Source of the DNA: an uncultured Pseudomonadota bacterium
GTDB lineage: Bacteria; Pseudomonadota; Gammaproteobacteria; Burkholderiales; SG8-39
Direction: 5' to 3'
NCBI GenBank assembly: GCA_903834835.1
Contig: CAILKO010000008.1
Coordinates: forward strand, 1-64,000
Length of the DNA: 64,000 bases
Shown piece by piece: positions 1-64,000 of the stretch. The notes under the pieces were generated by a model. That model was not told where the DNA came from. It made no database searches and saw nothing but the letters and a program-made list of their open reading frames with translations. Position 1 is the stretch's first letter. Each line of letters opens with the position of its first letter. Position numbers and translations under genes: made by a program.

Positions 1-143
1 ATCGTTCGATACGGGTGAGATGTCTGTAGGCCATTTGGGCAACTTTGACTGTGGTGGTTGAGGCGGCTCGGATGCTATGGCATCTCGCCCACCCCCTCCA
101 CGGTTCATCAAACGTTGCACTTAGAAGTTGAATTCACCCTGCT

Positions 144-719
144 CTAATCCTCCCCGCCCGGTGCAAGTGAACTGATCAGGCGCCGTCGGGCACGCGCCCG
201 CCAGGCGCTTCGCACATGCAATCGCCATCCGAGATCGACCGCGAAGTAGCCGAGAACGGCGAGCGTGAGTCCCAGCGCAGGCAGGCCGGCGGCAAGCGGC
301 TTGCCGAGCGCGAGCATCCAGTCGAGCATCGCGACCGTGGAGTCGGCCGCGTGGCTCCAGTCGAACTCGAACGGCACGATGCTGCGGTCGCTGACCGGGT
401 GACCGAGGATCAGCCTGCCGTACTCGTAGGCGACCAGGTAGAGCGGCACGATGGTGAGCGGGTTGGTGTAAAGCGTCACCAGCAGTGCGACGGGGAGATT
501 GCGCCTCAGGGGCAGCGCGAGACCCAGCGCGCACAGCATCTGCAACGGGCCCGGCACCAGACCTGCGAACAGGCCGATGGCCACCGCCCCTGAGACCGAA
601 CGCCGGTTGAGATGCCAGAGATTCGGGTGCTGCAGACGCCTGCCGAATAGCGCGATGAGCCGGTGCGATCGGATGGCATCCGCATCGGGCATGTGCTTGC
701 GCAGGAATTTTCTCGGCAT
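144..719 (-). CDS. DUF2062 domain-containing membrane protein
   Basis: 191 aa ORF with the motif GLFAGLVPGPLQMLCALGLALPLRRNLPVALLVTLYTNPLTIVPLYLVAYEYGRLILG typical of DUF2062. Confidence 0.85.
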   Translation of the reverse strand: MPRKFLRKHMPDADAIRSHRLIALFGRRLQHPNLWHLNRRSVSGAVAIGLFAGLVPGPLQMLCALGLALPLRRNLPVALLVTLYTNPLTIVPLYLVAYEYGRLILGHPVSDRSIVPFEFDWSHAADSTVAMLDWMLALGKPLAAGLPALGLTLAVLGYFAVDLGWRLHVRSAWRARARRRLISSLAPGGED

Positions 720-834
720 GCTGGCAGGGTTTCGCTGGAATGATTGTATCGGTGTGGTCCGCGCATCCGCTCATGTTCGGTCACCACTCCTCTAATATTC
801 CGCCTTCAGAAACCATCGCTGGAAGAAAGCAACA

Positions 835-1962
835 ATGAGCCGTCCTCTGGAAGGTCTGCTGGTACTCGCGCTGGAGCAGGCGGTTGCCGCTCCGTATTGC
901 AGTTCGCGTCTGGCCGACGCGGGCGCGCGGGTGATCAAGGTCGAGCGCGCTGAGGGCGACTTCGCGCGCTACTACGACCGCGCGGTAGGCGAGATGTCGA
1001 GCTATTTCGTCTGGCTGAACCGTGGCAAGGAAAGCCTCGTGGCTGACCTGAAGAATCCGCGTGATCTCGCCCTGCTTCAGGCAATCGCGGCGCGCGCCGA
1101 TGTGTTCGTTCAGAACCTCGCCCCCGGCGCGGCCACGCGCGCGGGTCTCGGATCGGAGGTGCTGCGCGCCCTGCATCCGCGTCTGATTACCGTCGACATC
1201 ACCGGCTATGGCGAGACCGGCGAGTATGCGGACATGAAGGCCTACGACCTGCTGGTGCAGGCGGAGAGCGGGCTCGCCAGCATCACGGGTCATCCCGCCG
1301 GTCCTGGTCGGGTCGGCGTGTCGGTGTGCGACATCGCCTGCGGCATGGCAGCCCATGCTGGCGTGCTGGAAGCACTGATCGAGCGCGGCCTGACGGGCAG
1401 GGGCAAGGGGCTGAAGACCAGCCTGTTCGACGGCATGGCCGACTGGATGAACGTGCCGCTGCTGCAGTACGAGGGTACGGGGAAGGCCCCGGCACGGGTC
1501 GGTCTTGCGCACCCGACGATATGCCCCTATGGCGCGTTCGAGACGCGGGACGGCGCGCTGGTGCTGATCTCGATCCAGAACGAGCGCGAGTGGGCCGACT
1601 TCTGCGCGCACTTCATGCAGGATGCGGATCTGAGAACACGTTCCGGCTACGAGACGAATGTGGCGCGCGTGGCGAACCGCGCCGTTGTGGATGGCCATGT
1701 CGGGGAGGTTTTTGCGCGGTGTACACGCGACGAAGCCGCGGCCCGGTTACGGAAGGCCAACACCGCGTTCGGCTTTGCCAACGACGTTCCGGGATTCGCG
1801 CGCCATCCGGCGCTCAGGCGCGTGGAAGTCGGCACGCCCTTCGGTCCTGCGAGAATCGCTGCGCCGCCGGTGCTGGACGCCGAAGGCGGCCGCGCGCTCG
1901 GTCCGGTGCCGGCACTCGGCGCGCACAGCGCCGCGATACGTGAGGAGTTTCAGCCTGGCTGA
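835..1962 (+). CDS. CaiB/BaiF family CoA-transferase
   Basis: 375 aa; N-term RPLEGLLVLALEQAVAAPYCSSRLADAGARVIKVERAEGDFAR, and NRGKESLVADLKNP, typical of class III CoA-transferases. Confidence 0.93.
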   Translation: MSRPLEGLLVLALEQAVAAPYCSSRLADAGARVIKVERAEGDFARYYDRAVGEMSSYFVWLNRGKESLVADLKNPRDLALLQAIAARADVFVQNLAPGAATRAGLGSEVLRALHPRLITVDITGYGETGEYADMKAYDLLVQAESGLASITGHPAGPGRVGVSVCDIACGMAAHAGVLEALIERGLTGRGKGLKTSLFDGMADWMNVPLLQYEGTGKAPARVGLAHPTICPYGAFETRDGALVLISIQNEREWADFCAHFMQDADLRTRSGYETNVARVANRAVVDGHVGEVFARCTRDEAAARLRKANTAFGFANDVPGFARHPALRRVEVGTPFGPARIAAPPVLDAEGGRALGPVPALGAHSAAIREEFQPG

Positions 1963-2867
1963 GCGGCTCGGCCGGCGCCGGGAGGCAGCCCGTAGAAGCG
2001 TGCTGGATTCTCCACGAGTATCTTCCTGAGCAATACGGGATCGGAGGTCGTCTCGTACAGCCAGTCGAGCAGCATGCCGTACTGCGGCAGCCTCCCGGTC
2101 TCGAAGATGCCTACGTGGGGCCAGTCGCTGCCCCAGACCATGCGTTCCGGCGCAGCCTCGATCAGCGCGCGGGCATAGGGGAGCGTGTCGGTCCACGGCG
2201 CGCTCCCGGCCGAGCGGCGGAACGGACCGAGGATTTTCACCATGCAGTCCGCATTGCGCGCGAGGTGCAGCACCGATTGAAAGCCCTCGCCGCCGAAGCC
2301 CTTCGCAATGTCAAACCAGCCCATGTGGTCGATGACGAAGGGTATCGTCAGTTTCAGGAGCTTCGGCATCAGCGCCGGGTACTCGTCGCCCTTCAGGCAG
2401 AGCTGAAGGTGCCAGCCGAGCTCCGCACAGCGTGCAGCGACTGCGTCGATATGCTCGGGCCCAACGCCGCCGCCCGCGACTGTCTGGATGCGCGTGCCGA
2501 CAACGCCGGCCGCCTTGAGCTCGGCGAGGTCGCTGTCCGGGGTATCAGCATCGATGACCGCGACGCCGCGCAGGCGATCGGGTCGCGCGCGCAAGGCCTC
2601 GAGCACGAGCCGGTTATCCGTCCCGTGCACGCTCACCTGCACGAGCAAACCGTAACGCAATCCGGCGCAGTCCAGCATGCGGATAAAATCGTCCACGCCC
2701 ACCGGGGGCGGATCGTAGTGCCGGTTCGCCACCATCGGATAATGCTCGGGCAGGCCGATCATGTGTACGTGGGTATCCCATCCGCCCGCGGGCGGCGTGA
2801 AGCGCACCGGTGCGGAGGCGGGCAGGGGGGCAAGGCAGGCAGGGGCGGGGCTGTTTTCCTGGGTCAT
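1950..2867 (-). CDS. Amidohydrolase (2-pyrone-4,6-dicarboxylate hydrolase-like)
   Basis: PPAGGWDTHVHMIG...FVIDHMGWFD...MVWGSDWPHVG motifs; start set at MTQENSP (2867) rather than the ORF-track start at 2960. Confidence 0.85.
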   Translation of the reverse strand: MTQENSPAPACLAPLPASAPVRFTPPAGGWDTHVHMIGLPEHYPMVANRHYDPPPVGVDDFIRMLDCAGLRYGLLVQVSVHGTDNRLVLEALRARPDRLRGVAVIDADTPDSDLAELKAAGVVGTRIQTVAGGGVGPEHIDAVAARCAELGWHLQLCLKGDEYPALMPKLLKLTIPFVIDHMGWFDIAKGFGGEGFQSVLHLARNADCMVKILGPFRRSAGSAPWTDTLPYARALIEAAPERMVWGSDWPHVGIFETGRLPQYGMLLDWLYETTSDPVLLRKILVENPARFYGLPPGAGRAAQPG

Positions 2868-2916
2868 ATGCGGTTCGCCTGAGTGTCGTAAGGTCCCATA
2901 GTCGAGGAGAGAGAGT

Positions 2917-4107
2917 ATGAGGCAAGGCTTCCGCGTCGTCGACGCCGATACGCACGTCAACCCGTCTACCGATGTCCTGCTCCGCTATGCCGACGGCGAG
3001 CTGAAACAGCATCTTGGCGAGCTGCAGGCCTACATTCAGCAGATCGACACCAAGCCGGGACGGGGCGACGACGAGAGCAAGAAAAGCTACGGCTCGATCG
3101 TGGTCAAGCCTGTCCGGCTGCAGCGCGTTGCGGGCCGCAAGCCGAGCGCGACCGTCGACATCAAGGGGCCGGTCGGCTTCCTCTCCACCACGACCGAAAT
3201 GGTCACAACGCGCAAGGTGCAGTCCGGCGTCGGCGAGGACAACGCAAGGGGGCGGCTGGAAGACATGGACATTGAGGGGCGGGACGTGGATTTCGTGATC
3301 CCGGGCCCCTGGGCGTACGCTGCGCCGACCCTGCCGCTGCATCTCACGCGCGCGCTGTTCGATGCCTATCACCGGTACATGGCGGATTTCTGCTCGGCGG
3401 ATACGAGTCGCCTGAAGAGCATGATCGTGGTGCCGGCGAACGATCCCGAGCACGGTGCGAAGGTGATCCGCGCGCTCGCCAACGCGCCCTGGGTGTCGGC
3501 CGTCTGGCCGTCCATGCCTGAGGGTCTGCCGGTAGACGATCCGGAACTCGATCCGATCTGGGCCGCAGCGAACGAGGCGAATCTGCCCATCATGTACCAC
3601 GCATTCACCGTCGAGCCGCCGTACTTTCCCGGCTATCGCGACCTCTGGGATAACGCGGCCGTCGGGCGCTGCGCCGGGCAGACCTGGGGCGGGCAGCGCT
3701 TTCTCTCCTACATGCTGATCAGCGGGGTGATGGATCGCTACCCGAATCTTCGCGTGGCGACTCTGGAATCCGGCCACGGATGGCTTCCGCACTGGCTGAC
3801 GCGCCTGACGCGGCAGATCGCCTATGTAAAGGGGTCAGTGCCGCCGGAGCTCAAACACACGCCGCTCGAGTTTGCGCAGATGGGACGGGTGTTCTGCTCG
3901 ATCGATGTTTCAGAGGGCGTCGAGATGACCAAGTCGGTGATCGACCTGCTCGGCGACCAGGTACTGATGTTCGCTTCCGATTATCCGCATCCCGAGACAA
4001 CTTTTCCGAAGCACGTCGATTCGGTCGTCGCATGGCGCGAGCGCCTTGGAGACGAAGCGCTGCGCAAGATGCTCTGGGACAACGCCGCGCGCTTCTTCCG
4101 TCTCTAG
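2917..4107 (+). CDS. Amidohydrolase family protein (ACMSD-like)
   Basis: 396 aa; VVDADTHVNP start and LMFASDYPHPETTFP metal-site motif. Confidence 0.88.
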   Translation: MRQGFRVVDADTHVNPSTDVLLRYADGELKQHLGELQAYIQQIDTKPGRGDDESKKSYGSIVVKPVRLQRVAGRKPSATVDIKGPVGFLSTTTEMVTTRKVQSGVGEDNARGRLEDMDIEGRDVDFVIPGPWAYAAPTLPLHLTRALFDAYHRYMADFCSADTSRLKSMIVVPANDPEHGAKVIRALANAPWVSAVWPSMPEGLPVDDPELDPIWAAANEANLPIMYHAFTVEPPYFPGYRDLWDNAAVGRCAGQTWGGQRFLSYMLISGVMDRYPNLRVATLESGHGWLPHWLTRLTRQIAYVKGSVPPELKHTPLEFAQMGRVFCSIDVSEGVEMTKSVIDLLGDQVLMFASDYPHPETTFPKHVDSVVAWRERLGDEALRKMLWDNAARFFRL

Positions 4108-4184
4108 ACTCCGGTCGGGTGCGGGCCGGCAAGTGAATCGGCCCGGAGTCGCTGACCCCGGGCTGCGCATCCGTCCCCTGGAAC

Positions 4185-5162
4185 TTATTCGGCCTTGATG
4201 TTTGCGGCCTTCGCTAGCTGCGCGTAGCGCTTCACATCGTTGCGGATGATGTCAGCGAACTGCTCCGGACTGATGGGGTTCATGTCGAAGGACTGCGCTT
4301 TGCCCTGCTTGATGACGTCCGGCTGGGACATGGCGCGGTTGATCGCCGAGTTCAGTTTGTCGACGATCGCCTTGGCGGTGCCGGCACGTGCGACGATGCC
4401 GTATTCCACGCCATAGTTGAATCCGGGCAGACCGGCGGCGTCGGCGACCGAGCGCACGCCCATTGCATCGTCCCCGAGGAGGAGGGTCGACAGGCCGAGC
4501 GCACGCAGCTTTCCTGCCTTCACGTTCGGAACGATCGACTGCCAGCCCGAGACGGCGTAGTCGATGTCGCCGCGCAGCACGGCCGCAACCGCCTCCGCGC
4601 TCGCGCGGTACGGCACGGCGACCACGTTGATGCCTGCTCCGGTGGCAAGCGCAGCCCCAGTCAGGTGCATAATGCCTGCCACGCCGGTCGCGCCGTAACG
4701 CAGCTTACCCGGGTTGGCCTTGGCGGTGGCAATCAGTTCTTTCAGGTCCTTGATCGGCGAGGACGCGTTCACATAGACCGCAAGGTTAGAGGTATAGACC
4801 CGGCTGATCGCCGCGAAATCACGCACCGCGTCATAGGGCGCGTCGCCGCGCGCGGCGGGATAGATGGCCCACTGGCTGGAATCCGGCGCAAACAGCGTGT
4901 AGCCGTCCGGTGCCGAGTTGACCAGGTCCATGACAGCCGGAACGCCACCGCCACCGCCCTTGTTCTCGATTACTACAGGTTGGCCGATCGACTCACTGAT
5001 ATAGGGCGACATCGCCCGGGTGATCAGGTCGGGGCCGGATGCAGACGGGTAGGGAATGATGATGCGCACCGGCTTGGACGGATAGGCCTGAGCCATGGCA
5101 GCTGCCGGCACGAGCGCGCCACTCAAGGCGAGCAGAGCGAATTTGAACGACGAGTGGATCAT
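4185..5162 (-). CDS. Tripartite tricarboxylate transporter substrate-binding protein (Bug/TctC)
   Basis: Signal peptide plus AYPSKPVRIIIPYPSASGPDLITRAMS...VVIENKGGGGGVPAVMDLV. Confidence 0.92.
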   Translation of the reverse strand: MIHSSFKFALLALSGALVPAAAMAQAYPSKPVRIIIPYPSASGPDLITRAMSPYISESIGQPVVIENKGGGGGVPAVMDLVNSAPDGYTLFAPDSSQWAIYPAARGDAPYDAVRDFAAISRVYTSNLAVYVNASSPIKDLKELIATAKANPGKLRYGATGVAGIMHLTGAALATGAGINVVAVPYRASAEAVAAVLRGDIDYAVSGWQSIVPNVKAGKLRALGLSTLLLGDDAMGVRSVADAAGLPGFNYGVEYGIVARAGTAKAIVDKLNSAINRAMSQPDVIKQGKAQSFDMNPISPEQFADIIRNDVKRYAQLAKAANIKAE

Positions 5163-5225
5163 GATTCCCTTCTCCTGTGCATCGGCGGAACCCAGTCCCG
5201 CGCTTGATGGAAGTCGTGACTGAGA

Positions 5226-6206
5226 CTACTGGAGTTTGATATTCGCGACCTTGGCGACGGCACGGAATCGCTCCAGATCGCCACGGATCCGCGCGCCGAA
5301 CTCCTCGGGGGTCGAGGCGTTGACGTCGTACTCGAGCTTCTTGAGGGCCTCCAGGTACGGGGCGTCGCGCTGTGCATCAGCGACCGCGCGCGCAAGCTTG
5401 TCGATGATGGGCTTCGGTGTCGCCGCATTCGCCACCAGTCCGATTTCAGCTGAGAAGTTGAAATCCTTCAGGCTTGTGGATTCCGCGACCGACGGAGACT
5501 CCGGAACATACCTGTCGCGCCGGCTGGCCGCGTTCGCCAGGATGCGAAGGCGCCCAGCCTGCGACAGCGAGCGCAGCGAACTCAGGCCCGCAACTGCATA
5601 GTCCAGGTCGCCGCCGAGTACCGCGGCGACGGACTCGGCGCTCGCGCGATAGGGAACGGCGAGCGTATCGATGCCGGCGGAAACGCGAAACGCCTCGCCA
5701 ACGAAACGCATGATGCCGTCGACGCCCGTCACCCCGAATTTCAGCGCGCCGGGCTTCTCCTTTGCGCGTGCTATCAGATCTGCCATGGATTTCAGCGGCG
5801 AGCTTGCCGACACGAAGAAGAACAGACCGTTTTTGTACATGAGGCTGATCGGCGCAAAGTCCCGTAGGGGGTCGTAGGGCAGGTCACTTCGCAAGGCGGG
5901 GAAAGCAGCCCAGTGCCCGTTGTCGGACATGAACATGGTGTGGCCGTCGGCTGGCGCATTTTTCATGTCGAGGATCGCGGGGACCCCGCCGCCACCCTGC
6001 TTGTTTTCAACCAGTACGTTCTGACCGAGTACCTTGCTCATGCCGCTCGCGAGGCCGCGTGTAACGAGATCGGGACCGGTGGCACCCGGATAGGGAACGA
6101 TGATGCGCAGCGGGCGGTTCGGGAACTCCTGCGCAAGGGCGGCGAAAGACAGGACGCTCGCCGCGGCGAGCAAGGTCAATCTGCGGGCGGTACGATGCAA
6201 GACCAC
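5226..6206 (-). CDS. Tripartite tricarboxylate transporter substrate-binding protein (Bug/TctC)
   Basis: FPNRPLRIIVPYPGATGPDLVTRGLASGMSKVLGQNVLVENKQGGGGVPA; paralogous to its neighbours. Confidence 0.92.
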   Translation of the reverse strand: MVLHRTARRLTLLAAASVLSFAALAQEFPNRPLRIIVPYPGATGPDLVTRGLASGMSKVLGQNVLVENKQGGGGVPAILDMKNAPADGHTMFMSDNGHWAAFPALRSDLPYDPLRDFAPISLMYKNGLFFFVSASSPLKSMADLIARAKEKPGALKFGVTGVDGIMRFVGEAFRVSAGIDTLAVPYRASAESVAAVLGGDLDYAVAGLSSLRSLSQAGRLRILANAASRRDRYVPESPSVAESTSLKDFNFSAEIGLVANAATPKPIIDKLARAVADAQRDAPYLEALKKLEYDVNASTPEEFGARIRGDLERFRAVAKVANIKLQ

Positions 6207-6244
6207 AATTCCTCCGATTACGGTTTGTGCCTGTAGGTGCAGCG

Positions 6245-6273
6245 GGAGTAGATCGCCTTGTGCGATCTACTCC
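6245..6273. other. Intercistronic stem-loop (12-bp perfect stem, 5-nt loop)
   Basis: GGAGTAGATCGC-CTTGT-GCGATCTACTCC, overlapping the stop of the 6267..7247 receptor gene. Confidence 0.65.
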
Positions 6274-7247
6274 GCCTTGATGTTCGCGCTCTTCACGACG
6301 CGTCGAAAGTGTTCGAGGTCGCTGCGGATCTGGGCGGCGAACTCCTCGGGCGTATTCGATGCGACGTCATACTCGAGCTTCTTGAGTGCATCCAGATAGG
6401 CCGGCTCCTTCTGCCCGTCGGCCAGACTCTTCGCCAGTCGGGCGATCACCGGCCTGGGCGTTCCCCCGCGCGCAACCAGGCCGACTTCAGCGACGAAGTT
6501 GAATTCCTTGATGCCGGTCGACTCGACCACCGTCGGGACATCGGGCACGACACGGTCGCGTTTCGAGGCCGCCGTCGCGAGGATGCGCAGACGGCCCGCC
6601 TGCGCAAGCGAACGAATGGACTGCAGGCCGGCCACTGCGTAGTCGAGATCTCCGCTGATCACCGCGGTCGCCGCCGCCGCGCTATTGCGGAATGGAACTG
6701 CGATCGTCGTTACGTTGGTAGAAAGACGAAACGCCTCTCCGACGATGTGCATGATTCCCCCGATGCCGGACATGCCATATCGCAGAGAGCCCGGCTTTTC
6801 CCTGGCGCGGGAGACCAGATCGTTCAAGGTTCGGAACGGCGAGTTTCCGCCGACAAAGATGAACAGGTTGTTGGAGTAGACGAGGCCGATGGCCGCGAAA
6901 TCCTTCAGCACGTCGTAGGGCAGGTCGTCGCGCACGGCAGGAAAGACAGCCCATTGGCTTGAATCGGGCAGGAACAGCGTGTGGCCGTCCGGCAGAGAAT
7001 TCTTGAGATCCATCACAGCCGGGACGCCGCCACCGCCTGCCTTGTTTTCCACGACGACTGGCTGGCCGAGGTTCTTGCTCATGCCGACGGCCAGGCCGCG
7101 GGCCACGATGTCCGGTCCGCCACCTGGTGGATAGGGCACGACGATACGTAGCGGACGGCTGGGAAACTCCTGCGCGCACGCACAGAACGCGAGCGCCAGC
7201 CCCGCAATTCCCGCCGCGAGGCGGACCGACGACTTCAAGTACGACAT
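6267..7247 (-). CDS. Tripartite tricarboxylate transporter substrate-binding protein (Bug/TctC)
   Basis: FPSRPLRIVVPYPPGGGPDIVARGLAVGMSKNLGQPVVVENKAGGGGVPA. Confidence 0.92.
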   Translation of the reverse strand: MSYLKSSVRLAAGIAGLALAFCACAQEFPSRPLRIVVPYPPGGGPDIVARGLAVGMSKNLGQPVVVENKAGGGGVPAVMDLKNSLPDGHTLFLPDSSQWAVFPAVRDDLPYDVLKDFAAIGLVYSNNLFIFVGGNSPFRTLNDLVSRAREKPGSLRYGMSGIGGIMHIVGEAFRLSTNVTTIAVPFRNSAAAATAVISGDLDYAVAGLQSIRSLAQAGRLRILATAASKRDRVVPDVPTVVESTGIKEFNFVAEVGLVARGGTPRPVIARLAKSLADGQKEPAYLDALKKLEYDVASNTPEEFAAQIRSDLEHFRRVVKSANIKAE

Positions 7248-7280
7248 GCTTTCCTCCGGAAATCCTTGCTTGTGATTCGC

Positions 7281-7305
7281 TGGCCCGGGGCCTGGCCCCG
7301 GGCCA
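7281..7305. other. Intercistronic stem-loop (11-bp perfect stem, 3-nt loop)
   Basis: TGGCCCGGGGC-CTG-GCCCCGGGCCA read directly, between the hydrolase stop and the Bug start on the minus strand. Confidence 0.7.
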
Positions 7306-7313
7306 AAGGCCGA

Positions 7314-8141
7314 TCAGTTAGAAAAGAAATTGTCCACGAGCTGCACGAAGCCGTCCTTCTTCTCGATCTGCGTCCAGTGACCGCACTCGCCGAAGACGTG
7401 CAGATCGGAATGCGGAATGAGCGAGTGCAGGCGCAGGCTTGCGGAGAGCGGCACGATGCGATCGTCGCGCCCATGGATCACGAGCACGCGGTGCTTGAGC
7501 GCGCGCAGTTTCTCGTCAGGAGTTGCGAGCGCCGCGATATGGCGCTGCCGGTTCGGGCCGGGAAACAGGCGCGAATAACTTTCCTGGTAGCCCGGCCGGA
7601 TGCTGGCTTCGTAGCGCGACTTGACGAGATCATCCGTCACGATGGATGTGTCAAATGCGAATGTCATGATCGCATTGCGCATGTTCTCGATCGAGGGCTG
7701 GTAGCCCCAGACCGCATCCAGCTCGGGGGTCATGTCGAAATGCGTGCCCGAAGCGCCCATCAGCGCGAGTCGGTCGAGCCGGTCCGGGTGACGTGCGGCG
7801 GTCGCGAGGGTCAGGCCGCCGCCGAAGGAGTTGCCTACTACGTGCGCTTTCTTTACGCCGACGGCATCCATGAAGCCGATCAGGTGGGCTACCCAATGCT
7901 CCATGTCATAGACCTGGTCCGCCTTGCGCTCGGTGTAGCCGAAGCCCGAGATATCCGGCGCGAGCACGCGGTAGCGCTTGGAAAGTGCCGGGATCACGAG
8001 GCGCCAGTTGGCATAGGCGGTGACGCCCGGGCCGGAGCCGTGGATCAGGATAAGAGGCTGGCCGTCGCCCGCCTCCAGGTAGTTGGTCTTCAGTCCGGCC
8101 GCAACGACCGATTTCCCGATCTCGGGATCCGCTTGTGCCAT
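7314..8141 (-). CDS. Alpha/beta hydrolase, meta-cleavage product hydrolase-like
   Basis: LILIHGSGPGVTAYANWR, GNSFGGGLTLA nucleophile elbow, VIHGRDDRIVPL, GHWTQIE; resembles DmpD/XylF/MhpC-type hydrolases. Confidence 0.88.
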   Translation of the reverse strand: MAQADPEIGKSVVAAGLKTNYLEAGDGQPLILIHGSGPGVTAYANWRLVIPALSKRYRVLAPDISGFGYTERKADQVYDMEHWVAHLIGFMDAVGVKKAHVVGNSFGGGLTLATAARHPDRLDRLALMGASGTHFDMTPELDAVWGYQPSIENMRNAIMTFAFDTSIVTDDLVKSRYEASIRPGYQESYSRLFPGPNRQRHIAALATPDEKLRALKHRVLVIHGRDDRIVPLSASLRLHSLIPHSDLHVFGECGHWTQIEKKDGFVQLVDNFFSN

Positions 8142-8252
8142 GGGTCTCTCCTCGCAAGAAATGAACGAACTCGAACAAACTGGATGGAATATCGCGGGCG
8201 AAGCTTACCAGCCCGGAGGTCATCCTACCCGCCTCTGCAGCGTTGATATCCC

Positions 8253-10628
8253 ATGGTAGCCGTCGCACTCTCATTTCTTGCGGGCGTGCTGCTTCTGCAG
8301 CAGCAGGCGCAGCTCCCACCCGCGCATATTCTCGGCCTGTTGCCCGTCTCGTTCGCGGCCTGTGGGGGGCTGCTTCTCCTTCGGCCAGCCGCGTCGAGCC
8401 TGCGGGCCACGGTGATGGCGGGCCTGCTCGCGGCCACCTGCGGCACGGGGTTTCTATGGGCTGCCTGGCACGCGCATCTGCGCATGGCGGAGGTCCTGCC
8501 CGCAGAGGCGGAGGGACGCGATATCGAGGTCATCGGCGTCGTCGCAGGTCTGCCGGTGCGGACGGAGCGCGGACTGCGTTTCGAGTTCGAGCCGGAGTCT
8601 GCTGCGATCCGGCTGCCCCCGCTGATCAGGCTCGCCTGGTATCGCAGCCAGGCGGCACAGGCGAGCGACGAGGACGGTGCAGCGCAATTTGCGGACGATC
8701 GCGTCAGGCCCGGCGATCGCTGGCGCCTCACGGTCAGGCTGCGCAGACCGCACGGCAATCTGAATCCGCACGGTTTCGACTACGAGGCGTGGCTCCTCGA
8801 GCGGGGTATCGGTGCGACCGGCTATGTGCGTGCGCGCAGCGATCCGGCACTGCTGGGCCAGCGCGACGGCCTGTCCGACCGCGTAGGGCGGTTGCGCGCG
8901 TCGGTGCGCGAGCGATTCTCGGCGGCGCTCGGTGCGACGCCGGCGGCCGGGATTCTTGCAGCGCTCGCCGTCGGCGATCAGGCCGTGATCGGCGCGGAGG
9001 ACTGGAGACTCTTCGCAACGACCGGGGTCACGCATCTCATGAGCATATCCGGACTGCATGTCACACTGGTATCGGGGTTGCTCGCCTGGCTCGCGGGGTG
9101 GCTGTGGCGGAGGTTCCCTGCGCTCTGCCTGCGGATCCCCGCCCGAAGGATGGCGGCACTAGGGGGCATTGCCGGCGCGTTCGGATATACCGTGGTCGCC
9201 GGATACGGCGTTCCCGCGCAGAGGACCTGCTACATGGTGACTGCGGTCGCGCTCGCACTCTGGTCCGGTCGGCATGTTTCCTCTGCGGGTATGTTGTCGC
9301 TGGCGCTCATCGTCGTGCTGCTGGCAGACCCCTGGGCGGGCCTCGCACCCGGATTCTGGCTCTCGTTCGTGGCGGTCGCGCTGATCTTCTATGCGGCCGC
9401 ACCCGCCCGCGGCGAACACCTGCACGCAGTGCGGCAATGGCTCCGGATCCAGTGGGCGATCACCGTCGGTCTCGCTCCGGCCGTGCTGCTCTGGTTCGGC
9501 CAGGTGTCGATCGTGGGGCCGCTCGCGAACGCGGTCGCGATTCCTCTCGTCTCGGCAGTCATCACGCCGCTTGCGCTGATTGCGGCGGCCATACCCATCG
9601 ATCTGCTGCTTGTTCCCGCAGCACGGCTTACCGAATGGCTGCTCATGTTTCTGGAGTGGTGTGCTTCGCTTCCGCTCGCAGCCTGGCAGGGCGCCGCGCC
9701 TCAGGCCTGGACGCTGGTGCCCGCCGGGCTGGGCGCGGTCTGGCTGCTCGCGCCACGCGGGGTGCCGTGGCGCTGGGTCGGGGCGCTGTTGTTCGTTCCG
9801 GTGTTTGCGCATGCGCCTCCGGTACCCGCTTCCGGCGAGGTCTGGATCACGACGCTGGATGTCGGGCAGGGGCTCTCGATTCTCGTGCGCACGAGGGAGC
9901 ATGCACTGCTCTACGACGCGGGGCCGGCCTATGGTCATGAATCGGACAGCGGAGAACGCATCATCGTCCCCGCCCTGCGAGCGATGGGGATACGACGCCT
10001 CGACGCGCTTGTCATCACGCATAGCGATACCGATCATCTGGGCGGTGCGCGGAGCGTATTGGGAAACATTGACGTCGACCGGTTCCTTTCGTCGCTGCCC
10101 GAGCGGCACGAACTGCGCACACAGGTGCCGTTCCCGGAACGCTGTATCGCGGGCACGAATTGGTCCTGGGACGGCGTGGGCTTCGAATTGCTGGGACCTG
10201 CGGCGGGGGAATACGGGCATACCCGCAACAACGACCTGAGTTGTGTCCTGAGAGTCTCGACGGCCGGCGGTGCGATGCTCATGACCGGTGATATAGAGCG
10301 GGCGGCCGAGGCGGCCCTGCGCTCGCGCCAGGGCCGTGATCTGCATTCGGAGGTGCTGCTCATGCCGCACCACGGCAGCAGAACTTCGTCTACTGAGGAT
10401 TTCATTTCCGATGTCGCGCCGCGGATTGCGATCGCATCGGCGGGATACAGGAACCGCTTCGGGCATCCCTCGCCGGAGATCCTGAAACGTTACGAAGAGG
10501 CAGGCATCCGCGTACTCCGGACCGATCTGGACGGGGCGGTGCGCGTGGATCTCGGCGAATCAGGGTACCGGGTGTCCACCGTGCGCGGGGCGGATCCGCG
10601 CTACTGGCGCTCGGGGCGGCGCATATAA
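8253..10628 (+). CDS. comEC: DNA internalization-related competence protein ComEC/Rec2
   Basis: 791 aa with Competence domain (GVTHLMSISGLHVTLVSGL) and C-terminal metallo-beta-lactamase domain (VITHSDTDHLGGARSVL, LMPHHGSRTSS). Confidence 0.93.
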   Translation: MVAVALSFLAGVLLLQQQAQLPPAHILGLLPVSFAACGGLLLLRPAASSLRATVMAGLLAATCGTGFLWAAWHAHLRMAEVLPAEAEGRDIEVIGVVAGLPVRTERGLRFEFEPESAAIRLPPLIRLAWYRSQAAQASDEDGAAQFADDRVRPGDRWRLTVRLRRPHGNLNPHGFDYEAWLLERGIGATGYVRARSDPALLGQRDGLSDRVGRLRASVRERFSAALGATPAAGILAALAVGDQAVIGAEDWRLFATTGVTHLMSISGLHVTLVSGLLAWLAGWLWRRFPALCLRIPARRMAALGGIAGAFGYTVVAGYGVPAQRTCYMVTAVALALWSGRHVSSAGMLSLALIVVLLADPWAGLAPGFWLSFVAVALIFYAAAPARGEHLHAVRQWLRIQWAITVGLAPAVLLWFGQVSIVGPLANAVAIPLVSAVITPLALIAAAIPIDLLLVPAARLTEWLLMFLEWCASLPLAAWQGAAPQAWTLVPAGLGAVWLLAPRGVPWRWVGALLFVPVFAHAPPVPASGEVWITTLDVGQGLSILVRTREHALLYDAGPAYGHESDSGERIIVPALRAMGIRRLDALVITHSDTDHLGGARSVLGNIDVDRFLSSLPERHELRTQVPFPERCIAGTNWSWDGVGFELLGPAAGEYGHTRNNDLSCVLRVSTAGGAMLMTGDIERAAEAALRSRQGRDLHSEVLLMPHHGSRTSSTEDFISDVAPRIAIASAGYRNRFGHPSPEILKRYEEAGIRVLRTDLDGAVRVDLGESGYRVSTVRGADPRYWRSGRRI

Positions 10629-10705
10629 TCGTTCGAGCATTCCGGTGCAGGCTGCGGCGCAGCGGCGCCGGAGGACACCGGCGAAACGCAAACAGGAGAA
10701 ATGCG

Positions 10706-10951
10706 ATGGCGAAGAAGGCCCCGAGCAGTTCCAGGAAGCGCGCCGAGGGCGCGGTCTACAAGGTGGTGGACGTGATCGGCACGAGCCCGAACTCCTGGGA
10801 GGAGGCAGCCCGCAACGCGATCGAGATGGCGGCGCAATCGCTGCGCGACCTGCGCATCGCTGAGGTCGCGAAGATGGACGTCAAGGTGGAAGACGGGCGT
10901 ATCACCGCCTTCCGGACGCGCTTGTCGCTGTCCTTCAAGTACGACGCCTAG
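10706..10951 (+). CDS. Dodecin family protein
   Basis: 81 aa: VYKVVDVIGTSPNSWEEAARNAIEMAAQSLRDLRIAEVAKMDVKVEDGRI. Confidence 0.9.
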   Translation: MAKKAPSSSRKRAEGAVYKVVDVIGTSPNSWEEAARNAIEMAAQSLRDLRIAEVAKMDVKVEDGRITAFRTRLSLSFKYDA

Positions 10952-10956
10952 CTGCC

Positions 10957-11823
10957 ATGCCGATCGAGGCACGCCGACGCAGCGTTCAGTGCGTGTCCCC
11001 CGCCGGGCTCCACCGGATGGCCTACCTGGAATGGGGCGATCCGCGCAACCCGGATGTGCTTGTCTGTGTGCACGGACTGACACGCACCGGGCGTGACTTC
11101 GACAGTCTGGCGCGCGTGATGGCGGAGCATTACCGCGTGGTATGCCCGGATATCGTCGGCAGAGGCGAATCCGACTGGCTGACAAATCCGGCCTACTACG
11201 TTACGCCGCAGTACATCGCTGATATCGTCGCGTTGATTGCACGCTTGGACGTTGCCGAAGTGCACTGGGTTGGCACCTCCATGGGGGCGCTGATCGGCAT
11301 GGCGCTCGCGTCGCTGAAGGGCAGTCCTGTCAGCCGCATGGTTCTGAATGATGCAGGCCCGGTGCTCGCCAGGGACGCGCTGGTCCGGATCGCAAGCTAT
11401 GTCGGGACGAGCACCAGTTTCACGAACATCGACGAGGCGGAGACCTATATCCGCACCGTCTCCGCGCCCTTCGGGCCGCATAGCGATGCGCAGTGGCGTT
11501 TTCTCACCGAGACGGTGACGCGCGCCAATCCCGATGGCAGCCTGCGCCTGCACTACGATCCCAGTATCTCTCAGATGCTGCGCGCGAGTGTGTCTGCGCA
11601 GGATATCGACCTGTGGTCATACTACGACGCGGTAACCTGCCCGACGCTGGTTCTGCGCGGCGCCCAGTCGGACCTGCTGTCGAGGGAGACCATGCAGGCC
11701 ATGGCAACGCGCGGCCCCAGGGCGCAGCACGTCGAATTCCACGGTGTGGGCCATGCGCCCACGCTGATGAATCCGGACCAGATCACTCCGGTCAGGGATT
11801 TCCTGCTGGCGGACTTGCGCTAG
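10957..11823 (+). CDS. Alpha/beta hydrolase
   Basis: VLVCVHGLTRTGRDFD, GTSMGALIGM elbow, GHAPTLM. Confidence 0.88.
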   Translation: MPIEARRRSVQCVSPAGLHRMAYLEWGDPRNPDVLVCVHGLTRTGRDFDSLARVMAEHYRVVCPDIVGRGESDWLTNPAYYVTPQYIADIVALIARLDVAEVHWVGTSMGALIGMALASLKGSPVSRMVLNDAGPVLARDALVRIASYVGTSTSFTNIDEAETYIRTVSAPFGPHSDAQWRFLTETVTRANPDGSLRLHYDPSISQMLRASVSAQDIDLWSYYDAVTCPTLVLRGAQSDLLSRETMQAMATRGPRAQHVEFHGVGHAPTLMNPDQITPVRDFLLADLR

Positions 11824-11844
11824 AACCCTGCTGCGGTCCAGGAC

Positions 11845-12141
11845 TCAGGCCAGCTTCTTCCCGTCGAAGAACGCCTTGCGCCAGCGGGTTACAGTGATCT
11901 TCTGGAACAGGCCCGCCTTGTTGAACGGGTCGTTGGCGATGAGATCCTCGGCGACTCTCCTGTCATCCGTGTCGACGATGATCAGACTCCCGTGTCCGCC
12001 ACTGCCGTCGTCATTCAGCATTGCGCCCGCGGCGAGGAGCAGATGGATATTCGCTTCAAGGTACTTGACGTGCTCCGGCCTCGTGGAGAGCCGCAGTTCG
12101 GAACTGTCTGGCTTGTCCAGCGTCTGTATCGCGTAGGGCAT
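11845..12141 (-). CDS. YciI family protein
   Basis: 98 aa: RPEHVKYLEANIHLLLAAGAML...GSLIIVDTDDRRVAEDLIANDPFNKAGLF. Confidence 0.88.
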   Translation of the reverse strand: MPYAIQTLDKPDSSELRLSTRPEHVKYLEANIHLLLAAGAMLNDDGSGGHGSLIIVDTDDRRVAEDLIANDPFNKAGLFQKITVTRWRKAFFDGKKLA

Positions 12142-12167
12142 GTGAACTCCGGGTGTCTGCGGAAGGA

Positions 12168-13136
12168 TCAGAGGTCGAGCACGAGCCGCTCGGACTTGGA
12201 GCCCGAGCAGCAGACCGTCATCTTTTCGTTGGATGCCTGTTCATCCTTCGTAAGGAATACGTCGCGGTGGTCAGGGACCCCGGAAATGACGCGGGTGACG
12301 CATTCGCCGCAGGTTCCCTCCATGCAGGAGTAGGGCACGTCCACGCCAAGATCGAGCAGGCTGTCGAGGATCGTACTGCCTTCCTTGATGAATATCTCCT
12401 TGCCCGAGCGCTGCAGGACGACCGTGAATCCGCCGCTGCTTGCCGGCGCATCCTTGGCCGTGAAGTATTCGACGTGGATTTCCTCAGCGGGGCGCGATGC
12501 AGCAGCCTGCTCGAAGGCGTTCAGCATGGGGATCGGCCCGCAGCAGTAGATGTGGGTCCCGGCAGGTGTCCTGGCAAGGACGGCGGCGATGTCGAGCATC
12601 TTGCCGCCAGGTTCACCGTCGAAATTGAACTGGAGTTTCGGATTGACGGTGTCCCTGACCGCGCTCAGCGTTTCGAGGAACGCCGTGAGTTCGCGCGTGC
12701 GGGTGCAGTAGATCATCTCCCAGGGACGGCCGAGTTGCTGCAGGCGCTGTGCCATGCACCAGAGCGGGGTGATGCCGATCCCGCCGCCGATCAACAGCGT
12801 GCTGGCGGCATCCTCTTTGAGCGGGAAATTATTGCGCGGCGCGCTGATCGGCAGCACGTCGCCGACGCGCAGCGATTCGTGCATGAATTTCGAGCCCCCA
12901 CGGCTCTTTGCATCCTTAGCCACCGTTACGACATAGCGATTGCGGTCGGTCTGGGGGTTGCTGAGCGAGTAGCTCCGGACCATGCCGTTGGGCAGATGCA
13001 GATCGATATGCGCGCCCGCAGTGAACTCGGGAAGCCCTGTGGCGCCGGGCAGGGGGCGGAACTCGTAGGAATTGATATCCCGCGCTTCCCGGGTGATAGA
13101 CCGCAGTTCGGCGCGAATCAGTTCGGAATCGGACAT
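12168..13136 (-). CDS. PDR/VanB family oxidoreductase (FMN/NAD/2Fe-2S)
   Basis: GAHIDLHLPNGMVRSYSLSNP, GGGIGITPLWCMA, C-terminal VPYSCMEGTCGECVTRVISG ferredoxin motif; start set at MSDSEL. Confidence 0.9.
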   Translation of the reverse strand: MSDSELIRAELRSITREARDINSYEFRPLPGATGLPEFTAGAHIDLHLPNGMVRSYSLSNPQTDRNRYVVTVAKDAKSRGGSKFMHESLRVGDVLPISAPRNNFPLKEDAASTLLIGGGIGITPLWCMAQRLQQLGRPWEMIYCTRTRELTAFLETLSAVRDTVNPKLQFNFDGEPGGKMLDIAAVLARTPAGTHIYCCGPIPMLNAFEQAAASRPAEEIHVEYFTAKDAPASSGGFTVVLQRSGKEIFIKEGSTILDSLLDLGVDVPYSCMEGTCGECVTRVISGVPDHRDVFLTKDEQASNEKMTVCCSGSKSERLVLDL

Positions 13137-13197
13137 GGCTTTTCGTGGATGTGGCGGCGCGCGACCGCGCGGGACGGTAAGCCCGGATTTTACCCGC

Positions 13198-13230
13198 GCC
13201 GGAGGTGGAGCCCGGGGCTCCACCTCCGGC
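13198..13230. other. Intercistronic stem-loop (15-bp perfect stem, 3-nt loop)
   Basis: GCCGGAGGTGGAGCC-CGG-GGCTCCACCTCCGGC read directly, between a dehydrogenase stop and the VanB-like gene start. Confidence 0.75.
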
Positions 13231-13236
13231 GGTGGT

Positions 13237-14115
13237 TCAACGCTTGCGCCGCAGGCGTTTTTCGCGTCGCTCGGTCACCAGCGTCGGATAGATTTCCATC
13301 GCGATGCCGGTCATGGGCATGGACGTCGCCGACGCCTTCGCGGCAATCAGCGCATCCACGATGTCCTTGCGCATATGGGTGTGGATCACTGCGTCCGGCC
13401 CCTGACTGTGGAAGTCCACGAGCCAATCCATATGGCCCCAGTGCTGGACCGCCCAGCTATTGCCGGTGCTCACCTTGGCGAGGGCGATGATCTTGTCCTC
13501 CGCCACGCCATACGCGTCGGCGAGTTGCATCGCTTCGAGCGTCGCGACATAACCCACGTGGAGCAGCAGCCCGTTCACCAGCTTTGCGACCTGGCCCGTG
13601 CCCACGGGGCCGATCAGGAAAATATTCGTTCCCATCGAATTCAGCACCGGGCGGCAGCGGTCCAGCAGCGCCTTGGGCCCACCTACCAGGAACGACAGCG
13701 TGGCAGCCTTGGCAGCCGGGCTCGCGCCACTCATCGGCGCGTCCAGCCACTCGAGCTTCGCAGCATGCGCTCGTGCCGCAAAATGCTCGGCGGCGGCAGG
13801 CGGCATGGTGCTATGCGCGATTACGACACTGCCCGGTTTGGCATTGGCGAATATTCCTTCGGGACCGGAAACGAGCCGTTCCATCTGCGTTTCGTTAACG
13901 ACCGCCACGCAGATGTATTCGCACTCACGCGCGAGCTCGGCCAGCGATCCGGCTGCTTTCGCGCCTTGCCGCACAGCCGCTCGCATGACCGGTTTGCGCA
14001 GATCGAAGACGGTCAGGTCGAAACCCGCACGTGCGATGTTGACCGCCATCGGGAGGCCTATGTCGCCCAGGCCGATGAATCCGATCCGGGAGCGCTTGGA
14101 CGCTTTTTTTGCCAT
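13237..14115 (-). CDS. NAD(P)-dependent oxidoreductase, 3-hydroxyisobutyrate dehydrogenase family
   Basis: RIGFIGLGDIGLPMAVNIARAGFDLTVFD...GTGQVAKLVNGLL; start set at MAKKASKRS. Confidence 0.9.
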   Translation of the reverse strand: MAKKASKRSRIGFIGLGDIGLPMAVNIARAGFDLTVFDLRKPVMRAAVRQGAKAAGSLAELARECEYICVAVVNETQMERLVSGPEGIFANAKPGSVVIAHSTMPPAAAEHFAARAHAAKLEWLDAPMSGASPAAKAATLSFLVGGPKALLDRCRPVLNSMGTNIFLIGPVGTGQVAKLVNGLLLHVGYVATLEAMQLADAYGVAEDKIIALAKVSTGNSWAVQHWGHMDWLVDFHSQGPDAVIHTHMRKDIVDALIAAKASATSMPMTGIAMEIYPTLVTERREKRLRRKR

Positions 14116-14141
14116 GTTCCGTACCTCGTTTTCGGGACCGT

Positions 14142-15134
14142 TTACTGCGGCTGGATGTTCGCCTTGCGGCCGACGCTCAGATAGATATCTTCTTCCGCGG
14201 CGATCTGTTTGGCCGCCTGATCCGGGCCTGTTCCGATGATTCGGAAATAGGCCTTCTCGTAGCTCGCGCGGGTCTCGGCGTGGTTCAGCGCGCCCAGTGC
14301 CGCCTTGCTGATGCGGTCGATGATCGGCTTGGGTGTGGCGGACGGGACGTGAATCGAATACCACGCTGTGATGAGGTCGGGATAGCCGGCGTCCAACGAG
14401 CTCGGGACGCTCGGTGCCGAGGCAACCCTGTGAGCGCCGCTAACGACGAGCGGACGAAGCTTGCCAGCCTTGATGTCCCCGAGCGTCACCGCCTCCGTTC
14501 CCACGGACAACTGAATCTGATTCGCCAGGTTGGCCGCCTGCGCCGCCGCAGGGCCATCCTTGTAAATGATCTGGACGAGCTTCACACCAAAGCGAGCCTG
14601 CATGGCCTCGAACATCAGCGTTGGCCACGACTGCGTACCTGAGGTGCCGTAGTTGAGCTGCCCCGGGTTCGCCTTGGCGTAGGAAATGAGTTCCTGGAAG
14701 GTCTTGAACGGCGTTTGTGCGTTCGTGATGATGAATGCCGGCGAGTCCACCAGCATCGCGGCGGGAACGAGGTCCTTTACCGGATCGAAACGCAGGTCCT
14801 TCACGAACAGTTTGAAGGTGAGCAGGTTCGGCAGTCCCATCAGGATCGTGTAGCCGTCCGCAGGAACGTTCTTCGCGACGTATTCCGAGCCGACCAAGGC
14901 GCCTGCGCCAGGCCGATTCTCGATGACGATAGGCTGGCCGAGCGTCTTGGTCATTTCGGGAATCGACAGCCGCGCAACGATGTCGAAAACCGTTCCCGGT
15001 CCGAACGGCACGACCCACCGGATCGGCTTGTTCGGGAACTCCTGTGCCGAAAGCGGCAACGCGAAAGCGGAAATCAGTGCACCCACCAAGGGTGCCAAAT
15101 AACGTGACTTGCTTTGCAGACGATCCATGCTCAT
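14142..15134 (-). CDS. Tripartite tricarboxylate transporter substrate-binding protein (Bug/TctC)
   Basis: FPNKPIRWVVPFGPGTVFDIVARL...PIVIENRPGAGALVGSEYVAK. Confidence 0.9.
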   Translation of the reverse strand: MSMDRLQSKSRYLAPLVGALISAFALPLSAQEFPNKPIRWVVPFGPGTVFDIVARLSIPEMTKTLGQPIVIENRPGAGALVGSEYVAKNVPADGYTILMGLPNLLTFKLFVKDLRFDPVKDLVPAAMLVDSPAFIITNAQTPFKTFQELISYAKANPGQLNYGTSGTQSWPTLMFEAMQARFGVKLVQIIYKDGPAAAQAANLANQIQLSVGTEAVTLGDIKAGKLRPLVVSGAHRVASAPSVPSSLDAGYPDLITAWYSIHVPSATPKPIIDRISKAALGALNHAETRASYEKAYFRIIGTGPDQAAKQIAAEEDIYLSVGRKANIQPQ

Positions 15135-15387
15135 CTCCTCCCTGGCTCCTAAGTTTTGCCGTTTGTTACTGCGGTTAGATTTCGAAATCCTGGAATGCGG
15201 CATGTTGACTCCCTCGATTGTCGTCTGTGCGTGGTGAAGCGGGTTCCGCTACCTCGATTCGGTGCCCGGCCAAGTCTGAATACGGGCAATCACACGGGCA
15301 ATCGGAGACAGCTTGGATTGTAACCTGCGCGTCGTGTGCAGATCGCCGGGCGGGGTGCTGGCGGACCGTAGACCTATAATTGCGACC

Positions 15388-16521
15388 ATGAACCGCGAAT
15401 CCGTCGTCCCCGCTCTCATCACTCCCATCGAAGGCATTGTCGCCGAGCTTGCGCGCGGGCGCATGGTGGTCCTTATCGACGAAGAGGATCGCGAGAACGA
15501 GGGTGACCTCGTTCTCGCAGCCGAGCATGTGACCCCCGAGGCCATCAATTTCATGGCCACGCATGCGCGCGGGCTTATCTGCCTGACGCTCACCGGCGAG
15601 CGGGCTGCGCAGCTAGGACTCACGCCGATGTCTCCGCATAACGGATCGCAGACAGGGACCAATTTCACGATTTCCATCGATGCCGCCGAGGGTATCGGCG
15701 CCGGGGTTTCCGCCGCCGATCGCGCACGTACGGTTCAGGCGGCCTGCGCACCTGGAGCGGGTCCCGCCGATCTCGTGCAACCGGGGCATGTTTTTCCCAT
15801 CGTCGCAAGGCCGGGTGGCGTGCTGGTGCGCGCGGGCCACACGGAGGCGGGGTGCGACCTCACGCGACTTGCGGGCCTGTTTCCCGCCGCCGTGATCTGC
15901 GAGATCATGAACGATGACGGCACCATGGCGCGGCTGCCGCAACTGCTCGAATTTTGCGCGCTGCACAATCTGATGATCGGAACGATCGCCGATCTGATCC
16001 GGTACCGGAGCGCGACCGAATCGCTCATTCGGCGCACCGGAGAGCGGCCGATCCAGACCGCGATTGCGGAGTTCAGGCTGATCGCCTTTCGCGATGAAAC
16101 CGCGGGCGCATCGCATCTCGCGCTGGTGCACGGGGAGATCGACCGGGAGCGTCCGGTCCTCGTGCGCGTGCACGAGCCCGTCTCGGTGCTTGACCTGCTC
16201 GAGACTGAATCGACGCACCACGCCTGGAGCGTAACGCGTGCGATGCAGGAAATTGTCCGCGAGGGGGCCGGCGTGGTGTTGTTGCTCAACTGCGAGGCGG
16301 AGGGCGGGATGCTGAACTCATGGCTCGGTTCCATCGACGCGAAGCCGGTACCAGCTGCGGGGAGTGGCAGGGAGATCCGGATGCACGGCGTTGCCGCACA
16401 GATCCTTCGGGACGTCGGGGTGGGCGCGCTGCGCGTGCTCGGCCGACCGCGCAGGCTTCCGAGCATTGCGGGGTTCGGTCTGCGCGTGACCGGCTACGTC
16501 GATCACATGGGTGGGGCATGA
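15388..16521 (+). CDS. ribBA: 3,4-dihydroxy-2-butanone-4-phosphate synthase fused to a degenerate GTP cyclohydrolase II domain
   Basis: [44 protein letters not shown] plus C-terminal GCHII-like domain that lacks the Zn-binding Cys motif. Confidence 0.9.
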
Positions 16522-16943
16522 AACGCATCGGCATCGTCGCCAGTCGCTTTAACGAGGAAATCTGCGCGCGTCTTCTGGAGGGCGCCCGCGAGGAAGCGGT
16601 GCGTCTCGGGGCGACCGAGGTCACGGTCCACCGAGTGCCGGGTGCGCTTGAAATTCCGCTCGTGCTGCAATGGATGGCGCAGAGCGGGCGGTTTGACGCA
16701 CTGGTTGCGCTGGGCGTCGTGGTGCGCGGTGAGACCTATCATTTCGAGATCGTATCGAATGAGTCGGCGCGCGGAGTCATGGAGGTTGCATTGCAGTTCG
16801 GTATCCCGGTTGCGAATGGCATCCTTACGACGAACACGGACGAACAGGCGCATGCGCGGCTGGACAAGGGTGCGGAAGCGGTCCGGGTGGCGCTGGAGCT
16901 TGCGGCCTTGCGCGCCGAGACGTTGCGCGGTGCAGGACAGTGA
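16518..16943 (+). CDS. ribH: 6,7-dimethyl-8-ribityllumazine synthase
   Basis: [20 protein letters not shown]...[15 protein letters not shown]...[24 protein letters not shown] overlap with ribBA. Confidence 0.95.
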
Positions 16944-16950
16944 GCGCGCG

Positions 16951-17394
16951 ATGACGAAGAATCGCCGCCGTCAGGCGAGGGAACTGGCGCTGCAGGCCCT
17001 CTACGGCTGGCAGTTGTCGGGATCGGCGCTGCCTGACGCGACCGAGCAGATGAGCCAGCTGGACGGCTGGGAGTTCGCGGACCAGGGAATGGCGCGCGAA
17101 CTGCTCGCCGGAGTGATCAAGCGTTCGGGGGATCTCGAGTCGCTCATCGCGCCCTGCCTTGCGGGCCGCAGCTTTGCCGAGTTGTCCCCTGTCGAGCGCG
17201 GGATTCTTTACGTCGGCACCCTGGAGTTGGCGGCGCGCCCCGAGACACCGTTCAAGGTTGTGATCAACGAAGCGATCGAGCTTGGCAAGATATATGGCGG
17301 CACCGACGGGCATCGTTTCGTGAACGGTGTCCTCCAGAAGCTTGCCGCGCAGCTCAGGCCCGAGGAGTTTGCGCGGGCGCGCCAAGCGGTCTAG
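16951..17394 (+). CDS. nusB: Transcription antitermination factor NusB
   Basis: RRRQARELALQALYGWQLSG...SPVERGILYVGTLELAARPETPFKVVINEAIELGKIYGGTDGHRFVNGVLQKLA. Confidence 0.95.
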   Translation: MTKNRRRQARELALQALYGWQLSGSALPDATEQMSQLDGWEFADQGMARELLAGVIKRSGDLESLIAPCLAGRSFAELSPVERGILYVGTLELAARPETPFKVVINEAIELGKIYGGTDGHRFVNGVLQKLAAQLRPEEFARARQAV

Positions 17395-17413
17395 GCCGCG
17401 CAGGCGCGCTGTC

Positions 17414-18409
17414 ATGGAATCTGCTAACGACGGCGCGGCAAGGCTGTCCGAATTCGGCCTGATCAACCGATATTTCGCTAAACACGTTTCTCGCGCCAGG
17501 CTGGGGATCGGCGACGACGCGGCACTGATCGATCTGCCGTCAGACGCGTTGCTTGCCGTCACGACGGATACGCTGAACGAAGGCGTACATTTCCTTCATG
17601 GCGCCGATCCGGCGAAGCTCGGCCATAAGGCGCTAGCGGTGAATCTGTCTGATCTTGCCGCAATGGGCGCAGTCCCGCGTTACGCACTTCTTGCACTTTC
17701 CATGCCGGTGGCCGATCCGGCCTGGCTTGAGGCGTTTTCGGCGGGGTTCTTCGCGCTCGCAAACCGCCACAACGTGGAACTGATAGGCGGCGATACGACG
17801 CGCGGCGCGCTGTCAGTGACTATCACTGCCATGGGCGAAGTGGATAGTCGCGCGCTGCGGCGCGACGGCGCCCGGCCGGGCGATGACATCTGGGTCTCTG
17901 GCACGCTGGGCGGCGCGGCGCTGGGACTGGCCTGTCTGCAAGGCAGCGTAGAAGTCGAGCCCGCGGATCGCTCTGCAATGATCGCCCTGCTGGAGACCCC
18001 GACGCCGCGGGTGGAGCTGGGCATCGCATTGCGCGGCATCGCCAGTGCGGCGATCGACATATCGGACGGTCTGACGGGAGATCTCGTCCACATACTCGAC
18101 CGTTCGGGGGTCGCAGCCGCGCTCGACTGGACTCGCGTTCCGCAGCCAGCCGCTCTGTCGCGCCTCGGCGATGAATCCCGCGCGAGGCAGATGGCGCTCG
18201 CCGGCGGAGACGACTACGAATTGCTGTTCACCGCGGCGCCCGAGCGCGCCAGCGAGATCCTTTCGTTAGGGAGGAGCATCGGAGTGCCGCTTGCGCGCAT
18301 CGGCGAAATCAGGGGTCGGGAAGATACGGCTCGAATGCTCGAAATTCGGGGTCTGACACCGGCAGAATCCGGGATCCTCCAGAGTCACGACCACTTCCGG
18401 CCATACTGA
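17414..18409 (+). CDS. thiL: Thiamine-monophosphate kinase
   Basis: LSEFGLINRYF...GIGDDAALID...HFLHGADPAKLGHKALAVNLSDLAAMGA...LAGGDDYELLFT. Confidence 0.95.
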   Translation: MESANDGAARLSEFGLINRYFAKHVSRARLGIGDDAALIDLPSDALLAVTTDTLNEGVHFLHGADPAKLGHKALAVNLSDLAAMGAVPRYALLALSMPVADPAWLEAFSAGFFALANRHNVELIGGDTTRGALSVTITAMGEVDSRALRRDGARPGDDIWVSGTLGGAALGLACLQGSVEVEPADRSAMIALLETPTPRVELGIALRGIASAAIDISDGLTGDLVHILDRSGVAAALDWTRVPQPAALSRLGDESRARQMALAGGDDYELLFTAAPERASEILSLGRSIGVPLARIGEIRGREDTARMLEIRGLTPAESGILQSHDHFRPY

Positions 18410-18420
18410 ATCCAGCACCG

Positions 18421-18906
18421 ATGATCTTCAAACCGACCGCCGCCTTTGTTTTCGCTCATCCCGCGAGAGTTCTTGCGTTCGGCTTCGGGGCCGGGCTCGC
18501 GCCCTTCGCGCCGGGTACGTTTGGCACGCTCGCTGCCTATCCGCTCTGGTGGGCTCTTTCGCTGGTGCTTCCGCAGTGGGCGATCCTCGCGCTGCTGTTG
18601 CCTCTTTTTGGCCTGGGCGTGTGGGCCTGTGGAATCACAGGCCGGCACCTCGGTATCTCGGACCACGGGTCGATGGTGTGGGACGAGGTTGTCGCTTTCA
18701 TTTTGATCCTCGCCCTGATTCCCCAGTCAATCGCGTGGCAGATCGCTGCATTTTTCGTATTCCGCTTCTTTGACGTAGTCAAACCGCCGCCGATCCGCCA
18801 GATCGAGATTCGGGTGAAGGGCGGTTTCGGCGTAATGATCGACGACATCCTCGCAGCGGGGTACACGCTGCTTTGCCTTGCGCTCGCGCAGCGCTTTTTC
18901 GACTGA
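18421..18906 (+). CDS. pgpA: Phosphatidylglycerophosphatase A
   Basis: GFGAGLAPFAPGTFGTLAAYPLWW...SMVWDEVVAFI...RFFDVVKPPPIRQIEIRVKGGFGVMIDDILAA. Confidence 0.95.
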   Translation: MIFKPTAAFVFAHPARVLAFGFGAGLAPFAPGTFGTLAAYPLWWALSLVLPQWAILALLLPLFGLGVWACGITGRHLGISDHGSMVWDEVVAFILILALIPQSIAWQIAAFFVFRFFDVVKPPPIRQIEIRVKGGFGVMIDDILAAGYTLLCLALAQRFFD

Positions 18907-18913
18907 TCGGCGG

Positions 18914-19417
18914 ATGAGCGGCTCCGACCTGAACGAACTTGCTGCGATGGCGGGCGCACAGCTGGTCCGGTGCGGCCTGAGGCTCGCAACCGCGGAATCC
19001 TGCACGGGCGGCATGGTCGCGCAGGCAATTACATCAGTAGCAGGGTCATCCGACTGGTTCGACCGTGGTTTCGTCACCTACTCGAATGCCTCGAAGCGCG
19101 AGTTGCTCGGCGTAAGTGCCGCGACAATCGAGCAGCGCGGCGCAGTGGACGAGGAAACGGCGCGGGAGATGGCGATGGGCGCGCTCAGGGCAAGCCATGC
19201 GGGAATTGCGCTTGCGATCACCGGCGTGGCGGGGCCGGGCGGAGGTACGCCGCAGAAACCGGTCGGGACGGTGTGCATTGCCTGGGCGGACCGGGGAGGG
19301 ATGGTGCGCAGCGAAATGCGACGCTTCGACGGCGACCGAGAGCAGGTGCGTCTCCAGTCGGCGCATCGCGCGCTGGGCGGCCTTGTCAGCCTGCTTGCGG
19401 ACAGGCGCGGTGCCTGA
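18914..19417 (+). CDS. CinA-like C-terminal domain protein (nicotinamide-nucleotide amidase)
   Basis: LRLATAESCTGGMVAQAITSVAGSSDWFDRGFVTYSNASKRELLGV...TGVAGPGGGTPQKPVGTV. Confidence 0.92.
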   Translation: MSGSDLNELAAMAGAQLVRCGLRLATAESCTGGMVAQAITSVAGSSDWFDRGFVTYSNASKRELLGVSAATIEQRGAVDEETAREMAMGALRASHAGIALAITGVAGPGGGTPQKPVGTVCIAWADRGGMVRSEMRRFDGDREQVRLQSAHRALGGLVSLLADRRGA

Positions 19418-19459
19418 GGATCATCCTATCGTTTCCCCGGGTGCACGGTTGGAGCTGTC

Positions 19460-20842
19460 ATGAGCGAGACTAGACCGGCCGCCGTGGCGGGCAGCTTTTA
19501 TCCTGGAGATGGCGCCACCCTCGCGCGTGATATTCAGGGCTACCTGGGCGAGGTCCAGCGCTTCGATCCGCCGCTGGGATTTCCCAAGGTGTTGATCGTT
19601 CCGCATGCCGGTTACGTTTACTCGGGTCCCGTTGCGGCTGTGGCCTACGATGCGATCGCACCAGCCCGAGGGATCGTCCGCAGGGTGGTGCTGCTCGGAC
19701 CCGCGCATCGCGTCGCATTCCGTGGCATGGCACTACCCGCGGCGAATGTATTCGCCACGCCGCTGGGCACCGTCCGGGTCGATCGGGAGGCGGCCGGCGC
19801 GCTGACAGGGCTGCCGCAGGTCGTGCGCGGGGACGCGCCTCATGCCGATGAGCATGCGCTGGAAGTGCAGTTGCCCTTTCTCCAGTCGGTGCTCGGCGAA
19901 TTTTCACTGGTTCCGCTCGTCGTCGGGCAAGCGTCGCCCGGGGAAGTTGCGCAGGTTCTGGAAGCGCTGTGGGGCGGTCCGGAAACGCTGATCGTCATCT
20001 CCACGGACCTTTCCCACTTTCACCCGTACGACGAAGCGCGGGGGATCGATCAGGCGACGATCGCGAGGATCGTCGCCCGCAGCCCGGACATCCGGCACGA
20101 GGAAGCCTGCGGCGCAACGCCACTCAACGGACTGCTCGCGCTGCTTCGCGCTCGGGGACTGGCCGTTACTCGCATGGCCGATTGCAACTCCGGTGACACT
20201 GCAGGTGGCCGGGGCAGGGTGGTCGGCTACGCCGCCTTTGCGGTGTACGAGCAAACCGGGACGGGCGTGAGTGCCAGTGAGGAACAGGCTGGGCCAGTGT
20301 TGCTGTCGATTGCCCGTCACGCGATCGAGTCTCGGCTCGACATGGGTGCGCGCATGCCGCCGGAGCCAGACGCCGCGTGGCTGAAAGTCTGTGCAGCAAG
20401 CTTCATCACGCTTACCCGGGACGGCGCACTGCGCGGCTGTATCGGTTCCCTCGAGCCGCACCGGGCGCTCGGGCGCGACGTGACGGAAAACGCGGTTGCC
20501 GCCGCGTTCCGTGATCCGCGGTTTGCGCCGGTCACGCCGGCGGACTGGCCGGGGATCCGTGTGGAGGTGTCGCTCCTGTCACGCCCGAAGCCCGTCCAAT
20601 TCGCGGACGAGGCCGAGTTGCTCGCCGTAATCACGCCGGACATAGACGGCTTGATCATCGCCCACGAGGGCCGACGCGCGACATTTCTTCTCCAGGTGTG
20701 GGAGAGCATTCCAGATCCCCGACAGTTTCTGAGGGAGCTCAGGCGCAAGGCGGGCATCGCGGCGGACACGCCGGTCGTGCGCTGCACGCTCAGCCGCTAC
20801 CGCGTAACGAAATGGAAGGAACCGCAGGAGCGCGTCGCTTGA
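19460..20842 (+). CDS. AmmeMemoRadiSam system proteins B (Memo) and A (AMMECR1) fused
   Basis: N-term Memo: RPAAVAGSFYPGDGATLARDIQ...VPHAGYVYSGPVAA...ISTDLSHFHPYDEA; C-term AMMECR1: ASFITLTRDGALRGCIGSLEPHRALGRDVTENAVAAAFRDPRFAPV. Confidence 0.92.
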   Translation: MSETRPAAVAGSFYPGDGATLARDIQGYLGEVQRFDPPLGFPKVLIVPHAGYVYSGPVAAVAYDAIAPARGIVRRVVLLGPAHRVAFRGMALPAANVFATPLGTVRVDREAAGALTGLPQVVRGDAPHADEHALEVQLPFLQSVLGEFSLVPLVVGQASPGEVAQVLEALWGGPETLIVISTDLSHFHPYDEARGIDQATIARIVARSPDIRHEEACGATPLNGLLALLRARGLAVTRMADCNSGDTAGGRGRVVGYAAFAVYEQTGTGVSASEEQAGPVLLSIARHAIESRLDMGARMPPEPDAAWLKVCAASFITLTRDGALRGCIGSLEPHRALGRDVTENAVAAAFRDPRFAPVTPADWPGIRVEVSLLSRPKPVQFADEAELLAVITPDIDGLIIAHEGRRATFLLQVWESIPDPRQFLRELRRKAGIAADTPVVRCTLSRYRVTKWKEPQERVA

Positions 20843-21927
20843 CACCGGAATCAACCTATCCGGGACGCTGGTGGCATGCGTTGCCGGACGGCCGACTCCA
20901 GTGCGATCTTTGTCCGCGCGATTGCCGGTTGCATGATGGACAGCGCGGGCTTTGCTTCGTGCGCCGGCGGGAGGGCGAAGCAATGCTTCTCACGACCTAC
21001 GGACGCTCCTCCGGCTTCTGTGTCGATCCGATCGAGAAGAAGCCGCTAAATCAGTTCTATCCGGGAAGCAGCGTGCTCTCGTTTGGCACAGCAGGCTGCA
21101 ATCTGTCCTGCAAGTTCTGCCAGAACTGGGATATTTCCAGATCGCGCGACATGGACCGCCTCATGGACGAAGCCTCGCCTGCAAAAGTTGCAGATGCGGC
21201 CGTGACACTGGGCTGCAAGTCTGTTGCCTTTACCTACAACGATCCTGTGATCTTCGCCGAATACGCAATGGACATCGCGGACGCGTGCCGGGCGCGCGGC
21301 GTGCAGTCGGTCGCGGTGACGGCTGGTTACATGCACGCGGAGCCGAGGCGCGAATTCTTCGCCAAAATGGATGCGGCGAACGTCGATCTGAAGGCCTTTA
21401 CCGAGGAGTTCTACTACAAGGAGTGCGGCGGCCGGCTTTCGTCGGTGCTGGAGACCCTGGAATATCTCGTGAAGGAAACAGGGGTCTGGATCGAGGTCAC
21501 GACGCTGCTGATTCCGGGCAAGAACGATTCGATCGAGGAGATCGATGCCGAATGCGCCTGGATCGCGCGGCATCTCGGGCGCAACGTGCCGCTGCACTTT
21601 ACGGCGTTTCATCCCGACTGGAAGATGGCGGATATTGAGGCCACGCCGCCGGCGACGCTGGCGCGCGCGCGGCGCATCGCCCAGAAGCACGGCCTCAACT
21701 ATGTGTATACGGGCAACGTGCACGACGCGGAGGGCGGCACGACTTACTGTCCGCACTGCGGAAAGGAAGTGATTGTGCGCGACTGGTATCAGATACGAAC
21801 CTACAGTCTCGACGATGGGGGAGCCTGTTCATTCTGCCGGCATCCGCTGGACGGGCGCTATCAGAAGTTCGAAAAACCCTTCGGCCCGCGCAGAATTCCG
21901 GTCCGCCTCGCGCAGGTGTCGCGCTAG
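20839..21927 (+). CDS. AmmeMemoRadiSam system radical SAM enzyme
   Basis: FGTAGCNLSCKFCQNWDISRSRDMD (CxxxCxxC), N-term CDLCPRDCRLHDGQRGLCFVR; candidate TTG start at 20839 overlapping the upstream stop (inference). Confidence 0.9.
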   Translation: MTPESTYPGRWWHALPDGRLQCDLCPRDCRLHDGQRGLCFVRRREGEAMLLTTYGRSSGFCVDPIEKKPLNQFYPGSSVLSFGTAGCNLSCKFCQNWDISRSRDMDRLMDEASPAKVADAAVTLGCKSVAFTYNDPVIFAEYAMDIADACRARGVQSVAVTAGYMHAEPRREFFAKMDAANVDLKAFTEEFYYKECGGRLSSVLETLEYLVKETGVWIEVTTLLIPGKNDSIEEIDAECAWIARHLGRNVPLHFTAFHPDWKMADIEATPPATLARARRIAQKHGLNYVYTGNVHDAEGGTTYCPHCGKEVIVRDWYQIRTYSLDDGGACSFCRHPLDGRYQKFEKPFGPRRIPVRLAQVSR

Positions 21928-21954
21928 GCAGTCCGAGGGCGAATGCTGCTCATG

Positions 21955-21976
21955 ATAGTAACATTTATGTTACTAT
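21955..21976. promoter_or_regulatory. Palindrome ATAGTAACAT-TT-ATGTTACTAT (GTAAC-N6-GTTAC class)
   Basis: 10-bp perfect inverted repeat in the gap upstream of the 21990 gene; shares its core with sites at 50472 and 55596. Confidence 0.6.
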
Positions 21977-21989
21977 ATCAATACGAAAC

Positions 21990-22517
21990 ATGCCCGGAGG
22001 TCGCTTGAGCGCGCTAGTAGTGCGGAGCTTTGTGCCAGTCTCGGACGCGCGGGCAGAAGTACTGATTCTCGGGAGCATGCCGGGGCGCGCATCGCTTGAT
22101 GCCGGAAGGTATTACGCGCATCCGCGGAATGTTTTCTGGCGCATCCTGGCCGAACTGCTCGGGTTCGACGCGGATGATGCGTACGAGGAGCGAATCCGGG
22201 CGCTTATGTCTGCTCGAATCGCGCTCTGGGATGTGTTGCAGTCCTGCGTCAGAAAAGGAAGCCTGGACACGCGCATCGAGCCCGATACCGAGATCGCGAA
22301 CGACTTCGGGACGTTCTTTCGCGAGCATCGCAGGATCAGACGCGTGTACTTCAACGGCGCGAAGGCTGAATCCTCGTTCGTGCGCCACGTGCGGGACGAC
22401 CGGTATTTCGCATCGGTCAGCTTCGCGCGCCTGCCGTCGACCAGCCCGGCACACGCGGCGATGTCCTTCGAAAGCAAGCTTCGGGCATGGCGTGAGCTGC
22501 TGTCGCAAAACAGCTGA
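21990..22517 (+). CDS. DNA-deoxyinosine glycosylase (uracil-DNA glycosylase superfamily)
   Basis: EVLILGSMPGRASLDAGRYYAHPRNVFWRILAELLG...ALWDVLQSCVRKGSLDTRI...FNGAKA...LPSTSPAHA. Confidence 0.88.
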   Translation: MPGGRLSALVVRSFVPVSDARAEVLILGSMPGRASLDAGRYYAHPRNVFWRILAELLGFDADDAYEERIRALMSARIALWDVLQSCVRKGSLDTRIEPDTEIANDFGTFFREHRRIRRVYFNGAKAESSFVRHVRDDRYFASVSFARLPSTSPAHAAMSFESKLRAWRELLSQNS

Positions 22518-22571
22518 AGCCCCACGCTGGCGCCGTCAAAGCGCTGATCGCACGCGTGAATGCAAGCGATG

Positions 22572-22602
22572 CCGGCGCAGGATGTTGCCATGCCTGCGCC
22601 GG
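22572..22602. terminator. Stem-loop between convergent genes (possible bidirectional terminator)
   Basis: CCGGCGCAGG-(11 nt)-CCTGCGCCGG; no long T-run. Confidence 0.4.
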
Positions 22603-22621
22603 TCGACAGGATGTTGAGCGT

Positions 22622-23578
22622 CTATTGCGGAGCGTAGTTCGCGATGCGGGCAGCCTCGGTATAGAACTTGACTTCCGCTTCGTGCGCGCGCAGCTGCTCT
22701 TCCGGAGTGGAGGCAATAACTGCGTAGCCGGCCTTGCGCAGCTGCTCGACGATCTCGGGCAGTTGTGCACTTGCCACCACAGCGCGGCTCACGCGCTGGA
22801 TCTGATCCTGCGGCGTGCCCCGCGGTGCCCAGTAGCCCATGTTTGCTGCCGCACTCTCCATGCTCTGCAAGCCCACTTCCCGGGCCAGCGGGACATCCGG
22901 GAACAGATCGCTGCGTTTCGGCGCTCCGTACAACAAGGCGCGTGCGCGGCCCGTCTGCACATACTCGCCCAGCCCCACCCAAACGTTGATGAGCAGGTCA
23001 GCCTGTCCCGAGAGTACGTCTGTGACGGCCGGCGCCGCGCCCTTGTACTGAATCGGCGTGAAGGTGATTCCGGTCGCATTCTTGATCATGTGCATGATGA
23101 GTTCAGTGTTGGGCGCCTGCACCGCGAGATTCAGTTTTCCCGGCGGATTCGCTTTCGCGTGGGCGATCAGGTCCTGAAACGTGCGTACGGGAAGCTTGCT
23201 GCTGGAGAAGAGCAGGAGCGGTGAATTGGCAAGATTGGAAACCGGTAACAGTTCCTTGGCCGCGTCGACGAACGTCGTCTTGTTGAACACGCTGGAAATG
23301 TTGGCTCCATATCCGAAGAGAAAGTTCGTGCCGTCTGGATCCGCAGCAACCACCGCTTTCGCCCCCACCACGCCGCCCGCGCCGGTACGATTCTCGATGA
23401 TGATCTGCTGGCCCAGGCGCTTCGTCATTTCCGCCTGCAGCACCCGCGCCGCAACGTCAGTACCGCCACCGGCCGCGTAGGGCACGACGATGCGGATCGG
23501 TTTACCCGAGGACTGCGCCCAGATATGGCCTGCGGCAATGAGCAGCGCACTGCCGATGAGCAATTTTCGAAGAATCAT
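22622..23578 (-). CDS. Tripartite tricarboxylate transporter substrate-binding protein (Bug/TctC)
   Basis: GKPIRIVVPYAAGGGTDVAARVLQAEMTKRLGQQIIIENRTGAGGVVGAKAV. Confidence 0.92.
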   Translation of the reverse strand: MILRKLLIGSALLIAAGHIWAQSSGKPIRIVVPYAAGGGTDVAARVLQAEMTKRLGQQIIIENRTGAGGVVGAKAVVAADPDGTNFLFGYGANISSVFNKTTFVDAAKELLPVSNLANSPLLLFSSSKLPVRTFQDLIAHAKANPPGKLNLAVQAPNTELIMHMIKNATGITFTPIQYKGAAPAVTDVLSGQADLLINVWVGLGEYVQTGRARALLYGAPKRSDLFPDVPLAREVGLQSMESAAANMGYWAPRGTPQDQIQRVSRAVVASAQLPEIVEQLRKAGYAVIASTPEEQLRAHEAEVKFYTEAARIANYAPQ

Positions 23579-23826
23579 TTTCCCCTCCTCCAATGGTTGT
23601 TGAACCCTTAAGCTCGCCAGGCAACAGGGACACCCTGCCCCCCTTTGCGCAGGATATCAGGATGGTCGACGCTCCGAAACGGGATGCGGCGGCCGTGGCT
23701 GGCCTGGATCGCAAGGCAGGGCGCGTTTCTCCGGTGCGGAGAAATGCAGGGCGAGGGGAGCTCACCGAGGTAGCCCATCCCGTACGGCAGCGCGCAATGG
23801 ACAACATGTCGTTTATGGCGGAGGAG

Positions 23827-24837
23827 ATGACGATGAAGGTTCTGAACCGAACTGCTCGCCTGGTCCGCACTGCGGCCGTCGTAGTGCTGGGCGCGGGCGC
23901 CTGGCTGATCGCACCGGGCGCCGGGGCGCAGTCCTATCCGAACAAGCCGATCCGCGTCATCGTGCCGTTCCCGGCGGGTGGTAACGCCGATGTGGTGGTG
24001 CGGCTGGTGACGACGCAGATGAGCCAGAAGCTCGGCCAGACGATGGTGGTGGACAACAAGCCCGGCGCAAGCACGATCATCGGCACAGAGATGCTGGCCA
24101 AGGCTGCGGCGGACGGCTATACGCTCGGCATGATCACGGATTCGCTGGCGATCAACCCGATGCTCTTTTCCAAGCTGCCCTATGACTCGGAGAAGGACTT
24201 TGAAATGATCTCGCAGCTTGTGGCTGTGCCGCTCGTGTTGCTCGCGCATCCCTCATTGAACGTGAAAACGGTGCCGGAGCTGGTGGCGTTGGCCAAGGCC
24301 AGACAGGGCGGGCTCAACTACGCATCGATCGGCGACGGTTCGGCGCACCACATTCTGATGGAGTGGTTCAACGCGCTGGCAGGCATACGCATGTCCCACA
24401 TCCCTTACAAGGGTGTGGCGCCGGCGCTGAACGACCTCGTCGGCGGGCAAGTGGACCTGATGTTCTCGGGCACCGCGACGCTGGAGCAGTACACCAGGAC
24501 CGGCAAGCTGGTCGCACTCGGCGTGACCAGTTCCAGGCGCGAGGCATCCTTTCCCGACATGCCGACCATCGCTGAACAGAACCTGCCGCGCTTTGAAGTT
24601 ACCAACCTGGGGTTCGCGCTCGGGGCGCCTGCCACAACGCCGCGCGAAATCATCGTTCGGTTGAATCAGGAGATAGCTGCTGCGCTTGCTGTCCCCGCGC
24701 TGCGCGGCCGGCTGGAGAGCCTCGGCACGGTGGCTACGCCTTCGTCGCTCGCCGACGCGCGTACCATCATCGCTCGGGCGATCAGCCAGTGGGCGCGCAT
24801 CATCAAGGAGTCGGGTGTCAAGCTGAATCCGGCTTGA
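23827..24837 (+). CDS. Tripartite tricarboxylate transporter substrate-binding protein (Bug/TctC)
   Basis: YPNKPIRVIVPFPAGGNADVVVRLVTTQMSQKLGQTMVVDNKPGASTIIGTEMLAKAAADGYTLG; start MTMKVLNRTARLVRT. Confidence 0.92.
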   Translation: MTMKVLNRTARLVRTAAVVVLGAGAWLIAPGAGAQSYPNKPIRVIVPFPAGGNADVVVRLVTTQMSQKLGQTMVVDNKPGASTIIGTEMLAKAAADGYTLGMITDSLAINPMLFSKLPYDSEKDFEMISQLVAVPLVLLAHPSLNVKTVPELVALAKARQGGLNYASIGDGSAHHILMEWFNALAGIRMSHIPYKGVAPALNDLVGGQVDLMFSGTATLEQYTRTGKLVALGVTSSRREASFPDMPTIAEQNLPRFEVTNLGFALGAPATTPREIIVRLNQEIAAALAVPALRGRLESLGTVATPSSLADARTIIARAISQWARIIKESGVKLNPA

Positions 24838-24897
24838 GCCTATGCAGAGGCCAGTACAGCGGACGCCTGCTGAGCTGTCCGGCATTTGACCGAACCT

Positions 24898-25773
24898 TCA
24901 GTCTCGCGCGACCAGGTCCATCAGGCTGCTCGTGTCCCAGCGCTTGCCGCCGCGCGCCTGTACCTGAGCGTAGAACTGGTCGATCAAGGCGGTGAGCGGC
25001 AATCGGGCGCCGTTCCGGTTCGCTTCACCAAGGCAGATGGCAAGGTCCTTCCTCATCCAGTCCACGGCAAAGCCGAAGCCATCGAATTTCACCTGATCCA
25101 TCGCCTGCCAGCGGTTTTCCATCTGCCAGGACTGCGCGGCACCTTTGGAGATCACGGAAACGACCTTCTCGAGATCCAGTCCCGCCCGCTTGCCGAAGTT
25201 GAGTCCTTCGGCGAGACCCTGGACCACGCCAGCGATGACGATCTGATTCACCATCTTGGTGAGCTGCCCCGCGCCCGGTCCGCCGATGAGCGCGCACATC
25301 TTGGCGTAGACATCAAGCACAGCCTTCGACCTGTCGAAATCCGCCTGCTCGCCACCACACATGATGCCGAGCTGGGCGTTTTGCGCGCCTGCCTGCCCAC
25401 CCGAGACCGGCGCATCGACAAACCCGATTTCCCGCTCGAGGCAGAGCATGTGCAGCTCCCGTGCCAGGTCCGCAGAGGCGGTTGTATGGTCGATCAGGAC
25501 GGATCCCGGCGACATGCCTGTCAGGGCTCCTTCGGCACCGAGGACGACCGCCCTGACGTCGTCATCGTTGCCGACGCAGGTCATGACGAAGTCCGCGCCC
25601 TCGGCCGCAGCGCGAGGGGTCTGGGCGCTACGCCCGCCATACTCGGCAAGCCAGCTGGCAGCCCTGGCCGAACTGCGGTTATAGACAGTGACCTGGTGGC
25701 CCCCTTTTCTAAGCAGGTGGCCGGCCATCGGATAGCCCATCACGCCCAGGCCGATGAAGGCGCATTTCGCCAT
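24898..25773 (-). CDS. NAD(P)-dependent oxidoreductase, 3-hydroxyisobutyrate dehydrogenase family
   Basis: CAFIGLGVMGYPMAGHLLRKGGHQVTVYNRS...GFVDAPVSGGQAGAQNAQLGIM...GAGQLTKMVNQI. Confidence 0.92.
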   Translation of the reverse strand: MAKCAFIGLGVMGYPMAGHLLRKGGHQVTVYNRSSARAASWLAEYGGRSAQTPRAAAEGADFVMTCVGNDDDVRAVVLGAEGALTGMSPGSVLIDHTTASADLARELHMLCLEREIGFVDAPVSGGQAGAQNAQLGIMCGGEQADFDRSKAVLDVYAKMCALIGGPGAGQLTKMVNQIVIAGVVQGLAEGLNFGKRAGLDLEKVVSVISKGAAQSWQMENRWQAMDQVKFDGFGFAVDWMRKDLAICLGEANRNGARLPLTALIDQFYAQVQARGGKRWDTSSLMDLVARD

Positions 25774-25880
25774 TTCATTGTCTCCCAAGGGTTTTTTCAT
25801 TGGTTCCTGCTGATGGTACACCGTGGCATCCGTGCCTCGTGCCGGGGCTTGCGAGCCGCCGGAGTCAACCGGTACAATCA

Positions 25881-25896
25881 CTGAACGTTTATACAG
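25881..25896 (+). promoter_or_regulatory. LexA/SOS-box-like operator upstream of recA
   Basis: CTGAACGTTTATACAG matches CTGT-N8-ACAG with one mismatch, about 85 nt before the recA ATG; TACAAT (-10-like) at 25873. Confidence 0.7.
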
Positions 25897-25980
25897 TATC
25901 CGGTGTCGGCCCGGGCCTGTGCAACCAAGCGCGCCTGCCGTAGATGTCGACCGCCAATAAGAAAGTAAAGGAAGAACACC

Positions 25981-27060
25981 ATGGACGAGAACAAGAGCAA
26001 GGCGTTGGCTGCGGCACTCGCACAGATCGAAAAACAGTACGGCAAGGGCTCCATCATGCGGATGGATTCCGAAGCCGCCAAGGACGTGCAGGTGGTGTCG
26101 ACGGGGTCGCTGGGTCTGGATCTGGCGCTCGGGGTCGGCGGTCTGCCGCGTGGTCGCGTAGTCGAAATATACGGTCCGGAATCCTCGGGCAAAACCACGC
26201 TGACCCTGCAGGTGATCGCCGAAATGCAGAAGATGGGTGGTACGGCAGCATTCATCGACGCGGAAAACGCGCTTGACGTCGGTTACGCGGGGAAACTCGG
26301 CGTCAAGACGGACGATCTACTGATTTCCCAGCCCGACACCGGCGAACAGGCACTCGAGATTGCCGACATGCTGGTCCGTTCCGGAGCAGTCGATGTGATC
26401 GTCATCGATTCCGTCGCTGCGCTTACGCCAAAGGCGGAAATAGAGGGTGAAATGGGCGAGCCCCAGATGGGCCTGCAAGCACGCCTGATGAGTCAGGCAT
26501 TGCGCAAGCTCACCGGCAACATCAAGCGCACCAATACGCTCGTCATCTTCATCAATCAGATCCGGATGAAGATCGGCGTCATGTTCGGCAATCCGGAGAC
26601 TACGACGGGCGGCAACGCGCTGAAGTTCTACGCTTCGGTCCGGATGGATATCCGTCGCATCGGTTCGATCAAAAAGGGCGACGAAGTGATCGGGTCCGAG
26701 ACGCGCGTTAAGGTGGTGAAGAACAAGGTGGCACCGCCGTTCCGGCAGGCCGAGTTCGACATTCTCTACGGAGACGGCATCTCGCTCGAGGGCGAACTGC
26801 TTGAACTGGGTGCGATTCATGGCGTACTCGAGAAGTCTGGCGCCTGGTACACCTACAAGGGCGACAGGCTGGGGCAGGGCAAGGACAACGCGCGCGAGTA
26901 TCTGAAGGAGAACGTGGAGATCGCACGCGAGATCGAGATGAAGATCCGGGAGAAGGCGGGCGTTGCCATGCCCTTGCCTGTCTCGCATGCGGCGAACGAG
27001 GAAGTGGCGGCGGCAGAAGGTCCCGAAGAGCCGGTGCGCGCAACCCGCAAGCGTGGATGA
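25981..27060 (+). CDS. recA: Recombinase RecA
   Basis: [21 protein letters not shown]...[27 protein letters not shown]...[40 protein letters not shown]. Confidence 0.99.
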
Positions 27061-27069
27061 TGTTCTGAC

Positions 27070-27090
27070 GGGGCTCCGTGCGGGAGCCCC
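27070..27090 (+). terminator. recA-recX intergenic stem-loop
   Basis: GGGGCTCC-GTGCG-GGAGCCCC, 10 nt after the recA stop; no T-run follows. Confidence 0.55.
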
Positions 27091-27098
27091 GTAGCCCT

Positions 27099-27563
27099 AT
27101 GAAGGAAGGTCCGGACAGCCGGCTTGAATTGAAGGCACGCGCGCTTGGCCTGCTCGCCAGGCGCGAGCACAGCCGCGTAGAACTGGCGCGCAAGCTCGCC
27201 GGGCGGGCGGAATCGGCGGAGAACCTTACAGCGCTCCTGGATGAGCTCGAGGCCCGCGGCCAGCTCTCGGATGGGCGTTATGCAGAGCAGCGGACGAACA
27301 CGCTCGCCCGCAGGTATGGTTCGGGCCGAATCCGGCAGGAGCTTCGCGCCAAGGGCGTGGATGAGGCCCTCGCATCGGCCGCCATCCGAGAGGCGCAGGC
27401 TGATGATCTGGAACGCGCCCGGCGAATTCTTGCCCGGAAATACCGCGAACCTGCAGTCGATCGCGAAGAACATGCGCGCAGGGCGCGTTTCCTGCAGGGC
27501 AGAGGGTTCTCGTTCGACGTCATCAAGCAGGCACTCAAGGTCGATCCGGAGGAAGGTCACTAG
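27099..27563 (+). CDS. recX: Regulatory protein RecX
   Basis: KARALGLLARREHSRVELARKLAGRAE...LDELEARGQLSDGRYAEQ...GSGRIRQELRAKGVDEALASAAI; downstream of recA. Confidence 0.92.
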   Translation: MKEGPDSRLELKARALGLLARREHSRVELARKLAGRAESAENLTALLDELEARGQLSDGRYAEQRTNTLARRYGSGRIRQELRAKGVDEALASAAIREAQADDLERARRILARKYREPAVDREEHARRARFLQGRGFSFDVIKQALKVDPEEGH

Positions 27564-27637
27564 CTTCAGATCGATCCGCGCGGGATTCCGGCGCCGGTGA
27601 GCGCGGCCGCCGGTGACCCATCCTTTACAATGACGCG

Positions 27638-30256
27638 ATGAAAAGCGCCGAAATCCGATCCAGTTTCCTGGAGTACTTCCACTCCAAGGGGCACGCCGTG
27701 GTCCAGTCGAGTGCCCTGGTTCCGGGGAACGACCCTACGCTCCTCTTCACAAACTCCGGAATGGTTCAGTTCAAGGACGCATTCCTCGGGCAGGAGAAGC
27801 GATCCTACAGCCGCGCCACCACGTCGCAACGCTGCGTACGCGCAGGCGGCAAGCACAATGACCTCGAGAATGTCGGCTACACCGCCCGGCACCACACGTT
27901 CTTCGAGATGCTCGGCAATTTCTCATTCGGAGATTATTTCAAGCGCGACGCGATCCGCTTCGCATGGGAACTGCTCACTGACGTTTTCAAGCTCCCTGCC
28001 GAGCGGCTCTGGATCACGGTATACGAGACGGATGACGAGGCCTATGACATCTGGACTCGCGAGATCGGCATTCCGCCCGGGCGCTGCGTCCGGATAGGCG
28101 ATAAACCGGGTGGCCAGAAACACCAGTCCGACAATTTCTGGCAGATGGCCGACACCGGGCCCTGCGGACCCTGCAGCGAGATTTTTTTCGATCACGGTGC
28201 TGGCATCGCGGGCGGTCCTCCCGGATCGCCGGATGCAGACGGCGACCGGTATATCGAGATATGGAATCTCGTGTTCATGCAGTTCAACCGAGACGAACAG
28301 GGCGTGTTGCACCCGTTGCCCAAGCCCTCGGTTGATACCGGGATGGGCCTTGAGAGGGTTGCCGCCGTGCTTCAAGGCGTGCACTCGAACTATGAAATCG
28401 ATCTCTTCCAGGACCTCATCCGCGCGGCGGCGAGGGAGACCGGACAGGATTCGGTCGGCAACCCATCGCTGAACGTGATTGCCGACCACATAAGAGCCTG
28501 CGCGTTCCTCATCACTGACGATGTCATCCCCGGGAACGAGGGGCGGGGCTACGTCCTGCGCCGCATCATCCGACGCGCAATCCGGCACGGTTACAAGCTC
28601 GGCCAAAAGCAGCCATTTTTCTACCGCATCGTCGAGGACCTCGACAGGGTCATGGGCGATGCCTACCCCGAGCTCCGGAACGCGAAGGTCCGGGTTGCAG
28701 AAATTCTGCGCCAGGAGGAGGAGCGCTTTGCCGAGACACTCGAGAACGGCATGTCCTTGCTCGAGACTGCGCTCGCCTCGGGAGACAGACTACTCGACGG
28801 TGAAACCGCCTTCAAGCTCTACGACACCTACGGTTTTCCGGTGGACCTTACGGCAGATATCTGCCGCGAGCGCGACATGCAGCTGGATCTGGCCGGTTTC
28901 GAGGCCGCGATGCAACAACAGCGCGAGCGCGCCAGGGCGGCGAGCAGGTTCTCGATGGCTGCGTCGCTCGACTATTCGGGCGGCAGAACCGATTTTCGCG
29001 GCTACGAGACGCTGGAGAGTCCGGCGCGGGTGGTTGCGCTCTATCGCGAAGGTGTGCGTGTGGATGAGCTAGGCAACGGCGAAATGGGTACCGTGGTGCT
29101 TGACCGCACGCCCTTCTACGCAGAATCCGGGGGCCAGGTCGGCGACTCCGGAGACCTGGTTGCGGCGAACGGCACGTTTGCCGTCGAGGACACGCAGAAG
29201 ATTCAGCCCGAGGTGTTCGGACACCATGGCCGGTTGAAAACGGGCTCCATCCGCGTGGGCGATGAACTCGCTGGTCGTGTCGATGTGGCGCGCCGACAGC
29301 GAATCATGCGGAATCACTCTGTCACGCACCTGATGCACAAGGCTTTGCGCGAAGTGCTGGGCCCGCACGTGCACCAGAAGGGGTCGCTGGTCGACCCGGA
29401 CAAGACGCGATTCGACTTCGCTCACGACAAGCCGGTTTCCGATGCCGAGATCGCGCGCGTCGAGTCGATCGTGAACCAGGAGATCATGCTGAATGCAGCG
29501 ACCCGTGCCCAGGTCATGCCGATCGAGGAGGCGAAGAAGGCTGGGGCCACAATGCTGTTCGGCGAAAAATACGGCGACGAGGTCCGCGTTCTCGACATAG
29601 GCAGCTCTCGAGAATTCTGTGGGGGAACGCATGTCGCGCGTACCGGCGATATCGGTGTTTTCAAAATCGGTTCGGAGGGCGGGGTTGCCGCAGGCATCCG
29701 CCGCATCGAAGCGACCACGGGCGAGAGCGCGCTCGCACTGGTCAATGGCATGCTGAACGAACTTCAGGGTGTTGCGCGGCAGTTGAAGGTTCAGCCTGCT
29801 GTCGGCGCGGTTGAGCGCGCGGTTCTTGTATTGTTGGAAGAAAAGCGTGCTGCAGAAAAGGAGCTGGCGCGCCTGAAATCGAAGCTCGCCGCTTCGCAGG
29901 GTGAAGATCTGGCGGACCAGGCGGTGGATATCAAGGGCGCGCGCGTTCTGGCGGCGTCTCTTGACGGTGCAGACGCGAAGGTTCTGCGCGAGACGCTGGA
30001 CAGCCTCAAGGCACGCCTTGGTTCCGGTGCCATCGTGCTTGGCTCGGTGGTCGACAGCAAGGTCGTGCTGGTCGCAGGTGTCACGGCGGATTTGATGGCG
30101 AAGGTGAAAGCAGGCGAGTTGGTCAATTTTGTGGCACGCCAGGTGGGTGGCAAAGGTGGCGGCAGGCCAGATATGGCGCAGGCCGGTGGCACGGATCCCG
30201 CGAATCTGGCGGTAGCGCTGAAGTCAGTGGCGGATTGGGTCGGCGAGCGGCTCTGA
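27638..30256 (+). CDS. alaS: Alanine--tRNA ligase
   Basis: 872 aa; [46 protein letters not shown]...[16 protein letters not shown]...[15 protein letters not shown]. Confidence 0.98.
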
Positions 30257-30344
30257 CATCCGGTCGAACGCACGGATGCCACAGGCGGCAGGGGGAGGTC
30301 CCTTGCGTTGGCGGGAGGACCTATGTTTGAATTCAATCCCAACT

Positions 30345-30437
30345 ATGAAGCAAGCCGGTCCGATGATGACGATGCACGGCAAGTTCTGGCTGCACTTTTA
30401 CTTCAGCTATCCGCTGCAGGCGGAGGGCCCGGGCTAG
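30345..30437 (+). CDS. Candidate aromatic-rich leader peptide upstream of DAHP synthase (start uncertain: in-frame ATGs at 30345, 30363, 30366, 30372)
   Basis: Frame reads MKQAGPMMTMHGKFWLHFYFSYPLQAEGPG-TAG; six F/W/Y codons within nine; followed by an intrinsic terminator and the DAHP synthase gene. Confidence 0.75.
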   Translation: MKQAGPMMTMHGKFWLHFYFSYPLQAEGPG

Positions 30438-30459
30438 ATTCAACCGTGCGAACCCAGAG

Positions 30460-30496
30460 AACCGCCAGAGCGTCCGCAGCCTGGCGGTTTTTTTTT
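30460..30496 (+). terminator. Intrinsic terminator, candidate attenuator of the DAHP synthase gene
   Basis: AACCGCCAG-(12 nt)-CTGGCGGTT within a 9-T run (30488-30496), 16 nt before the DAHP synthase ATG. Confidence 0.85.
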
Positions 30497-30512
30497 GACT
30501 ACAGGCGATCTC

Positions 30513-31631
30513 ATGACAACGCTGACTGACAGCTATATGCCGATGGTACCGGGAGATAAGACTTCCCTGACCGATGACGAGCGAATCGAGAATGTCGTGC
30601 CCATTCCGCCACCTGAGCACCTGATCCGGTTTTTCCCGATTCAGGGCACTCCGGCGGAAACGCTGATTGCAGAGACGCGTCGGCGCCTGCGCGCCATCCT
30701 GCATGGTCATTCGGACCGTCTGCTTGTTCTGATCGGACCCTGCTCGATCCATGATCCCGAGGCGGCCCTCGCCTATGCGGAACGCCTTGCAAAAGAACGG
30801 CTGAGATTTCAGGACGACCTGGAAATCGTGATGCGTGTCTATTTCGAGAAACCGCGGACAACGGTGGGCTGGAAGGGCCTGATCAATGATCCCTATCTCA
30901 ACGGAAGTTTTCGGATCAACGAAGGCCTCAGAATAGCGCGCGACCTGCTGGTGCGAATCAATCGAGCAGGAATGCCGGCCGGATCGGAATTTCTCGACGT
31001 GATATCGCCGCAGTACATCGGCGACCTGCTCAGCTGGGGGGCGATCGGCGCGCGGACCACGGAATCTCAGGTTCACCGCGAACTCGCCTCAGGCCTGTCA
31101 GCGCCGGTCGGGTTCAAGAACGGAACCGACGGAAACGTCAAGGTGGCGGTTGATGCCGTGCTCGCTGCGCGCCAGAAGCATCATTTCCTTTCCGTGCACA
31201 AGAGCGGTCAGGTATCCACGGTTGAAACGCGCGGCAATGATGATTGCCACATCATACTCCGGGGCGGAAAGACGCCGAATCACGATGCTGAAGGGGTGCG
31301 GAAGGCGGCGGAGGAACTCGCGAAGGCGGGTCTGGAGCAGCACCTCATGATCGACTGCTCGCACGCCAATTCGCGCAAGGACTACCTCAAACAGACGGAT
31401 GTCAGCCGCGAGATTGCGGCCCAGCTCGTTTCAGGGGAGGACAGGATCGTCGGCGTCATGGTGGAATCCAATCTGGTCGCGGGACGGCAGGACCTGGACT
31501 CCGGAAAACCGCTCGTTTTCGGGCAAAGCGTCACCGATCCATGTCTCGGATGGGACGATTCGGTTCAGCTTCTGGAAATACTTGCCGAGGCAACAAGGCA
31601 GCGGCGAAAGTGCCGGGGCGCCAGAGCTTGA
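30513..31631 (+). CDS. aroG: 3-deoxy-7-phosphoheptulonate (DAHP) synthase, class I AroG/F/H type
   Basis: LLVLIGPCSIHDPEAALAYAERLAKE...MRVYFEKPRTTVGWKGLINDPYLNGSF...SGLSAPVGFKNGTDG...MIDCSHANSRKDY. Confidence 0.95.
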   Translation: MTTLTDSYMPMVPGDKTSLTDDERIENVVPIPPPEHLIRFFPIQGTPAETLIAETRRRLRAILHGHSDRLLVLIGPCSIHDPEAALAYAERLAKERLRFQDDLEIVMRVYFEKPRTTVGWKGLINDPYLNGSFRINEGLRIARDLLVRINRAGMPAGSEFLDVISPQYIGDLLSWGAIGARTTESQVHRELASGLSAPVGFKNGTDGNVKVAVDAVLAARQKHHFLSVHKSGQVSTVETRGNDDCHIILRGGKTPNHDAEGVRKAAEELAKAGLEQHLMIDCSHANSRKDYLKQTDVSREIAAQLVSGEDRIVGVMVESNLVAGRQDLDSGKPLVFGQSVTDPCLGWDDSVQLLEILAEATRQRRKCRGARA

Positions 31632-31670
31632 CGGCGAGGGTGGCAGCCTGCATGGAAGACTGCTCCCGGA

Positions 31671-33269
31671 GTGCATGGAGTTCCATCGCAATCAGGTGCC
31701 GTGTCTGAGTCGACGCTGAGCCCGCAGGATGGGGCGTTCACGGATGCGCTTCGCGCCCGGCGTTGGCTTGTGGTCGCGATGGCGACCACGCTGGTTTTCC
31801 GCATCTGGCTGTCTGTCGTGTTTCCGTTTACGCCGGACGAGGCGTACTTTGCGCTCTGGGGCCGGTATCCGGATCTTGGGTACTACGATCACCCCCCCAT
31901 GGTCGGTTGGTGGCTCGCGGCGATCGGGGCGCTTTCAGAATCCGTGTGGGCTCTGCGTATCGCGGCCACGTTCCTGCCGGCGGCCTGCGCATTGCTGCTC
32001 CGTGCCGCGATCCGTCGTTGGCGGCCCGGCGAACCAGTGCTCGCCGACTGGGCAGCCATCTGCCTGCTGCTGTTGCCGTCGAGTGTCTGGAACGTCCTGA
32101 TCACGACGGACACACCACTCGCCTTCTTCACCCTGCTGTCTATTTTGATGCTTGCCGACTCGACGCAGGATGCGCGGATGCTGCCACGCGCGGCAGGCGC
32201 GCTGCTGGCAGGCGTGTTCCTCGGCTTGGCGTTCACGTCCAAGTATTTTGCCGTCCTGCTTGGAGTCGCATTCCTTGTCTGGGCCGGAATGGGCTGGCAC
32301 GACCGGCGCTGGCGCACCCTCGCGCTCGTCATAGCGGGTGCTGCGCCATTCATCGCGCTGAACCTGTACTGGAACTATCAGGCGTGCTGGTGCAACGTGA
32401 TGTTCAATTTGTTCAACCGGCACGAAAAGGCGCATTGGTCAGTACTGACGCCCGGCCTGTATGCGCTGACTCTCGCTTACTTGCTCGGGCCGCTGCTGTA
32501 CTTTGCATGGCGCGCGCGATCGCGCATGGCATTGCGCAGGGGTTCGTCCGCGAGCGCAGTCGTGCTTGCATCGTGGGTCATCCCCCTCGTCCTGTTCGGA
32601 ATGCTGTCGCTGTATGTGCGCATCGGCTTGCACTGGCTATTTCTCTTTCTGCCGGCGGTTGTGCTGTGGCTCGCCCTGGAGGGCGGCGCCATTGCGCTTG
32701 TTCGGAGTGCGCGAGTCCTCGCTGGACTCGCAGTTCTCCATGTGGTGATTGCCGTGATCGCCGCATTCTTGCCTCTCAAATACTTCAGCGCGCGTGGACT
32801 TTATCCGTCGCTCGTATTCCTGACCGAGACGCGCACATTGATCGAGACCGTTCGTCTGGACGCGCCCGGCTATGAGCTGGCATCGAGTGCGTATGCCCCG
32901 GCCGCCGTGCTCGGATATCACGCGGGCGTCAATGTGCCGGTATTCGGGATGGGCTCGTCGCATGCCAGGCAGGATGACTTCTCGACGGACTGGCGGACGT
33001 ATGCGGGGAAGAACATCGTCATTCTTCAGCGCAATGACCCATCCCCGGACGACTACGAACCGTATTTCAAAGAGGTTGAGATGCGGGAGATTTCGCTGGG
33101 CGGTGTACGGTTCCACGAGGTCCTCGGACGCGAGTTCAACTATGAACGCTACCGGGACGCGGTGCTTAACCAGATTCGCAGGCGCTACTATCGTATTCCC
33201 GGTTGGCTTCCGGTCGGCCACTGCATTTTCTGCGAACGATATTTCCCTGGCGGAGCATGCAGGGAGTGA
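31671..33269 (+). CDS. Glycosyltransferase family 39 / ArnT-like membrane glycosyltransferase
   Basis: 532 aa, many TM segments; FPFTPDEAYFALWGRYPDLGYYDHPPMVGWWLAAI is the PMT_2/GT39 N-terminal signature; start uncertain (GTG 31701 also possible). Confidence 0.87.
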   Translation: MHGVPSQSGAVSESTLSPQDGAFTDALRARRWLVVAMATTLVFRIWLSVVFPFTPDEAYFALWGRYPDLGYYDHPPMVGWWLAAIGALSESVWALRIAATFLPAACALLLRAAIRRWRPGEPVLADWAAICLLLLPSSVWNVLITTDTPLAFFTLLSILMLADSTQDARMLPRAAGALLAGVFLGLAFTSKYFAVLLGVAFLVWAGMGWHDRRWRTLALVIAGAAPFIALNLYWNYQACWCNVMFNLFNRHEKAHWSVLTPGLYALTLAYLLGPLLYFAWRARSRMALRRGSSASAVVLASWVIPLVLFGMLSLYVRIGLHWLFLFLPAVVLWLALEGGAIALVRSARVLAGLAVLHVVIAVIAAFLPLKYFSARGLYPSLVFLTETRTLIETVRLDAPGYELASSAYAPAAVLGYHAGVNVPVFGMGSSHARQDDFSTDWRTYAGKNIVILQRNDPSPDDYEPYFKEVEMREISLGGVRFHEVLGREFNYERYRDAVLNQIRRRYYRIPGWLPVGHCIFCERYFPGGACRE

Positions 33270-33273
33270 TCGG

Positions 33274-34158
33274 GTGATCGTACTGGACATCGCGCGCCTT
33301 GCGAGACCCCAGCAGTGGGTCAAGAATTCCTTCGTGCTCGTAGGGCTGATATTCGGGCATGGCTGGAATGACCCGGTACTCGTTCATGCGGCGCTGCTCG
33401 CAACCGCGGCTTTCTGTCTGGCATCAAGCGCTGTCTACGCTTTCAACGATGCGATCGACGTCGAGAACGACCGTCGACACCCGAGGAAGCGCTTGCGGCC
33501 CGTAGCGGCAGGGCGTGTCGGTCCGGGCGCCGCGCATGTTGTTGCAGGCCTCCTCGCCGCAACAGGACTGATCGTTGCGGAGCTCGCTGGCCGTCCAGTG
33601 CTCTGGACTGTTGCGGCCTACCTGTGTCTCAACCTCGCATACACGAAGGCCCTCAAGCTGGTGCCGATCGTCGACGTATTCTGCATCGCAGCCGGATTCA
33701 TGCTGCGTCTGCTCGCGGGTACATCGGCAATAGGTATCGAGGCCTCCAGCTGGCTGCTTGCCTGCGGGTTTTTCCTGACGCTTTTCCTCGGATTCGCCAA
33801 GCGCAAGGCGGAGCTCGATCTTCTCGATGCAGGGGCCGCCGACCATCGGGCTGCACTTTCACGTTACCCGCCGGGATTTCTCGATGCCGCGGTCATGATT
33901 TCCTCGGTCTGCATGGTGGTTGCGTACGGATCCTACTCGGTGTCGGAAGCGACGGCTCTGATGCATGGTACCAATCACATGGTGTGGACTCTGCCGTGGG
34001 TGCTGCTCGGCACGTTTCGCTATCTGCTCAGACTGAAGGCAGGGCTCGCCGGAGCCGACCCTTCGGTGGACCTGTACCGGGACCCGGTGCTCGCAGTCTG
34101 CGCGACAGGGTGGACTCTGACGACATGGCTGCTGATCGGTCCCGCATTCATACAGTAG
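33274..34158 (+). CDS. UbiA family prenyltransferase, decaprenyl-phosphate phosphoribosyltransferase-like
   Basis: ARPQQWVKNSFVL...YAFNDAIDVENDRRHPRKRLRPVAAGRV...NLAYTKALKLVPIVDVF; GTG start at 33274 inferred. Confidence 0.85.
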   Translation: MIVLDIARLARPQQWVKNSFVLVGLIFGHGWNDPVLVHAALLATAAFCLASSAVYAFNDAIDVENDRRHPRKRLRPVAAGRVGPGAAHVVAGLLAATGLIVAELAGRPVLWTVAAYLCLNLAYTKALKLVPIVDVFCIAAGFMLRLLAGTSAIGIEASSWLLACGFFLTLFLGFAKRKAELDLLDAGAADHRAALSRYPPGFLDAAVMISSVCMVVAYGSYSVSEATALMHGTNHMVWTLPWVLLGTFRYLLRLKAGLAGADPSVDLYRDPVLAVCATGWTLTTWLLIGPAFIQ

Positions 34159-34216
34159 TGATTCGCTGGCGGCCTCTGCAGGATTCGGCATAATGGGCTG
34201 GACAGAACGGAAACCC

Positions 34217-34792
34217 ATGGCCGATCATTACGCTCACCTGCACCACCTTGAGTTTCTCGGAGATGCCGCGCGGTTCTCGGCGCAGATACATGCGCTGATC
34301 CCGAAGTGCACGCTGCTCGAGAATTTCTCGCACGCCGAGGTCCGGACGCTCGCGCATTTCATGGTGGTCTACCGGGCCGATGGGTCCGCGGAAATTCTCC
34401 GGGAGGGCGATGGCGGAGATTTCATGCTCATGATCCTCGAGGGCCGGGTCGAAGTCCGCAAGCGTGACCGATGGAATACGCCGCAGCTCATTGCGACGGT
34501 GGATCCCGGCAAGACGCTCGGTGAGATGTCCATGATCGATGGCGAACCACGCTTCGCGACCTGCACGGCGCTCGATACCGTGGTGTTCGCGGTGCTCGAT
34601 CGCGAAAGCCTCGCACGAATCATCGTGGAGCAGCCGATGCTCGGCGCGAAAATACTCATGGAGCTCGTTCTGATGCTCTCGCAGCGGTTGCGCTCGACAA
34701 GTTCGCGCCTGCTCGGGTTGCTCGGTGGGGACGCGGGCATGGGAGATTTGCCTGCCGAGGAGCGAGGCGGCGCGGTAACGGACGCGTTGTAG
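34217..34792 (+). CDS. Cyclic nucleotide-binding domain protein
   Basis: LIPKCTLLENFSHAEVRTLAHFMVVYRADGSAEILREGDGGDFMLMILEGRVEV...GKTLGEMSMIDGEPRFATCTALDTVVFAVLDRESL. Confidence 0.85.
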   Translation: MADHYAHLHHLEFLGDAARFSAQIHALIPKCTLLENFSHAEVRTLAHFMVVYRADGSAEILREGDGGDFMLMILEGRVEVRKRDRWNTPQLIATVDPGKTLGEMSMIDGEPRFATCTALDTVVFAVLDRESLARIIVEQPMLGAKILMELVLMLSQRLRSTSSRLLGLLGGDAGMGDLPAEERGGAVTDAL

Positions 34793-34801
34793 AACCACGC
34801 G

Positions 34802-36958
34802 ATGCGCCGGATGCCAGTCAGGCTCTCCGCGGTTGCATTGATCGCACTCCTTGTAACCGCATTCTTCTGGCTCGATGGTCCCTCGCAACTGAGTTTCGAG
34901 GCGCTCAAAATGCGCCGGTCCGAGTTGGTGGGCCTCTATCAGCGTCATCCCGCCGGAATGGTGGCCGTGTTCAGCGCGGTGTACGTGCTGATTACCGGTT
35001 TCTCTCTCCCCGGAGCTGCGCTCCTGACCCTTGCGGCGGGTGCGATCTTCGGCCTTTTGGCAGGCGTCGTCGTGGTGTCGCTCGCGTCTACCGTCGGCGC
35101 GACGATCGCCTTCCTGAGCAGCCGGTTCATATTGAGAGACTGGGTACGCAAACGGTATGGCGCCCAGGTCTCGCGGATGGATCGTGGCGTCGAGCGCGAC
35201 GGGGCGCTCTACCTGCTTGGCCTGCGTCTGATACCGGCCGTGCCCTTCTTTCTGCTCAACCTCGTGATGGGCATGACGGCGATGCGTCCCCGGACATTTG
35301 TGTGGGCAAGTCAGCTCGGCATGCTGCCGGCCACGTTGGTCTTCGTGAACGCAGGCACGCAGATCGCAACGCTCGCCTCGCCTGCAGACGTGCTATCTCC
35401 TTCGGTCTTGTGCTCTCTCGCATTGCTCGGGCTATTCCCGATTGCTGCGGCGAGAATGTTGGAATGGCTGCGGCGGGTTCGGCTCTATCGCCGGTGGCCC
35501 CGGCCGGCTCGCTTCGATCGCAACTTGGTAGTAATTGGAGGCGGATCCGCAGGCCTCGTCAGCGCCTATGTCGCGGCGGGCTCGGGCGCCGCGGTGACCC
35601 TTGTGGAACGGGAGCGGATGGGAGGTGATTGCCTCAATACGGGGTGCGTGCCGTCCAAGGCGCTGGTCGCGACCACGCGGGTGATTGCGCAGATCCGCAA
35701 TGCGAAGGCATATGGCCTCGCAGTTGCAGACGTCACATTCGAATTTTCCGAGATTATGGCGAGGGTGCGCCATGTCATCGAACGGATCAGGCCTCATGAC
35801 TCGGTCGAACGTTACTCGGCTCTTGGTGTGGAGTGTCTGGCTGGTGAGGCGCGGCTCGTCTCTCCATGGGAGGTGGAGGTTCGCGCAGAAGACGGGAGCG
35901 TCCGACGTATCAGCACGAGGGCGGTCATTATTGCGACAGGTGCGCGCCCCTCAGTACCGGATATTCCGGGGCTCGCCGAGCTGGGATTTCTTACATCGGA
36001 CACTATATGGGATTTGCGCGTGTTGCCGCGCCGCCTGCTGGTTCTCGGTGGAGGCCCCATAGGCTGCGAACTCGCGCAGGCATTCGCGAGACTCGGCTCC
36101 GAGGTAACGATTGTCGAGCGCGGCCCGCAGCTACTGCCCAGGGAAGACGTGGACGTCGCCCGGGAAATTGAACGCCGATTCGATAACGAGGGTATCCGGG
36201 TGCATCTCGGGCATGTCGCGGCCCGTTGCGCGATATCGGACGGTGAAAAAAAATTGATCGCGTTGCGTGACGGGAGCGAAATCACGTTTTCGTACGATGC
36301 CCTGCTATGTGCGGTCGGCCGTACTCCGAGAGTCAGTGGTTTCGGGTTGGAGGAACTGGGCATAGATCTGACCGGCTCGGGTGCGGTCGCGACGAATGAA
36401 TTCCTGCAGACGAGGTATCCAAACATCCTCGCTTGCGGGGACGTTGCAGGCCCCTATCAGTTTACGCACTCAGCATCGCATCAGGCCTGGTGCGCGGCCA
36501 TGAATGCCCTGTTCGGCGGACTACGCCGGATGCGAGCGGATTATTCCGTCATGCCCTGGGCGACATTTGTCGAACCCGAGGTCGCGCGTGTCGGGCTGAA
36601 TGAGCGAGAAGCGGCGGAGCGTGGCTTGGCGTGCGACGTAACGCGCTACGATCTGAGTGAACTGGACCGTGCGATCGTGGACGAGACCGCGCACGGTTTT
36701 GTAAAGGTTCTTACGGAACCCGGACGAGGGACTGTGCTCGGCGCCACTGTGGTCGGCGAACGCGCAGGAGAATTGATCGGCGAGTATGCCGCGGCGATGC
36801 GACACGGGACCGGTCTGTCAGGGATACTGCGCACGATTCATGTCTACCCGACCTACGCAGAGGCCGCGAAGCTTTTAGCGGGACGCTGGCGCGCGGCACG
36901 CGTTCCAGGCTGGCTGCTGCGATGGGTCGGCAAGTACCATGGCTGGCGCCGTGGATGA
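34802..36958 (+). CDS. VTT (TVP38/DedA-like) membrane domain fused to a mercuric-reductase-like FAD/NAD(P) disulfide oxidoreductase
   Basis: 718 aa; N-term TM/VTT region (SLPGAALLTLAAGAIFGLLAGVVVVSLASTVGATIAF), then DRNLVVIGGGSAGLVSAYVAAGSGAAVTLVERERMGGDCLNTGCVPSKAL redox CxxxxC. Confidence 0.92.
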   Translation: MRRMPVRLSAVALIALLVTAFFWLDGPSQLSFEALKMRRSELVGLYQRHPAGMVAVFSAVYVLITGFSLPGAALLTLAAGAIFGLLAGVVVVSLASTVGATIAFLSSRFILRDWVRKRYGAQVSRMDRGVERDGALYLLGLRLIPAVPFFLLNLVMGMTAMRPRTFVWASQLGMLPATLVFVNAGTQIATLASPADVLSPSVLCSLALLGLFPIAAARMLEWLRRVRLYRRWPRPARFDRNLVVIGGGSAGLVSAYVAAGSGAAVTLVERERMGGDCLNTGCVPSKALVATTRVIAQIRNAKAYGLAVADVTFEFSEIMARVRHVIERIRPHDSVERYSALGVECLAGEARLVSPWEVEVRAEDGSVRRISTRAVIIATGARPSVPDIPGLAELGFLTSDTIWDLRVLPRRLLVLGGGPIGCELAQAFARLGSEVTIVERGPQLLPREDVDVAREIERRFDNEGIRVHLGHVAARCAISDGEKKLIALRDGSEITFSYDALLCAVGRTPRVSGFGLEELGIDLTGSGAVATNEFLQTRYPNILACGDVAGPYQFTHSASHQAWCAAMNALFGGLRRMRADYSVMPWATFVEPEVARVGLNEREAAERGLACDVTRYDLSELDRAIVDETAHGFVKVLTEPGRGTVLGATVVGERAGELIGEYAAAMRHGTGLSGILRTIHVYPTYAEAAKLLAGRWRAARVPGWLLRWVGKYHGWRRG

Positions 36959-37640
36959 CCGGGACGCCGCGTGGAGGATGTCGATCGTCATCCCCGCGCT
37001 AAATGAAGCCGAAGGGATTGCCGAGACCCTGCGCGCGCTGCAGGCCATGCGATCCGACGGCCATGAAATAATTCTGGTCGATGGGGGAAGTCAGGACGCG
37101 ACGGTTGCTCTGGCGGCCTCGCAGGTAGATCGGCTTGTATGCAGCGCGCCGGGGCGTGCGACTCAGATGAACGCGGGCGCTGCGGTCGCATCGGGCGCTG
37201 CGCTCCTGTTCCTGCACGCGGACACGAGGCTCCCTGAGGATGCATGCACTCTTGTCAGTGATGCGCTCGCGAGGGCGGCCTGGGGCAGATTCGACGTCCA
37301 GATTCTAGGCAAGCATCGCATGCTCGGGTGCATCGCCTGGTTAATGAACCTGCGCTCGCGGCTGACGGGAATTGCAACTGGAGATCAGGCGATATTCGTG
37401 CGCCGAGACACTTTTCGCGCGCTGGGCGGGTTTTCCGCAATTCCGCTGATGGAAGACATCGAAATTTGTACGCGGCTGCGGCGCATTACACGGCCGGCGT
37501 GCCTTGTCGCAAAGGTTTCGACTTCCGGGCGAAGATGGGAATCTCACGGAGTCTGGCGCACCATGTTCCTGATGTGGGGTCTCAGACTTGCGTACGCACT
37601 CGGAATACCACCGCGGGTGCTCGCCCGGCGCTACGGATGA
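36939..37640 (+). CDS. TIGR04283-type family 2 glycosyltransferase (rSAM/selenodomain-associated transferase 2)
   Basis: MSIVIPALNEAEGIAETLRALQ...EIILVDGGSQDAT...GRATQMNAGAAVASGAALLFLHADTRLPEDA. Confidence 0.88.
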   Translation: MAGAVDDRDAAWRMSIVIPALNEAEGIAETLRALQAMRSDGHEIILVDGGSQDATVALAASQVDRLVCSAPGRATQMNAGAAVASGAALLFLHADTRLPEDACTLVSDALARAAWGRFDVQILGKHRMLGCIAWLMNLRSRLTGIATGDQAIFVRRDTFRALGGFSAIPLMEDIEICTRLRRITRPACLVAKVSTSGRRWESHGVWRTMFLMWGLRLAYALGIPPRVLARRYG

Positions 37641-38296
37641 GCCGCCCTGGCGAAACGATACTGGTGTTTTCGCGGATCCCGCATCCCGGACAGACCAAGA
37701 CGCGACTGATTCCGAAGCTCGGTGCATGGCGTGCTGCAAAACTGCATGAGCGCCTGCTCGTGCGGACACTCGCAATCGCAAGGATGTCCGGAGCAAGGGT
37801 CGAACTGCATTGGGCGGGTCGAGGCCGGGGTCATCTTCAGAAAATGAAGAAGCTCCTTGCTGGGCATGGCGTGCGAGTCGTTCCGCAACTTGGTGATGAT
37901 CTTGGACTGCGGATGCTGCATGCGATTCGCCTCGGTCTGCGCCGGGGAGGGCGGGTCATACTCGTGGGGAGCGACATACCCGCGCTCAGCCGCCGGGATT
38001 TTGGGGCGGCGCTCGGCGCATTGCGTGCGGGGTACCATTGCGCAATATCGCCGACCGAAGATGGGGGCTATGCCTTGCTCGCGCTGCGGCGAGTCGTTCC
38101 GGAACTGTTTCACGGGTTCCGCTGGAGCCAGCCCGATGTCTATGCGTGCACTTCAACCGTGCTGGACAGCCTTCAGTTGCGTTGGAAGGCGTTATCCGTT
38201 CTTTGGGACGTCGACACGCCGACGGATGCAAGGCGGGCCCTGGATGTCAGATCGCGCCGCTTTTTCTCAGTAGTTCGGCGATCTGCTGCGCGATGA
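37637..38296 (+). CDS. TIGR04282-type transferase (rSAM/selenodomain-associated transferase 1)
   Basis: ILVFSRIPHPGQTKTRLIPKLGAWRAAKLHERLL...VILVGSDIPALSRRDFGAAL...ISPTEDGGYALLAL; ATGA overlap with the preceding gene. Confidence 0.88.
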   Translation: MSRPGETILVFSRIPHPGQTKTRLIPKLGAWRAAKLHERLLVRTLAIARMSGARVELHWAGRGRGHLQKMKKLLAGHGVRVVPQLGDDLGLRMLHAIRLGLRRGGRVILVGSDIPALSRRDFGAALGALRAGYHCAISPTEDGGYALLALRRVVPELFHGFRWSQPDVYACTSTVLDSLQLRWKALSVLWDVDTPTDARRALDVRSRRFFSVVRRSAAR

Positions 38297-38921
38297 TGCG
38301 GTAGCCACGCGCATTGGGGTGCACAAGGTCGGATTTCAGCGCGCGATCCTTTAATACAGATTCCAGCGTGGCGCCGTCATAGGGAATCCTGAATTCGGCC
38401 GCAATTTCGGAATAGAACCGGGGGGGTGAAATCCCGAATCCAGGTTCCGGCGTACCGATCAATACCACCTGAATTCCGCGGTCGCGAGCAAGCCGGATCA
38501 TCTTACGGACATTCGAGGCCACCCCGTCTTTCCCGAGTCTGCGGAGGAAATCGTTGCCACCCGTGCACAACAAAAGCAGCGCAGGAGTGTGCTCCTCCAG
38601 TGTGGCGGGGAGCCGGCCAAGGGCCTCTTCGCTGGTTTCGCCTGGAACGCCAGCCCGCACGACGCTTAGACCGGTCAACGCGGCCAGTTGGGCCGGATAG
38701 CTTTCTTCTTCGCTGGCGCCTGTCCCGTAGGTGAGGCTGTCGCCGAACGCGAGAATTTTCGCTCCGGCGGGCATGTGATCAAGCCGCGGGCTCTTGCTGC
38801 AGCCGGAAATGCCTGCCGAGACTGCGGCAAGAAAAACGACCAGGAAGGCACGTCGCACGCGCAGAGCCACACCATCCCTTTCACTCACGCCAGCGCTGTA
38901 AAAACTAGCCGCCTGACACAC
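38247..38921 (-). CDS. GDSL/SGNH arylesterase (TesA-like lipoprotein)
   Basis: GISGCSKSP lipobox-like signal; KILAFGDSLTYGTGASEEESYPAQL; GGNDFLRRL; HPNARGYRIIAQQIAELL. Confidence 0.88.
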   Translation of the reverse strand: MCQAASFYSAGVSERDGVALRVRRAFLVVFLAAVSAGISGCSKSPRLDHMPAGAKILAFGDSLTYGTGASEEESYPAQLAALTGLSVVRAGVPGETSEEALGRLPATLEEHTPALLLLCTGGNDFLRRLGKDGVASNVRKMIRLARDRGIQVVLIGTPEPGFGISPPRFYSEIAAEFRIPYDGATLESVLKDRALKSDLVHPNARGYRIIAQQIAELLRKSGAI

Positions 38922-38965
38922 TTGTAAGCCATGCTACACTTCGCTCGCCGGGGGGCAAGGCAGGG

Positions 38966-39466
38966 ATGACAATTGCCAGACCCCTGTCTTTACAGAGGAG
39001 GGCGCAAGCCATGCAAATCAAGAGTCCTATGGATTTCTGGTCGGGACTGATCTTCGTCATTTCCGGCCTGTTTATCGGTATCTACGGTTATCAGAACTAT
39101 CAGATGGGGTCTGCATTGCGCATGGGGCCCGCCTATTTCCCGGTCTGGCTGGGAGGGCTTACAGCCGCGCTCGGGGCGATCGTCTTTTTCCGGTCATTCA
39201 TCCTCAAAGGCGCGAAGGTCGGGAAGTTTCACCTTCGCCCGATGTTCTTCATCATCGGAGCCTGCGTGCTCTATGGCTACATCCTGAAGCCGGTTGGCCT
39301 CGTTCTGGCAACGGTGATCCTGACTGCCGTAAGCGCATTCGGCGGCCATGAGTTCAAGGCCAAGGAAGTTGCCATCCTCAGCGTCGTGATGGTGATTTTC
39401 TCGGTTGTCATTTTCGTCTGGGGCCTGAAGCTGCCGTTCCCGCTCTGGCCGGCGTTTGTTCAATAA
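38966..39466 (+). CDS. Tripartite tricarboxylate transporter TctB family protein
   Basis: SPMDFWSGLIFVISGLFIGIYGYQNYQMGSALRMGPAYFPVWLGGLTAALGAIVFF; MQIKSPM at 39011 is an alternative start. Confidence 0.88.
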   Translation: MTIARPLSLQRRAQAMQIKSPMDFWSGLIFVISGLFIGIYGYQNYQMGSALRMGPAYFPVWLGGLTAALGAIVFFRSFILKGAKVGKFHLRPMFFIIGACVLYGYILKPVGLVLATVILTAVSAFGGHEFKAKEVAILSVVMVIFSVVIFVWGLKLPFPLWPAFVQ

Positions 39467-39484
39467 GGGCGAGGAACCGAGATC

Positions 39485-40990
39485 ATGGAAATTTTCGCAA
39501 ACCTGTGGCTTGGCCTTCAGGTCGCCGTCAGCCCGCTCAATCTGATGTATTGCCTTATCGGTGTTCTGCTCGGTACGCTCGTCGGCGTCCTCCCAGGCAT
39601 CGGCCCTACGGCAACGATCGCGATGCTGTTGCCGATCACCTTCAACCTCAATCCGACGGCCGCGCTAATCATGCTCTCGGGCATCTATTACGGCGCCAGC
39701 TACGGCGGATCGACGACCGCCATTCTGGTCAACATCCCCGGGGAGATTTCGTCGGTTGTGACGACACTGGATGGCTACCAGATGGCAAGGCAGGGGCGGG
39801 CCGGCCCCGCGCTGGCGATATCTGCCATTGGATCCTTCATAGGCGGTTGCGTGGCGACACTGTTGATCGCATGGGCGGCCCCACCGCTCGCGGAAATTGC
39901 GCTCAAGTTCGGCCCCGCCGAGTACTTTTCGCTGATGGTATTCGGCCTGATCGGCGCGACGATTCTTGCGCACGGTTCGGTGATCAAGGCAATCGCGATG
40001 GTGCTGATGGGCCTGCTGTTCGGGATCGTCGGCACGGACGTCAACTCGGGTGTCCTCCGGTACACCTTCGGTGTGCCGGAACTATCAGACGGCATCGGTC
40101 TCGTACCGCTCTTCATGGGCATGTACGGGATATCCGAGATCATCAAGAATCTTGAAGACAAGGGCGAACGGGAAGTCTTCACAAAGGATGTGAAAAACCT
40201 GTTCCCGCGCTGGGCGGACTTCAAGGCTTCGATTGGCGCGATTCTGCGCGGTACTGCCATCGGATCCGCGCTGGGTCTTCTGCCGGGGGGGGGAGGGCTG
40301 ATTGCGTCCTTCACGTCCTATATGGTCGAGAAAAAGATGTCAAAGCATCCGGAGCAGTTCGGCAAGGGTGCAATTGCCGGTGTTGCAGGTCCGGAAACGG
40401 CCAACAATGCCGCAGCCCAGACGTCGTTTATTCCCATGCTCACCCTTGGCATACCCAGCAACATCGTGATGGCCCTGATGATCGGCGCCATGATGATCCA
40501 GGGGATCGCGCCGGGTCCGCAGGTCATGACGTCCAAGCCAGATCTTTTCTGGGGTCTGATCGTTTCGATGTGGGTCGGAAACCTGTTGCTGGTCGTGCTG
40601 AACCTGCCCCTGATCGGCATCTGGGTCAAGCTGCTCCAGATTCCTTATCGGCTGCTGTTCCCGGGCATACTGGTTTTCATGAGCATCGGCGTGTTCAGCC
40701 TTTCGAACAACGCTTTCGACATGCTCGTTCTCGGCATCTACGGGCTGTTCGGCATCGTCTGCATGAAGCTCCAGATGGAGATGGCGCCGCTTGCGCTCGG
40801 GGTCGTGCTTGGGCCCTTGATGGAGGAAAATCTGCGCCGGGCGATGTTGCTCTCGCGCGGAGATGCGACCGTGTTCTTTACGCGGCCGATATCCTCCGGC
40901 TTCATGATCGCGTCCATCGTTCTTCTTATCGTCCTGTCGCTGCCCTTCATCCGCAAGAAGCGCGAGCAGGTATTCGTCGAAGAAGAATAA
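39485..40990 (+). CDS. Tripartite tricarboxylate transporter permease TctA
   Basis: 501 aa; LGTLVGVLPGIGPTATIAMLLPITFNLNPTAALIMLSGIYYGASYGGSTTAILVNIPGE. Confidence 0.96.
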   Translation: MEIFANLWLGLQVAVSPLNLMYCLIGVLLGTLVGVLPGIGPTATIAMLLPITFNLNPTAALIMLSGIYYGASYGGSTTAILVNIPGEISSVVTTLDGYQMARQGRAGPALAISAIGSFIGGCVATLLIAWAAPPLAEIALKFGPAEYFSLMVFGLIGATILAHGSVIKAIAMVLMGLLFGIVGTDVNSGVLRYTFGVPELSDGIGLVPLFMGMYGISEIIKNLEDKGEREVFTKDVKNLFPRWADFKASIGAILRGTAIGSALGLLPGGGGLIASFTSYMVEKKMSKHPEQFGKGAIAGVAGPETANNAAAQTSFIPMLTLGIPSNIVMALMIGAMMIQGIAPGPQVMTSKPDLFWGLIVSMWVGNLLLVVLNLPLIGIWVKLLQIPYRLLFPGILVFMSIGVFSLSNNAFDMLVLGIYGLFGIVCMKLQMEMAPLALGVVLGPLMEENLRRAMLLSRGDATVFFTRPISSGFMIASIVLLIVLSLPFIRKKREQVFVEEE

Positions 40991-41026
40991 GGTCAGCGGC
41001 CGCGGGTTCAAGACCCGCGAAAGTGG

Positions 41027-41056
41027 AAAGGGGCGCCGCTTGGTGCCCCTTTTTTT
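41027..41056 (+). terminator. Intrinsic terminator after tctA
   Basis: AAAGGGGCGCC-GCTT-GGTGCCCCTTTTTTT. Confidence 0.85.
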
Positions 41057-41074
41057 GGATCGATCGAGGCAGGG

Positions 41075-41893
41075 TCAGTGCAACTGGATCTGGCCGGTGA
41101 CTCTGACAGTCACGCGCGAGTTGCCGGCTTCCGCGGAAACGCCGGGATTGGTCGCTGCCCTTTGAGCGAGCGCGAAAGCGACCGGACGTGGTGGCGGCGT
41201 GCCGCCCGAGGCTTCGATGTCCAGTTTGCGGATACGGTAACCCTTGGCCTGCAGCGATGAACTGACTAGTGCCGAGCGACGCTGGAAGGCGGCGAGGGCC
41301 TCGGCGATCAACTCGTCCTCTGCGGTGCGGCGGGCAGCGGCCGTCAGACCAAACGAGAGGCCGCGGATGGTCAGCACGGCCTGAAGACGCGTAAGCAGTT
41401 CAATGGCAGCGGATATGTCGACGCTTTCAAGCGTGAGGTCCTGACGTGCACGCCAGCCGTTAATGCGGGAGTCCGGACCGTAGATCGGGTAAATCTGGTA
41501 CGTCCCGGAACGGGCCGCCACTGCGGGCGCTCCCTTGGCGAGTGCGAGGGCCGCATTCATCCTTCGGTTCACCGTAGCGGCAAGGGTCGCCGGATCCGGT
41601 CCCTCGGCTTCGGCCGCGAAAACCGCTGAGATCTGATCGTTGGTCACGTCGCGCTCGGATTCCGCCTGAAGCGCGACGACGTTCGTGTCCTGGGAGCCTA
41701 CCGTCGTCAATGGGTCCTGAGCAAACGCCAAGCGGCTGTCGAATGCTGCGGCACTCAAGAGCACGGCGGGCAATGCGCATCGACGCAACACCGCCCAGCC
41801 GGCGCCAGGCCGGCGAAGGAGTTGGGTCCTGTGCACGAGAGACGTCCTACTTCCTACGCTCGTGCCGCCACTGGACGTCGCTTCGACCGCCAT
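41075..41893 (-). CDS. SIMPL domain-containing protein (DUF541)
   Basis: signal-like N-terminus; VVALQAESERDVTNDQISAVFAAEAEGPDPATLAATVNRRMNAALALAK...YQIYPIYGPDSRINGWRARQDLTLESVD. Confidence 0.88.
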   Translation of the reverse strand: MAVEATSSGGTSVGSRTSLVHRTQLLRRPGAGWAVLRRCALPAVLLSAAAFDSRLAFAQDPLTTVGSQDTNVVALQAESERDVTNDQISAVFAAEAEGPDPATLAATVNRRMNAALALAKGAPAVAARSGTYQIYPIYGPDSRINGWRARQDLTLESVDISAAIELLTRLQAVLTIRGLSFGLTAAARRTAEDELIAEALAAFQRRSALVSSSLQAKGYRIRKLDIEASGGTPPPRPVAFALAQRAATNPGVSAEAGNSRVTVRVTGQIQLH

Positions 41894-42398
41894 GCCGATT
41901 GAGAATTCGTCCGAGCACGAAAAGCAGGTCGGAAAGCCGATTCAGATATTGACGGCCATGGCTTCCAACCTTCTCGGTACGGCCGAGGTCGACGAGGCTG
42001 CGTTCTGCGCGTCTGCAGATTGCACGGGCAAGGTGAGCCGCCGCGGCAGCGCGGGTGCCCCCGGGCAGGATGAACTCCTTTAACGATGGCAGCGTCGCGT
42101 TCCAGCTTTCGACGTGTGCTTCCAGCGCAAGGAGTTGCTGTTCGGAGACCATGGAGTGGCCGGGGATGCTCGTTTCACCGCCTAGATCGAAGAGGTCGTG
42201 CTGAATATGCTCGAGTGCCGCCCGCCCCTCTGCAGGGATGTCCTCCGCGAGTATCAGGCCAATTGCGCTGTTCAGTTCGTCAATGTCACCCAGCGCGCGC
42301 ACGCGCGCGCTGTCCTTGGTGGTGCGCGACCCGTCGCCCAGACCGGTCTCTCCGCCGTCACCGGTGCGCGTCGTGATCTTCGATAGCCTGTGTCCCAT
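41847..42398 (-). CDS. Cob(I)yrinic acid a,c-diamide adenosyltransferase (PduO type)
   Basis: KITTRTGDGGETGLGDGSRTTKDSARVRALGDIDELNSAIGL...FILPGGTRAAAAAHLARAICRRAERSLVDL. Confidence 0.94.
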   Translation of the reverse strand: MGHRLSKITTRTGDGGETGLGDGSRTTKDSARVRALGDIDELNSAIGLILAEDIPAEGRAALEHIQHDLFDLGGETSIPGHSMVSEQQLLALEAHVESWNATLPSLKEFILPGGTRAAAAAHLARAICRRAERSLVDLGRTEKVGSHGRQYLNRLSDLLFVLGRILNRHGGRSDVQWRHERRK

Positions 42399-42407
42399 CG
42401 TTCCGGA

Positions 42408-43691
42408 TTATAGGCCGGCCCGGGACGGACCTGCGACGCTGTCGATCTGACCGTCTGCAAGGATCGTGGTCAGGCGCTCACCTTCCGCTATGGCTCCTGC
42501 ACGGGTAACGACGGAACCCGATTCGCCTAGCGTGATGCTGTATCCGCGCGCGAGCACTGCCCGCGGATCCAGTCCTGTGAGACCAGTCTGCGCCCGAACG
42601 ACGCGGCCGCCGACGTTTCGTATCAATCGATCGGTCCCTGAAGAAAGCCGCAGCGAGGCGCGTGACAGGCGGTATGCGAGCAAGTCAAGCGGACGGGAAG
42701 CCGACGCGGCGAGACGGGCGTACAGCTGTCCGAGCATGCTGGCCGATTGTCGCAGTCGCTCCGCAGGATGAATCAGACGACGAGAAAAACTATCGACTGA
42801 TTGCATTGCATAGTCCAGGCGGCGCCCCATTTCGCGCGCGAGACTCCACGCGAGTCTGCTCAGGCGCGCGCGGACCTCAGTCGCGTCCGGGACTGACAGC
42901 TCCGCTGCGGCTGTCGGCGTGGGTGCACGCAGATCGGCTGCGAAATCCGCAATCGTGAAATCGGTTTCGTGCCCGACACCGACGATCACCGGAATTCTCG
43001 AGGCGCGTATCGCACGCGCCACCTCGGCCTCGTTGAACTGCCAAAGATCCTCGATCGAGCCGCCGCCACGCACCAGCAGCAACACGTCGCACTCGTTACG
43101 GCGGCTTGCATTCGCCAGCGCGTCTGCGATCCGCTTTGCCGCGCCTTCGCCCTGCACGGGCGTCGGGTAAACGATGACGCGGACGGCCGGGTTGCGCCGC
43201 CGCAGACTCGTCAGGACATCGTGCAGCGCAGCGCCTGTGGGAGAAGTGAGCACCCCGACCGAGGCCGGGTGTTCGGGCAGGGGCCGCTTGAGGGTCGCGT
43301 CGAACATGCCTTCTCGCGCGAGGCTGTCCTTGAGGCGCAGGAAGCGCTCGTATAAGGGACCAAGTCCCGCGCGACGGACGGCCTCCACCTGCAGTTGGAA
43401 GCGTCCGCGCGGCTCGTAGAGCGTCGGCAGGGCGCGTACCTCAACGCGAACCCCATTTTTCAACTCGGAACCGGCTGCGGCAGCTCGGCTGCGATACAGG
43501 ATGCAGTCGACCTGTGCCTGCTCATCCTTCAGGGTGAAATAGCAGTGCCCGGAGGTCGCGCGGCTGAAGTTGGATATTTCACCGCTGACCCAGGATAGTG
43601 GCAGGCGGTTCTCGAGGACCAGGCGGGCCTCTCGGAGCAGCGCGGAGACTGTCAACACTGCTTGCCAGCGGCCTGCGGAAAGTTCATCCAT
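42408..43691 (-). CDS. xseA: Exodeoxyribonuclease VII large subunit
   Basis: LTVSALLREARLVLENRLPLSWVSGEISNFSRATSGHCYFTLKDEQAQVDCILYRSRA...LLLVRGGGSIEDLWQFNEAEVARAI; start set at MDELS. Confidence 0.95.
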   Translation of the reverse strand: MDELSAGRWQAVLTVSALLREARLVLENRLPLSWVSGEISNFSRATSGHCYFTLKDEQAQVDCILYRSRAAAAGSELKNGVRVEVRALPTLYEPRGRFQLQVEAVRRAGLGPLYERFLRLKDSLAREGMFDATLKRPLPEHPASVGVLTSPTGAALHDVLTSLRRRNPAVRVIVYPTPVQGEGAAKRIADALANASRRNECDVLLLVRGGGSIEDLWQFNEAEVARAIRASRIPVIVGVGHETDFTIADFAADLRAPTPTAAAELSVPDATEVRARLSRLAWSLAREMGRRLDYAMQSVDSFSRRLIHPAERLRQSASMLGQLYARLAASASRPLDLLAYRLSRASLRLSSGTDRLIRNVGGRVVRAQTGLTGLDPRAVLARGYSITLGESGSVVTRAGAIAEGERLTTILADGQIDSVAGPSRAGL

Positions 43692-43889
43692 ATCGGGCCC
43701 GCAATTTACACTAATCCACAACGATGCATGGTTTCCTGCAGCGCACGGTCTGGAGCGCGTGCGGATCCTGATTCTTTGACGTAATCATCTGTTCTACTTC
43801 GATAAATTACTGGTCAATTTTTGATCGGTACCGAATTACGATACGCGCCACGACTCATCGGACGTGCTGTTCAACGAAAATCCACAAAC

Positions 43890-43912
43890 TTATCCACAAC
43901 TTTTGTGGATAA
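43890..43912. promoter_or_regulatory. Inverted pair of perfect DnaA boxes
   Basis: TTATCCACA (43890-43898) and TGTGGATAA (43904-43912) forming TTATCCACAA-CTT-TTGTGGATAA; related TAATCCACA at 43712 and AAATCCACA at 43878. Confidence 0.65.
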
Positions 43913-44104
43913 CGCTGCTGGCGTCGCGTGACGCGCTGCGAAACGCATCAAAAAGAATACGCTGTAGCTATCTAGTGCAATTGCCGAAAGCGAAAGGAAA
44001 ACTTGCTGTGCGGCGGCGCATTGGATAAATTTCGCGCACACTAAACCACGCGGAACCGGTGCCCAGCGACGGTCCATCGCAGCACGGTTCCAGATAGAAG
44101 CGAG

Positions 44105-44740
44105 ATGTTTGCAATCATACAAGCGGCCGGCTGGCCGATCTGGCCACTTCTGCTCACCTCGGTAATCGCGGTCGCTTTGATCATCGAACGCGCCGTCACC
44201 TTGCGTGAATCCAAGGTTACGCCGAGCGGTCTCCTGGATCAGGCGGTGTCAGCCTATACATCGAACGGCCTGGACGAATCGATGCTCTCAAGGCTGGCGG
44301 CAGGCTCGCCGCTGGGGATCGTTTTGGCTGCGGGGCTGCGTAACCACAAAAGCTCGCGTTATGTCATGAAGGAGGCGATCGAGGAGGCTGGTCGCGCCGT
44401 TGCGCACGATCTCGAGTGCTTCCTGACTACCCTGGGTACGATCGCTACCGCGTCCCCGCTCCTCGGTCTGTTCGGAACGGTCGTCGGAATGATCGAGATC
44501 TTCGGGTCCCAGTCGCCTGGTGGAACGAATCCGCAGCAGCTTGCGCACGGAATTTCGATCGCCCTCTACAACACCGCTTTCGGGATTGCAATCTCTATAC
44601 CGTCGCTGATCTTCTACAGGCACTACAAGAACAAGGTGGACGGCTTTGTGGTCCAGATGGAGCAGGCTGCCGCCCGTCTCGTCGACACCGTGCATGGCGA
44701 GCGTGTCGAATTCCAGAATTCGCCGCGAGGCCAGGGCTAG
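44105..44740 (+). CDS. exbB: MotA/TolQ/ExbB proton channel family protein
   Basis: SVIAVALIIERAVTLRESKV...FLTTLGTIATASPLLGLFGTVVGMIEIFGSQ...GISIALYNTAFGIAISIPSLIFYRHY. Confidence 0.93.
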   Translation: MFAIIQAAGWPIWPLLLTSVIAVALIIERAVTLRESKVTPSGLLDQAVSAYTSNGLDESMLSRLAAGSPLGIVLAAGLRNHKSSRYVMKEAIEEAGRAVAHDLECFLTTLGTIATASPLLGLFGTVVGMIEIFGSQSPGGTNPQQLAHGISIALYNTAFGIAISIPSLIFYRHYKNKVDGFVVQMEQAAARLVDTVHGERVEFQNSPRGQG

Positions 44741-44741
44741 C

Positions 44742-45158
44742 GTGAACTTCCAGCGCGGCAAAGTGAAGGAGGCACCTGAGATCAATCTCGTGCCCCTGAT
44801 AGACGTCATGATGGTGATCCTCATCTTCCTGATGATCAGCACTACCTACTCCAAATACACGGAACTGCAGATCAACCTGCCGACTGCGGACGCGGACAAG
44901 CAACTGGAGCGCGCGAATGAGTTGAGCGTGTTGGTGAACGCACAGGGGCAGTACGTCGTGAACCGCGCACCGACGGACGCATCGAGCGTCGAGAACCTTG
45001 CCGCGAGCCTGCGCCAGGCCGCGGCCTCGATGAAGGATCCGATTGTCGTAATCAGCGCGGACGCAACCGCAACCCATCAGTCGGTCGTCAAGGTGATGGA
45101 GGCAGCGCGCATGGCGGGGCTGAGTCAGATTACGTTCACGACCCAGGCCGCACACTGA
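44742..45158 (+). CDS. exbD: Biopolymer transporter ExbD
   Basis: APEINLVPLIDVMMVILIFLMISTTYSKYTELQINLPTADAD; GTG start at 44742 inferred. Confidence 0.93.
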   Translation: MNFQRGKVKEAPEINLVPLIDVMMVILIFLMISTTYSKYTELQINLPTADADKQLERANELSVLVNAQGQYVVNRAPTDASSVENLAASLRQAAASMKDPIVVISADATATHQSVVKVMEAARMAGLSQITFTTQAAH

Positions 45159-45176
45159 CGGTGCACCGGCTCCCGG

Positions 45177-46298
45177 TTGCCGTGTTCACGCGGCCTCGCG
45201 CAGTACGGTAAACCCGGCACCGGGACCCAGATCATTACGCCGCGTCACTGGTACCAGCGTACGATCGCGAGCCGCGTTCTTCTCCCGATCGCTTTTCTGT
45301 TCGGACTGGTTGTCCGGGCGCGTCGGCTCGCGTATCGCATGGGTCTACTCCCGAGCGCGTCCGCGGGCATTCCGGTTGTGATCATCGGAAATCTCGTCGT
45401 GGGGGGAAGCGGCAAGACGCCTCTCGCCCTGCATGTTTCCGAGTGTCTCAGGAGCGCTGGATGGTCGCCGGCGATACTGCTGCGCGGTTACGGTGGGAGT
45501 GCGTCGCGTCCCCTGGCTGTTACGCATGCCAGCGATCCTGCCGTTGCAGGAGACGAGGCCGTTTTGCTGGCCGGGCGCAGCCGCTCACCGGTGTGGGTGG
45601 GAGCAGACCGCGTCCAGGCTGTGCGCGCGCTGCGTGCGGCACATCCGGACGTTGACGTGCTGGTGATGGATGACGGTCTGCAACACTACAGACTGCGTCG
45701 TGACCTGGAGATCGTCGTCGTGGATGGACGCGAATTCGGCAATGGCTGGATGTTCCCGGCAGGGCCGCTGCGTGAGCCTGTTTCGCGTCTCAACAGCGTC
45801 GACGCGGTTGTTTCGCATGGGTCACGGATGGACGGTTACGCAATGCGGCTCGATTGCCATGAGGCGGTCCGTCTCGGCAATGCGCTTGAGCGACGTTCGC
45901 TTGCGGGTTTTTCAGGGCATCCCGTGCACGCCGTTGCGGGAATCGGCGATCCGGAGCGCTTTTTCGGCCAACTGCGCGCCGGCGGGATGCTGGTCAAGCC
46001 GCATCCGTTCCCTGACCATCACCCGTTCTCGCAGCAGGATATCGATTTCGGCGACGGCGTGCCGCTGCTGATGACGGAAAAGGACGCTGTAAAATTGCGG
46101 GCCTATGCTTCGCCGGAGCGCGACTGGTGGGTGGTTCCGGTGACGGCGGACGTTGACCCGGCATTCGACGCGTGGCTGCTCGCGACATTAAGGGACATGC
46201 GCGACAGGCTGCCGCTTGGTGCATTGACCGGTTCTGATGTGACGAGCATCGGGCGCGCCGCCTCTGAGCCGGAACAGGAACACGGACGGAAACGATGA
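45177..46298 (+). CDS. lpxK: Tetraacyldisaccharide 4'-kinase
   Basis: [43 protein letters not shown]...[24 protein letters not shown]...[11 protein letters not shown]; start uncertain. Confidence 0.93.
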
Positions 46299-46489
46299 GA
46301 TCAGGCGTCGACCCCAAGCTGCTCGAAATACTCGTCTGTCCGCTATGCAAGGGGCCGCTCGTGTACCGCAAGGATGTCGGCGAATTGATCTGCAAGCCGG
46401 ACCGCCTCGGTTATCCGGTCAAGGACGGTATTCCGATCATGCTCGAGGAGGATGCGCGCAAACTCTCGCCCGAAGAAGAAGTCGCCTGA
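46295..46489 (+). CDS. Trm112 family protein
   Basis: 64 aa: [47 protein letters not shown]. Confidence 0.93.
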
Positions 46490-46514
46490 AATTCTGTTGA
46501 GGACGATCCCACAC

Positions 46515-47312
46515 GTGCCGGGGCAACTCGACTTCGAAGTAGTGATTCCGGCGAGATTCGCCTCCAGCCGCTTTCCCGGCAAACCGCTTGCCGATCTGGG
46601 GGGGGTGCCGATGGTGGTGCATGCATGTCATCGGGCACATGAAAGTGGCGCGCGCAGCGTGCATGTGGCGACCGATGACGCGCGCATCGCGGAGGCTGTT
46701 CGGGCGCACGGCCATCGGGTCGTAATGACGCGCGACGATCATCCTTCGGGTACGGATCGCATTGCGGAGGCCGCGGCTGTGCTCGGCTTTCCGGACCACG
46801 CGATCATCGTCAACGTGCAGGGTGACGAGCCGATGATTCCGCCCGCACTCATCGCTCAGGTCGCAGCCGCACTGGCGGAGAACGAGGCGGCGAGCATGTC
46901 GACGGCCTGCCATCCGATCGCCGATATTGACACGATGTTCAATCCGAACGTCGTAAAGGTGGTGCTGAACGCTGCGCGAGAGGCGCTTTACTTCAGCAGA
47001 GCGCCAATTCCATGGGCGAGGGATGCATGGGCACTCACGCCGAGGCAGATGCATGGGGCGGTCGCTGGATTGCGGCACATAGGGATCTATGGCTATCGCG
47101 CCTCCTTTCTGCGGCGCTATGCCGAGCTAGCGCCGGCGGCTGTGGAGCAGGCCGAGTCGCTTGAGCAATTGCGCGTTCTCTGGCACGGGTTCCGCATCGC
47201 CGTGACCACCTGGGACCACGAATCTCCACCGGGTGTCGACACCCCCCAGGACCTCGAAGCAGTGCGTACAATGCTCCACGGATCCGCGGCCAGGCCTCAC
47301 GGCGCCGCCTGA
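46515..47312 (+). CDS. kdsB: 3-deoxy-manno-octulosonate cytidylyltransferase
   Basis: [40 protein letters not shown]...[12 protein letters not shown]...[34 protein letters not shown] start inferred. Confidence 0.95.
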
Positions 47313-48011
<699 letters not shown>

Positions 48012-48117
48012 CCGGGGACATGTCCGTAGCGGGCGGCAGACGGCCGCGGGCCGCCTCGCACCATCGGGACTGCTTACCGGGATGCGGTCTGCGGTAACCG
48101 TTTCGAACGAGGAAAAA

Positions 48118-49389
48118 ATGGCAGGCGCAAAACTCAAGAATGCGCTCTACGCGCAATCCGGGGGCCCTTCGGCCGTCATCAATGCCACGGCCTGCGGAGT
48201 CATTGAAGCCGCGCGCAAGGCGGGTTCCCGCATCGGCAAGGTCTATGCGGCCCGCGATGGCATCGTCGGCGTGCTGACCGAAAACCTGATCGATACGGGG
48301 CGCGAGACGGACGCCGCGATCCGCGCGCTGCGGCACACGCCGGGCGCAGCCTTCGGCTCCTGCCGGTACAAGTTGAAAGGCGTGGAGCAGGACAGGGCGA
48401 AGTACGAACGCCTGGTAGAGGTGTTCCGGGCGCACGACATCGGCTGGTTCTTCTATAACGGCGGCAATGATTCGGCCGATACTGCCTGGAAGCTGTCGCA
48501 GATCAGCGCGCAGATGGACTATCCGCTGATTGCGATCGGCGTGCCGAAGACCATCGACAACGATCTCGTGATCACCGACACCTGTCCCGGATTCGGGTCG
48601 GCGGCCAAGTATGTCGCGACTTCCATACGCGAGGCGGCTTTCGACGTTGCAGGCATGGCAAGCACCTCGACCCGCGTATTCATACTCGAAGTGATGGGCC
48701 GGCATGCGGGCTGGCTGACAGCCGCTTGCGGTCTAGCTTCCGACAGGGCCGGAGCGCCGCCGCACATCCTGCTGTTTCCCGAACGCGTATTCGATGAAGC
48801 GGATTTTCTCGCGCGCGTAAAGCGAACGGTGGACACGGTGGGTTATTGCGTGATCGGGGCATCGGAAGGCATCAAGGATTCGGACGGTCGTTTCCTCGCC
48901 GAATCGGGCGCCAAGGATGCGTTCGGGCATTCCCAGTTGGGCGGCGTCGCACCGCTGCTTGCGGGGCTGATCAAGGACAAGCTTGGCCTGAAGCAGCACT
49001 GGGCGGTCGCCGATTACCTGCAGCGTTCGGCGCGGCACATCGTATCGAAGACCGATCTTGAGCAGGCCTACGCGGTCGGGCGCGAGGCTGTCCGGCTGGC
49101 GCTCAAGGGTCGGAACGCGGTGATGCCGGTCATTCGGCGCGAGTCCGGGCGGCCTTATCGTTGGTCGGTGGCCGAGGCGCGCCTCGAGGACATCGCCAAC
49201 AAGGAGCGCAAGATGCCCGAAAACTTCATCACCCCCGACGGGTATCACATCACGCCCGCGGCGCGCAGATATCTTGCGCCCTTGATCGCGGGCGAGGCAC
49301 CGCCACCGTACCGTGACGGTCTGCCCGACTACGTGCGCCTGAAGCGGATTCCGGTGCGTAAGCGCGTGAAGGCCGCCTTCGAGATCTGA
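48118..49389 (+). CDS. 6-phosphofructokinase, PPi-dependent type
   Basis: QSGGPSAVINATACGVIEAAR...FYNGGNDSADTAWKLSQ...IGVPKTIDNDLVITDTCPGFGSAAK; GGND and PKTIDND residues match PPi-using enzymes. Confidence 0.92.
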   Translation: MAGAKLKNALYAQSGGPSAVINATACGVIEAARKAGSRIGKVYAARDGIVGVLTENLIDTGRETDAAIRALRHTPGAAFGSCRYKLKGVEQDRAKYERLVEVFRAHDIGWFFYNGGNDSADTAWKLSQISAQMDYPLIAIGVPKTIDNDLVITDTCPGFGSAAKYVATSIREAAFDVAGMASTSTRVFILEVMGRHAGWLTAACGLASDRAGAPPHILLFPERVFDEADFLARVKRTVDTVGYCVIGASEGIKDSDGRFLAESGAKDAFGHSQLGGVAPLLAGLIKDKLGLKQHWAVADYLQRSARHIVSKTDLEQAYAVGREAVRLALKGRNAVMPVIRRESGRPYRWSVAEARLEDIANKERKMPENFITPDGYHITPAARRYLAPLIAGEAPPPYRDGLPDYVRLKRIPVRKRVKAAFEI

Positions 49390-49402
49390 AGGCGGTTCTG
49401 GG

Positions 49403-50380
49403 TTACTTGCGGTCGGGACGGCAGCGGTCGATGTCGGCGTCGCTCATTACAGGGCGTATGACGCAGCGCGCATTGAACGCTTCCTGCCGCCGCTTCTCCT
49501 CCGCAAGGCGCTCTTGTTCGGCAAGCTTGGCCGCTTCTTCGCGCGCGCGGCGTCTCTCCGCCGGGCTCTGAGCCGGTTTCGCTTCCTCTGCGGGCGTGGC
49601 GAGCGCAGTTTTCTCGGTTGATGCACGGCCCATGCTCTCTGCAGCCTTCGCGCTGGGTTGGGCACCTGGTTTGTCGCTCGTCCAGCTCCACTCGCCGACC
49701 TTCCAGGAACCGTCCTCGCGCGTGAAGTTCACCGCACCGTGCATTTCCTGCTTGCCGAATTCGCTGGTGCCGGTTGCGAGCAGGGTCGCTGTCTTGCCGT
49801 CTTCGGCAATGCTCTTGCGCGTCACCTTGTAGGTCGGCGGCATCATGCTGCCGATGAGGTTGACCGCAGCCGATGCTTGAGCCTTGGGGATCGCCTCCAG
49901 TTCGGCGCGCTTTGCCGCGGTCGCGTTCCGGCGCATCTCGACCATATCGCCTGCGAGCGTGGCCGCATGCAGGCGCGCATACACTTCTTCAGGGTCGCCC
50001 GCAGAGGGCGGACTCGTCGGCGCGTCCGTTGCAGTGCCCGTCGCTGCAGGTTGAGCGGCTGGTTGGGCGGCAGCGGTCGCAACAGGGCGGTCCGCTGCTG
50101 CCTGTCCGGTACCTGCTGACGGAACCGGCACCGGCCGCGCCGCAGGGCGTGCGACGGGCGCACTCGGCGGGGGTGGCGCAGGGGACAGAAGGTCCATATA
50201 CGTCACTGCGCCGGCGGCTGCAATCAGCACGAGGACGACGACGACAGCGATGATGCCGCGCCGGCCCGAAAGCAGCGCACCGATGCGTGATCCGCCTGCA
50301 GCAGCGGGTGCGGCGGGAGCTGGGCTCGCATCCTTCGGCTGGCCGGAAGCTGACTGGGATTTCTTCTTTAAGCCGAACAT
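49403..50380 (-). CDS. Hypothetical single-TM protein with Ala/Pro-rich linker and C-terminal coiled region
   Basis: 325 aa from MFGLKKKSQSA; RRGIIAVVVVLVLIAAAGAVTYMDLL TM segment; RRRAREEAAKLAEQERLAEEKRRQEAF. Confidence 0.7.
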   Translation of the reverse strand: MFGLKKKSQSASGQPKDASPAPAAPAAAGGSRIGALLSGRRGIIAVVVVLVLIAAAGAVTYMDLLSPAPPPPSAPVARPAARPVPVPSAGTGQAAADRPVATAAAQPAAQPAATGTATDAPTSPPSAGDPEEVYARLHAATLAGDMVEMRRNATAAKRAELEAIPKAQASAAVNLIGSMMPPTYKVTRKSIAEDGKTATLLATGTSEFGKQEMHGAVNFTREDGSWKVGEWSWTSDKPGAQPSAKAAESMGRASTEKTALATPAEEAKPAQSPAERRRAREEAAKLAEQERLAEEKRRQEAFNARCVIRPVMSDADIDRCRPDRK

Positions 50381-50471
50381 GTACCCTCTCCCATCAATGG
50401 CGCTTCTTGGGGCGCAAAAAATTACGACCGGTGCGCGAAGTTCGCGCGCACCCGGCTGGACAGGCGGCACA

Positions 50472-50487
50472 GTAACAGAATTGTTAC
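50472..50487. promoter_or_regulatory. Palindrome GTAACA-GAAT-TGTTAC (GTAAC-N6-GTTAC class) upstream of hppA
   Basis: Read directly in the divergent gap between the 49403..50380 gene and hppA. Confidence 0.5.
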
Positions 50488-50647
50488 CACTCTTCACGGC
50501 CGCAGCGGCCTGTCCGTTCCGGCAAAGACAGGGCGTTCCGGCCGATTCTGATAAACTCCGCGCGCTTTCCAGAGGGGCGACCGGCCGCACCGGCAGGCTG
50601 CGGTCGTGGCTCCGTCTAATTCATACACGAGCAGGGAGAACGAAAAA

Positions 50648-52717
<2,070 letters not shown>

Positions 52718-52820
52718 TGAGGGCCGAGGATCCGGGCACCTTGCGCCACGCAGGGCCCTCCCGATCCCTCCGGTCGCTCCGGTGCGCGTTGACCGGAAGG
52801 CCGATGGATTGACGTTTCAA

Positions 52821-52848
52821 GGGCAGCTTCGGCTGCCCTTTTCTTTTT
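52821..52848 (+). terminator. Intrinsic terminator downstream of hppA
   Basis: GGGCAGC-TTCG-GCTGCCC followed by TTTTCTTTTT. Confidence 0.85.
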
Positions 52849-52879
52849 GCGTTTCTTTTCGTTTTACGGGGCTCCGGAA

Positions 52880-53812
52880 ATGGGCACGCTGCTCAATATC
52901 TCGCTTCCGTTCTTCGGGTTGATTGCGGCGGGCTATGCGGCGGGCCGCACGCGTGTGCTGCCGCCCGAAGCAGTGGGCGGGTTGAACGCCTTCGTATTCT
53001 GGTTCGCGCTACCGGCCTTCCTGTTCATGCGCATGTCTGCGGCGAACACTGCCGGCTTTGACCTGCGCTTCATCCTGGCTTATTCGGGCGGCGAATTGCT
53101 CTGTTTCGTCATCTGCTACGCGGCGGCGCGCGCCCTGTTCGGGCCGGATCCGGAACGCAATGCGCTGCGCGGTGCAGCCGCTGCATTCGGCAACATCGGC
53201 TACATGGGTCTGCCGATCATCGTCGCCGTGTTCGGCGAAGACATGGTGGTCCCGGCCGTCACCGTGATCCTGGTGGACAATTTTCTGATGTTCCTGCCGA
53301 TCATCCTGATCCAGTACGCAAGGCAGGAGGGAGGCGGTGGCGCAGGTCCGGTGCTGAGCATGGTGCTTGGCACTCTGCTGCGCAATCCGCTGCTCCTCGC
53401 CATGGCGGCAGGACTCGCCTGCGGGACGCTCGGCGTCCCGATTCCCGGCCCCCTCGCTTCTTTCGGCACGCTGCTCTCGGGGGCGGCGGCACCCTGCGCG
53501 CTGTTCGTACTGGGTGCCACCCTCGTCGGCCGGCCGCTCACCAGCGGCTTTTCGGAGGTGGCGATGATGAGCGCAGGCAAACTGCTGCTGCATCCGGCAC
53601 TGGTCTTTGGAATTGCGACGCTGCTCGCACTTGACCCCAGGCTTACGGCGGTTGCCGTGGTCGAGGCGAGCCTTCCGATCGCCGCGCATGTATTCATCAC
53701 GGCCCGAACCTACGAGGTCTATGCTGAACGGATTTCCTCCGCGATCCTGTTCTCCACCGTCTGCGCCGTGGTGAGCGTGTCGCTCGTCCTGTACTGGTTC
53801 GCCGCCGCATGA
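52880..53812 (+). CDS. AEC (auxin efflux carrier) family transporter
   Basis: LLNISLPFFGLIAAGYAAGRTRVLPPEAVGGLNAFVFWFALPAFLFMRMSA; start chosen beyond the terminator. Confidence 0.88.
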   Translation: MGTLLNISLPFFGLIAAGYAAGRTRVLPPEAVGGLNAFVFWFALPAFLFMRMSAANTAGFDLRFILAYSGGELLCFVICYAAARALFGPDPERNALRGAAAAFGNIGYMGLPIIVAVFGEDMVVPAVTVILVDNFLMFLPIILIQYARQEGGGGAGPVLSMVLGTLLRNPLLLAMAAGLACGTLGVPIPGPLASFGTLLSGAAAPCALFVLGATLVGRPLTSGFSEVAMMSAGKLLLHPALVFGIATLLALDPRLTAVAVVEASLPIAAHVFITARTYEVYAERISSAILFSTVCAVVSVSLVLYWFAAA

Positions 53813-55542
53813 GCGCCAGACGCATCATCACTCGCCTTGCCTGCGCGCTCGCGGCGTGTCTCGTTGCCATGCTCGCCGCGGCGCAGGACGCGCCCGAGGT
53901 CGCGTCCGGCTGGGAAGAGAAGCGCGCCGTCAGCGCGCAGCGCTACATGGTGATTGCGGCCCATCCGCTGGCGGCAAACGCCGGCATGGCGATGCTTGCG
54001 CGTGGCGGTACGGCAATCGACGCGGCGATCGCGGTACAGATGATGCTGAATCTTGTGGAGCCCCAGTCTTCCGGTATCGGCGGAGGCGGATTCCTGCTTC
54101 ACTGGGCAGCGAGGAAGCAGGCGGTGGCCGCCTACGACGGGCGCGAAGCTGCGCCCCTAGCGGCGCGGCCAGACCGGTTTCTGGACGCGTCCGGACGACC
54201 CCTGCCGTTTCGCGCGACGCGCGCGAGCGCATTGGCTGTAGGCGTCCCGGGTACGCTGCGCATGCTGGCCGCCGCGCACCGCGACCATGGACGCCTCCCC
54301 TGGGCAAGTTTGTTCGAGCCGGCGATCCGCGCCGCGGAGCGTGGTTTCCCGATGTCGCATCGGCTGCACGTGCTGCTCGCTGCAGACGAGCGACTGCGAC
54401 GCACGCCCGCGGCGCGCGCCCTCTATTACGACGCGGACGGCGGGGCCAGACCGGAAGGCAGTCTGATCGTGAACCGCGAACTCGCGGAGACCCTGCGCCT
54501 GATCGCTCGCCACGGGCCCGATGCCTTCTACTTCGGCGCGATCGCCGAAGATATCGTCGCCGCGGTACGCTCCCATGAGAGCGCGGGCGATCTGAGCGTG
54601 GTCGATCTGGCGCGCTATCGTGCAATCCGCCGGGAGGCGGTGTGCGCGCCGTACCGTGAGTATCGGGTATGCGGCATGCCGCCTCCGAGTTCGGGCGGCA
54701 TCGGGGTACTGCAGATCCTCGGCATCCTGGAGCGCAGCGCATTCGCGGCGGCAGGGCCGCACACGGTGGAGGCGCTGCACCTCCTTGCTGAGGCCGGGCG
54801 CCTCGCCTACGCGGACCGCGGCCAGTATGTCGCCGACCCGGATTTTGTTCCTCAACCTGTTGCCGGCCTGATCGACCCTGCCTATCTCGCAGGCCGTGCG
54901 AAGCTCCTGGGGGAGCGTTCGATGGGGCGTGCCGCACCGGGCCGGCCGGCCGGCGCGCCTGCCCTCGTCTCGGCACCGGAGAATCCGGTGCACGGCACCA
55001 CCCATGTGTCCGTCGTCGATGCGCGCGGCAATGCGGTGTCGATGACGACAAGCATCGAGGATGCCTTCGGCAGCCGTATCCAGGTGCGGGGCTTCCTGCT
55101 GAACAATCAACTCACGGACTTCTCTTTCCTGGCTGAAGTCGGCGGCATGCCGGTAGCGAATCGCGTCGAGCCGGGCAAGCGGCCGCGCAGTTCAATGTCG
55201 CCGACCCTGGTATTCGATCGTGACGGCCGGCTGAGGCTTGCGATCGGTTCGCCCGGCGGGCCGGCAATCATCAACTTTGTGGCACGCGCGATCGTCGCAA
55301 ACCTGGACTGGGGCTTCGACATACAGACTGCGATCGCCCTGCCGAACGTCGGGAGCAGAAACGGACCGACCGACATCGAGGCGGGGTCGCTATATGTTCT
55401 GCAGGCGGATGCGCTGCGCGCGCGCGGGCATGAGGTCCGGCTGCTGGACCAGACGAGCGGCCTGCACGGCATCGAGCGTAGTGTGCGCGGCTGGCGCGGC
55501 GGCGCGGACCCGAGGCGCGAGGGCGTGGTGCGGGGACGCTGA
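53809..55542 (+). CDS. ggt: Gamma-glutamyltransferase
   Basis: YMVIAAHPLAANAGMAMLARGGTAIDAAIAVQMMLNLVEPQSSGIGGGGFLLHW...GTTHVSVVDARGNAVSMTTSIEDAFGS catalytic Thr. Confidence 0.95.
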   Translation: MSARRIITRLACALAACLVAMLAAAQDAPEVASGWEEKRAVSAQRYMVIAAHPLAANAGMAMLARGGTAIDAAIAVQMMLNLVEPQSSGIGGGGFLLHWAARKQAVAAYDGREAAPLAARPDRFLDASGRPLPFRATRASALAVGVPGTLRMLAAAHRDHGRLPWASLFEPAIRAAERGFPMSHRLHVLLAADERLRRTPAARALYYDADGGARPEGSLIVNRELAETLRLIARHGPDAFYFGAIAEDIVAAVRSHESAGDLSVVDLARYRAIRREAVCAPYREYRVCGMPPPSSGGIGVLQILGILERSAFAAAGPHTVEALHLLAEAGRLAYADRGQYVADPDFVPQPVAGLIDPAYLAGRAKLLGERSMGRAAPGRPAGAPALVSAPENPVHGTTHVSVVDARGNAVSMTTSIEDAFGSRIQVRGFLLNNQLTDFSFLAEVGGMPVANRVEPGKRPRSSMSPTLVFDRDGRLRLAIGSPGGPAIINFVARAIVANLDWGFDIQTAIALPNVGSRNGPTDIEAGSLYVLQADALRARGHEVRLLDQTSGLHGIERSVRGWRGGADPRREGVVRGR

Positions 55543-55595
55543 GCGCCGCGCCGCTTGCATCCTGCCGAGGTCGAGACAGTGGGGGGGCGGTGTGG

Positions 55596-55621
55596 AGATA
55601 GTAACGTAAACGTTACTATCT
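55596..55621. promoter_or_regulatory. Palindrome AGATAGTAACGT-AA-ACGTTACTATCT (GTAAC-N6-GTTAC class)
   Basis: 12-bp perfect inverted repeat in the ggt/kinase gap, overlapping the histidine kinase stop codon. Confidence 0.6.
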
Positions 55622-56969
55622 ATCCCGAATGCGGCCTGCTTTCTTCCCGGTCGCCGGCCGGGAGCCCGGTGCGCGGCAGACGGATCGTCACCCGCAGACC
55701 GCCGGACGGGCTCCGATCGAGCCTCGCGCTGCCGCCATGGCGCACGGCGATGCGCCGCACGATGGCGAGTCCGAGTCCGCTGCCGCTGATTTCGCGCGCG
55801 ACACCGGGCCTCCGATAGAAACGTCCGAACACCCGCTCATGATCGGCCTCGGGAATGCCCGGCCCGGTGTCCTGGATCTCGATCACGGCATCCTCGTCCG
55901 AACGCAACAGCGAGGCATCCACACGGCCATGCTCGGGCGTGTACTTGAGCGCGTTGTCGATCAGATTTGACACCAGCGTACGCAGGCCCACGGGCTCTCC
56001 CTGAACCTCCAGCGCCTCGCTGCGCGTGATCCCGAGGTCGATATGCCGGCGCTCGGCGAGCGCCGAGTAGTCGCCGATCACCTCGCGCAGCAGGACTTCA
56101 AGATTCACTGCCTCGCGCGTATCCGGCGCTGCAGGGGCCTCGTTTCGGGCGAGCGTAAGCAGCTGTCCGACCAGACGCGTGGCGCGCTCGACGCCGGCCC
56201 GGAGTTCGCCCAGCGCGCGCTTGCGGTCGATTTCGGAGTCCGCGCGTTCCGCAAGCTGTGCCTGCAGCGCGAGCGCGGTGAGCGGCGTGCGCAGCTCGTG
56301 CGCGGCGTCGGCGATGAAGGCGCGCTGTGTCTCGAGCGCCTGGGAAAGTTGCTGCAGCAGCCCGTTCAGCGCGTGGGAAAGCGGGGTGAGTTCTTCGGGC
56401 AGGGCGTGCTCGGGGAGCGGTCGCAGCGATTCCGGTGTGCGACCGCGAACCTCGCGCGCGAGTTCTTCCAGCGGTCGGAGGCCGCGTCCGACCGTAAGCC
56501 AGATAACCACGCCGAGGAGGGGCAACAGCAGCAGAAACGGCCACAGGGTCCGCAGAGCGACGGCCGCCGCCAGCCGGTTGCGCACCGCCTGCGGCTGCCC
56601 GACCTGAATCACGTGGTCGCCCAGGCGCATCGCGAACACGCGCCACTGGCCGTCCTGGGTGCGCACGTTCGCGTAGCCGAGCGGCGCCTGCACCGGCATG
56701 CGCGAACGGGGATGTGAGAAGTAGATCTGCCCGCCCTGGACGCTCCAGATCTGGATCATGGTGTCGAGCCCGTCGGGCTCGACCTCCGGCGCCAGTACGC
56801 CGTTCGCGAAGGCGTGATCGCGCAGCGACAGCGCGGTCTGCTGCAGCTGGTAGTCGAACAGGGCGTTCGCCTCCTCGCGCGCCGCGAGGTAGGTGGACCA
56901 TGCGCCGAGCGCGACCGCGCCGGAAACCCCGCACAGCAGCCAGACCAGCAGGCGGGCGCGGATCGACAT
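55620..56969 (-). CDS. Two-component sensor histidine kinase
   Basis: QRAFIADAAHELRTPLTALALQAQLAERA H-box; LIDNALKYTPEHGRV N-box; IEIQDTGPGIPEADHERVFGRFYR; GSGLGLAIVRRIAVRHGG. Confidence 0.95.
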   Translation of the reverse strand: MSIRARLLVWLLCGVSGAVALGAWSTYLAAREEANALFDYQLQQTALSLRDHAFANGVLAPEVEPDGLDTMIQIWSVQGGQIYFSHPRSRMPVQAPLGYANVRTQDGQWRVFAMRLGDHVIQVGQPQAVRNRLAAAVALRTLWPFLLLLPLLGVVIWLTVGRGLRPLEELAREVRGRTPESLRPLPEHALPEELTPLSHALNGLLQQLSQALETQRAFIADAAHELRTPLTALALQAQLAERADSEIDRKRALGELRAGVERATRLVGQLLTLARNEAPAAPDTREAVNLEVLLREVIGDYSALAERRHIDLGITRSEALEVQGEPVGLRTLVSNLIDNALKYTPEHGRVDASLLRSDEDAVIEIQDTGPGIPEADHERVFGRFYRRPGVAREISGSGLGLAIVRRIAVRHGGSARLDRSPSGGLRVTIRLPRTGLPAGDREESRPHSG

Positions 56970-56974
56970 CCGGC

Positions 56975-57634
56975 TCAGGATCGAGCGAGCATGTAGCCCA
57001 CGCCGCGCACCGTGCGGATGAACTCCGGGCCGAGCTTCTTGCGCAGCGAATGGATGAATACCTCAACGGCGTTGGACTCGATCTCCTCGCCCCAGCCGTA
57101 GATCCTGCCCTCCAGTTGCGCGCGCGAAAGGATGGCGCCAGCGCGCGAGGCCAGCGCTTCCAGCACCGCGAATTCACGCGGTGAAAGCGACAGTGGCTGT
57201 TCGCGAAAGCTTGCTTCGCGGGTTGCCGTATTGAGGGTAAGCGGCCCGTGCCTGATCTCGGACTGGGCGCGGCCTTCACGGCGGCGCACCACGGCGCGCA
57301 CGCGCGCCGCGAGCTCGTCGAGTTCGAAGGGTTTGACGACGTAGTCGTCCGCGCCACTGTCCAGTCCCGCGATCCTGTCGGTCACGGCATCGCGCGCCGT
57401 CACCATCACCACCGGCACGTCGTTCTTTCTTGCGCGCAGGCCTTTCAGCACCTGCATGCCGTCCTTGTTGGGCAGCCCGAGATCGAGCAGGACGCAATCG
57501 TAGCGCTCGGCGGCGATCGCGGCATCCGCCGCGCGTCCGTCCATGACCCAGTCCAGGCTGAATCCGTCCTGACGCAGGCCGCGCGAGACTGCGTCGCCGA
57601 CCATGCGGTCGTCTTCCACCAGCAGCAGTCGCAT
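56975..57634 (-). CDS. OmpR-family response regulator (QseB/PmrA-like)
   Basis: MRLLLVEDDRMVGDAVSRGLRQDGFSLDWVMDG...GADDYVVKPFELDELAARVRA...SNAVEVFIHSLRKKLGPEFIRTVRGVGYML. Confidence 0.95.
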   Translation of the reverse strand: MRLLLVEDDRMVGDAVSRGLRQDGFSLDWVMDGRAADAAIAAERYDCVLLDLGLPNKDGMQVLKGLRARKNDVPVVMVTARDAVTDRIAGLDSGADDYVVKPFELDELAARVRAVVRRREGRAQSEIRHGPLTLNTATREASFREQPLSLSPREFAVLEALASRAGAILSRAQLEGRIYGWGEEIESNAVEVFIHSLRKKLGPEFIRTVRGVGYMLARS

Positions 57635-57693
57635 CGCAAAGCTCCTTGAAGTTTGACCGCCAGGCCGCTAGAGGCGGCCTGGCGGGTGCCGGA

Positions 57694-59145
57694 TCAGCCG
57701 AGTTCCACAGGTACGTATATGCGGGCGTCTCCGCGCTGCACAAGGAGGGCAATCTGCGCCCCGGCCTTGGCGACCAGCGATTTCAGCTGCGCCGCGTCCC
57801 TGACCGGACTGCCGTTCACGGAAACGATCACGTCGCCCTCCTGGATGCCCGCCTTTTCCGCCGCGCCGGCCGATTGCTCCACCACCAGGCCGTTGGCAAG
57901 TTTCAGGGCCTTGCGTTCCTCGGCGGATAGCGGTCGCACTGCCACCCCCAGACGGCCCTGATTCTCGTCCGGCTCCGCGCGTGCGACCTTGTCGGATTTC
58001 AGTGAGCCGACCTTGACCGACAACTCGCGGCGCGCACCGCCTCGCCAGACTTCGACGCGCGCGGAGTCTCCCGGCCGGATCTCGGCGATCACGGGCGGCA
58101 ACTCGGAGGAGCGCTCGATCGCCTTGCCGTTCACGCGCAGGATCACGTCGCCCGGTTCAACACCCGCTTTCGCAGCAGGACCGCCGTCCTCGACGCTGGA
58201 AACCAGCGCGCCCGCCGGCCGGTCCAGCCCGAAGGACTTGGCGAGCGGTTGGGTGACCTCCTGGATCGCGACCCCGATCCGGCCGCGTTCCACGCGCCCG
58301 GTGGCGACGAGCTGGTCCTTGATCCGGGTGGCGACTTCCATCGGAATCGCGAAGGCGAGGCCCTGGTAGCCGCCGGTACGGGAGTAGATCTGGGAATTGA
58401 TGCCGATGACTTCGCCGCGCATGTTGATGAGCGGACCGCCCGAGTTGCCCGGATTCACCGCCGCGTCGGTCTGGATAAAGGGCACGTAGGTGCCGTCCGG
58501 CAGTGCGCGCGACGTGGCGCTCACGATGCCTGCGGTGACGGTGTTCTCGAACCCATAGGGCGATCCGATCGCGAGCACCCACTCGCCCACGCGCAGTGCT
58601 TTCGAGTCACCGAGTTTCACGGGCGTCAGATGCTCGGCCTGGATTTTCAGGGCAGCGATGTCGGTCTGCGGGTCGGTGCCGAGCACCTTGGCCTTGAACT
58701 CCCGCCGGTCCGCAAGCTTGACCAGCACTTCCGATGCGCCCTGCACGACATGCGCATTGGTGAGAATCACACCGTCTGCGCTCACGATGAAGCCCGAGCC
58801 CATGCCCTCGCGCGGGCCCTCCTGCTGCGGCCCCTGGAAGCGTCGCAGGAACTCGGAAAACGGGTCGGCCCCGCCGGGATCGGGTTGCGCGCTGCGTGCG
58901 GGCCTGAGCGCGCTTACCCGGATGTGCACGACCGTATTGCGATTGGCCTCGACGATGCTCGCGAAATCCGGGCCTGACTGTGCGCTTGCCACGAGTGGCG
59001 TGCGCGTCGCGGCCATGGCGGCTTCCGTCGGGGCGGGCCCGGCATGGGCGAGCAACTGGCTGCCGCCGATAGCGCCGAGCGTCATGAATCCGGCAGCGGT
59101 CAGCGCGGCCGCCGTCCTGCTGAGGATGAATTTCCTGGCGTCCAT
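57694..59145 (-). CDS. Do/DegP-family periplasmic serine protease with two PDZ domains
   Basis: GMGSGFIVSADGVILTNAHVVQGASEVLVKLADRREF, DIAALK, GNSGGPLINMRGEVIGINSQ; two PDZ-like repeats; start set at MDARKF. Confidence 0.95.
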   Translation of the reverse strand: MDARKFILSRTAAALTAAGFMTLGAIGGSQLLAHAGPAPTEAAMAATRTPLVASAQSGPDFASIVEANRNTVVHIRVSALRPARSAQPDPGGADPFSEFLRRFQGPQQEGPREGMGSGFIVSADGVILTNAHVVQGASEVLVKLADRREFKAKVLGTDPQTDIAALKIQAEHLTPVKLGDSKALRVGEWVLAIGSPYGFENTVTAGIVSATSRALPDGTYVPFIQTDAAVNPGNSGGPLINMRGEVIGINSQIYSRTGGYQGLAFAIPMEVATRIKDQLVATGRVERGRIGVAIQEVTQPLAKSFGLDRPAGALVSSVEDGGPAAKAGVEPGDVILRVNGKAIERSSELPPVIAEIRPGDSARVEVWRGGARRELSVKVGSLKSDKVARAEPDENQGRLGVAVRPLSAEERKALKLANGLVVEQSAGAAEKAGIQEGDVIVSVNGSPVRDAAQLKSLVAKAGAQIALLVQRGDARIYVPVELG

Positions 59146-59194
59146 TGAAGGCGCTCCTTGAGTGGGTGGATGGAGAGCATGCTGCGGTCCGATC

Positions 59195-59211
59195 CTTAAG
59201 GAGAACTTAAC
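59195..59211 (-). promoter_or_regulatory. PmrA/QseB-like box upstream of the degP-RR-HK operon
   Basis: CTTAAG-GAGAA-CTTAAC resembles YTTAAK-N5-YTTAAK, about 50 nt upstream of the protease start. Confidence 0.5.
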
Positions 59212-59296
59212 CAGGCGGAGAACGTGAAGCGCCGCGGAACTGAACGGGGCGCGGAGCGCACGCGCCCCGGGGCAATCGCCGCGGAGCCGCCGGATG

Positions 59297-60103
59297 CTAG
59301 CGCCCGGTGAATTTCGCCGGACGCTTCTCGAGAAAGGCCGCCACGCCTTCGCGCGCATCGTCGCTGCGCGCGACCCGGCGCACCTGCTCGCCTTCGAAAT
59401 CGAGACCCGCCCGCGTCACCTGCGGCCCGGCCGCATCGACGGCGGCACGAACCGCCGCGATGGCCACGGGACTATGGCCGCAGACCTCGGCGGCAAAGGC
59501 ACGTGCGCCATCGAGAGCGCTCGCGCCTTCCGGCGCGACGCGATTGACGAGGCCCATGGCAAGCGCGTCACCCGCGCTCACGGGCTTGCCGGTAAGCATC
59601 ATCTCCAGCGCGCGTGCGCGGCCGACGAGGGCGGTGAGGTACTGGGTGCCGGCATAGGCGGGAATCAGGCCGAGCTTGATCTCCGGAAGTGCAACGCGGA
59701 CATGCGACGCAGCGACGCGGAAGGTGCAACCCATGGCAAGTTCGAGACCGCCGCCGAAGGCCAGACCGTTCATTGCCGCGATGCTGATCACTTTCGAACC
59801 GGAAAGCCGGAACAGGAAGTTGCGCGCCATGTCGCTCGATGCAGCGCGCTCCTCGACCGGCATCGTCGGCCATTCCGCGAGATCGGTGCCGGCACAGAAT
59901 GCGCGCTCGCCCGTCCCGGTGAGGATGATGGCGCGCAGGCCGCGGGTCTCGGCGTCGGTCAGGCATTGATCGAGGCCGCGCTTGATCTCCTTCGTGATCG
60001 CGTTCAGCTTGTGCGGTCGGTTGATGCGGAAGATGACTCCATGCTCGAAGTTTTCGATCAGGAAATGCGGGGCGTCCGTTGCGGGCTGCTGGGGGGTGCT
60101 CAT
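59297..60103 (-). CDS. Enoyl-CoA hydratase/isomerase family protein
   Basis: NRPHKLNAITKEIKRGLDQCL...TGTGERAFCAGTDLAEW...AMNGLAFGGGLELAMGCTFRVAA. Confidence 0.92.
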   Translation of the reverse strand: MSTPQQPATDAPHFLIENFEHGVIFRINRPHKLNAITKEIKRGLDQCLTDAETRGLRAIILTGTGERAFCAGTDLAEWPTMPVEERAASSDMARNFLFRLSGSKVISIAAMNGLAFGGGLELAMGCTFRVAASHVRVALPEIKLGLIPAYAGTQYLTALVGRARALEMMLTGKPVSAGDALAMGLVNRVAPEGASALDGARAFAAEVCGHSPVAIAAVRAAVDAAGPQVTRAGLDFEGEQVRRVARSDDAREGVAAFLEKRPAKFTGR

Positions 60104-60212
60104 GGCGGGTCCTGGTAGCGAGTGTTTGTCCGCATGGTAGCGCAGCGACCGGGCGTTCTCCTGCCTTCCGCGGCAAAGCTAGAATGCGCGCTCACCGACC
60201 AAGGAGATACCC

Positions 60213-60458
60213 ATGCTGGACAAAGCAAGCGTCGAAACGCATCTCGCGGGCTTCCGCGAGGGGCTGGTGGCCGATGGCTATGATCTGCTGGTCGACGATG
60301 TCGCTGCCGGGAAGGCGCGCCTGCGCATCACTGCCGGACCGGAGGCCTGCGCCGAGTGTCTGGTCCCCAAGGACCTCATGATCGACATGCTGAAGGCATC
60401 TCTGGAGGACCTGCCCGAGATCACACAGCTTGAGCTCGCCTACCCGAACGAGGTCTGA
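60213..60458 (+). CDS. Small NifU-like C-terminal domain protein
   Basis: 81 aa: GLVADGYDLLVDDVAAGKARLRITAGPEACAECLVPKDLMIDMLKASLEDLPEITQLEL with CxxC. Confidence 0.6.
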   Translation: MLDKASVETHLAGFREGLVADGYDLLVDDVAAGKARLRITAGPEACAECLVPKDLMIDMLKASLEDLPEITQLELAYPNEV

Positions 60459-60460
60459 GC

Positions 60461-61255
60461 GTGTCGATGCGCTACGAGAACATCCTGATCGAACCGCTTT
60501 CCGAGCTCCACGGGGTGAGTGTGCTGACGCTCAACCGGCCCGGCCTGCTGAACGCCATGAATACCCGGATGTTCGAGGAAATCCTCGATTGCGCACGCCG
60601 GATTTCGCACGACGACTCGGTCCGCTGCATGATCCTGACCGGCGCGGGTCGCTCGTTCTGCGCGGGCGCGGACCTGAAGGAACGCCAGGGCATGGACGAT
60701 GCCACCTGGCGCCGCCAGCATCACACGATCGAGGAGGCGTTTCTCGCGCTGAAGGAGATACCGCAGGCGACCATTGCCGCTGTGGAAGGTCACGCCTATG
60801 CGGGCGGCATGGAACTCGCGTTGATGTGCGACTTCATCATTGCCTCCACCACGGCGCGATTCGCACTCGCCGAGGTGAAGCGCGGCATCATGCCGGGTGG
60901 TGGCGGCATCCAGAACCTGGTGCGCTCGGCAGGCATGCGGCGCGCCAAGCAGTATCTTTTCACCGGAGACCCGTTCGATGCCGCGCGTGCCGAGGCGCTC
61001 GGCGTGGTGAACGAGGTGACGCCCGAGGGCGGTGCACTGGCGCGTTGCGTCGAGATCGCGCGTGCCATTCTGGACGCGGCGCCGATGTCGGTGCGATATG
61101 CCAAGCTCGCCGCGAGCCGGGGCGGCGAAGTGGACTTTCACACCGGGTACGCGCTCGACATCGCAGCCTACAACGTGCTCGTGCAGAGCGAGGATCGCAA
61201 CGAAGGCATCAACGCCTTCAACGAGAAGCGCAAGCCGGTCTGGAAGAACCGTTAG
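60461..61255 (+). CDS. Enoyl-CoA hydratase/isomerase family protein
   Basis: LNRPGLLNAMNTRMFEEILDCAR...TGAGRSFCAGADLKERQGMDD...AVEGHAYAGGMELALMCDFIIAS. Confidence 0.92.
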   Translation: MSMRYENILIEPLSELHGVSVLTLNRPGLLNAMNTRMFEEILDCARRISHDDSVRCMILTGAGRSFCAGADLKERQGMDDATWRRQHHTIEEAFLALKEIPQATIAAVEGHAYAGGMELALMCDFIIASTTARFALAEVKRGIMPGGGGIQNLVRSAGMRRAKQYLFTGDPFDAARAEALGVVNEVTPEGGALARCVEIARAILDAAPMSVRYAKLAASRGGEVDFHTGYALDIAAYNVLVQSEDRNEGINAFNEKRKPVWKNR

Positions 61256-62193
61256 GACGGCCTTGCCAGAAAGGCCTCGATCGCCCCGGCGGCATGATCG
61301 AATGCCCGCGGATCGAAGGAATCGAGGACGAGGTCGCCGCCCAGCTTGCGCTGCCAGGTGAGCTGACGCTTGGCAAGCTGACGCGTTGCGGCAATGCCGG
61401 TCTCGCGCAGGTCCGCAGCGTCGATGTCACCGTCCAGGAACTGCCATGCCTGGCGATAGCCGACGGCGCGCATCGCGGGCAGCTCGGGCCTCAGGGGATG
61501 GCGCAGGCGCAGGCTGCGCAGCTCATCCACCAGTCCGTTTGCCAGGATGACATCGAAGCGTTCCGCAATCGCGCGGTGCAACCGGGCGCGGTTCTGCGGA
61601 AACAGCGATACCCAGAGCGCGTCGAGCGGCGCGGGGCGTCGCGCGCCGATGGAATCGGACATCGGCCTGCCGGTCACCCGGATGATTTCCAGCGCGCGCT
61701 GGATCCGCTGGGGATCGGTGGGCCGGATGCGCTCGGCGCTGGCCGGATCGAGCGCCGCGAGCCGCGCGTGCAAGGCGGCGAGGCCGAGCGTCGCCGCATC
61801 GCGTTCCAGTTCTTCGCGGATCGCTGGGTCCGCCGGCGGCAGCGCATCGAGACCCGAGCGGAGCGCCTGAAAATAGAGCATCGTGCCGCCGACGAGCACC
61901 GGCAGCCTGCCGCGCGAGCGGATCTCCGCCAGCACGCGCAGCGCATCGGCCGCGAACTGCGCTGCGGAATAGGCGTCGACCGGCTCGAGTATGTCGATCA
62001 GATGATGCCGCACGCGTTCCTGTTCGGCGGGTGCAGGCTTCGCCGTGCCGACATCCATGCCGCGGAACACCTGGGCCGAGTCGACGCTGACGATCTCGAT
62101 CTCGAAGCGCTCGGCGAGCGCCATCGCAAGGCGGGATTTACCGCTCGCAGTGGGGCCGTAGAGGCAGACAGCAGGTCCTACGTGTGCGGTCAT
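61252..62193 (-). CDS. miaA: tRNA dimethylallyltransferase
   Basis: VCLYGPTASGKSRLAMALAERFEIEIVSVDSAQVFRGMDVGTAKPAPAEQERVRHHLIDILEP; start set at MTAHVGP. Confidence 0.96.
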   Translation of the reverse strand: MTAHVGPAVCLYGPTASGKSRLAMALAERFEIEIVSVDSAQVFRGMDVGTAKPAPAEQERVRHHLIDILEPVDAYSAAQFAADALRVLAEIRSRGRLPVLVGGTMLYFQALRSGLDALPPADPAIREELERDAATLGLAALHARLAALDPASAERIRPTDPQRIQRALEIIRVTGRPMSDSIGARRPAPLDALWVSLFPQNRARLHRAIAERFDVILANGLVDELRSLRLRHPLRPELPAMRAVGYRQAWQFLDGDIDAADLRETGIAATRQLAKRQLTWQRKLGGDLVLDSFDPRAFDHAAGAIEAFLARPS

Positions 62194-62206
62194 GCGCGCT
62201 TGCGGC

Positions 62207-63997
62207 TCAGCGCCCGCGCATGAACAGGCGATCCAGGTCGGCAAGCGTGAGCTGGTACCAGGTCGGCCTGCCGTGGTTGCAGCTGCCTGAGCGCTCGGTT
62301 TCCTCCATCTCGCGCAGCAGTGCATTCATCTCGGGCGGACTGAGCGCGCGGTTGGCCCGCACCGCAGCGTGGCAGGCCATGCCTGCGAGCAGGGTATCGC
62401 GCCGGCTGGTAAGCACCTGCGCCGCACCGTATTCGCGCAGTTCCGCGAGCACCGAGCGGGCCAGCGCGACGATGTCACCGCCTGCCAGCAGCGCCGGCGC
62501 GCTGCGCACTGCGAGCTCCTGAGGACCTGCGGCGCTCATCTCCATGCCGAGCTTCGCGAGCGTTTCCCGATGCTCGTCCGCAATGGCGAGGTCCAGACTA
62601 TCGGCCCGAAACACCGCAGGCACGAGCAGCTGCTGACTCTGGACATCGTTCGATTCGATGCCCTCGCGCAGCTTCTCCATCATGATCCGCTCGTGCGCTG
62701 CATGCATGTCTACCAGAACCAGGCCCGCTTCGTTCTGCGCGAGGATGTAGACGCCGTGGAGCTGCGCGAGCGCATAGCCGAGCGGCGGCACGCCGCGCCC
62801 GGCCTGCGGCACGCCGGCGGGATTCTGTTCCGCGGCGGCGTGCTGCGGGGCTGCAAAGCCGCCGCGCAGCAAATTTGTGTAGCCGGCAAGCGGTTGTTCC
62901 ACGCCGAGCCTGTGCTGGAAGGCGGGCGCATGCGGCGCCGGAAATGCTGCGGGCCCGGCCGCCAGGGGCCGCAGGAAACCGGCGTCAGGCACCGGTGCGG
63001 GCGTGGCGCCCGCGCCGGGGGACAGCGCGCGTTTCACCGCGTGCATCACAAACTGGTGCACTGCGCGCGAATCGCGGAACCGGACTTCGGTCTTGGCGGG
63101 GTGGACGTTCACATCGACCAGCGCCGGGTCGAGTTCCAGGTGGAGCACGTAGGCCGGGTGACGCTCGCCGTGCAGCAGCTCGCTGTAGGCCTCCCTGACC
63201 GCATGGGTAAGCAGCCGGTCGCGCACATAGCGTCCGTTCACATAGAGGTACTGCATGTCGGCGCGCCCGCGCGCGAGCTGCGCGGCACCCGCCAGGCCGT
63301 GGACCCTGAGCGGGCCCGCAAAGGCATCGACGGCGTGCGCCGCCTCGACGAAGCCTCGTTCCAGCAGGGCGGCGGCGCGCTCGGCCGGCGTCTGGGCAGG
63401 CAGGTGCGCGTTGACGCGCCCGTTGTGCTTCAGCGTGAAGGCGACATCCGGACGCGCAAGCGCGATCCGCCGGAACACGGTGTCGCAATGGCCGAACTCC
63501 GTGCCCTCGGTGCGCAGGAACTTGCGCCGCGCGGGCGTGTTGAAGTACAGGTCGGCTACCGTGACCGTGGTGCCTGCTTCCCGGGCAGCCGGCCGTGCAT
63601 CGCCGACTGAATCGCCCTCGCCTTCGATGCTCCATGCGTGCGCGGCTACACGCGTGCGCGCAGTGAGTGCCACGCGTGCGACCGAGACGATCGAGGCCAG
63701 CGCTTCGCCGCGAAAGCCCATCGTGCCAACCGCTTCGAGATCCGCAAGGCCGCGGATCTTGCTCGTTGCGTGACGTGCAAGCGCAAGCCCGAGTTGCTCG
63801 TGCGCGATCCCCTCGCCGTCGTCCTCGACCTGCAGCAGCCGGGCGCCACCCTCCATCAGGGACACGCGTATCTCCGTGGCGTCGGCATCGAGGCTGTTCT
63901 CCAGCAACTCCTTCAGCACGGACGCGGGCCGATCGACCACTTCGCCCGCGGCGATCTGGCTGATCAGGAGTTCGGGCAGGAGCTGGATAACGGCCAT
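62207..63997 (-). CDS. mutL: DNA mismatch repair protein MutL
   Basis: IQLLPELLISQIAAGEVVDRPASVLKELLENSLDADATEI...GFRGEALASIVSVARV...NGRYVRDRLLTHAVREAY; C-terminal ACHAAVRANRALSPPEMNALL. Confidence 0.97.
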   Translation of the reverse strand: MAVIQLLPELLISQIAAGEVVDRPASVLKELLENSLDADATEIRVSLMEGGARLLQVEDDGEGIAHEQLGLALARHATSKIRGLADLEAVGTMGFRGEALASIVSVARVALTARTRVAAHAWSIEGEGDSVGDARPAAREAGTTVTVADLYFNTPARRKFLRTEGTEFGHCDTVFRRIALARPDVAFTLKHNGRVNAHLPAQTPAERAAALLERGFVEAAHAVDAFAGPLRVHGLAGAAQLARGRADMQYLYVNGRYVRDRLLTHAVREAYSELLHGERHPAYVLHLELDPALVDVNVHPAKTEVRFRDSRAVHQFVMHAVKRALSPGAGATPAPVPDAGFLRPLAAGPAAFPAPHAPAFQHRLGVEQPLAGYTNLLRGGFAAPQHAAAEQNPAGVPQAGRGVPPLGYALAQLHGVYILAQNEAGLVLVDMHAAHERIMMEKLREGIESNDVQSQQLLVPAVFRADSLDLAIADEHRETLAKLGMEMSAAGPQELAVRSAPALLAGGDIVALARSVLAELREYGAAQVLTSRRDTLLAGMACHAAVRANRALSPPEMNALLREMEETERSGSCNHGRPTWYQLTLADLDRLFMRGR

Positions 63998-64000
63998 GGG

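Follow-up and report, generated by a model that had tools for sequence, protein, structure and literature searches.

A near-invariant GTAAC-N6-GTTAC palindrome centres a phased element of about 82 bp at gene ends throughout one bacterial genome

The matS/MatP, SlmA, Noc and parS systems each comprise many dispersed palindromic sites on the chromosome, and each kind of site is read by one dimeric protein. The half-site of matS is GTGAC, with a spacer of 3 bp. REP elements, in one definition given in PMC3733652, are palindromes of 20-40 bp that have a GTAG or CGTC tag on one end, and they serve as landing sites for insertion sequences (PMC1525189). Nearly palindromic hot spots are also favoured as targets by IS30 (PMC9333248). 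A 2017 survey of spaced motifs described comparable intergenic families without an assigned function (PMC5217627). One of these, GCTTAT(N)5AAGCG of Acidovorax ebreus, has 114 copies, of which 94% are intergenic and which generally lie less than 50 bp from gene ends; the gaps that hold it are convergent in 44 cases, divergent in 4 and co-oriented in 59 (PMC5217627). E. coli gyrase recognises a symmetric motif with a GC content phased at ~10.75 bp, and the enzyme is active downstream of transcription units (PMC6379681). The specificity of type II topoisomerases varies among species (PMC12324340).

The window, meaning the whole 64-kb stretch of DNA analysed here (64% GC), contains three copies of the palindrome GTAAC-N6-GTTAC, starting at 21958, 50472 and 55601, against none in 100 dinucleotide-preserving shuffles. 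At spacings from 0 to 24 other than 6, no pair of GTAAC and GTTAC was found in the window. The cores and the elements around them are symmetric and carry no strand. The first core, GTAAC-ATTTAT-GTTAC (21958..21973), sits within the extended palindrome ATAGTAACATTTATGTTACTAT at 21955-21976, exactly where an earlier, sequence-only reading of the window had placed it; the gap that holds it, 21928-21989, is bordered by a radical-SAM gene and a deoxyinosine glycosylase gene. That reading had assigned the site to the ATG at 21990. The site does lie 13-14 nt before this ATG, but it also lies 30 nt past the stop codon (21927) of the radical-SAM gene. The full symmetric element of copy 1 would extend approximately over 21925..22006, its boundaries (centre +-41 bp) being taken from the family consensus, which its arms match weakly. 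The second core, GTAAC-AGAATT-GTTAC (50472..50487), occupies a divergent-type gap upstream of an H+-pyrophosphatase gene, and the same consensus puts its full element at approximately 50439..50520. The third, GTAAC-GTAAAC-GTTAC (55601..55616), is extended to a perfect palindrome at 55596-55621 in the gap 55543-55619 between the convergent genes of a gamma-glutamyltransferase (+) and a QseC-like kinase (-); its element, with the outer block GGCCTGCTTTCTTCCC, would cover approximately 55568..55649. Both recurrences of the core had been reported earlier and were recovered, at 50472 and 55601, and all three copies are non-coding as claimed, with copy 3 extending into the stop codon of the 55620-56969 gene.

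Across the genome (3.37 Mb in 74 contigs, 89% complete), 179 copies of GTAAC-N6-GTTAC were counted, compared with 3 for a reversed-pattern control, and 133 of the 179 have the longer form AGTAAC-N6-GTTACT. The earlier expectation that the core is far above chance is borne out by this count, and its description of a family rather than one duplicated repeat agrees with the fixed spacing, the varied centres and the independent intergenic sites. None of the checked contigs without a listed copy reaches 6 kb, though most of them read as masked letters. The detailed statistics given here come from ~1.18 Mb read directly, about a third of the genome, with home-made gene calls. This portion holds 72 exact copies, and a mismatch search adds only 2 sites that resemble the element; the counts with one and two mismatches were not above those of control words or control spacings. 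Of the 2 near-miss copies, the one at C29:9056 reads GTAACAAAAATTTTAC and has perfect arms, and the one at C52:5970 reads GGAACGTATTTGTTAC. In 807 kb, 72 of the 73 occurrences of the half-site ATAGTAAC are within palindromes. The N6 centre, flanks and arms all differ among copies and show no shared ancestry, and the positions adjoining the core vary freely, position 13 being 75% and position 14 being 47% conserved. Damaged copies would be numerous if a repeat had spread and decayed, and flanks would be alike after a recent burst, but the sequences show neither pattern. On the evidence of this one genome, the ten core bases of each site therefore appear to be kept by purifying selection.

The family is confined to a narrow lineage. 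AGTAAC-N6-GTTACT is present in 0 or 1 copy in each of 97 other genomes of the same taxonomic family (26 genera in all), and by these counts of the word no conservation in relatives was found. The shorter GTAAC-N6-GTTAC was counted in 60 relatives and mostly gave 0-3 copies, with a maximum of 9. Nine copies were seen in G032 and five in G054, the latter mostly centred AATAAC/GTTATT and looking like an unrelated repeat. A scan of GTDB r220 returned six single matches in unrelated phyla, about the background level and repeated in none of the genomes, and viral contigs gave five single matches. De novo palindrome scanning of 200 kb from each of the relatives G020 and G031 found no comparable family. 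Comparison of the orthologous gap downstream of the gamma-glutamyltransferase gene was uninformative, the neighbourhood not being conserved, and a literature search for the word GTAAC-N6-GTTAC found nothing.

The window begins with the left end of an insertion sequence (1..138, minus strand), identified by contig-end comparison, with the inverted repeat ...TTGCACTTAGAAGTTGAATTCACC; its strand is deduced from the coding sequence of the right end. Directly next to this left end is the outer portion of a further copy of the element; the core of that copy lies off the contig. The left end also caps at least 5 other contig ends, abutting the outer block of the element where this is seen, and 15 contig ends finish in the matching right end, which always faces a GTAAC core at 19-20 nt. 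Insertion has occurred at one position and in one orientation, ~27-28 bp from the centre of the element, at 15/15 right ends. The coding sequence at the right end gives ...RLNHRPRKCLGFRTPHEVLF, as is typical of IS30-family transposases, and on this basis the insertion sequence is putatively assigned to the IS30 family. Its interior did not turn up in a family search of the genome, and a search of plasmids with the IS30 end gave no match. Use of a palindromic element resembles the known target choice of IS30, but here the insertion is off-centre and fixed in orientation, and most sites are free of it. A second repeat (ACCGGCATCCCGGCATCCGCCTGCTTCAGG...), probably another insertion sequence, was observed at the starts of contigs C24, C74 and C12.

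The mean distance from one site to the next is 17 kb, with a coefficient of variation (CV) of 0.64, or 0.57 when only internal sites are used. Random placement or random 3' gaps give a CV of 0.81-0.96 (p <= 0.0013 in every comparison), and short inter-site distances are rarer than expected, except in the convergent-only comparison. The sites are thus more evenly spread than random, and they also occur near the parB locus. These properties bear on a first alternative, in which a REP- or MITE-like element, selfish or domesticated, multiplied in the lineage and is now a landing pad for an insertion sequence. The resemblance to REP/BIME elements lies in the high copy number, the extragenic 3' location and the acceptance of an insertion sequence at a fixed place and orientation, as for REPs (PMC1525189), and restriction to one lineage would also be expected. 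Yet a search for the RAYT/Y1 transposase with PF01797 gave no match in the 89%-complete genome, the GTAG/CGTC tag is absent from the consensus halves of the element, and the population of variant and decayed copies that belongs to the REP definition is missing, the 1.18 Mb holding 72 exact copies and 2 near-misses. The core is invariant, flanks, N6 and arms lack common ancestry, and the sites are even rather than clustered. Such an origin is unlikely.

With respect to genes, the placement is strict. None of the 72 copies is coding (intergenic placement p~5e-64); one apparent genic copy, C24:21705, is an artefact of a false antisense ORF, and its true gap is tandem. The TAG of some copies serves as the stop codon of the neighbouring gene. 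Convergent gaps hold 21 of the 52 classifiable sites yet constitute 10% of intergenic bases (p=5e-9), whereas divergent gaps hold 7 of the 52 and are depleted (p=5e-4), and the density of sites per kb is 1.6 in convergent, 0.32 in tandem and 0.15 in divergent gaps. A site is present in 18 of the 53 convergent gaps of 50-200 bp, and in tandem gaps it is usually found 0-60 nt past the upstream stop codon. An over-represented pair with fixed spacing, mostly intergenic, biased to convergent gaps and near gene ends, is also what the motif pairs of PMC5217627 look like, though the sequence and the spacer differ from those of the Acidovorax ebreus motif. The class of intergenic motif pairs is already known and is not new. 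The present family is new in its nearly absolute invariance, in the phasing of its ~82-bp element, in its even spacing and in having a dedicated insertion sequence; an all-or-none core, an ~82-bp phased element, even spacing and targeting by an insertion sequence were not reported for the motifs of PMC5217627.

Location just past stop codons and enrichment in convergent gaps could also point to a protein roadblock or bidirectional terminator that halts RNA polymerase where convergent or tandem units meet. The two-sided symmetry of the element fits a bidirectional stop, and intrinsic terminators are found in few 3' gaps of this genome. Such a function is nonetheless improbable, since only a minority of 3' gaps contain a site, intrinsic terminator-like signals show no significant deficit in the gaps that do, and neither the even ~17-kb spacing nor the seven sites in divergent gaps would be expected from it.

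To describe the anatomy of the element, 55 uninterrupted copies were averaged and folded about their centre. The core proved to be the centre of a two-fold symmetric element of ~82 bp, and not an operator of 16-22 bp. AT peaks occur on both sides near 2, 12, 22 and 32 bp, GC is high near 17-20, 25-28 and 35-41 bp, and C-rich outer blocks lie at +-38-41. The AT/GC phasing has a period of about 9-10.5 bp and reaches about +-43. Its power near 10 bp is 0.12, against a null maximum of 0.019 from random 3' gaps, with no difference between convergent and tandem gaps. The outer T-rich/A-rich blocks in tandem gaps are of equal strength upstream and downstream (3.58 vs 3.21), indicating that the element has no transcriptional direction. 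As an independent motif, the outer block is not specific by itself.

Symmetric ~10-bp AT/GC phasing at gene 3' ends, past transcription units, recalls the gyrase motif and the strong gyrase sites of BIME-2 and Mu, and the specificity of type II topoisomerases depends on the species (PMC12324340). Strong gyrase (type II topoisomerase) sites that clear positive supercoils past transcription units are nevertheless quite improbable here, because the gyrase-like phasing fades near +-43 and not near +-63, and because a ~82-bp element with an invariant core of 10 bases contrasts with a degenerate gyrase motif of ~130 bp.

The pairing between the two arms was analysed as well. Whether position 9 is A or G on one side does not depend on the other side (37 paired, 36.8 expected), a pattern that suits a pair of protein half-sites rather than a base-paired stem. 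At positions 12-24, arm pairing is 5.4 of 13, against 4.2 expected from shuffles, and the excess is driven by a subset of 9/55 copies that are perfectly paired to +-17 or beyond. Long complementary arms, unrelated in sequence and lying outside the core, are seen for example at C29:141500, C25:92154 and C12:2690, and they exceed the expectation from composition. This subset could possibly reflect quasipalindrome correction at replication, or an extra cruciform or terminator role. An RNA-level 3' hairpin, either an intrinsic terminator or a stability element, would draw on the foldable cores, on copy 3 and one other folded stretch that beat shuffles (z = -2.5 and -4.5) and on the covariation of some arms. 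Intrinsic terminators have a GC-rich stem with a T-run directly behind it on the 3' side of the transcript; here the core is AT-rich, no T-run adjoins the stem and the T/A blocks are ~30 bp away. Together with the symmetry in tandem gaps, the weak z of copies 1 and 2 (-1.2, -0.4), the independence of position 9 and the lack of an Rfam match in the window, this makes a hairpin very improbable.

The genes flanking the sites are miscellaneous, including those for radical SAM, deoxyinosine glycosylase, H+-pyrophosphatase, gamma-glutamyltransferase, a QseBC-like pair, transporters, hydrolases and others. The gene next to the C12:2690 site encodes a C5-cytosine DNA methyltransferase with an N-terminal helix-turn-helix (L024:1236-2504). 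A Pfam scan of ~30 promoter-side genes likewise gave a miscellany in which no dedicated regulator stood out, apart from a YbfE-type ribbon-helix-helix protein at one site, whose gene (L049:19026-19298, equal to C29:119026-119298) starts 30 nt from a GTAAC site. A classical transcription-factor operator, for which this one upstream site and the fixed-spacing intergenic palindrome speak, is highly unlikely given the 3'-end and convergent placement, the divergent depletion, the incoherent set of genes and the all-or-none conservation; the promoter operator of a TetR/MarR/GntR regulator suggested earlier fails in the same way, as the sites favour gene 3' ends and convergent gaps. The wider suggestion of a family of protein-binding-type sites is consistent with how the sites behave, and binding is inferred from that behaviour.

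Our preferred account, held with belief and doubt in equal measure, is that the element is the site of a chromosome-scale DNA-bending protein, with ~180 sites per chromosome, and does not regulate single genes. A dimeric or multimeric protein would read the two GTAAC half-sites, which face the same side of the helix at a distance of one turn, and would bend or wrap the phased AT-rich turns that flank the core. Placement in gene 3' gaps would spare coding sequence and promoters, and the likely role would be a nucleoid-associated or domain-boundary platform, or the management of supercoils where transcription units end. A more specific version is tentative: ~180 evenly spaced sites, each forming a wrap of ~82 bp with one lineage-specific bending protein, may mark or insulate topological domains at the ends of transcription units, in a system that is genus-specific, unlike MatP, SlmA, Noc and ParB.

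Several proteins were considered as the binder. The GTGAC half-site of matS resembles the GTAAC found here, but the spacer is 6 and not 3 bp, and a PF06303 search of the genome gave no match to MatP, which was rejected because the protein is absent. An extra ParB/Noc-type protein was also rejected, since only one ParB was found, with its own parS-like palindrome 3.5 kb away that differs in sequence from the GTAAC core. The YbfE-type protein is a weak lead, coming from an examination of ~35 promoter-side genes. It has the strand LMPFATKLE where relatives have LVPFAVKLN, that is, two substitutions in the predicted DNA-contact strand, and it is present in about half of the family. The absence of MatP and the single ParB with its own site count against a platform, as do the 9/55 long paired arms, which a plain dimer site does not predict. 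Restriction to one genus counts against it too, as it implies that ~180 sites were gained or lost quickly.

The resident IS30-family element provides a natural case of a transposase confined to a safe and defined target. If the inference of a DNA-bending protein holds, a chromosome-wide system of sites was built or replaced within one genus, with a recognition word that can be read directly, and the cognate protein could be fished out. A role of evenly spaced gene-end sites in setting supercoiling domains in bacteria could then be tested, and the family would offer a handle on the unexplained intergenic palindromes of Acidovorax and others.
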